Positions 1 to 34,998 of a stretch of 34,998 bases of DNA are shown here, in pieces. The stretch comes from Gammaproteobacteria bacterium. Lineage in GTDB: Bacteria; Pseudomonadota; Gammaproteobacteria; Eutrophobiales; Eutrophobiaceae. Under the pieces are notes generated by a model. That model saw only the letters and a program-made list of their open reading frames with translations, did not search any database and was not told the origin of the DNA. The position numbers and the translations under genes are program-made. The stretch spans positions 1-34,998 of the forward strand of contig JAJFKK010000039.1 of NCBI GenBank assembly GCA_021773245.1. Direction: 5' to 3'. How positions within the stretch are numbered: the stretch's first letter is position 1; each line of letters begins with the position of its first letter.

Positions 1-180
1 ATAATCAACAACTTGATCAGACTCAAAAGCATCAAGTAGCAAAAAAGGATCAAGCATATTTAGACTTGGTGTGCCTATAACACGTGTCATTTTCACACCA
101 TCACCATCTGTTGCTGGCATACCTGATGTAATTGTTTGTAACTCGCGTGTCACTCGCCGTGCATTTGCCAATGTTTCCAT
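1..180 (-). CDS. Pirin family protein (N-terminal 60 residues, cut by window edge)
   Basis: The reverse strand reads from an ATG at 178-180 without a stop to the window edge. The peptide begins METLANARRVTREL and contains the pirin-like stretch LNMLDPFLLLDAFES, which is the typical start of the N-terminal cupin of pirins. Pirins are bicupin metal proteins; some have quercetinase activity or act as redox cofactors, so the substrate cannot be told from this fragment. A strong ribosome binding site (GGAGGT) lies 4 bases before the ATG. The gene diverges from a LysR regulator, a common pirin neighbourhood, which suggests that regulator may control it (inference). Confidence 0.85.
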   Translation of the reverse strand, partial: METLANARRVTRELQTITSGMPATDGDGVKMTRVIGTPSLNMLDPFLLLDAFESDQVVDY

Positions 181-282
181 AATGACCTCCTACTAACCTT
201 TCCACTGTACATACACAGGGCTGTAATTGAATATACGAAATAGTTTAGCTGTTGCTATATTTGAGGTAAACATTAATAATTA

Positions 283-303
283 CAATTCATTGTTCACAAA
301 TTG
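283..303. promoter_or_regulatory. LysR-type operator, CAATT-N11-AATTG dyad
   Basis: A perfect 5+5 dyad CAATT (283-287) and AATTG (299-303) separated by 11 bases fits the T-N11-A consensus of LysR-family binding sites. It lies 11 bases upstream of the LysR gene start and in the shared divergent region with the pirin gene, the usual place for an autoregulatory and target-activating site. Confidence 0.55.
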
Positions 304-314
304 AGAACTATAAA

Positions 315-1229
315 ATGGGTCAACTAGAAGATATGAAAGTGTTTATTCGCGTGGTCGAAGCCGGTGGAATCAACCGTGCTGCCGACCAGCTGAGCTTGGC
401 AAAATCCGCTGTCAGTCGACGTCTGGTTAATTTGGAAACACGCTTGGGTGTGCGTTTGTTAAACCGTACCACCCGCACATCTAGTCTAACTGAGGAAGGT
501 CAGAGTTATTATGAACGCGTGATTAAAGTCGTTGATGATATTGCAGAAATCAATACATTAACTGCTGATTCTAATACCTCTCTTGAAGGCACTATAAATC
601 TCGCAGCACCACTCTCGTTTGGACTGTGTCATCTGTCCAATGCGATAGATGCTTTTATGAAACAACATCCTGAACTGACCATCAATATCGACTTTTCAGA
701 TCGGAAAGTAGATTTAGTTGAAGAAGGTCTGGATCTAGCTTTTCGCATCGCTAACTTAAAAGATTCAAGCTTGATTGCGCGTAAAATATCGGACATTAAA
801 CACATACTATGTGCCAGCCCTGATTATCTAAAGGAACACGGTACACCCAAAACACCAAGTGATTTAAAGAATCACCGACTACTTCATTACAATTTATCGG
901 GCACATCTATCTGGAAGTTCATAGATAACAAAGGAAAACAGCATTCCATAAATGTTTCTGCAAAAATTATTGCTAATAATGGTGATTATTTAAAGGATAT
1001 GGCTGTTGCAGGACATGGGATTGTGTTCAGCCCAACTTTTATATCATGGAAGGCAATTGCAGCAGGAGATCTTGTACCGATTTTATCTGACTACAAGCTA
1101 CCTCAACTCAAAGCCTATGCGGTTTACCCACAAACACGTTATTTATCACAACGTACTCGTGTTTTAATAGATTTTTTAGTAGAAAGGTTTGGTGATAATC
1201 CCTGCTGGGATCAGAATATTATTTATTGA
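315..1229 (+). CDS. LysR-family transcriptional regulator
   Basis: This 304-residue protein has the standard LysR length and layout. Residues 1-62 form the winged helix-turn-helix (MKVFIRVVEAGGINRAADQL, then SAVSRRLVNLETRLGVRLLNRTTR), followed by a linker helix and a substrate-binding domain (about 90-295) with the motif DLVEEGLDLAFRI. This pattern is closest to the DmlR/AaeR-type 'CrgA-like' subgroup. The effector is unknown. The gene starts at ATG 315 with only a weak ribosome site. It faces away from a pirin gene and has a LysR box directly upstream, so autorepression plus control of the pirin gene is the likely arrangement (inference). Confidence 0.9.
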   Translation: MGQLEDMKVFIRVVEAGGINRAADQLSLAKSAVSRRLVNLETRLGVRLLNRTTRTSSLTEEGQSYYERVIKVVDDIAEINTLTADSNTSLEGTINLAAPLSFGLCHLSNAIDAFMKQHPELTINIDFSDRKVDLVEEGLDLAFRIANLKDSSLIARKISDIKHILCASPDYLKEHGTPKTPSDLKNHRLLHYNLSGTSIWKFIDNKGKQHSINVSAKIIANNGDYLKDMAVAGHGIVFSPTFISWKAIAAGDLVPILSDYKLPQLKAYAVYPQTRYLSQRTRVLIDFLVERFGDNPCWDQNIIY

Positions 1230-1273
1230 TCAATAAACTATTTTAGAAGGGACATGTAAATTGTGTTAGCAAT

Positions 1274-1305
1274 TAATGTCTGCTTCATATTAAAAGCAGA
1301 CATTA
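1274..1305. terminator. 12-bp hairpin between convergent genes
   Basis: TAATGTCTGCTT (1274-1285) and its exact complement AAGCAGACATTA (1294-1305) enclose an 8-base loop. The rsmI stop codon is inside the right arm. It lies between the convergent LysR gene and rsmI, where a bidirectional terminator is expected. No clear T-run follows on either strand, so intrinsic termination is plausible but unproven. Confidence 0.5.
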
Positions 1306-2142
1306 GTCTTCCTTATCAATTTCATTCAATGCCAACTGATAAATCTCATTTTTTTTCTTACCCGTTATCTTTGCTGTTAATCCAGCAGCATCCTTCGGAG
1401 GTAATTTTTCTGAAAGAATTTGGTTAATACGCAAGACTTCCTCATCCGAGGCGGATACTTCTTGTGTGCCTTCAACAATAACGACGAACTCACCTTTGAT
1501 TTTTATTTCTTCACTTTCGAGTTTCTCGTTAATCTCAGAAAAATTATCACGCACGATTTGTTCAAATTGTTTGGTGAGCTCTCTTGCTATAGTAACGCGT
1601 CTTTCTGCGCCGAATATTTCCTGCATAATTTTTACTGATTCAACTATTCGATGTGGTGCTTCGTAAAAAACCAATGTTCGCGATTCATTTTTTAACTCGT
1701 TAAGACGTGTTTTGCGCGCCTCACTCTTTGCAGGCAGGTATCCTTCAAAAATAAATTTGTTGGTCGGCAACCCGGATGCAGACAATGCAGTAATGATGGC
1801 TGAAGGTCCGGGTATGGGCACGACTTGAATATTGTTGTCATGAGCTGCTACGACTAATTTATAGCCCGGGTCATTAATGAGTGGTGTTCCTGCATCAGAA
1901 ATCAGTGCAATCGACTCACCACCTAGTATTTGTTGAATCAATTGTTGCGTGACTTTTTCTTCATTATGTTCATGGTAAGCACAGATTTTGGTTTTAATGC
2001 CGAAACGTTCAAGCAAGGTTTTGCTATGCCGCGTGTCTTCTGCAGCGATAAGGTCAACTTGTTTCAATATCTCGATAGCACGTTCGCTAATATCGCCTAA
2101 ATTGCCTATTGGCGTTGCTACTATATAGAGTGCTGTTTCCAT
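1303..2142 (-). CDS. rsmI: 16S rRNA 2'-O-ribose C1402 methyltransferase
   Basis: RsmI methylates the 2'-hydroxyl of C1402 in 16S rRNA using S-adenosylmethionine; with RsmH it forms m4Cm1402 in the ribosomal P site. The 279-residue protein has the tetrapyrrole-methylase fold with the family motifs in order: ATPIGNLGDIS (about 9-19), AAEDTRHSKTLLERFGI (33-49), ISDAGTPLINDPGY (81-94), IPGPSAIITALSASGLPT (109-126) and FYEAPHRI (159-166). Length is normal (E. coli 286). It diverges from lpoA, matching the conserved rsmI / lpoA-yraN arrangement of gammaproteobacteria. The ribosome site before the ATG is weak. Confidence 0.97.
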   Translation of the reverse strand: METALYIVATPIGNLGDISERAIEILKQVDLIAAEDTRHSKTLLERFGIKTKICAYHEHNEEKVTQQLIQQILGGESIALISDAGTPLINDPGYKLVVAAHDNNIQVVPIPGPSAIITALSASGLPTNKFIFEGYLPAKSEARKTRLNELKNESRTLVFYEAPHRIVESVKIMQEIFGAERRVTIARELTKQFEQIVRDNFSEINEKLESEEIKIKGEFVVIVEGTQEVSASDEEVLRINQILSEKLPPKDAAGLTAKITGKKKNEIYQLALNEIDKED

Positions 2143-2209
2143 CTTTCGCTATTTTGAACCCTGTTTAAAAAGGAATGTCGTAATTATCACTGCAATGTAC
2201 AATATAAGC

Positions 2210-4045
2210 ATGAAACTTTTAATTATTTTTCTATTATCTCTGTCATTACTATCTGGCTGTGGCCCTACGCGCACGTCTGATCAGCAGGCACAGGTCGATC
2301 CTGAGGAGAATGCCCGTGTTTTGATGCAATCTGGAGACTATTCTGCAGCGGCATTGGAATACCTTGGCTTAGCTGACAAAGATAAACAGAACTCAGCTGT
2401 ATATAGACTAAAAGCTGCTGCTGCCTACGTTGAAGCCGGACAATATGCCGAAGCTGATAAAGTTCTAAGCGAAACAGCTGTTGGCGAAAATGATTCTGTA
2501 CAGCAATTAAGAATGCGTATTTTGAGTGCGCGCCTGCAACTCGAATTTGGCCAACCAACCAATGCACTTAATATGCTTAATGAAATTGCCGAAACTGAAA
2601 TTCCGCAAGGTTTACAAAAAACCTATTATGACATTCTTGCTCGCGCCTTTCTGGCAAATGGTGATTATCTTGATGCCGCATCGCAACGTTTACGCCTTTC
2701 CAGCGTTCTAAGTTCTCCTACAGAAATAGACCAAAATTATGACTCTCTATGGGGCGTGTTTGAGGCTATACCTGAACCTGAACTTGAAGAACTGCGCTTT
2801 ATTGCGCCGGAAGAATTAAAAAGCTGGTTTGAATTGGCATCAATCTATCAAGGCTATCGTTACCAACCGTCAAAATTAAGAAATGCCATTGATGGTTGGA
2901 GTCAACGTTACCCGGGACACCCTGCTTTTTCATCCATAGCACCAGAACTGATTAGTCGTAGTAGCGACTTCGTTCAGCGTCCTTCACGAATAGGTTTGCT
3001 TCTACCCTTTTCAGGCAAATATAAAAAATCATCTACCGCTATTCGCGATGGATTCCTCGCTGCATGGTATCTGGATAATCAGGAAAAATCTGATGTCAGA
3101 ATTTATGATGCAAATTCACTCAATATTCGTGATATTTATCAACAAGCGGTTGCTGATGGCGTTGATTACGTTGTAGGCCCATTGGAAAAAGAAGCTGTTA
3201 ATCAATTGGCTGAATTTGGAGAACTTCCAGTTAATGTACTTGCCCTCAATAGACAAGATTTAAAAAACGAAGAAGGTGTAAATAGTAAATTAATGCAATT
3301 TGCTTTATCTCCTGAAGATGAAGCGATGCAAGTTGCTGAAGCAGCCATGTCCGATGGACATAGATTAGCCTTGATAATGACGCCTAATATTCCATGGGGA
3401 GACAGAATTGCTGATGCCTTTAAAGAACGCTGGCTTGAGTTAGGTGGCGGCATTTTGGAACAAGCTCATTTTCAAAGTAGCGCCAAAGATTTTAGTAGTC
3501 CGGTTAAAGAGCTATTAAATATTGATAGCAGTGAACAACGCGGCAAAGAACTTCGCAACAAACTTAATATAAAAATAAACAATGTCGATAGACGGCGAGA
3601 AGATGCCGATTTTATTTTCACCGCGGCGGTGCCGGGTGATGCCAGACAATTATTCCCTCAATTTCGTTTTCATCGTGCTGGTGATTTGCCTGTTTACTCA
3701 ACCTCGCATATCTTTACCGGAATTGAAAATAGTAGCAAAGATACTGACCTAAACAATGTGATGTTTATTGATATGCCCTGGATATTAGATACAACACATC
3801 AACTTTCAATTATTCAAGATGCCCTTAATCGCAACTGGTCACAGGAAAAATCTCAATACCGCCGACTATATGCGTTAGGAATTGATGCTTATCACTTGAT
3901 TCCTGAATTGGGTCGACTTAGCGTAGAAAAAAATAGTTACTTAAGTGGTGAAACTGGTGACCTATCGATCGGCTCAAATAATATTATTAAGCGACAATTA
4001 CGCCGCGCCCAATTTATTGAAGGAAAACCAGTCCTATTAAATTAA
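2210..4045 (+). CDS. lpoA: Outer-membrane lipoprotein activator of PBP1A
   Basis: LpoA is an outer-membrane lipoprotein that reaches through the periplasm to stimulate penicillin-binding protein 1A during peptidoglycan synthesis. A lipoprotein signal (MKLLIIFLLSLSLLSGC) puts the acylated cysteine at residue 17. An N-terminal helical TPR-like region (about 25-235) is followed by a periplasmic-binding-protein-like domain from about 255, opening with RIGLLLPFSGKYKKSSTAIRDGFLAAWY and including VDYVVGPLEKEAV. Length 611 is a little below the E. coli protein (678). An ATG 15 bases upstream (2195) would add MYNIS; I prefer the second Met because it gives a clean signal peptide. It leads a run with yraN, gmhA and dolP. 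Confidence 0.93.
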   Translation: MKLLIIFLLSLSLLSGCGPTRTSDQQAQVDPEENARVLMQSGDYSAAALEYLGLADKDKQNSAVYRLKAAAAYVEAGQYAEADKVLSETAVGENDSVQQLRMRILSARLQLEFGQPTNALNMLNEIAETEIPQGLQKTYYDILARAFLANGDYLDAASQRLRLSSVLSSPTEIDQNYDSLWGVFEAIPEPELEELRFIAPEELKSWFELASIYQGYRYQPSKLRNAIDGWSQRYPGHPAFSSIAPELISRSSDFVQRPSRIGLLLPFSGKYKKSSTAIRDGFLAAWYLDNQEKSDVRIYDANSLNIRDIYQQAVADGVDYVVGPLEKEAVNQLAEFGELPVNVLALNRQDLKNEEGVNSKLMQFALSPEDEAMQVAEAAMSDGHRLALIMTPNIPWGDRIADAFKERWLELGGGILEQAHFQSSAKDFSSPVKELLNIDSSEQRGKELRNKLNIKINNVDRRREDADFIFTAAVPGDARQLFPQFRFHRAGDLPVYSTSHIFTGIENSSKDTDLNNVMFIDMPWILDTTHQLSIIQDALNRNWSQEKSQYRRLYALGIDAYHLIPELGRLSVEKNSYLSGETGDLSIGSNNIIKRQLRRAQFIEGKPVLLN

Positions 4046-4078
4046 ACCTCTGAACTTTAAAAACATAAATTATCAAGG

Positions 4079-4447
4079 ATGATGATAAAAACAACAAACC
4101 AGTCCGGTAAAACCGCAGAAAATATTGCTGCAAATTATCTTGCCAAACAAGATGTAAAAATTATCACTAGAAACTTTTATAGTCGATTCGGTGAAATTGA
4201 CCTGATTGCAATGAACCATGAAATTCTCCTATTTATTGAAGTTCGCTATCGGAAAAACGAACACTTTTTGACTGCTATTGAAACAATTGATCAGCGCAAA
4301 TGTAATAAAATTATCATCACGAGTGAATACTATTTGAACAAACATAAAAAATATCAATCTCACCTATGTCGGTATGATGTTATAACCCTTACCGGCGACC
4401 TTAATGGGCCTGTAATCGAGTGGATTAAAAATGCATTTCAGGCATAA
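4079..4447 (+). CDS. yraN: YraN/UPF0102 family endonuclease-like protein
   Basis: This 122-residue protein belongs to UPF0102, a restriction-endonuclease-like fold family whose cellular role is not settled. The hallmark core is visible: GKTAENIAANYLAKQ near the N-terminus, then RFGEIDLIA (about 41-49) and LLFIEVRYRKNEHF (56-69), which carry the acidic residues of the PD-(D/E)xK-type site. A usual lysine of the FVEVK motif is arginine here (IEVR). The start is uncertain: two ATGs occur in tandem (4079, 4082) and the AAGGA just before them is too close for a normal ribosome site. It follows lpoA by 33 bases, the conserved position for this gene. Confidence 0.9.
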   Translation: MMIKTTNQSGKTAENIAANYLAKQDVKIITRNFYSRFGEIDLIAMNHEILLFIEVRYRKNEHFLTAIETIDQRKCNKIIITSEYYLNKHKKYQSHLCRYDVITLTGDLNGPVIEWIKNAFQA

Positions 4448-4473
4448 TGTCGACAGTTTTTTTATGGCTCTAA

Positions 4474-5073
<600 letters not shown>

Positions 5074-5076
5074 TAC

Positions 5077-5661
5077 ATGAAAATATTTAAATTTGTTCGT
5101 TGTTTAATTTTACTTGGTTTAATAAGCCATTTATTTGGTTGTGCTGCGGTTGCCGTTGGTGGTGCTGCTGCTGCAACAGGTACTGCCGTAGTTGATAGAA
5201 GGACAACCGGCACATTAGTAGAAGATCAAACAATTGAAGTTAAAGCTTTAAAAGCTATTCGTAATGATGCAGAACTAAACGAACAAGCACACATGAATGT
5301 CATAAGTTATAACACGATTGTGCTTGTCACAGGAGAAACACCAACTGATGCCATGCGCCAACGTGCAATGGAATTAGTAAAAGGCGTTGATAAGGTAACA
5401 CATGTTTATAACGAACTTACCATTGCTGCACCAAGCTCATTAGTTTCAAGAAGTAGCGATTCGTACATCACGACGAAAGTTAAAACGCAGTTATTCGCTG
5501 ACCAGAATGTCAGTGGCGTTCAATTTAAAGTGGTTACTGAAAAAGGTGTAGTGTACCTGATGGGTATTGTTTCTCGTGCTGAAGCAGAGATAGCGACAGA
5601 AATTGCCAGACAAACAGGCGGCGTACAAAAAGTAGTTAAGTTGTTTCAGTATACCGATTAA
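5077..5661 (+). CDS. dolP: BON-domain outer-membrane lipoprotein (DolP/YraP)
   Basis: DolP is a division-associated outer-membrane lipoprotein needed for envelope integrity in enterobacteria. The 194-residue product has a lipoprotein signal ending LISHLFGC, with acylated Cys22, a short Ala/Gly-rich linker, and two BON domains at roughly 48-115 and 124-193. The second BON domain has the family pattern DSYITTKVKTQLFADQNVSG and VVYLMGIVSRAEAEIATEIARQTGGVQKVV. It begins 3 bases after gmhA and so is almost certainly co-transcribed; a hairpin terminates the run about 40 bases downstream. Confidence 0.93.
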   Translation: MKIFKFVRCLILLGLISHLFGCAAVAVGGAAAATGTAVVDRRTTGTLVEDQTIEVKALKAIRNDAELNEQAHMNVISYNTIVLVTGETPTDAMRQRAMELVKGVDKVTHVYNELTIAAPSSLVSRSSDSYITTKVKTQLFADQNVSGVQFKVVTEKGVVYLMGIVSRAEAEIATEIARQTGGVQKVVKLFQYTD

Positions 5662-5702
5662 TTTTTTTACAAAATTCATTCTGTATTAATCTGCTCACTT
5701 CG

Positions 5703-5727
5703 AAAGGACAGACTAGCTCTGTCCTTT
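5703..5727 (+). terminator. Hairpin terminator after dolP
   Basis: AAAGGACAGA (5703-5712) pairs perfectly with TCTGTCCTTT (5718-5727) around a 5-base loop, giving a 10-bp stem ending in three T residues. It is placed between dolP and the YyaL-like gene, consistent with the end of the lpoA-dolP transcript. Confidence 0.65.
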
Positions 5728-5753
5728 AATACTCTACTAGCGAAACATGTAAT

Positions 5754-8051
5754 ATGTTTAATTACTCAGATGAGTTAAAGCAAACCTTATTGTCAGCTTT
5801 TAAACATAAAGGTGACGACTATCAAGCTCGTACTCGTTATCTCGATGAGACTAAACACCCAAAGTATATTAATCGACTAATACTCGAAGACTCTCCCTAC
5901 CTTTTACAACACGCTCACAACCCGGTTAATTGGTTTCCTTGGGGTGATGAAGCTTTTCAATTAGCAAAGAAAGAAAGTAAGCCGGTTTTTCTGTCTATAG
6001 GTTATTCAACCTGTCATTGGTGTCATGTCATGGAGGAAGAAAGTTTTGACAACGAAAATATAGCAAAACATATGAACGACTCTTTTATTTGCATCAAAGT
6101 TGATCGAGAAATTCACTCAGATGTTGATACTTATTATATGACAGCTGTGATGATGATGCAGGGACAAGGCGGTTGGCCTATGAGTAGCTTTTTAACACCT
6201 GAAAGAAAACCTTTTTTTGGTGGCACCTACTTCCAGCCCGCACAGTTTGTCGCATTAATGAGCCGTGTAAATGACGCATGGAAAAATAAAACTTCCGACA
6301 TCATTGAACAAGCTAATGCAATAAGTCAGCAAGTCGCTGGCGTAATGGCAGCAAAACAATCATTAAATGAGATCGGTACTAATGTGGTCGATCTCACCGC
6401 ACAAGCCATAATGAATCATTACGATCAATCCAATGGCGGATTCGGACAAGCACCAAAATTTCCTAATGAGCCCTTCCTTTATTTCTTACTTGAATATGCA
6501 AGCTATGCAGAAAATCCTGAGGCTCTAGAAGCTATTGTTAATACTCTGCATATTCAAAGTTGTGGCGGTATTTATGATCAAATTGCAGGTGGTTTTCATC
6601 GTTATGCAACCGATCAAAATTGGTTAATTCCGCATTTTGAAAAAATGCTTTATAACCAGGCAAATTTATCCTTCGTGTTTACTCAAGCTTACTTTCTATC
6701 AGGGCAAGCTGATTTTAAACGTATTGCATGTGAAACTCTGGACTATGTTTCGCGCGAAATGACAAATGGCGAAGGGGGTTTTTATTCGGCTACAGATGCT
6801 GACAGTGAAGGCGAAGAAGGCCTCTTTTTCATCTGGGATAAAGAAGAAATTGAGTCTTTATTAAGCGAAACAGATGCAAAAGAAATTATTGAGCTATATC
6901 AGGTTACAGATAGGGGTAATTTTGAAGGGAAAAATATTCTTAACTTAAATCAGCCTCTGGAAAAAATAGCCAAAGAAAAAAATCTTGAATATGCCACATT
7001 GCTTGAACGCTTAAATAAAAATAAAAAAATACTTTGGGAAAATAGAGAAAAGCGAATACCGCCAATACGCGATGATAAAATCATCACGGCCTGGAATGCG
7101 ATGATGATTAAAGCTTTTGCTTATGCTGGACAACAGTTTAATAAAAAAGAATATATCGATATTGCAATTAGCGCTGCCAATTATCTATTCAAAACAAATC
7201 TAACAAGTGATGGTCAATTAGCTCGCTCAAGCCTGACCGGACAAGCATCAATTTATGCACTACAAGAAGATTATGCCTATTTAGCAGAAGCACTATTGCA
7301 AATCTATGATGCAACATTGGATAGGCAGTGGTTAGAGCAAGTATCGACGTTAGCTAGTGACATGATTGAACGTTTTTGGGACGAAGAAAACGGCGGTTTC
7401 TTTATGAGCTCTCAAACGACAGAAAATTTATTGCCATCCTCTCCCAAAGAAATTAATGATAATGCTACTTCTTCTGGAAACTCCATTGCTTTAAAAATGC
7501 TTGTACGCCTAAACAGAAGAACAGGTTCACAACACTTTTTGAATTATGCCCAACAATTAATACGATCTTATTCTGATGATATAACACAACGGCCTTATAC
7601 TTGCAGCTATCTAATCTGTGGCCTCTTGGAAATGCTAGTTGGAGAACAATCAGATAAACAGTGGTGTGCGGATGGAAATATTCACATCTCTGTAGTTGCT
7701 TCAAAATATGAGAGTCAGTACAGAGTGATACTGTCTATTCAAGCGAATAACAATTGGCATTTAAACCAACTTACTGATGAAAAAGATAATTCACAGCCTA
7801 TAAAAATTGAATCTACAGGAGAATGGAATATATCAAACATTCATTATCCCCATGCAATAACAAAAACACTCGGTTTTCAAACAGAGCCCGTTGTTGTTTA
7901 TGAAGATAATATAACGATTGAATTTACCGCTTCAAATAATAAGGAAATCATTTTCCCCAATAACTTATTAAAACTAAAGCTTAAGTTACAAGCTTGTAAT
8001 GACGAAAAATGCCTTTCTCCTGAGATTATTAATATCTGCCTACCTCTTTAA
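5754..8051 (+). CDS. YyaL-type thioredoxin-fold (DUF255) protein with C-terminal DsbD-alpha-like domain
   Basis: This 765-residue protein has three parts. Residues about 40-200 are a DUF255/thioredoxin-like domain with the strong family motif [18 protein letters not shown] and a CxxC pair, Cys87 and Cys90, in [14 protein letters not shown]. Residues about 205-640 are the helical (alpha/alpha)6-barrel region of YyaL/spermatogenesis-associated-20 proteins ([36 protein letters not shown]). Residues about 650-765 look like the immunoglobulin-like N-terminal domain of DsbD (DsbC-corrector family), ending in a redox-type pair Cys748/Cys753 ([11 protein letters not shown]). No signal peptide is visible, which is odd for a DsbD-alpha-like domain. 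Function is unknown; a thiol-related or sugar-related role can only be inferred. It converges on the next gene with a 9-base gap. Confidence 0.9.
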
Positions 8052-8060
8052 TATTATTCT

Positions 8061-8840
8061 CTAAACTGTTTCTAGTATTACATTTAATCTCTCAGGAATA
8101 GCTCTTAAGTCAAGCTCAGTATTCTCATATAACTCTTTTGCTCGCTTTTCTAATTCATCCAGTTCAGGAAGCTTATGACAAGAAGCAAAAATTATTACAT
8201 TCATATAATCAGGAAATTCAAGTAAATAAATGTAACCGAAATGATTTTTTATCGGCAGCAAAACATTAACTACATTTTCTTCAGATTCAGGCAATATATT
8301 GATAGCCAACACACCCTTTTTATCAATGCACTTGTAGATATTGGCATAGAAATCTTTATCAGATAAACATGAAGCTTGCATGTCTGCTATGAAGATATCG
8401 CACAGAATAATATCGTAGATTTCACTATGATTTGATAGAAAACGTTCTGCCGTATCATGGATGACATCAACCACCTCAGGTAAACAGAAATAATCTTTAG
8501 CAAGTTGTATTATTTGCTCATTTGACTCAACAGAGCTAATTTTAATTTCAGGTCGATTTGAATTTAAAAAACGTTCAAGCGAAGCACCACCTAATCCAAG
8601 ATTGAGCAATCGTGATGTAGAGGGACAAAATAATAATGTAGTGAGTAATGCTTGAATATTCGGTAATAGAACCTGATCAATTGCATCTAATTGAATTACT
8701 GTTTGTACAGAACTATCACCCAGATGCAACCAGCGATATTGCTCCCATTCGCGTACTTCAATACTCTGATTGTCGATTAAGCCAGAATAAAGTATTTCAC
8801 TCTCATCTGTGCCTAATTCATATATTTTTTCTAGTGACAT
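8061..8840 (-). CDS. Spermidine-synthase-like Rossmann methyltransferase-fold protein
   Basis: The 259-residue product (from ATG 8840) has the SAM-type nucleotide fold of spermidine synthases: glycine-rich loop LNLGLGGASLERFL (about 79-92), acidic VESNEQIIQLAKDYF (104-118), and YDIILCDIFIADMQASCLSDKDFYANI (142-168). At the place where true spermidine synthases carry DSTDP, with the catalytic aspartates, this protein has CDIFIAD, so aminopropyl transfer to putrescine is doubtful. It is best called a spermidine-synthase-like protein of unknown function. A TTG at 8873 would add 11 residues, but no ribosome site favours it. It is divergent from rapA and convergent with the YyaL-like gene. Confidence 0.8.
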   Translation of the reverse strand: MSLEKIYELGTDESEILYSGLIDNQSIEVREWEQYRWLHLGDSSVQTVIQLDAIDQVLLPNIQALLTTLLFCPSTSRLLNLGLGGASLERFLNSNRPEIKISSVESNEQIIQLAKDYFCLPEVVDVIHDTAERFLSNHSEIYDIILCDIFIADMQASCLSDKDFYANIYKCIDKKGVLAINILPESEENVVNVLLPIKNHFGYIYLLEFPDYMNVIIFASCHKLPELDELEKRAKELYENTELDLRAIPERLNVILETV

Positions 8841-8936
8841 TATTTCAATTTTTCTCGAAGTATAAATACCCAAATACTAACTTGACTGATAAAATCCGCA
8901 GCCTTCCCTTATTAAATATTATATCAGGTATATCAC

Positions 8937-11750
8937 GTGTCAGAATTTGTAGTTGGTCAACGCTGGGTCAGTCATACAGAAACCGAGCTAGGGTTAGGTA
9001 TCATTGTAGGTGTAGAAGGACGTCGTGTAGAAATTAGTTTCCCAGCTGCAGATGAACAACGGATGTATGCTACAGATAGTGCACCATTGACGCGTATAGA
9101 GCATAAATTAGGCGAAACGATAAAAAATCAGGACGATCAATCTTTTACAATAAACCGCTCAGATAAGTTTGAAGGACGGATAATTTATTATGGTACTGAT
9201 CATGATGGTCAGGAACATAAAATAGATGAATTAGATCTAAATTGTTTTATCGAGCTCACAACTCCCAAGCAACGTTTGACAAGTGGGCAACTTGATAGTC
9301 TTAAAGCCTTTCGCTTACGCTGCGAAACACTAAAGCAACTACATCGATTACAGCAGTCTCCGGTAAAAGGCTTGCTGGGTTCCAGGACTAATTTATTACC
9401 TCATCAGGTCTACATTGCCCATGAAGTAGCAAAACGGTACGCACCTCGTGTTTTACTTGCTGACGAAGTTGGCTTGGGAAAAACCATCGAAGCAGGAATG
9501 ATACTTCATTATCAACTACATACTGGCTTAGCCAGTCGTATACTGATTGTTGTTCCAAATACGTTAAGTCATCAATGGTTGGTAGAAATGCTTCGTCGTT
9601 TCAACCTACGTTTCTCATTATTTAATGAAGATAGATTGCATGCGCTTAGTGAAGAAGAAGGTAACCCCTTTGAAAGTGAGCAATTAATTATTTGCAGCCT
9701 TGATATTTTGACTAGCGATCCAAGCTTATTTGAGCAAGCTTTAGATGCAGATTGGGATATGGTTGTTATTGATGAAGCACATCATCTGCACTGGACAGAA
9801 GGCGATGAAGGACATGATTATCGTTGCATCGAATCTCTTGCAAAACAATGTCGCGGTTTATTACTACTAACAGCAACACCTGAGCAAGTTGGGGCTGAAA
9901 GCCATTTTGCGCGACTGCGATTACTTGATCCGGATCGTTTTCATGATCTGACGAGTTTTCTGGATGAAGAAAAAGGCTATCAACAACTTAGTGACACTGT
10001 AAAAATACTGCTGGATAAACCTGATGAATCATTGAAAGATGAGATGTTAACTTTATTAAAAAGCTATTTAGAAGATGAAGCGCCTAATAAAGATAATCCT
10101 GATATTTCTGAACGCGAAGAAATCGTTTCAAAGCTACTTGATCGTCATGGTACTGGACGAGTATTCCTACGTAATACTCGCGAAGCTATTAAGGGTTTTC
10201 CTGAAAGAAAATTAATCAGCACTCCTCTTGAGCGCCCTAAACTATATGCTTCGCTAACAGGAAAACAAACTTTATTTCCAGAAATGGAAGTTGATAGCGA
10301 TGAATGGCTAAAGCAAGATCCGCGAGTGAGTCATCTGATAGATTTAGTAAAAGAATTAAAAACTGAAAAGATATTAGTTATTTGTGCTAATTCGAAAACA
10401 GCTTCCAGTTTAGAAAAATACTTGCAGTTGAAGATGGGAATTAGAAGTGCTGCATTTTATGAAGGTCTTAGTATTATTGAACGCGATCGCGCAGCAGCTT
10501 ACTTTTCAGATACTGAAATGGGCGCACAAGTCTTGGTTTGTTCAGAGATTGGCAGTGAAGGTCGTAATTTTCAGTTCGCTCACCATCTTGTTTTATTTGA
10601 TTTGCCGTTAAACCCGGATTTATTAGAACAGCGGATTGGTAGACTTGACCGTATTGGTCAAACAGAAACTATCAATATTCATGTTCCCTATCTTGAGCAT
10701 ACTGCACAGGAAATTAATTTTGTGTGGTACAACAATGGCCTAAATATTTTTCTACAAAGCTGCTCTGCTGCATATACTATTTATGAAAAATTCGAAGATT
10801 CTTTAAATGAAGCACTTACTAATACAGAAATAGATATTAGTACACTTATTAATGAAACAGAAAAACATACAAATACCGTTAAGAAAAATATGCATGATGG
10901 TCGAGATCGACTTGTAGAATTAAATTCATGTCGCAAAGACGTTGCCGTAGAAATAATAAATTCCATCAACGATGAAGAAGAACCTCAGTTACTGATGGAT
11001 TACATGGAAGGCATGTTTAATACCTATGGCGTCGACCATGAAGAGCACTCAGAAAACGCATGGATACTTCGTGCTAGCGATCATATGCGAACAGGTTATT
11101 TTCCTGGCGTGAGTGAAGAACCTATTACTATTACGTTTGATAGAAACAAAGCGCTTAGCAGAGAGGATATGGCTTTTGTGAGCTGGGAACACCCCATGGT
11201 ATCAGAAGCAATCGAGATGGTATTAAAAAGTGAAATTGGTAATACCTTTATAAGCACTATAGAAAAAGATGGCATTGAACCGGGGACTATATTGCTCGAA
11301 ACATTCTCTATAATTAACATAATAGCACCGAAAAAACTTCAAATTGATCGCTACTTACCTATTACACCTTTACGTACTTTAATTAGTAAGGATCGTAAGG
11401 ATTATTCGAAATTACTGTCTCACGAAAAATTAAATACCTTGAGTATGAAAATAGAACGTCAAACAGCTCATACCATCATTAAACAGATCAAACCTGAGCT
11501 AGAAACTATGGTTGACTTTGCCATTAAATTTAGTCAATCAAAACTACCAAAAATCAAAGAAGATGCGCAACAAAATGTTAATAACTTACTGCACTCAGAA
11601 ATAGTCCGCATGAAACAGTTACAAAAAAACAATGCCACTATTAGGAAAGAAGAAATAGAATTTTTAGAAGAGCAACTTCATGCCTGCAATGAAGTTATTT
11701 CAAATTGTAAATACGAACTTCAGGCTGTAAGACTAGTTATAGCTCAATAA
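8937..11750 (+). CDS. rapA: RNA polymerase-associated Swi2/Snf2 ATPase RapA
   Basis: RapA is a Swi2/Snf2-family ATPase that binds RNA polymerase and promotes its recycling after transcription. The start is GTG 8937 with an AGG about 9 bases upstream. Residues 1-105 form the N-terminal Tudor-like domains (FVVGQRWVSHTETELGLGII). The ATPase core has Walker A DEVGLGKTIEAG (Lys182), DEAH at 279-282 in VVIDEAHHLHW, motif III LLLTATPEQ, and the C-terminal helicase lobe with SEIGSEGRNFQFAHHLVLFDLP and QRIGRLDRIGQ. The C-terminal RapA-specific region is complete. Length 937 compares with 968 in E. coli. It runs into the opposite-strand regulator gene with only 9 bases between stops. Confidence 0.97.
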   Translation: MSEFVVGQRWVSHTETELGLGIIVGVEGRRVEISFPAADEQRMYATDSAPLTRIEHKLGETIKNQDDQSFTINRSDKFEGRIIYYGTDHDGQEHKIDELDLNCFIELTTPKQRLTSGQLDSLKAFRLRCETLKQLHRLQQSPVKGLLGSRTNLLPHQVYIAHEVAKRYAPRVLLADEVGLGKTIEAGMILHYQLHTGLASRILIVVPNTLSHQWLVEMLRRFNLRFSLFNEDRLHALSEEEGNPFESEQLIICSLDILTSDPSLFEQALDADWDMVVIDEAHHLHWTEGDEGHDYRCIESLAKQCRGLLLLTATPEQVGAESHFARLRLLDPDRFHDLTSFLDEEKGYQQLSDTVKILLDKPDESLKDEMLTLLKSYLEDEAPNKDNPDISEREEIVSKLLDRHGTGRVFLRNTREAIKGFPERKLISTPLERPKLYASLTGKQTLFPEMEVDSDEWLKQDPRVSHLIDLVKELKTEKILVICANSKTASSLEKYLQLKMGIRSAAFYEGLSIIERDRAAAYFSDTEMGAQVLVCSEIGSEGRNFQFAHHLVLFDLPLNPDLLEQRIGRLDRIGQTETINIHVPYLEHTAQEINFVWYNNGLNIFLQSCSAAYTIYEKFEDSLNEALTNTEIDISTLINETEKHTNTVKKNMHDGRDRLVELNSCRKDVAVEIINSINDEEEPQLLMDYMEGMFNTYGVDHEEHSENAWILRASDHMRTGYFPGVSEEPITITFDRNKALSREDMAFVSWEHPMVSEAIEMVLKSEIGNTFISTIEKDGIEPGTILLETFSIINIIAPKKLQIDRYLPITPLRTLISKDRKDYSKLLSHEKLNTLSMKIERQTAHTIIKQIKPELETMVDFAIKFSQSKLPKIKEDAQQNVNNLLHSEIVRMKQLQKNNATIRKEEIEFLEEQLHACNEVISNCKYELQAVRLVIAQ

Positions 11751-11759
11751 AGATTATCT

Positions 11760-13457
11760 CTACATTTCTACAGACTCTTCTGTTTCAAGCTTTTCTTGTG
11801 GTGGTTGAATAATGTAACCTGAAACATAATCTACTCCTGCATCAATTGCTGTAGCAAGACTTTCGCCGGTTTCTAATTTGTCAGCTATAACTAACGAATC
11901 ATGTTCGTGTGCTACAGAAACTATTTTTTTCATTTCATCTGTATCCATTTTAGTATCACCAAAATTTGGCGAAAATCGAGTGTATTCGAAATGAAAATGT
12001 TTCATGCATTGTTCTAGAATTGTATGATTTGGCACATGAAGTAATGCTGTAGATATCCCATATTTTTCACGCAAATTTTCAATTAAGTATTCAGTTTCAT
12101 TTTGGTAGGTCAAAAATTTCTTAGTATCTATTTCCACTACGAGGGAATAACCAATGTCTGGAAAATCAGTACTATCAATCAATTTTTCAAACCATTTATA
12201 GAGATTTTGATCTGAATATGATGATGAAGATAGAGTCATAAACAATCCAGTATCAATCGAATTCTTACTATATTCTTCAATTAATTTTTCAATGCAGTAT
12301 TTTATTACCCACCGATCTAATGTGTTTAATTTATTAGTTTTTTCCAAAACTGGCATAAATTGATCTGCTGATACAACACTATTATCACGGCCAATTAAAT
12401 TAACGCGAGTGGTATATAAATTCTCTTTACGATTTAAAGATTTAGCGTTTGAAACTTTAACAATATGTTGAAAGAATGGCTTAATACGATTTTTTAAAAA
12501 AACATTATCTATTTGTGTTTCGATACTAAAATCATCTTTTACTTTTGTTTCTGCTTCGCCATAAATAACATAAGAATTATCCTGTTCATTCCTTGCTATA
12601 CGACAAGCTACATCTGCTTCGATGAATATAGTTTCTGCTTCAAATTGTTCAGAATTAATTACTGCAATACCGATACTGATACTATAGTCTAAATTTCTTT
12701 TATTTTCTGAATATGGATTCTTTGTAAATACTTCACATAGTTTATCTGCAAATTTTTTGCCCACAGTAAAACCAGGTTTACCTTTTACTAATACTGCAGA
12801 TGTCGCATCGCCTGAACGAATAACAATTCCTTCTATCTCTTTCCTCTTTAAGAATTCATTTGCAACTTTTGCAATATGGCTACATGCTTTATCAGCTATT
12901 ACAATTCCATATTCATTTCGAAGACCTTGGTAATCATCAACTTCAATAATTAGGACAACATCATTTTTCTTTGCTTCCTCAACTTTTTTTAGAAACCTTA
13001 TTTTATTATAGATATGGCCACTTAAGGCAATCGTATCTGACTTAACTTGCTCTTCCCGATGTTGTTTAGTTGCACGTTCAATAGAGTCAAAAAGAAGTAT
13101 TTTTGTTAATTCACTTTTATGTAAAAAATCTTGAACACCATACCTGAAGGCTTGAACTATCACGCTTTGATCTGAATTCCCCGTCAACATTATTGCAGCA
13201 GGAAAATCAGTTGATGCTGTGCACACTCTAATCCAATCAAGACCATTCTCACCATTGCCTAAATCATAATCAACGACGACGACTTGATACTTTTTCCAGT
13301 TAAAATCATTATCAGGGCAGCCATCTTCAATGTTATACCTATCAATTTTTGCAGATGGCAATATACTTTTAAAAAGCGCAACCAATAACTCACAATACTC
13401 TTTGGAGTCATCAATCACTAATATCGATTTTACGTAGGAAGATGCAGAAGTACTCAT
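11760..13457 (-). CDS. Response regulator with degenerate GGDEF and EAL domains
   Basis: The 565-residue protein is REC-GGDEF-EAL. The receiver domain (about 10-130) looks functional: acidic pair Asp16/Asp17 in VIDDSKEY, phosphoacceptor Asp63 in VVVDYDLG, Thr92 in MLTGN and Lys114 in LHKSE. The GGDEF domain (about 145-305) has RSGDAT at 214-219 where RxGGDEF is expected, so diguanylate cyclase activity is unlikely. The EAL domain (about 316-555) has TTRVNLIG in place of the EALLR signature, so phosphodiesterase activity is also unlikely. The layout recalls FimX, a c-di-GMP effector of twitching motility in Pseudomonas, but orthology is not shown. No sensor kinase gene is nearby. Confidence 0.88.
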   Translation of the reverse strand: MSTSASSYVKSILVIDDSKEYCELLVALFKSILPSAKIDRYNIEDGCPDNDFNWKKYQVVVVDYDLGNGENGLDWIRVCTASTDFPAAIMLTGNSDQSVIVQAFRYGVQDFLHKSELTKILLFDSIERATKQHREEQVKSDTIALSGHIYNKIRFLKKVEEAKKNDVVLIIEVDDYQGLRNEYGIVIADKACSHIAKVANEFLKRKEIEGIVIRSGDATSAVLVKGKPGFTVGKKFADKLCEVFTKNPYSENKRNLDYSISIGIAVINSEQFEAETIFIEADVACRIARNEQDNSYVIYGEAETKVKDDFSIETQIDNVFLKNRIKPFFQHIVKVSNAKSLNRKENLYTTRVNLIGRDNSVVSADQFMPVLEKTNKLNTLDRWVIKYCIEKLIEEYSKNSIDTGLFMTLSSSSYSDQNLYKWFEKLIDSTDFPDIGYSLVVEIDTKKFLTYQNETEYLIENLREKYGISTALLHVPNHTILEQCMKHFHFEYTRFSPNFGDTKMDTDEMKKIVSVAHEHDSLVIADKLETGESLATAIDAGVDYVSGYIIQPPQEKLETEESVEM

Positions 13458-13690
13458 AACGCCTTACTGTTTATACTTTCTTATATTTATCGCCCCAAGA
13501 GTACAAGAGTATTAATAAGTTCGCAAAGTTTAAAAAATGTCGGGGCTTAGAGACAGTTTTATATATTTTATTACCTTAATAAGATAAAAATAATATTATT
13601 TATTACGAAGTTTTATTTAGAGGGTTACTACTTTTTTTATAAAAAAATATCGAGGAGGTTAAAATTAGTAAAAAGTTCTTGAAGCTAAAC
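13458..13690. other. AT-rich intergenic region between sspB and the response regulator
   Basis: This 233-base gap separates sspB from the regulator gene, both on the minus strand, so it should hold the end of the pet-ssp transcript and the regulator's promoter. It is very AT-rich and contains a 16-base A/T palindrome near 13630-13650. A minus-strand TATAAG at 13482-13487 has a TTGTAC 15 bases upstream, which is a weak promoter candidate. I see no convincing gene. A plus-strand GAGGAGGT at about 13650 precedes only an ATT codon and a short reading frame antisense to sspB. Confidence 0.4.
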
Positions 13691-14098
13691 TTATTTCACA
13701 ATTTTCAAATGAGATCCTTTTTTCTTTTTTGTTTCTTTTTTTTCTGGCTCGGAATTTGAGACTGATTCATTTTCTTTTTCAACTTCCTGTTCTTCCTCTT
13801 GGAATATCATGCCTCGCCCATTTTCATTCGCATAAATTGCTAGTACTGCGCCCACTGGGAAATAAACATTCATACTTTTACCAGAAAAACGTGCTTTGAA
13901 ATTAATGTAATCATTACTTAAGTCAAGATCACGCACAGCACTTGGAGAAATATTTAAAACAATTTTTTTATCTTCAACAAAATCAAAAGGAATACTCAGA
14001 TCATCGCCTGTCGCATCAACTAACAGATATGGAGTTAAATGATTATCACAAATCCAATCGTACAATGCTCGTAACAGATAGGGCCGATTGGATTTCAT
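13691..14098 (-). CDS. sspB: ClpXP adaptor SspB
   Basis: SspB tethers ssrA-tagged and other substrates to the ClpXP protease. The 135-residue protein has the substrate-binding core at about 1-105 (PYLLRALYDWICDNHLTPYLLVDA, then ARFSGKSMNVYFPVGAVLAIYANENGRGMIF). A long charged Glu/Lys linker follows, and the extreme C-terminus HLKIVK is the short ClpX-docking XB motif (LRVVK in E. coli). It follows sspA by 38 bases in the standard petABC-sspAB order. Confidence 0.95.
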   Translation of the reverse strand: MKSNRPYLLRALYDWICDNHLTPYLLVDATGDDLSIPFDFVEDKKIVLNISPSAVRDLDLSNDYINFKARFSGKSMNVYFPVGAVLAIYANENGRGMIFQEEEQEVEKENESVSNSEPEKKETKKKKGSHLKIVK

Positions 14099-14136
14099 GA
14101 TAATGTTACAGAGTTCAGGCTTGCAGCGGGATAAGC

Positions 14137-14769
14137 TTAGCCTTCGTTATATTCCTTTTCTATAGCAGACAAACTAGTCTGAAATGCATCACGCTCAAAC
14201 AATCTGTCTGCATATTCTTGTAAAGGTTTACATGACATAGGCAATTTAATCCCATATTCATCTAAACGCCACATCAAAGGACCAACACAACAATCTATAA
14301 GAGAATATTCTTCCGACATAAAATAGGGCATTTGTGCAAAAGCCGGTGCAATCGCCGTCAAATTATCACGTAATACTTTCTTAGCATTAGCAGCTGCTAT
14401 TTCATTATCGCTTTCAATCTCAGCTACAGATTCGTATAAATCACGCATGACTCTGTATCGTAGTTGACGGTTTCTTGCTCTATTAACTGGATCAACTGGC
14501 ATCAAAGGAGGATGAGGAAAACGTTCATCCAGATATTCCATAATAATATGAGCATCATAGAGAACGAGGTCTCTATCAATCAATGTCAAAATAGAGTTGT
14601 ACGGATTTAGATCATTTAGCTCTTCCGGTCTGGCATCGTCGTCATCAATATAATTAATTTCAACATTGACATCCTTTTCTGCTAAAACAATACGCACAGC
14701 ATGATTTATAGGACTCACACTGTCTGAATACAAAACCATTAATGAACGACGATTGGCGACACTTGCCAT
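14137..14769 (-). CDS. sspA: Stringent starvation protein A (GST fold)
   Basis: SspA is a glutathione-transferase-fold protein that binds RNA polymerase and affects stationary-phase and stress transcription. The 210-residue protein has the N-terminal thioredoxin-like half (about 8-88) and the diagnostic surface stretch HIIMEYLDERFPHPPLMPVDP, which is part of the polymerase-contact pocket, followed by the helical half. In the segment NPYNSILTLIDRDL, a leucine replaces the cis-proline of the classical GST VPTL motif. The ribosome site GGAGA precedes the ATG. A consensus-like -10 box lies upstream in the petC-sspA gap, so sspAB may have its own promoter besides petABC read-through. Confidence 0.95.
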   Translation of the reverse strand: MASVANRRSLMVLYSDSVSPINHAVRIVLAEKDVNVEINYIDDDDARPEELNDLNPYNSILTLIDRDLVLYDAHIIMEYLDERFPHPPLMPVDPVNRARNRQLRYRVMRDLYESVAEIESDNEIAAANAKKVLRDNLTAIAPAFAQMPYFMSEEYSLIDCCVGPLMWRLDEYGIKLPMSCKPLQEYADRLFERDAFQTSLSAIEKEYNEG

Positions 14770-14803
14770 TGTTTAAATCTCCAGCCTGTTAAGAAAGCGC
14801 GCG

Positions 14804-14809
14804 ATTATA
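14804..14809 (-). promoter_or_regulatory. Candidate -10 box for sspAB
   Basis: The minus strand reads TATAAT, a perfect sigma-70 -10 hexamer, about 35 bases before the sspA ATG in the 75-base petC-sspA gap. No good -35 hexamer is found at 16-18 bases upstream, so the call is tentative. Confidence 0.4.
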
Positions 14810-14844
14810 CTACAGATTCGAAAATAAAGGGGCTTCGTATGCAG

Positions 14845-15594
14845 TTAATGCACATCACGCCAATATTCCTTCTTAAGTAGGTAGGTAACTACCATTAAAA
14901 CAATGAGATACAACAAAACCCAGAAGCCAATTTTCTCGCGTTGCAGCTTGATCGGCTCACCTAGATAGACCATAAAATTAACCAAATCACGTACTGTTTG
15001 ATCGAATTCCTCTGCACCTTGAGAACCTTCGCTTATTAATTCTAAGTCTTCATAAGTTGGCGCATGATGTGCGCCACCATCATGTTCTTTCTCAATTAAA
15101 CGTTGTTTTCCCTGTAATTCCCATAACACATTAGGCATACCTACATCTTTAAACGCTAGATTATTAACGCCAAAAGGACGTGATTCATCAACATAAAATG
15201 TTTTGAAGTAACTATAAAGCCAATCCGCGCCACGAGAGCGAGCAATAACAGATAAATCTGGAGGCGCGACGCCAAAAAATTGGTCCGCATCTGACGAACT
15301 CATTGCTATTTTCATAGTATCGCCAACTTTATCTGTGCCAAACATAAAATTCGTTTTTAATATATCTTCACTAATTCCCAGATCCTTGCCCATGCGGTTA
15401 TAACGCATATAAGCTGCCGAATGACAACTCAAACAATAATTAACGAAGGTTTTAGCACCACGTTGCAATGAAGTCTGATCAGAAAGATCAACCTCCATAT
15501 GCATTAACTTTGCACCGCCAGCTGCAGAAACACTAGCAGAAACCATTATTAAAAGAATGAAGAACGTATTATGTAATCGCTTATATCCTTTCAT
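14845..15594 (-). CDS. petC: Cytochrome c1 of the bc1 complex
   Basis: Cytochrome c1 passes electrons from the Rieske protein to soluble cytochrome c on the periplasmic side of the inner membrane. The 249-residue precursor has a signal peptide (about 1-25, ending ASVSAAGG). The haem c site CLSCH is at residues 54-58, and there is a single C-terminal membrane anchor, FWVLLYLIVLMVVTYLL, followed by a positive tail. The region PPDLSVIARSRGADWLYSYF is characteristic of the family. Its ATG overlaps the petB stop by one base (TAATG), so translation is likely coupled. Confidence 0.96.
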   Translation of the reverse strand: MKGYKRLHNTFFILLIMVSASVSAAGGAKLMHMEVDLSDQTSLQRGAKTFVNYCLSCHSAAYMRYNRMGKDLGISEDILKTNFMFGTDKVGDTMKIAMSSSDADQFFGVAPPDLSVIARSRGADWLYSYFKTFYVDESRPFGVNNLAFKDVGMPNVLWELQGKQRLIEKEHDGGAHHAPTYEDLELISEGSQGAEEFDQTVRDLVNFMVYLGEPIKLQREKIGFWVLLYLIVLMVVTYLLKKEYWRDVH

Positions 15595-16838
15595 TAGTCT
15601 GTCACCCTATCCGGTACGGCCTTGTCATTATCCATCGCGGTATAAAATGGCATTAACAAAAAGAAACTAAAATAAATAACTGAAAAGAATCGTGCCATCC
15701 ACGTATAAAGTGGAGTCACACCTTGCATACCTAACCAACCCAGCACAAAAAAGCTGATAACAAACGCTGTCAGAGCAATACGATAATTCATGCCACGATA
15801 TCGAATAGATTTAACCGGGCTTCTGTCTAACCAGGGTAATAACAGGAATATATTAACTGCCAGCCCCATAGCAATCACCCCACCCAACTTGTCCGGTATT
15901 GCACGCAGAATGGCGTAGAATGGCGTGAAATACCAAACAGGAGCTATATGCGTCGGCGTCGTAAACGGATCAGCCGGTGTAAAATTAGCATGCTCAAGAA
16001 AATATCCACCCATCTCCGGAGCAAAAAACACAACGGCAAAGAAAAAGAACAAAAACACAGCTACTCCGAAGATATCCTTCACAGTGTAATAGGGATGAAA
16101 TGGAATTCCGTCTAAAGGAATACCTTCTGCATTTTTATTCTTTTTGATTTCCACACCATCTGGATTATTCGAGCCAACTTCATGTAAAGCCAAAATATGG
16201 AAGCCGACTAACCCTAAAATAAGTAGTGGAAAAGCAATCACATGCAATGAAAAGAATCGATTTAATGTGACTCCAGAAACGACAAAGTCACCGCGTATCC
16301 ATTCTGCCAGATCCGGCCCAATAACTGGAAGAGCACCAAATAACGAAATAATTACTTGTGCGCCCCAATATGACATTTGTCCCCATGGCAATAGATAACC
16401 AAAAAAGGCTTCACCCATAATGACCAGATAAATAGCCATGCCTGATAACCATAATAATTCGCGCGGCTTTTTATACGAACCGTAAAGTAATGTACGGAAC
16501 ATATGTAAGAAAATAACAACAAAAAATGCCGAAGCGCCGGTCGAATGCATATAACGAATAAACCAACCCCAGCTTACATCGCGCATAATGTATTCTACTG
16601 AAGCAAACGCGCCCTCTGCTGATGGATTGAAATTCATTGTTAGCCAAATACCGGTCAGTATCTGTATAACCAACACTAATAAAGCTAAAGAACCGAAGAA
16701 GTACCAAAAATTAAAATTCTTTGGTGCGTAATATTTGGCAAGATGTTCATTCCAGCTTTTCGTTAAGGGGAAGCGATTATCGACCCAATCTCTTAAACCA
16801 GTTAAACCTTTAACGACTTTTTGTTCGATATCAGCCAT
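15594..16838 (-). CDS. petB: Cytochrome b of the bc1 complex
   Basis: This is the quinol-oxidising membrane subunit of complex III, 414 residues with about eight to nine membrane segments. The four haem-ligand histidines are His98 and His112 in the second helix, and His199 and His214 in the fourth. The Qo-site loop reads PVWY (300-303) rather than the mitochondrial PEWY; a Val variant is known from gammaproteobacteria. The motif GYLLPWGQMSYWGAQVI is intact. The start overlaps the petA stop and the stop overlaps the petC start, each as TAATG. Confidence 0.97.
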   Translation of the reverse strand: MADIEQKVVKGLTGLRDWVDNRFPLTKSWNEHLAKYYAPKNFNFWYFFGSLALLVLVIQILTGIWLTMNFNPSAEGAFASVEYIMRDVSWGWFIRYMHSTGASAFFVVIFLHMFRTLLYGSYKKPRELLWLSGMAIYLVIMGEAFFGYLLPWGQMSYWGAQVIISLFGALPVIGPDLAEWIRGDFVVSGVTLNRFFSLHVIAFPLLILGLVGFHILALHEVGSNNPDGVEIKKNKNAEGIPLDGIPFHPYYTVKDIFGVAVFLFFFFAVVFFAPEMGGYFLEHANFTPADPFTTPTHIAPVWYFTPFYAILRAIPDKLGGVIAMGLAVNIFLLLPWLDRSPVKSIRYRGMNYRIALTAFVISFFVLGWLGMQGVTPLYTWMARFFSVIYFSFFLLMPFYTAMDNDKAVPDRVTD

Positions 16839-17428
16839 TACACTGCCTCGCTATCGTCGCCGATTAACAAACGGCTTGATGAAATAAATTTATAAGGCGG
16901 TACCACCAGATTGGTTGGTGCCGGAACACCCTTAAATACGCGACCGGCTAAATCAAAGCGCGATCCGTGACAAGGACAAAAAAATCCACCTTTATCTGCA
17001 GAAGGACTTTCGTCAATCCCCTTTTCAATAAATTTAGGTGAACAACCCAAGTGCGTACAGGCGCCAATCACAACCAAATATTCGTTTTCGCGTGCACGAT
17101 ACTCATTTTTGGCATAGTCAGGCTGGGCACTGGCTTCTGAAACAGGATCGCTGACTATATCGGCTTGTGCACTAATATCATCCAGCATTTCCTGTGTTCG
17201 TCTTAAGATCCAGACAGGTCGACCTTGCCATTTTTCGATGGTAAGTTCACCAGGCTGTAACTTGCTAATATCTACTTCGACAGGTGCGCCAATCGCTTTA
17301 GTCTTCTCGCTGGGAGCCATTGTTGCAATAAATGGCACTGCGCCGGCAACGGTACCTGCTCCACCCACTACTGTAGCTGCAGCAGTCAGGAATCTGCGTC
17401 GACTCTTGTCAACGTTACTATTATCCAT
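16838..17428 (-). CDS. petA: Rieske iron-sulfur subunit of the bc1 complex
   Basis: The Rieske subunit takes the first electron from quinol. The 196-residue protein starts with a Tat-type signal anchor (SRRRFLTAAATVVGGAGTVAGAVPF). It ends in a Rieske fold carrying the 2Fe-2S ligands Cys124 and His126 in CTHLGC, and Cys151 and His154 in CPCHGSRFD, with the disulfide cysteines Cys129 and Cys153 also present. It is the first gene of petABC. A ribosome site AGAGGAT precedes the ATG. A short dyad AGTTAT-AG-ATAACT (17440-17453) lies just upstream and may be an operator or chance. Confidence 0.97.
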   Translation of the reverse strand: MDNSNVDKSRRRFLTAAATVVGGAGTVAGAVPFIATMAPSEKTKAIGAPVEVDISKLQPGELTIEKWQGRPVWILRRTQEMLDDISAQADIVSDPVSEASAQPDYAKNEYRARENEYLVVIGACTHLGCSPKFIEKGIDESPSADKGGFFCPCHGSRFDLAGRVFKGVPAPTNLVVPPYKFISSSRLLIGDDSEAV

Positions 17429-17573
17429 GCTTATCCTCTAGTTATAGATAACTGATGGTTTAATACCAGTATTATTATTGATGTAGTATATATTAAGTTA
17501 AACTGCTTAGCGGATAAATAGCACATCCATAAAAATTACGATTAAAACAGAAATAGAACATTTTCTAATCATT

Positions 17574-18692
17574 ATGCAACTCAAAAAGAGTTTAATATTT
17601 ATGCTGCAATATTCTGCTTACGGGCTAGCAGCAGCATTTTTGTTTTTATTATTAACCTCTAATGATTTATTGACTGATTTCTCATTCTCTACGTCAGATC
17701 GTTATTCTTTCAACGACGCAGTAATGTCAACTGCCCCAGCCGTTGTTAATGTCTATGCTAGTAAGGTATACCAAGAAAGAAGCCACCCATTATTCCAAGA
17801 TCCCTTATTTCAGCGTTTCTTTGGTAAAGCACCAACCATGCCAAAAAAACGTCGTGATAGCTCAATAGGTTCCGGTGTTATCATGAATACGGCTGGTTAT
17901 ATCTTAACCAATGCACATGTTATTCAAGATGCAAACGATATTCGCGTTACTCTTAATGATGGTCAGCAAGTTCAAGCCCAATTAATTGGATTCGACGCGG
18001 ATACTGATTTAGCAGTTCTCAACATACCAATAGAAAATCTACCACAGATACCAATTGGTAATTCAACACAGCTGAAAATCGGCGATATCGTTTTAGCTAT
18101 CGGTAATCCGTACAATTTCGGCCAAACTGTCACTCAAGGAATAGTTAGCGCTACAAGTAGAAAACGGCGCGGCATCTCATTTTTCGACGATTTTATACAA
18201 ACCGACGCCGATATTAACCTTGGTAATTCTGGTGGAGCACTAGTCAATGCTGATGGCGAATTGATTGGTATCAATACCGCAATTATTTCAAGCAGTGGTG
18301 GTTCTGAAGGCATTGGCCTAGCAACGCCAATTAATCAAGCTGTAGATGTAATGAATCAAATTATTTCAAATGGAAAAGTAGTTCGAGGCTGGTTAGGTAT
18401 TGAAGCTCAAACATTAGGTGCCGATACTATTAAATCAGCTAACCTCAAAACGGGTGGTGTATTAGTAACAGCAATTATACGCAATGGACCAGCCGAAAAT
18501 GCAGGTATTGTTCCTGGTGATATTATGATCACAATCGACGGAAAAAACGTCAGTTCTCCAGATCAGGCTATTGAAACAATTACTGAATTAGAACCGGGTA
18601 AAGAAATAAAAATAAATATATTACGAGGTTGGGAACAACAAGAGTTAATTGCAATAATTGCGCAACGGCCTACAGCACAAATGCCAAAATAA
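17574..18692 (+). CDS. degS: DegS/AlgW-type periplasmic serine protease
   Basis: This 372-residue HtrA-family protease has an uncleaved N-terminal membrane anchor (about 10-28) and a trypsin-like domain with catalytic His115 (TNAHVI), Asp145 (DTDLAVL) and Ser219 (GNSGGAL). A single PDZ domain (about 272-355) starts GWLGIEAQTL. One PDZ plus an anchor distinguishes DegS/AlgW from the two-PDZ DegP. These proteases sense misfolded outer-membrane porin tails and start cleavage of the anti-sigma factor RseA/MucA. The position next to hisC and petA matches algW in Pseudomonas. It diverges from petA and converges on hisC with an 18-base gap. Confidence 0.93.
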   Translation: MQLKKSLIFMLQYSAYGLAAAFLFLLLTSNDLLTDFSFSTSDRYSFNDAVMSTAPAVVNVYASKVYQERSHPLFQDPLFQRFFGKAPTMPKKRRDSSIGSGVIMNTAGYILTNAHVIQDANDIRVTLNDGQQVQAQLIGFDADTDLAVLNIPIENLPQIPIGNSTQLKIGDIVLAIGNPYNFGQTVTQGIVSATSRKRRGISFFDDFIQTDADINLGNSGGALVNADGELIGINTAIISSSGGSEGIGLATPINQAVDVMNQIISNGKVVRGWLGIEAQTLGADTIKSANLKTGGVLVTAIIRNGPAENAGIVPGDIMITIDGKNVSSPDQAIETITELEPGKEIKINILRGWEQQELIAIIAQRPTAQMPK

Positions 18693-18710
18693 TACTTTGG
18701 AGGAAAATTA

Positions 18711-19790
18711 TTAACTCATAATCATTTTAAGTGTAGAAAGAAAAGTATCATTCTCCTCTTTAGTGCCAATCGTTACGCGTAGACAATTTTCTAACAAAGG
18801 ATGAGTCCCGTGTAAATTTTTGATCAAGATTTTATTTTTCAATAACTCCGCATGAACAAATTCACCGCCCTTCTCCGTTATTCGAATTAAAATAAAATTC
18901 GCTTCGCTTTGCCATGCTTCAACTCCTTCAATATTTAAAAGAGAATTAAATACAAAGCTTCTATCATCACGAATTTGCCCAGCTTGTTCTTCTAGTAAAC
19001 TAATATTTTGAATTATGAAATTTGCACTTAACTGATTAAGCGTACCGATATTATATGGCAACCTTAATTTTTCAAATTCTGAAATCCATTCCGGCGCACC
19101 AATTAAGATTCCTAATCTTAAACCTGCCAGACCAAGCTTGGATAAAGTTCTCATTAACAAAACATTTGGGTATCTCTGTAAACAAGACATCATGCTCTTT
19201 TGTGCAAAGACATGATAAGCCTCATCAATAACGACAAGACCAGGCGCTGCTTGTATGATTTTCTCGATAGATTCCTGGTCAAACATATTTCCTGTTGGAT
19301 TATTTGGCCAGGCTATGAAAATAACAGCAGGCTGTTTTTCTTTAATTGTTTTCAGCATCAAAGGAAGGTTGAGAGAGAAGTCATCGTTTAATGGCACACC
19401 AACATAATCAAGTTCCAACAAAGAACTTAATAAGCGATACATAACAAAACCCGGCTCCGGAGCCATAATCACATTGGATGTTTTATTTAATGCCAACATG
19501 ATAATTTGAATTAATTCATCAGAACCATTTCCAAACATCATTGCTGTATTATCAGGTAAACCTAATACTGCACTTAACCTTTCTCTTAATTCACTGGTAC
19601 TCGCATCTGGATATCGATTGAGTTCAGCTTGCTCCAAATAGGTAGACCATGTTGTTTTAATTTCATCCGGCCACACATAGGGATTTTCCATCGCATCCAA
19701 TTTTATAACATCGCTGGTTTTAGGAACGTGATAAGCCTTAGCATCAAGAACAGATGACTTGATGATCTTTTTGATTTGGTTTTCGAGCAT
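18711..19790 (-). CDS. hisC: Histidinol-phosphate aminotransferase
   Basis: HisC converts imidazole-acetol phosphate and glutamate to histidinol phosphate, step 7 of histidine synthesis, with pyridoxal phosphate. The 359-residue class-I/II aminotransferase shows NRYPDAST, GNGSDELI, FIAWPNNPTGN, VIDEAYHVF and the cofactor lysine Lys218 in RTLSKLGLAGLRLG. It lies downstream of hisD, separated by a 217-base inverted-repeat element, so its expression depends either on read-through or on a promoter within or after the element. Confidence 0.96.
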   Translation of the reverse strand: MLENQIKKIIKSSVLDAKAYHVPKTSDVIKLDAMENPYVWPDEIKTTWSTYLEQAELNRYPDASTSELRERLSAVLGLPDNTAMMFGNGSDELIQIIMLALNKTSNVIMAPEPGFVMYRLLSSLLELDYVGVPLNDDFSLNLPLMLKTIKEKQPAVIFIAWPNNPTGNMFDQESIEKIIQAAPGLVVIDEAYHVFAQKSMMSCLQRYPNVLLMRTLSKLGLAGLRLGILIGAPEWISEFEKLRLPYNIGTLNQLSANFIIQNISLLEEQAGQIRDDRSFVFNSLLNIEGVEAWQSEANFILIRITEKGGEFVHAELLKNKILIKNLHGTHPLLENCLRVTIGTKEENDTFLSTLKMIMS

Positions 19791-19817
19791 CTTCTTTTTT
19801 AATCTACTCTAAATATT

Positions 19818-20034
19818 AGATAGCTTTGCACGAATAGAGACTTTGTTCTCAGACGAGGCGAAAATGCGCACACGACTGCATGGACGCAGGAGGTAGAGCA
19901 ACGCAGGAAGCCAAAGCCGAGAAGCGGAGTTTATATTTAATAAATGAGCATTCGAGCACATTTTTACCAAAAGTAGGCGCATTAGGCGACGACGAATTAA
20001 ATTAGGACAAAAGATCATTTGTGCGAAGTTATCT
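19818..20034. repeat. Inverted-repeat-bounded intergenic element between hisD and hisC
   Basis: The ends are imperfect terminal inverted repeats: AGATAGCTTTGCACGAAT (19818-19835) and the complement of 20017-20034, which reads AGATAACTTCGCACAAAT, 15 of 18 matching. The element starts inside the hisD stop codon. Its interior is richer in G+C than the neighbourhood and holds GAGGCG, GACGCAGGAGG and GAGCAACGC, motifs partly shared with the element at 28190-28350. No transposase is encoded. It looks like a non-autonomous MITE-like or palindromic intergenic repeat; copy number cannot be judged from one window. Confidence 0.65.
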
Positions 20035-21325
20035 ATGAATCGCGACGATACTCTGCTGACCGTGCATGCGCCGTCAACCCTTCACCATGTGCTAATACAG
20101 AAGCTGTTTCAGCAATACTAGTCACTGAACTGCTACTACATTTAATTAATGATGATTGTTTTTGAAAATCATAAACACCTAATGGTGATGAAAATCGAGC
20201 TGTTCTCGCAGTAGGTAATACATGATTTGGGCCGGCACAATAATCACCCAGAGACTCTGCTGAATAATGCCCCATGAATATCGCACCAGCGTGCCTTATA
20301 TCATCTAATAATGAATCAGGATCAGAAACAGCAAGCTCTAAGTGCTCTGGCGCTATTGTATTAACAACCTCAATAGCTTGTTTAAGATTATTTACTTTTA
20401 TCATTGCACTATTGCTTTTTAGTGCTGCTTTAATAATTTCAGCTCTTTCCATTTCTGGTAAAAGTTTTTCAATACTGTTTTCAACTTGGGTAATAAAATC
20501 AGCATCAGGTGAAATCAGTATGGCGCTCGCTTGTTCATCGTGTTCTGCCTGTGCAAACATATCCATTGCGACCCAATCAGGGTTTGCACTGTTATCGCCA
20601 ACAATCACGACTTCTGAAGGACCTGCAATCATATCAATACCAACAACTCCAAATACTTGACGCTTGGCCGTTGCCACATAAATATTGCCAGGGCCAACAA
20701 TTTTATCTACCTTTGGCACTAAATGCGTACCATAAGCAAGTGCAGCAACCGCCTGCGCTCCACCAATTGAAAATACTCGGCTAACTCCAGCGATTGCGGC
20801 TGCAGCTAGAACTAAATCATTACGCTTATCATCTGGTGTGGGAACAACCATAATAATTTCTTCAACACCAGCAACATGCGCCGGAATCACATTCATTAAT
20901 ACGGATGAAGGGTAAGCGGCTTTTCCTCCAGGGACATAAACTCCAACACGATCTAATGGCGTTATCTTTTGACCCAAGACGTTACCTTCGTCGTCTTCAT
21001 AACTCCACGTAGATTGTTTTTGTTTTTCGTGAAATTCACGAACGCGTTTCGCAGCGTGTTCCAAACCATTACGTAGTTCATTAGGAATACGTTTTAATGC
21101 TGCTTCCAGATCCTGTTTAGATATCTCTAAAGATTCTAGTGATGCAGAACGCCGATCAAATTGATTTGTATATTCAAGTAACGCTTCATCACCACGAGCA
21201 CGTATATTGGAAATTACTTTGGAAACTGTTTCAACGATAGCCTGTTCTGGTTCATCAGTTGATGAAAGCAAAGACTGTAATGATGAATCGAAATTCTCAT
21301 CAGATGTATCGAGATGTTTTAACAT
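20033..21325 (-). CDS. hisD: Histidinol dehydrogenase
   Basis: HisD oxidises histidinol to histidine in two NAD-dependent steps and needs zinc. The 430-residue protein has the diagnostic block [31 protein letters not shown], then [29 protein letters not shown], and AQAEHDEQA, which carries the zinc ligands Gln and His. Length is normal (E. coli 434). It begins 3 bases after hisG. The stop codon TAG overlaps the first bases of a repeat element. Confidence 0.97.
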
Positions 21326-21328
21326 GAC

Positions 21329-21958
21329 CTAACTAACAATATCTGACAATTGGTCTAAAATGGGTTTTATCGTTGCGTTTTTCATTTTCATTGCAGCCTT
21401 ATTAACAACTAATCGAGAGCTAATATCAGCAATGTGTTCAAGTGTGACCAATCCATTTGCCTTTAAAGTATTTCCGGTATCGACAAGATCTACAATCCAG
21501 TCTGATAAGCCCAATACTGGACCTAATTCCATTGAACCATAGAGTTTAATAATTTCGACTTGTTGTCCGCGCTCAGCAAAATAGTTCTTAGTGATATTAG
21601 TATATTTTGTAACAACACGAGGTCGGTCTAAAATTGGTTTTGCATCTTTAAGACCAGCTAACATCATTCGACATTTTGCTATACCAAGGTCGATAGGCTC
21701 GTATAATCCATCTCCGGAATATTCCATCAATACATCTTTTCCCGCGATACCCAGTTCTGCGGCACCACGCTCAACATAGGTAGGAACGTCTGTAGCACGA
21801 ATAACAAGCAAACGAATATTAGGCTGGTTCGTTTCTAATACCAGTTTACGTGTTGAATTAGGGTCATCTATAGGAACAATACCCAACTTGGCAAGTAAGG
21901 GCATCGCATCATCGTAAATACGACCTTTAGAGACTGCAATTGTAATGTTGTCAGGCAT
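21329..21958 (-). CDS. hisG: ATP phosphoribosyltransferase, short form
   Basis: HisG joins ATP and PRPP in the first step of histidine synthesis. The 209-residue product is the short catalytic form (HisG-S), lacking the C-terminal regulatory ACT domain of the E. coli enzyme. Family motifs are [42 protein letters not shown], and [21 protein letters not shown]. Short forms work with a HisZ subunit, which is not in this window. It leads hisG-hisD and lies downstream of murA. Confidence 0.96.
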
Positions 21959-22059
21959 ATACTTAAATCTGCGTTAGTTGCTTATGTGTTTGCATCAAGT
22001 TGAGGAAGAATACAATAGAACTGGAATGACTAAAAAAGTTTCCTACTATTATCTGCTAC

Positions 22060-23325
<1,266 letters not shown>

Positions 23326-23356
23326 TTATCGTTACCTTTAAAAATGACTAACAGTC

Positions 23357-23602
23357 TCAGGAATGTGTTTGTTTAGCCCATTCTTCTGGACTATATGTTT
23401 GAAAAGACAAAGCATGGATATCTGTCCCCATTTTATCACCCAAAGTTTTATAAACCATCTGGTGTTGTTGCACCATCGTTTTACCGACAAATTGTTCACT
23501 GACAATACGTGCTTGAAAATGAGTACCATCATCACCTTCAACCAAAACATCCGCATCGGACAAGCCTGATTCAATCAGTTCTTTAATTATTATTGGGTTC
23601 AT
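23357..23602 (-). CDS. ibaG: BolA-family iron-sulfur protein IbaG
   Basis: IbaG (YrbA) is a small BolA-like protein that works with monothiol glutaredoxin in iron-sulfur handling. The 81-residue product shows the BolA fold: ESGLSDADVLVEGDDGTHFQARIVSEQFVGKTMVQQHQMVYKTLGDKM, then the C-terminal IHALSFQTYSPEEW. The position directly before murA identifies it as IbaG rather than BolA. A larger reading frame shifted by one (23338-23574) is a shadow. Confidence 0.95.
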   Translation of the reverse strand: MNPIIIKELIESGLSDADVLVEGDDGTHFQARIVSEQFVGKTMVQQHQMVYKTLGDKMGTDIHALSFQTYSPEEWAKQTHS

Positions 23603-23683
23603 ATATGGCTACTCTACAAATTAATTGGCTATGATAATGGAAAGTACAACGTTAAGTGATGATATTTTAAGTGTCTTAAAGTA

Positions 23684-23708
23684 AACAACCGGGCAATGCC
23701 CGGTTGTT
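23684..23708 (-). terminator. GC-rich hairpin between mlaC and ibaG
   Basis: AACAACCGGGC (23684-23694) pairs perfectly with GCCCGGTTGTT (23698-23708) around a 3-base loop, an 11-bp stem. It starts 23 bases after the mlaC stop. On the minus strand the stem ends in T-rich sequence (TTGTTTACTTT), so it can act as an intrinsic terminator or attenuator separating mlaC from ibaG-murA. Confidence 0.7.
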
Positions 23709-23731
23709 AGCGTTTCATTGGTAATTCTAAA

Positions 23732-24361
23732 TTATTTCGCTAGGCTTTTCGCAAGCTTATCATTTTTATCAGAAAGCTTCTGAACCAAAGAATCAAAACC
23801 TTCTTTTTTGATTTGGCTAGCAAATGATCCTCGATAGGTTGAGACCAGACTAACGCCATCAACCGCAACGTCCACTACTTTCCATTCTTCATTCTTTTGA
23901 TGCATACGATATGCAACCGGGAATGGCTGTGAGCCTTCACTGGTCAATTCCGTCTTCACAACGGCAAGATTCGATTTTGGATTTTGCTCTACAGGAAAAT
24001 ATTTCACTTCCTGACCAGAATATTCTAGCAATGCACGCGCATAAGTACGGACAAGTAACGTTTTGAACTGCTCAATAAATTCATTACGTTGCGCTTCATT
24101 AGCACTTTTCCAGTTTTTACCAAGTACCCACTTTGACATGCTAATAAAGTCAAAATGAGGGATAACAAGCTCATTTACCAGTTCATAAATCTGACTTGGA
24201 TTTTCTTCCAAAGCAGAGCGCTGACTCTCTATTTTTTCAATAACACCATTTGACGTTTCCTTTACAACCGCTTCAGGTGATTGAACTGCAGCTACAACCT
24301 GACTCGTGCCAGCCATTAAGGACAAGACTAAAAACAGCGATTTGATGACTCTGCCTTCCAT
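23732..24361 (-). CDS. mlaC: MlaC/Ttg2D-family periplasmic lipid carrier
   Basis: MlaC-family proteins are soluble periplasmic phospholipid carriers; HpnM is a relative linked to hopanoids. The 209-residue precursor has a signal peptide (about 1-24, ending SQVVAA). The family pattern follows: VNELVIPHFDFISMSKWVLGKNWKSANEAQRNEFIEQFKTLLVRTYARAL, then VVKTELTSEGSQPFPVAYRMHQKNEEWKVVDVAVDGVSLVSTYRGSFASQIKKEG. A ribosome site AGAGGT precedes the ATG. Usually this gene lies within mlaFEDCB upstream of ibaG-murA; here mlaFED and mlaB are absent, and the upstream neighbour is an MMPL/RND transporter. Whether it works as MlaC or as an HpnM-like partner of that transporter is open. Confidence 0.9.
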   Translation of the reverse strand: MEGRVIKSLFLVLSLMAGTSQVVAAVQSPEAVVKETSNGVIEKIESQRSALEENPSQIYELVNELVIPHFDFISMSKWVLGKNWKSANEAQRNEFIEQFKTLLVRTYARALLEYSGQEVKYFPVEQNPKSNLAVVKTELTSEGSQPFPVAYRMHQKNEEWKVVDVAVDGVSLVSTYRGSFASQIKKEGFDSLVQKLSDKNDKLAKSLAK

Positions 24362-24630
24362 TGTTATACCTCTGATTGTTATTTATTGTATTGACCCAGT
24401 ACTAATCCTACTAGTTCATAACTGCTTGCTTATATTGTGCTTTTACCGACACTTTAATTTTTAAATAAGCAAAAAGACCAAGTATTCTGGAGGCGAGTAT
24501 TGTAATGACAATATATGCCGATAGAAAGCCTTTATCTTGTGACTTTTTCGACAATATTTAATTATTTAAACTTGCCTAAGTAACAGTTTTACATGAAAAA
24601 ATAGCTACAAGATATTGTTTAGAAAACCTT
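24362..24630. other. 269-base gap between the MMPL gene and mlaC
   Basis: No established gene lies here. On the minus strand TATAAG (centred near 24438) with TTAAAG 17 bases upstream is a possible mlaC promoter, which would make mlaC a separate transcript. A palindrome TATTGT-AATG-ACAATA lies near 24499-24514. On the plus strand a GGAGG at about 24489 precedes an 18-codon reading frame (MTIYADRKPLSCDFFDNI), probably accidental. Confidence 0.35.
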
Positions 24631-24645
24631 TTAGTCAAAAGGTTT
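24624..24645 (-). terminator. AT-rich hairpin at the end of the MMPL gene
   Basis: AAACCTTTT (24624-24632) and AAAAGGTTT (24637-24645) form a 9-bp stem with a 4-base loop overlapping the MMPL stop codon. On the minus strand TTTTC follows. The stem is weak and AT-rich, so termination here is only possible. Confidence 0.35.
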
Positions 24646-27105
24646 CCAAATTAAGATTAATTTTGGCAATAACGTCAGTGCAGCAAATAAGGCAATAAAC
24701 ATCGCCAAAGCTGTCAATAAGCCAAAATAGATTGTCGGAATAAAATTAGACAACACCAGAATTGAAAAACCAATAATAATTGTAATAGCCGTATAGAAAA
24801 CAGCTTTACCAATATTGGCATGGCAATAATGCATGGTTTTTACATAGTCGTGTGTCTGAGGAAATTCTTCACGAAAACGATAGATATAATGGATGCTGTT
24901 ATCAACTGCAATACCAATAGTAATTGCGGCAATTGTAATCGTCATCATGTCCAGAGGAATTCGCAATAACCCCATCAGTCCAAGAATAATTGCTGCCGCA
25001 AGCACATTCGGCACAATACCAATTATGGCAAGTGGTATAGAACGGAATAAAAGCATCAACATTAAGGCTATGCCTGCCATGACGACGCCCAAGGTTAATA
25101 TTTGAGACTTGAACAAACTTTGTAACATATTGTTATAAAGAACAAGGATACCTGTAACTTGTATCTTATCCTCAGCAATACCAAGTTTCTCGGTCAAATC
25201 TCTTTTTATTTGATCAACTAACTCCTTGCGCCTTAAATCCTTCATGGAATCGAGAATACGTATATTGATACGCGCCTGGTTATTTTCTTCTGATAAATAG
25301 GGGGTAACCATGCTCTCTTTCAGTTCATCTGGCATACGTTTAGTAACAATAGCCAGTTCAAAAGCATCAAACTCACCTTCGTTAATTTGTTCACCGACAC
25401 GAATAATCGAAGCAAGCGATAACACCTTGCCAACAGCAGGTAAGGAATCGAGATAATCATGTACTTCTTTTATCGTATCGACTCTTTCTGGTGTCAACCA
25501 GGCTTGTTCTTCCTGCTCATCTTCAAAACCACCAAATAAAGCATCTAAATCCTCAAAATCATCTTCACCAGCTCCTTCAGATTCATTCGATGCATCTTCA
25601 AGATTCAAGACAATATCAAGTGGCGTTGTACCGCCTAGTTTCTCGTCAATTAAACGTAAACCCTGATATATCTCGGTATCTTCACTAAAGTAATTAATAA
25701 AACTATTTTCGACTTCCAACCGAGTGATGCCATAGGCGCTCACAAGGCCAAGCACAACCGTTAGAAAGAGAACTTTATTGCCATGGCCTTCAGTAAGTGA
25801 GGCTAATTTAGGTGTAAACTGAAATTCATTCCTTGCACTTAACTGTTCAGAAGTCTTCGAAAGCAAAACTAATAAAGCAGGAAAAAGTATAAATGAGGTA
25901 AAGAAAGTTACCGTTAATCCAATGGTCATCATCCAGCCAAAATCAATGACCGGTTTTATGCCACTCACCACTAATGAGCCAAATGCCATAATCGTTGTTA
26001 ACGCAGTATAAAAACAAGGCCAAACCATTTTGCATGCTGTTTCCAAGACTAATTCATGTTGGGTCTTTTCTGGAAAGTCATTGCTTAATTGTCGATAACG
26101 GACAATCAAATGTACATTCATTGACATCGTTATAATCAACATTAAAGAAATAAAGTTTGAAGAAATGACTGTGACATTCCAGCCAACTAGGCCAAGTAAG
26201 CCAATCATCAGTAATCCGGCATAAAAACAACTTAATAAGGGCAACATTACCCATCTAAGCTTACGGAAAATAATCGTCAACATACCGACAAGAAAAAGAA
26301 AAACACCAACGCCAAAGATGATCAAATCATTTTTAATATAGGTGATCATGTCATCGGTGATCATTGACACGCCGCCCAGGTTAAAATCGCCATGAACACT
26401 ATACTTCTTGATTAACTGTCTGACTTTTTCAATGTTCTCGTGATTAGTCTTGTCTATTTCATTTTTCTGCTTGCTATATTCATCTAATATCTCATCAAGA
26501 TTATCTTGTTCCTCTGCTGATAAGCCTTGGTCTTTATCCTTAAATAAAAACTCGTTTCTTTGTTTTTGAAGTTCACGAAACTCTGGATGATCTTTCAAGT
26601 TAACCTGAATTGCTGTGGTTGCCCCATCTTCACTAATGTTTAATTCCTTATAGATAGGACTGCTCATCATTTCCTGTTTGGCTTTTACCAGGTCAACATC
26701 ACCACCTTCAAGCGTACGAACATTATCAGCAACTTCTGAAATAGAACCTTCTACTTGTCTAACCAAAGGGACATCAACCAAACTGACGACTGACTCAACA
26801 GGTTCTAATTCACGTAGTTCATTTCGTAAATTTGTAATTTGCTGCAATGTAGCCGGAGAAAACAAATCATCATTAGGAGTGAACGTGATGAAAAGAAAAT
26901 CTCTGGTAGCGTAGCGTTCTGCTATCTCGCGAAATAATTCCAGATCTTTATCATCATCCAATAATAGGGAATCTGCTGAAGCATCAAGTTTGAAATCTTT
27001 AGTATGGACAGCAAAAAAAGCCAATATGACTGCCATTAATATGCAAACTATTATCGGCCTATTTAAGACCGTCGCTACATAAATATTTTTTATTTGTTCA
27101 AACAC
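24631..27105 (-). CDS. MMPL/RND-superfamily transporter (HpnN-like)
   Basis: The 824-residue inner-membrane protein has the duplicated RND/MMPL layout. One membrane helix (about 17-34) is followed by a large periplasmic domain (35-255), five helices (about 258-418), a sixth-type helix at about 444-462, a second periplasmic domain (463-660) and five final helices (about 668-818). Conserved membrane motifs are MSMNVHLIVRYR in the first half and GIAVDNSIHYIYRFRE (731-746) in the second. MMPL proteins move lipids or hydrophobic molecules; HpnN moves hopanoids. The neighbour mlaC suggests a lipid-trafficking pair (inference). The first periplasmic domain has a long coiled-coil-like charged stretch (about 176-235), and the second an acidic insertion (503-534). 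Confidence 0.85.
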   Translation of the reverse strand: MFEQIKNIYVATVLNRPIIVCILMAVILAFFAVHTKDFKLDASADSLLLDDDKDLELFREIAERYATRDFLFITFTPNDDLFSPATLQQITNLRNELRELEPVESVVSLVDVPLVRQVEGSISEVADNVRTLEGGDVDLVKAKQEMMSSPIYKELNISEDGATTAIQVNLKDHPEFRELQKQRNEFLFKDKDQGLSAEEQDNLDEILDEYSKQKNEIDKTNHENIEKVRQLIKKYSVHGDFNLGGVSMITDDMITYIKNDLIIFGVGVFLFLVGMLTIIFRKLRWVMLPLLSCFYAGLLMIGLLGLVGWNVTVISSNFISLMLIITMSMNVHLIVRYRQLSNDFPEKTQHELVLETACKMVWPCFYTALTTIMAFGSLVVSGIKPVIDFGWMMTIGLTVTFFTSFILFPALLVLLSKTSEQLSARNEFQFTPKLASLTEGHGNKVLFLTVVLGLVSAYGITRLEVENSFINYFSEDTEIYQGLRLIDEKLGGTTPLDIVLNLEDASNESEGAGEDDFEDLDALFGGFEDEQEEQAWLTPERVDTIKEVHDYLDSLPAVGKVLSLASIIRVGEQINEGEFDAFELAIVTKRMPDELKESMVTPYLSEENNQARINIRILDSMKDLRRKELVDQIKRDLTEKLGIAEDKIQVTGILVLYNNMLQSLFKSQILTLGVVMAGIALMLMLLFRSIPLAIIGIVPNVLAAAIILGLMGLLRIPLDMMTITIAAITIGIAVDNSIHYIYRFREEFPQTHDYVKTMHYCHANIGKAVFYTAITIIIGFSILVLSNFIPTIYFGLLTALAMFIALFAALTLLPKLILIWKPFD

Positions 27106-27185
27106 TTTATTATTATTTTAATGATAAATGAGTAATGCCTGGAACTACTGCATTAATTACTTTAGAAAAATGAGTGGATAATTTT

Positions 27186-27566
27186 TTAATCCACCAATAG
27201 CTCAATCTTATAACCATCAGGGTCTTCTACAAAAGCAATAACTGTGTCACCACCTTGCATAGGCCCTGCTTCTCTGATGACATTTCCACCCGCTGCTTTT
27301 ATTTTATCGCACGCCTTGTAGACATCTTCAACACCGATAGCGATATGCCCATAGGCATTTCCCAGATCATAAGACTCTGTACCCCAATTATGTGTTAATT
27401 CCAGAACGGTCACTTCTGACTCGGCACCATAACCCAAATAAGCCAGTGTGAATTCATGTTCTGGATAGTCATGTCTACGTATTAATTTCATTTCTAAAAC
27501 GTTTTCATAAAATGCCAGAGATTTATCAAGATCCCCAACTCGTAACATCGCGTGCAACATTCGCAT
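27186..27566 (-). CDS. gloA: Lactoylglutathione lyase (glyoxalase I)
   Basis: GloA isomerises the hemithioacetal of methylglyoxal and glutathione to S-lactoylglutathione. The 126-residue protein has the paired beta-alpha-beta-beta-beta modules of the VOC fold, and all four metal ligands: His5 (MLHAMLRV), Glu56 (VLELTHNW), His74 (YGHIAIGV) and Glu122 (YKIELLVD). The short length without insertions fits the nickel-type bacterial enzyme. It follows purN by 21 bases. Confidence 0.97.
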
Positions 27567-27587
27567 ATTTTTAGTCCCCCTAAAATG

Positions 27588-28190
27588 TTAATGATCAGGC
27601 AATATAATACTGTTATCTATAATTTTTTGTATTGTTTCTGCAAATAAAACGTGTTCGACCTTTAAAACCTTTACGGCCAAGGTTTCTGGCGTATCATCCG
27701 GCGCAACTGCAACTGTCCGTTGTGCCAAGATAGATCCTTTATCATATTCTTCATCGACCAAATGAATGGTCACGCCAGTCTCTTTCTCACCAGCATCTAT
27801 AACAGCTTTATGTACATTAATACCGAACATGCCCTGACCACCAAATTTTGGCAATAAAGATGGATGGATATTAATAATTCTGCTTTTATAAGCCGCAAGT
27901 GTTTTTGGCCCTATTTTTTTCATAAACCCAGCGAGTAAAACATAATCAACGTCACAACCTGTCAAAAGTTCTGTCATTGCTACATCCAGTTGGTCAGGGT
28001 CAGGATGTGTACAAGAGCTAAGGTGTTCGACATAAATATTTTTCTCTTTAGCGAGTGTTAAAGCTACAGAATCACCATTATTACTGATGACTACTTCGAC
28101 TGAAGCTGACAAGCTGCCCTGCTCGCATGCATCGATTATGGCAAGCATATTACTACCACGCCCAGAAACCAAGATGCCAAGTTTTTTCAT
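27588..28190 (-). CDS. purN: Phosphoribosylglycinamide formyltransferase
   Basis: PurN formylates GAR using 10-formyltetrahydrofolate, step 3 of purine synthesis. The 200-residue protein shows the N-terminal phosphate loop LVSGRGSNMLAI, the catalytic Asn-His of RIINIHPSLLPKFGGQGMFG, and the catalytic Asp in GVTIHLVDEEYDKGSI. The usual partner purM is not adjacent. The ATG abuts the inverted-repeat element at 28190-28350, whose end supplies the sequence where the ribosome binds. Confidence 0.96.
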   Translation of the reverse strand: MKKLGILVSGRGSNMLAIIDACEQGSLSASVEVVISNNGDSVALTLAKEKNIYVEHLSSCTHPDPDQLDVAMTELLTGCDVDYVLLAGFMKKIGPKTLAAYKSRIINIHPSLLPKFGGQGMFGINVHKAVIDAGEKETGVTIHLVDEEYDKGSILAQRTVAVAPDDTPETLAVKVLKVEHVLFAETIQKIIDNSIILPDH

Positions 28191-28350
28191 ATACCCATGA
28201 TACCTGCAAATGCAGAATTTAGAGTGCGTTTGTTCTTATTCAGAGCGAGGCGCAACGACGCAGATGGCTGCCCCCTGTAAGGAGGAGCAACGCTGCTCTG
28301 GATGAAAACAGATGTGCTATAAAACTGCATTTCCAGATATCATGGGTATA
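28190..28350. repeat. Long palindromic intergenic element between pdxB and purN
   Basis: Terminal inverted repeats start TATACCCATGATA on both ends (perfect for 13 bases). They continue to 26 bases with two mismatches (28190-28215 against 28325-28350). Similarity continues inward to a CAGAGC/GCTCTG pair (28241-28246 and 28295-28300), so nearly the whole 161 bases can fold as one imperfect hairpin with a G+C-rich head containing GAGGCGCAACGACGCAG and GGAGGAGCAACGC. The right end overlaps the last codons and stop of pdxB, and the left end touches the purN ATG. No protein is encoded. It is MITE-like or a palindromic repeat. Confidence 0.75.
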
Positions 28351-29479
28351 CAGTTATAACCTTGAAACCAAGCTGCTGTAATTGCTGTATTACTTGATGA
28401 CTCATCGTATTTGTTTGAACAATTTTGTTTTTAAATTCTCGTCTTATTGGATAATTCTTTCTCAAATCATCAAAATAGATCGCACGTTTATCATCTTCTA
28501 TATTAGCCAGATTCGCTAACGCAATGGCATCACTTCTGACATCATAACTCTGTAATACGGGAAGTTGAATGGCATCCTCATCAATAGTAATCATACTCTG
28601 CTTTGAACATAATAAATCAGGCTTATTTAAACCTGTCTCTAAATAATCATTAAGCGCAGCAAACAACATCTCTGTCGCCTTAAGTTTTCCATCATAACTA
28701 TAGCCTGCAATATGTGGTGTCGCGATAAATGTATTCTGTAACAAATTAATATCTATTTTCGGCTCATTACACCAAACATCCAGAATTAATGTGGCTGAGG
28801 AATTTATTCGTTTGAATTCTAATAACGCTGCTTCATCAATGACTTCTCCTCGAGAAGAATTAAGCAGTATCACATCTGACTTTAATTGATCTAGAAAAGC
28901 TTTATTAACTAGTTTATGTGTAGGAAATTCACAATCTATTGTTAAAGGTACGTGCAAGCTTATGATGTCAGCTTTTTGAACATTTTCTAACTCAACATAT
29001 TTATTATCTGAACTTTGTTTAGCGAGAAGAGGATCGTTCAAGATACACTTAACACCAAGCGCATCCATAAAACGCTTTACTCTGGAGCCCACTTGGCCAC
29101 AACCAATAATGCCCACGGTTTTATCTGCAAGCTCAAAACCCTGTTGTTCTGCCGTAACTAATAAACTACTTAATATATATTCAGCAACAGATCGGGCATT
29201 ACTACCAAGAGCATGAGAGAAAGATATGTTACATTTTTTCAGAAAATCAGTATCGATATGATCAATACCGCTGGTAGCAGAACCAACGAATTTAATTTTT
29301 GAGTCTTTTAATAAGGATTCATTAACTTTTGTCACCGACCGGACTAAAAGAACGTCTGCACCTTGAAGTGTTTGATGATCGATTGAACGACCATCAACCA
29401 ATTGAACATCTCCAACATTTGAGAAGGCTTCCTTAGCAAAAAGGATTTGCTGATCTGCAACTATTGATAATGAAGACAC
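28340..29479 (-). CDS. pdxB: Erythronate-4-phosphate dehydrogenase
   Basis: PdxB oxidises 4-phosphoerythronate in the DXP-dependent pyridoxal phosphate pathway. The 379-residue D-2-hydroxyacid dehydrogenase shows FVGSATSGIDHIDTDFL, the NAD loop TVGIIGCGQVGSRVKRF, and the catalytic Arg, Glu and His in LLNSSRGEVIDE, LDVWCNEPKID and FIATPHIAGYS. The C-terminal dimerisation domain (about 290-379) specific to PdxB is present. It follows secF by 27 bases, an unusual placement outside the enterobacterial pdxB context. The last codons are part of a repeat arm. Confidence 0.95.
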   Translation of the reverse strand: MSSLSIVADQQILFAKEAFSNVGDVQLVDGRSIDHQTLQGADVLLVRSVTKVNESLLKDSKIKFVGSATSGIDHIDTDFLKKCNISFSHALGSNARSVAEYILSSLLVTAEQQGFELADKTVGIIGCGQVGSRVKRFMDALGVKCILNDPLLAKQSSDNKYVELENVQKADIISLHVPLTIDCEFPTHKLVNKAFLDQLKSDVILLNSSRGEVIDEAALLEFKRINSSATLILDVWCNEPKIDINLLQNTFIATPHIAGYSYDGKLKATEMLFAALNDYLETGLNKPDLLCSKQSMITIDEDAIQLPVLQSYDVRSDAIALANLANIEDDKRAIYFDDLRKNYPIRREFKNKIVQTNTMSHQVIQQLQQLGFKVITVYP

Positions 29480-29506
29480 TATCCAAGTGCAGCATCAAAA
29501 CATGCC

Positions 29507-30442
29507 TTAGGGCATGTTATCGAATTCTGCGCCTTCTTTTTGAACCGGCATTAAATCTTCTTTAGTAATGCCCAATGCAATGGTTACCGGACTTGCAACA
29601 AATAGTGAAGAATAAGTACCGATCAAAACACCAATGATTAATGCGGTTGCAAAACTATGGATAATTTCACCGCCAAAGACAAACAACGCTATCAACACAA
29701 ATAAGGTTGTTAACGATGTCATAATTGTTCTGCTTAAGGTTTGATTAAGGGATACATTAAATACTTCAACCGGTGTTAAATCACGAAATTTACGAAAATT
29801 TTCTCGTACGCGGTCAAAGACAACAATCGTATCGTTTAATGAGTAACCAATAACAGCCAATAATGCAGCCAAAACTGTTAAATCAAATTCAAAACGGGTT
29901 ACAGAAAAAATACCTAAGGTAATCAATACATCATGTACCAGTGCCGCAATAGCACCAACTGAAAAGCGCATTTGAAAACGCATAGCAACATAAATCAGAA
30001 TACCCATTAATGCGTAGATCATGGCTAAACCACCATCATTTTTTAATTCTTCACCAACCTGCGGACCTACAAATTCGACACGACGCATCTCTATATTCTG
30101 ACCTGTACCTGATAGCACACTTAAGATATTGCTACTAATATCTGCATTATCTAAACCTTCACTTGGCGGGATACGAATTAAGACATCATTTGCTGAACCA
30201 AAGTATTGAACAATTGCATTTTTAAATTCTGAGTTAATTAACGCATCGCGAACTTGAGGAAGGTCGACATCTTCTGAGTAACCAACTTCAACTAATGTAC
30301 CACCAGTAAAATCAATGCCTAATTTCAAACCCTGAATTGCTAATGAAGCAATGGCAGCAACAAGAAGGATGCCAGAGAAAATTGCAGCAAGCTTCCGCTT
30401 TCCCATAATATCAAAATTAAATCGTGTCTCTTGTATTTCCAT
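29507..30442 (-). CDS. secF: Protein translocase subunit SecF
   Basis: SecF forms the SecDF complex that uses proton-motive force to help export through SecYEG. The 311-residue protein has six membrane helices: the first near 16-36, followed by the DFTGGTLVEVGY motif and a periplasmic domain, then five helices from about 135. Family motifs are VALVHDVLITLGIFS and GYSLNDTIVVFDRVREN. It follows secD by 49 bases. Confidence 0.97.
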   Translation of the reverse strand: MEIQETRFNFDIMGKRKLAAIFSGILLVAAIASLAIQGLKLGIDFTGGTLVEVGYSEDVDLPQVRDALINSEFKNAIVQYFGSANDVLIRIPPSEGLDNADISSNILSVLSGTGQNIEMRRVEFVGPQVGEELKNDGGLAMIYALMGILIYVAMRFQMRFSVGAIAALVHDVLITLGIFSVTRFEFDLTVLAALLAVIGYSLNDTIVVFDRVRENFRKFRDLTPVEVFNVSLNQTLSRTIMTSLTTLFVLIALFVFGGEIIHSFATALIIGVLIGTYSSLFVASPVTIALGITKEDLMPVQKEGAEFDNMP

Positions 30443-30491
30443 AATCGTAATCTCTTTATAAATCTTACTGACTTTTGTTATATTTTTAGTT

Positions 30492-32354
30492 CTAGATTTT
30501 TAACTTATCTATGCGGCGACCGCCATAAATCAGGTTAACTAATCCTCGTGTCACCATAATGGCAGTAAACATCGAAGAAATAATACCGAGTGACAATGTT
30601 ACAGCGAAGCCCTTAATCGGACCGGTACCAAAACTGAATAATACTAATGCGGCGATCAGCGTAGTAATATTTGCATCAGCAATTGTTGAAAACGCCTTTT
30701 CATATCCAGCATGAATACTGGCTTGAGGAGAATTACCGTTACGTAATTCTTCTCTTATACGTTCAAAAATCAACACATTCGCATCAACCGCCATACCGAT
30801 TGTTAAAACGATACCGGCGATACCAGGTAAAGTCAGCGTGGCTTGTAATAGAGAAAGCATAGCGACAACCAGAACCAAGTTCAGCGCCAAAGCAACATTC
30901 GCAACCAAACCAAATACTTTGTAATAAATAGCCATGAATAGAAGCACAAGGACGAAACCAATTTTAACCGAATCAAAACCTTTCTTAATATTGTCCTGTC
31001 CTAAGCTTGGACCAACGGTACGTTCTTCAATAATATAAATCGGAGCAGCCAAAGCGCCAGCACGAAGTAACAAGGCTAAGTTACGAGATTCTTTGGTTGA
31101 ATCAAGTCCGGTAATCTGAAAACGTTTACCTAATTGTTCTTGTATCACTGCAGAGTTAATTACTTCTTCTACAATTATTTTTTCCTGGACTAACTCGCCA
31201 CCTTTCTCTACGGTTTCGATTTTATTTTCAATAAAAACAACTGCGAGTCGTTTGCCCACATTATCACGCGTCGCGTGACTCATTCTTTTTGCGCCACGCC
31301 CATCTAATGTAATTGAGACATTAGGCCCACCATTTAGGCCATCTATACCTGAAGCAGCATTAATAATAGATTCACCCGTTAGCATCACTTGCTTCTCTAG
31401 CAAGATAGGAAAACCACTTCGCTCTCTATAAAGCTTAGAGCCGGCTGGCACACGACCATCAACTGCATCTTGAGGATCATGATCTTCATCAACTAATCTG
31501 AATTCAAGTGTCGCTGTTGCGCCCAAAATATTTTTAGCTTTCGCTGTATCCTGAACACCCGGTAATTGAACAACAACTCGATCCAAACCTTGTTGTTGTA
31601 TCACAGGCTCAGCTACACCTAATTCGTTAACACGTTTTCTCAGTGTCGTAATGTTTTGTTGAAGAGCCAACTTTTGCGTATCAAGTACCACTTGTTCTTT
31701 CATGACAGCAACTAACTGAGCTTCATCAGTATTAGATTCAGGAACAGACACATCAAGATCAGGAAAGTTTTTGCTAATTAATTCATCGCCACTATCGCGT
31801 TCGTTTTCATCTTTAAAACGAATCAAAATGCCAGAACCAGATTTATTTTTGGTGATTGTCTTGTAACGTATTTTATTTTCACGCATCTGGCTTCGCATAT
31901 CAGACATATAAGCTTCATCAGCCTTAGCGATCGCTGCTTCCATATCGACTTCCATCAGGAAGTGAACACCACCACGAAGATCAAGACCAAGAAACATGGG
32001 TTCAGCACCAAACTTAGCTAACCAATCAGGTGTTGCCGGCGCCAGATTTATTGCAACAACATAATTATTACCCAATGATTCTGTTACAACAGATTGTGCT
32101 TTGAGTTGTGTTTCTTCATCGTTAAAGCGGATAACGAGAGTTTCAAGTCCAAGATCCATTGATTTAAATGCGATACCCGCTTCTTCAAGTGCATTACTTA
32201 CCTGAAACTCGGTAAGCTCACTAACCTCAGCTGAACGCGAAGGAGAAACTTGTAATGCGGGATCTTTGCCATAGATATTTGGCAGTGCAAACAAAGCACC
32301 CATACCTATCAGAAATAGAATTAATATGTATTTCCAGAGGGAATAACGATTCAT
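30492..32354 (-). CDS. secD: Protein translocase subunit SecD
   Basis: SecD is the larger subunit of SecDF. The 620-residue protein has an N-terminal membrane helix (about 7-24). A large periplasmic region follows, with GLDLRGGVHFLMEVD and the strand pattern RVNELGVAEPVIQQQGLDRVVVQLPGVQD. Five C-terminal membrane helices include GIAGIVLTIGMAVDANVLIFERIREE and the glycine-rich FGTGPIKGFAVTLSLGI. Length matches E. coli (615). It lies 37 bases after yajC in the standard yajC-secD-secF order. Confidence 0.98.
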   Translation of the reverse strand: MNRYSLWKYILILFLIGMGALFALPNIYGKDPALQVSPSRSAEVSELTEFQVSNALEEAGIAFKSMDLGLETLVIRFNDEETQLKAQSVVTESLGNNYVVAINLAPATPDWLAKFGAEPMFLGLDLRGGVHFLMEVDMEAAIAKADEAYMSDMRSQMRENKIRYKTITKNKSGSGILIRFKDENERDSGDELISKNFPDLDVSVPESNTDEAQLVAVMKEQVVLDTQKLALQQNITTLRKRVNELGVAEPVIQQQGLDRVVVQLPGVQDTAKAKNILGATATLEFRLVDEDHDPQDAVDGRVPAGSKLYRERSGFPILLEKQVMLTGESIINAASGIDGLNGGPNVSITLDGRGAKRMSHATRDNVGKRLAVVFIENKIETVEKGGELVQEKIIVEEVINSAVIQEQLGKRFQITGLDSTKESRNLALLLRAGALAAPIYIIEERTVGPSLGQDNIKKGFDSVKIGFVLVLLFMAIYYKVFGLVANVALALNLVLVVAMLSLLQATLTLPGIAGIVLTIGMAVDANVLIFERIREELRNGNSPQASIHAGYEKAFSTIADANITTLIAALVLFSFGTGPIKGFAVTLSLGIISSMFTAIMVTRGLVNLIYGGRRIDKLKI

Positions 32355-32391
32355 GACCTTAGCCTACTTATTTATGATTTATTATATGTAA

Positions 32392-32718
32392 TTAGAGTGT
32401 TTTCAATGTGCCTTTTGGCAAAACTGCAGAAACAGCATTTTTTTGAATTCTAACTTCAGTGTCTTTGGTTATTTCAACAAGGAGGAAATTATCACCTACT
32501 TCTTTTATTTTTCCGAGTAAACCGCCTGAAGTTACAATTTCATCACCCTTGCTCAATTCACCCATTAACTTCTTATGCTGCTTCGCCTGCTTTAACTGAG
32601 GACGTATCAACAAGAAGTAAAAAACGGCAAATAATACAATTAATGGTAAAAAACTGGCCAAGCCAGGTTCCTGCGCCGCCGGCGCCGCCCAAGCATTACT
32701 AATGAAAAAATCTAACAT
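32392..32718 (-). CDS. yajC: Sec translocon accessory subunit YajC
   Basis: YajC is a small inner-membrane protein that associates with SecDF and SecYEG. The 108-residue product has a short periplasmic N-terminus with alanine-rich NAWAAPAAQEPG, one membrane helix (about 22-41, FLPLIVLFAVFYFLLIRPQ), and the cytoplasmic family motif KQHKKLMGELSKGDEIVTSGGLLGKI. Normally tgt lies directly upstream; here two genes intervene. Confidence 0.97.
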   Translation of the reverse strand: MLDFFISNAWAAPAAQEPGLASFLPLIVLFAVFYFLLIRPQLKQAKQHKKLMGELSKGDEIVTSGGLLGKIKEVGDNFLLVEITKDTEVRIQKNAVSAVLPKGTLKTL

Positions 32719-32805
32719 TTATAAGCACTCTGATTTTGAAAACGCGGCATTATGCCATAAATCTGGCCTAATTCAGTAAATACCACATTAATTTGTTATT
32801 GGGGT

Positions 32806-32834
32806 GATTTATGGGGACTTCAAGGGGCTGTCAA
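32806..32834 (-). promoter_or_regulatory. Weak candidate promoter for yajC-secDF
   Basis: On the minus strand a perfect -35 hexamer TTGACA (32829-32834) lies just after the partner gene's stop. At 17 bases it is followed by TAAATC, a poor -10. A separate extended region with CATAAT lies nearer yajC (about 32751-32756). The 119-base gap is a sensible place for a promoter separating secDF from the inserted gene pair. Confidence 0.3.
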
Positions 32835-32837
32835 AGA

Positions 32838-33755
32838 CTAGGAGAGTTCTAACATTTCGTTTTCTAGTAATTGCTGAAATGTCGCTTTTATGCTCTGTAG
32901 CATTTCATCCTGAGCACCGATTTGTTTAAGCTGCTCTAATATATAGTCAACGCTGACCGTACCATTTACATGTTGAAATAATGAGGCAAAGCCCTCACTA
33001 AGTTCGGCTGTTTTTTGATCAATCGTCGGTTCACATTGCGACATACGGCTGACATGAGCGCGAGCAACGAACAATCGCGGTTCGTCTTTTTCTAATATTT
33101 TCTTTCGTCTTGATGCGGCAAACGGCTTTTTGTTTAGGCTGCGCCATAGATCACATTCTGCATCAGGACAAAATGATTGTTTTAATTTTTCATAGGATTC
33201 AGGAATCATTGCCGCACAGACATAGGGGGCCAGTTTGATGTTCTTACTAGACCAGCTTTGATCGAGTTGTGTTGATTTATTATGCAGTTGGCCATTATCC
33301 AATACTTCACGTTTTAAGGTCGCACTGGTCCAGGCCATACCGAGTTCCGCTTCCAATAAGGCAGAGACTTTTGTTTGCTCATCCGCAGAACTAAATGAAA
33401 GTGTATTTAAACTCTCGCCGATGCGTCGACCAAATAATGTCGCGCGTTCTATGGTCGCTGTTCGCATCGTTAGTACATCAACCAAACTCTTTAATACATC
33501 GAGTCCACCATCAACTGAGGAGAGGATACTAAAGCTAACGGGAAAGGAACGACAAAAATGTGACAACAAGAGATCAGCTCGAATTTTTGCATCCAGTTCC
33601 AATGCATCTGGTCGAATGGTATTGAAGTCATTTCGTTCATCTTCATTTAATTCATATTGATGAAGAGCAGTTGTAGCATCTTTACAAAAATTATCGCGTA
33701 CACTGCTATCAAACAACAAATCGAATAAAGCGCGTTCCTGTTCCTGAAAACTCAT
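32838..33755 (-). CDS. Putative partner protein of the MNIO enzyme
   Basis: I do not recognise this 305-residue protein at family level with certainty. It starts with a helical region (about 5-75: ALFDLLFDSSVRDNFCKDA, YELNEDERNDF) of the kind seen in proteins encoded beside DUF692 enzymes. It ends with a compact stretch (about 255-303: LFQHVNGTVSVDYILEQL, TFQQLLENEMLEL) whose spacing resembles a PqqD-like winged helix, the fold of RiPP recognition elements. Seven or so cysteines are scattered, including a Cys-x4-Cys pair at 196/201. No signal peptide is visible. It lies 24 bases after the MNIO gene in the same frame, so the two proteins probably act together (inference). Confidence 0.65.
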   Translation of the reverse strand: MSFQEQERALFDLLFDSSVRDNFCKDATTALHQYELNEDERNDFNTIRPDALELDAKIRADLLLSHFCRSFPVSFSILSSVDGGLDVLKSLVDVLTMRTATIERATLFGRRIGESLNTLSFSSADEQTKVSALLEAELGMAWTSATLKREVLDNGQLHNKSTQLDQSWSSKNIKLAPYVCAAMIPESYEKLKQSFCPDAECDLWRSLNKKPFAASRRKKILEKDEPRLFVARAHVSRMSQCEPTIDQKTAELSEGFASLFQHVNGTVSVDYILEQLKQIGAQDEMLQSIKATFQQLLENEMLELS

Positions 33756-33779
33756 GCCAGAAAGCTCATACCAGGATAC

Positions 33780-34673
33780 TCATATATCACCATCCAAAGT
33801 CGCGACTAGCGCTTCACAATTACTTTTTTCTCGGACAACTTTTCGTATTCTTTTTAATGTAGCAAGCACGCTACTCTCGTTTACCCCTTCACATTCATAA
33901 CAAACAGCTTTGACATTCGGCAACCTTGGTAACATGTCTTCAAACATCTGCCATGTTTGCTCAACAATGTCACACTCATGTGCATCAACATAAATCGGCC
34001 CTGTATCGCCTTCTTTCAAACGACCGCCAGCAATATGAACTTCAATAACACGCTCGACCGGCAGTTCATCTATCGCCTCTAAAACACTATGGCCACTAGC
34101 CATTTCGTAAGAAACTAAATGCCCCATATCAAGTAAGATGGCACAGTCGGTTTGATTTGAAAGACAACCAAAGAATGAGAACAACGGCATTGAACCGATA
34201 ATGAATGCCACGGGTGGTGGTTCAATAGCAACTGGCACGGCAACCTTGGCTTGTACTTCTTTAACGCGTTCAACCGCAAGTTCGAGAGAACGTTGATTAA
34301 AGATAAGTGGAATGAAATAACCAAGTTGAGTCGAATAGCCTGGGCCTTCTTCCCAAAAACAATAGGCTACATCTTGTGCGAACCATGATGAACCAACTGA
34401 CTTAATATGCTTGGAGGTTGCTGCTAACCATGCATTAGAGTTTGGATAAGAACCACAAAAATTAATATAGGACGGATGGAATAATACGGACGCACCCGCG
34501 GCACGAATCTTTTCTACTTCATCAATCACTTCATCAACATCGACTAAACCCGAATATTCAACAAAGCTTGGGCCGCCTTTGGCGTGAACTAAGGACACCG
34601 GATCAGGCTGAGAAGATAAACTCAGGCTGGCACCGACACCTAATGTGGGAAGTTCTTCGAAATGATTACTCAT
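33780..34673 (-). CDS. DUF692/MNIO-family multinuclear iron enzyme
   Basis: The 297-residue protein has the TIM-barrel of the DUF692 family, now called multinuclear non-heme iron-dependent oxidative enzymes (relatives: MbnB of methanobactin, TglH, ChrH). Candidate metal-binding residues are His66 (FHPSY), Asp101 (AQDVAY), Glu151 (AIEPPP), Asp182 and His185 (LLDMGHLV), His213 (VEVHIAGG), Asp230, His232 and Asp235 (VDAHECD) and Glu260 (CYECEG). The order D-x-x-H, then EVHIAGG, then D-x-H-x-x-D follows the family, although the usual HLAGH is HIAGG here. These enzymes usually modify cysteines of small peptides together with a partner protein. A partner gene follows at once, but no precursor peptide gene is visible. 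It lies just after tgt. Confidence 0.82.
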   Translation of the reverse strand: MSNHFEELPTLGVGASLSLSSQPDPVSLVHAKGGPSFVEYSGLVDVDEVIDEVEKIRAAGASVLFHPSYINFCGSYPNSNAWLAATSKHIKSVGSSWFAQDVAYCFWEEGPGYSTQLGYFIPLIFNQRSLELAVERVKEVQAKVAVPVAIEPPPVAFIIGSMPLFSFFGCLSNQTDCAILLDMGHLVSYEMASGHSVLEAIDELPVERVIEVHIAGGRLKEGDTGPIYVDAHECDIVEQTWQMFEDMLPRLPNVKAVCYECEGVNESSVLATLKRIRKVVREKSNCEALVATLDGDI

Positions 34674-34716
34674 GAATGTATTGTTCTATGCCAAAGAAAA
34701 AGCATCAAGACATAAT

Positions 34717-34998
<282 letters not shown>

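Follow-up and report, generated by a model that had tools for sequence, protein, structure and literature searches.

The window, by which we mean the whole stretch of 34,998 nucleotides that was analysed, carries on its minus strand the gene order tgt (3' end, stop at 34717), a 297-codon MNIO gene, a 305-codon partner gene, yajC, secD and secF. The MNIO gene (33780..34673, minus strand) encodes a 297-residue DUF692 (PF05114) enzyme of a divergent branch, here termed Asp/His for two substituted metal ligands, and the partner gene (32838..33755, minus strand) encodes a 305-residue TglI-like protein in which a helical N-terminal domain (residues 1-158; 33282..33755) and an RRE-like C-terminal domain (residues 164-305; 32841..33266) are predicted. 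The downstream neighbour of the partner gene is yajC (32392..32718, minus strand). The tgt and enzyme genes are separated by 43 bases, the enzyme and partner genes by 24 (33756..33779), and the partner gene and yajC by 119 (32719..32837). An earlier note on this DNA had placed a DUF692 protein and a partner of exactly these lengths, with exactly these gaps, within the tgt-yajC block; both open reading frames were found again, and the first of them matches PF05114.

That note had also stated that the gaps contain no precursor gene, and the alignment of eight same-genus loci agrees, as no reading frame is conserved across the 119-base gap in these genomes. An extended -10-like element (TG-x-CATAAT) ahead of yajC is kept there in all eight loci, which suggests that yajC-secDF has a separate promoter downstream of the MNIO pair. 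No Rfam match was obtained anywhere in the window. Between species of the same genus, dN/dS is about 0.05-0.08 for the enzyme and partner genes alike, so that purifying selection on both is strong, as it is on yajC; these low values and the presence of orthologues in many genera establish both genes as real.

The enzyme scores 89.9 bits against PF05114, the family of MbnB, TglH and ChrH, for which the cut-off is 25. Its structural model (pLDDT 88, pTM 0.90) has TglH as its best fold match (Z 27.8 over 268 residues), followed by MbnB (about 25) and the HvfB-like structure 3bww (23.9), with other barrels such as IolI reaching at most 18. Judged by this model, the barrel is of the MNIO type and nearer to TglH and MbnB than to generic sugar-isomerase barrels. 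Searches against the MNIO subfamily models, which the earlier note had proposed, left the enzyme far below every named-subfamily equivalog cut-off of NCBIfam (78 bits against 310 for BufB, 75 against 400 for ApyH, 56 against 360 for HvfB, 39 against 600 for ChrH and 31 against 325 for MbnB), in keeping with that note's view of the system as a candidate for an undescribed one. ApyH proper had no match in 398 genomes, although the control genomes gave no match either.

The partner has no Pfam match, and the DUF2063 signature of type 1 MNIO partners (PME type 1) is absent both from it and from its 27 orthologues. Its model is nevertheless confident (pLDDT 92), and the fold matches are led by TglI (Z 12.9 over 256 residues, the full length) and NGO1945 (12.0), followed by RRE domains (PbtF 6.7), Os1348 (5.7, residues 1-63) and PqqD (5.4). 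These values are moderate for a partly helical protein, but the three highest entries in the list, each an MNIO partner, are well separated from those below. Among the 27 partner orthologues, weak family-model matches were obtained to NH_RiPP_Os17 (22), ApyI (8) and PqqD (2), one orthologue matching the PqqD Pfam model at 3.9e-5. The partner also gave weak matches to models such as those for IS21 transposase and LpxG, which were dismissed as chance. On the strength of the model, the protein is of the TglI or PME type 2 kind, with a helical N-domain and an RRE-fold C-domain, encoded next to an MNIO.

The metal site sets the enzyme apart. The iron ligands of TglH are His71, His107, Glu151, Asp184, Asn187, His216, Asp229, His231 and Glu258 (PMC10880893). 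Their equivalents in the window enzyme are His66, Asp101, Glu151, Asp182, His185, His213, Asp230, His232 and Glu260, the last of which pairs with the TglH glutamate in the TglH alignment and lies one column off in a larger MAFFT alignment. Thus seven of the nine ligands are kept, where a canonical His/Asn MNIO has all nine. The two substitutions, Asp101 for His107 (codon 34371..34373, minus strand) and His185 for the third-iron ligand Asn187 (codon 34119..34121, minus strand), are invariant in all 27 orthologues, whereas His and Asn occupy these positions in 39 of 39 other MNIOs from many families, and none of the additional MNIOs checked later has the swap. The conserved 'EN' following the bridging glutamate also reads 'EP' in the window enzyme. 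The earlier note had called the candidate iron ligands intact, which is right for seven of them and wrong for the positions of His107 and Asn187; by these alignments, the iron site has been remodelled. In MbnB the substrate cysteine binds Fe1 (reported in PMC10880893), and we hypothesize that a carboxylate near an iron of the Fe1 type may suit substrates which bring no thiolate.

Such a change could also mean that the chemistry itself is different. The His at the Asn187 position restores an Asp-x-x-His at 182-185, which we take to be typical of the AP-endonuclease/sugar-isomerase superfamily at large, and a His at 185 would presumably also fit non-oxidative members of the wider TIM-barrel superfamily. 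Together with the fold similarity to IolI (Z 18), this is consistent with a TIM-barrel enzyme that no longer performs oxidase chemistry and instead converts a small molecule, in the manner of an isomerase, a hydrolase or a lyase. We regard such a change of function as improbable, as TglH and MbnB fit the model far better than sugar isomerases do, and the strictly co-inherited RRE-like partner points instead to a peptide or protein substrate.

The two genes occur as a pair. Among the 116 related genomes sampled, the closely related enzymes are 62-93% identical to that of the window over their full length, and wherever the partner gene is present the enzyme gene lies directly adjacent to it; the apparent exceptions are contig ends and one genome (G030) with a decayed enzyme copy. 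That copy (L072, G030:C25, about 9474-9846) survives only in pieces with in-frame stops, and a congener (G016) retains the intact pair. A wider scan of 84,980 species genomes returned 31 loci of the pair, in Thiotrichaceae-like MAGs, Moraxellaceae (among them Fluviicoccus and the cultured Agitococcus lubricus DSM 5822), Methylococcaceae, Immundisolibacteraceae and others. The enzyme gene precedes the partner gene in every one of them, and in contrast to the 24-base gap in the window the two genes overlap in 27 of the 31, usually by 4 bases. No carriage of the family by phages was found in IMG/VR, and none by plasmids among the plasmid matches listed. The pair is thus a strict two-gene cassette, rare and patchily distributed, and its co-occurrence, adjacency and reading-frame overlap are as expected of proteins that form a fixed complex.

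A further reading would make the pair a regulatory or degenerate remnant, a pseudo-MNIO that binds without catalysis in the manner of PesX (PMC13060819). Two metal ligands are changed, one genome holds a decayed copy, and PesX demonstrates that MNIO-like inhibitors exist (PMC13060819). We nonetheless think it unlikely that the window pair is of this sort: residues able to bind metal occupy all nine ligand positions and are invariant among orthologues of about 60-93% identity, dN/dS is about 0.06, and G041 has no active MNIO for the pair to inhibit.

In the genus of the window, and in G017 from one other genus, the pair is placed between tgt and yajC. Its position in G041 is directly upstream of queA-tgt-yajC-secDF (L066, 9218-13912) and in G021 further upstream, so that the cassette occurs near queuosine genes in more than one arrangement (the window's genus and G041). 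Elsewhere it adjoins unrelated genes, among them those for 5-oxoprolinase, an amidase, acetoacetyl-CoA synthetase and a copper ATPase. As other genera hold the pair beside such differing genes, a functional tie to tgt, yajC or sec was ruled out; the location within the tgt-yajC-secDF block to which the earlier note drew attention is real, but it marks where the cassette was inserted in particular lineages and shows no sign of functional meaning. In one Agitococcus MAG (L096, 7930-10636), a small Cys/His-rich lipoprotein and a copper-type P-ATPase are encoded downstream of the pair, a single case that is probably coincidence.

No substrate gene was seen beside the cassette. An all-against-all comparison of the flanks of 24 loci, using reading frames of at least 22 codons, showed no recurrent small neighbour gene beyond shared synteny among the matches listed, and hence none of the conserved precursor genes that stand beside the enzymes of a RiPP cluster. 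Because the neighbours vary and the 119-base gap is devoid of a conserved reading frame, the lack of a linked substrate belongs to the family as a whole, so that what the earlier note saw in the window alone, an MNIO and partner with no visible substrate, holds across the family.

It is possible that the substrate is simply a small RiPP precursor of the conventional, Cys-containing kind whose gene lies elsewhere, as for a trans-encoded metallophore of the bufferin or methanobactin kind. Cys peptides are the substrates of most MNIO pairs characterised so far, unlinked bufferin precursors are known to occur (PMC12452194), and the genome of the window has two other MNIO loci, each with its own Cys-rich precursor. 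At one of these (L138, G000:C127, 2864-5020), a precursor of the Buf2-like type, in which Cys repeats (HCYGVNKCGGHNDCKS) are duplicated, is followed by its own MNIO and partner; at the other (L139, G000:C17, 236-1476), an oxazolin-type precursor of EGSCGDKK repeats lies upstream of an HvfB-like MNIO, and precursors of the EGSCGDKK type are present in several relatives as well. However, in G014 and in G041, the latter estimated to be 100% complete, the family enzyme is the sole PF05114 protein, and no match to Buf1, Buf2-like or EGKCG-like precursors was found in either genome. The pair therefore persists without the known precursor types of its lineage, which makes bufferins or oxazolins unlikely as its substrate, and this result concerns those known types only. 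The metal site, moreover, is unlike that of all 39 MNIOs compared. We consider a Cys precursor encoded in trans a minority prospect, though a more plausible one than either loss of oxidase chemistry or loss of catalysis. Antoine et al. have remarked that for several small MNIO clusters a precursor is not easily located, and that proteins may be the targets of some MNIOs (PMC12452194).

Outside the family, both ligand substitutions were found in only two proteins, plasmid-encoded, RiPP-type MNIOs of Piscinibacter gummiphilus and Streptomyces europaeiscabiei. These score 99-111 bits against the family profile, whereas His/Asn MNIOs reach at most 73.5 among the matches listed. In the MNIO tree that the earlier note had called for, in which the partial TglH row was left out, the family and the two plasmid Asp/His MNIOs form one group with support of 100/97, although the plasmid branches are long and such joins may be false. 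As far as sequence comparison goes, the family is a new branch of the MNIO superfamily. At the Piscinibacter locus the MNIO has a 225-residue reading frame upstream of it, and a 57-residue peptide with SNK, a carbamoyltransferase-YcaO fusion and TfuA are encoded there as well. The Streptomyces plasmid locus (L137, 512-8970) encodes a YcaO-nitroreductase protein, an MBL-fold protein, a 51-residue peptide, an Asp/His-type MNIO fusion and LuxE- and LuxC-like genes, and looks like an undescribed cluster of its own.

In the std pathway, StdDE hydroxylates homocitrulline with iron, and the Std enzymes act on a carbon side chain (PMC13174530). Going by the one std-like cluster of Piscinibacter, StdE would carry the Asp/His swap, and because the swap-sharing MNIO sits in that cluster, the Asp/His branch would include RiPP side-chain hydroxylases. 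Since a std-like cluster is among the sharers of the metal site, and a carbon side chain is what the Std enzymes hydroxylate (PMC13174530), the Cys chemistry to which the earlier note had pointed is not our favoured guess for the pair. The flanks of the pair contain none of the std-type genes (YcaO-TfuA, NodU-type carbamoyltransferase, SNK precursor), and TfuA was not found in the genome of the window; the full std-type pathway is therefore not available there.

Taken together, it is rather likely in our judgement that the pair is a stand-alone, two-protein, metal-dependent oxidative MNIO system whose peptide or protein substrate is encoded elsewhere, the most economical view being that one side chain of an unlinked peptide or protein is oxidised. 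We infer the use of iron and O2, complex formation, the substrate class and hydroxylation from the comparisons above. The partner would grip a segment of the peptide or protein through its C-terminal RRE-like domain and dock it onto the TIM-barrel enzyme, whose multi-iron site would oxidise a single side chain with O2, in the manner of TglHI and MbnBC; the gene for the substrate would lie elsewhere in the genome. The replacement of His107 by Asp and of Asn187 by His could favour C-H hydroxylation of a residue other than Cys, as in the std pathway, over Cys rearrangement, and the oxidation is thus probably a hydroxylation. More tentatively, and as a proposal that we would not ourselves expect to hold, this could be an MNIO branch that has left RiPP biosynthesis, a mobile two-gene maintenance cassette with an Asp/His-rebuilt multi-iron site which oxidises, and probably hydroxylates, one residue of an ordinary cellular protein.

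In the literature searched, no description was found of the family, of its cassette or of the ligand swap. The MNIO class is expanding quickly and has been defined by a common set of iron ligands and by linked peptide substrates. The family departs from this on both counts, as two of its ligands are invariantly changed and its conserved cassette comes without a precursor. It offers a natural test of the role of each iron and of whether MNIOs act on cellular proteins, and the cultured host, Agitococcus lubricus DSM 5822, makes the question testable.

Among known systems, TglHI of 3-thiaglutamate (pearlin) biosynthesis (PDB 8HCI/8HI7) is the best structural match for both proteins, with the same combination of enzyme and helical-RRE partner and with HxAGG and DxH motifs common to TglH and the window enzyme. 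However, identity in the structural alignments is only 19% for the enzyme and 8-10% for the partner, His107 and Asn187 of TglH are Asp and His in the window enzyme, and no TglA-like scaffold or other tgl gene lies alongside. The bufferin and oxazolin pairs (BufBC, HvfBC) likewise consist of a PF05114 enzyme followed by a helical-RRE partner; they differ in that the window enzyme falls below their equivalog cut-offs, its partner is devoid of DUF2063 and no Cys precursor adjoins. ApyHI (aminopyruvatide), with its PME-type 2 partners (PMC12452194), resembles the pair in that the ApyI model weakly matches 8 of the 27 partners (best 8.7e-6), but the enzyme reaches 75 bits where the ApyH cut-off is 400, and the accompanying apy enzymes are missing from the flanks examined. 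Finally, the StdDE type, as represented by the std-like plasmid cluster of P. gummiphilus, is only about 29% identical to the window enzyme, its partner has no detectable sequence kinship with the window partner (hhalign probability 0.1%), and its precursor, YcaO, TfuA and carbamoyltransferase have no counterparts next to the window pair; what the two have in common are both ligand substitutions and a place on the same branch of the tree.
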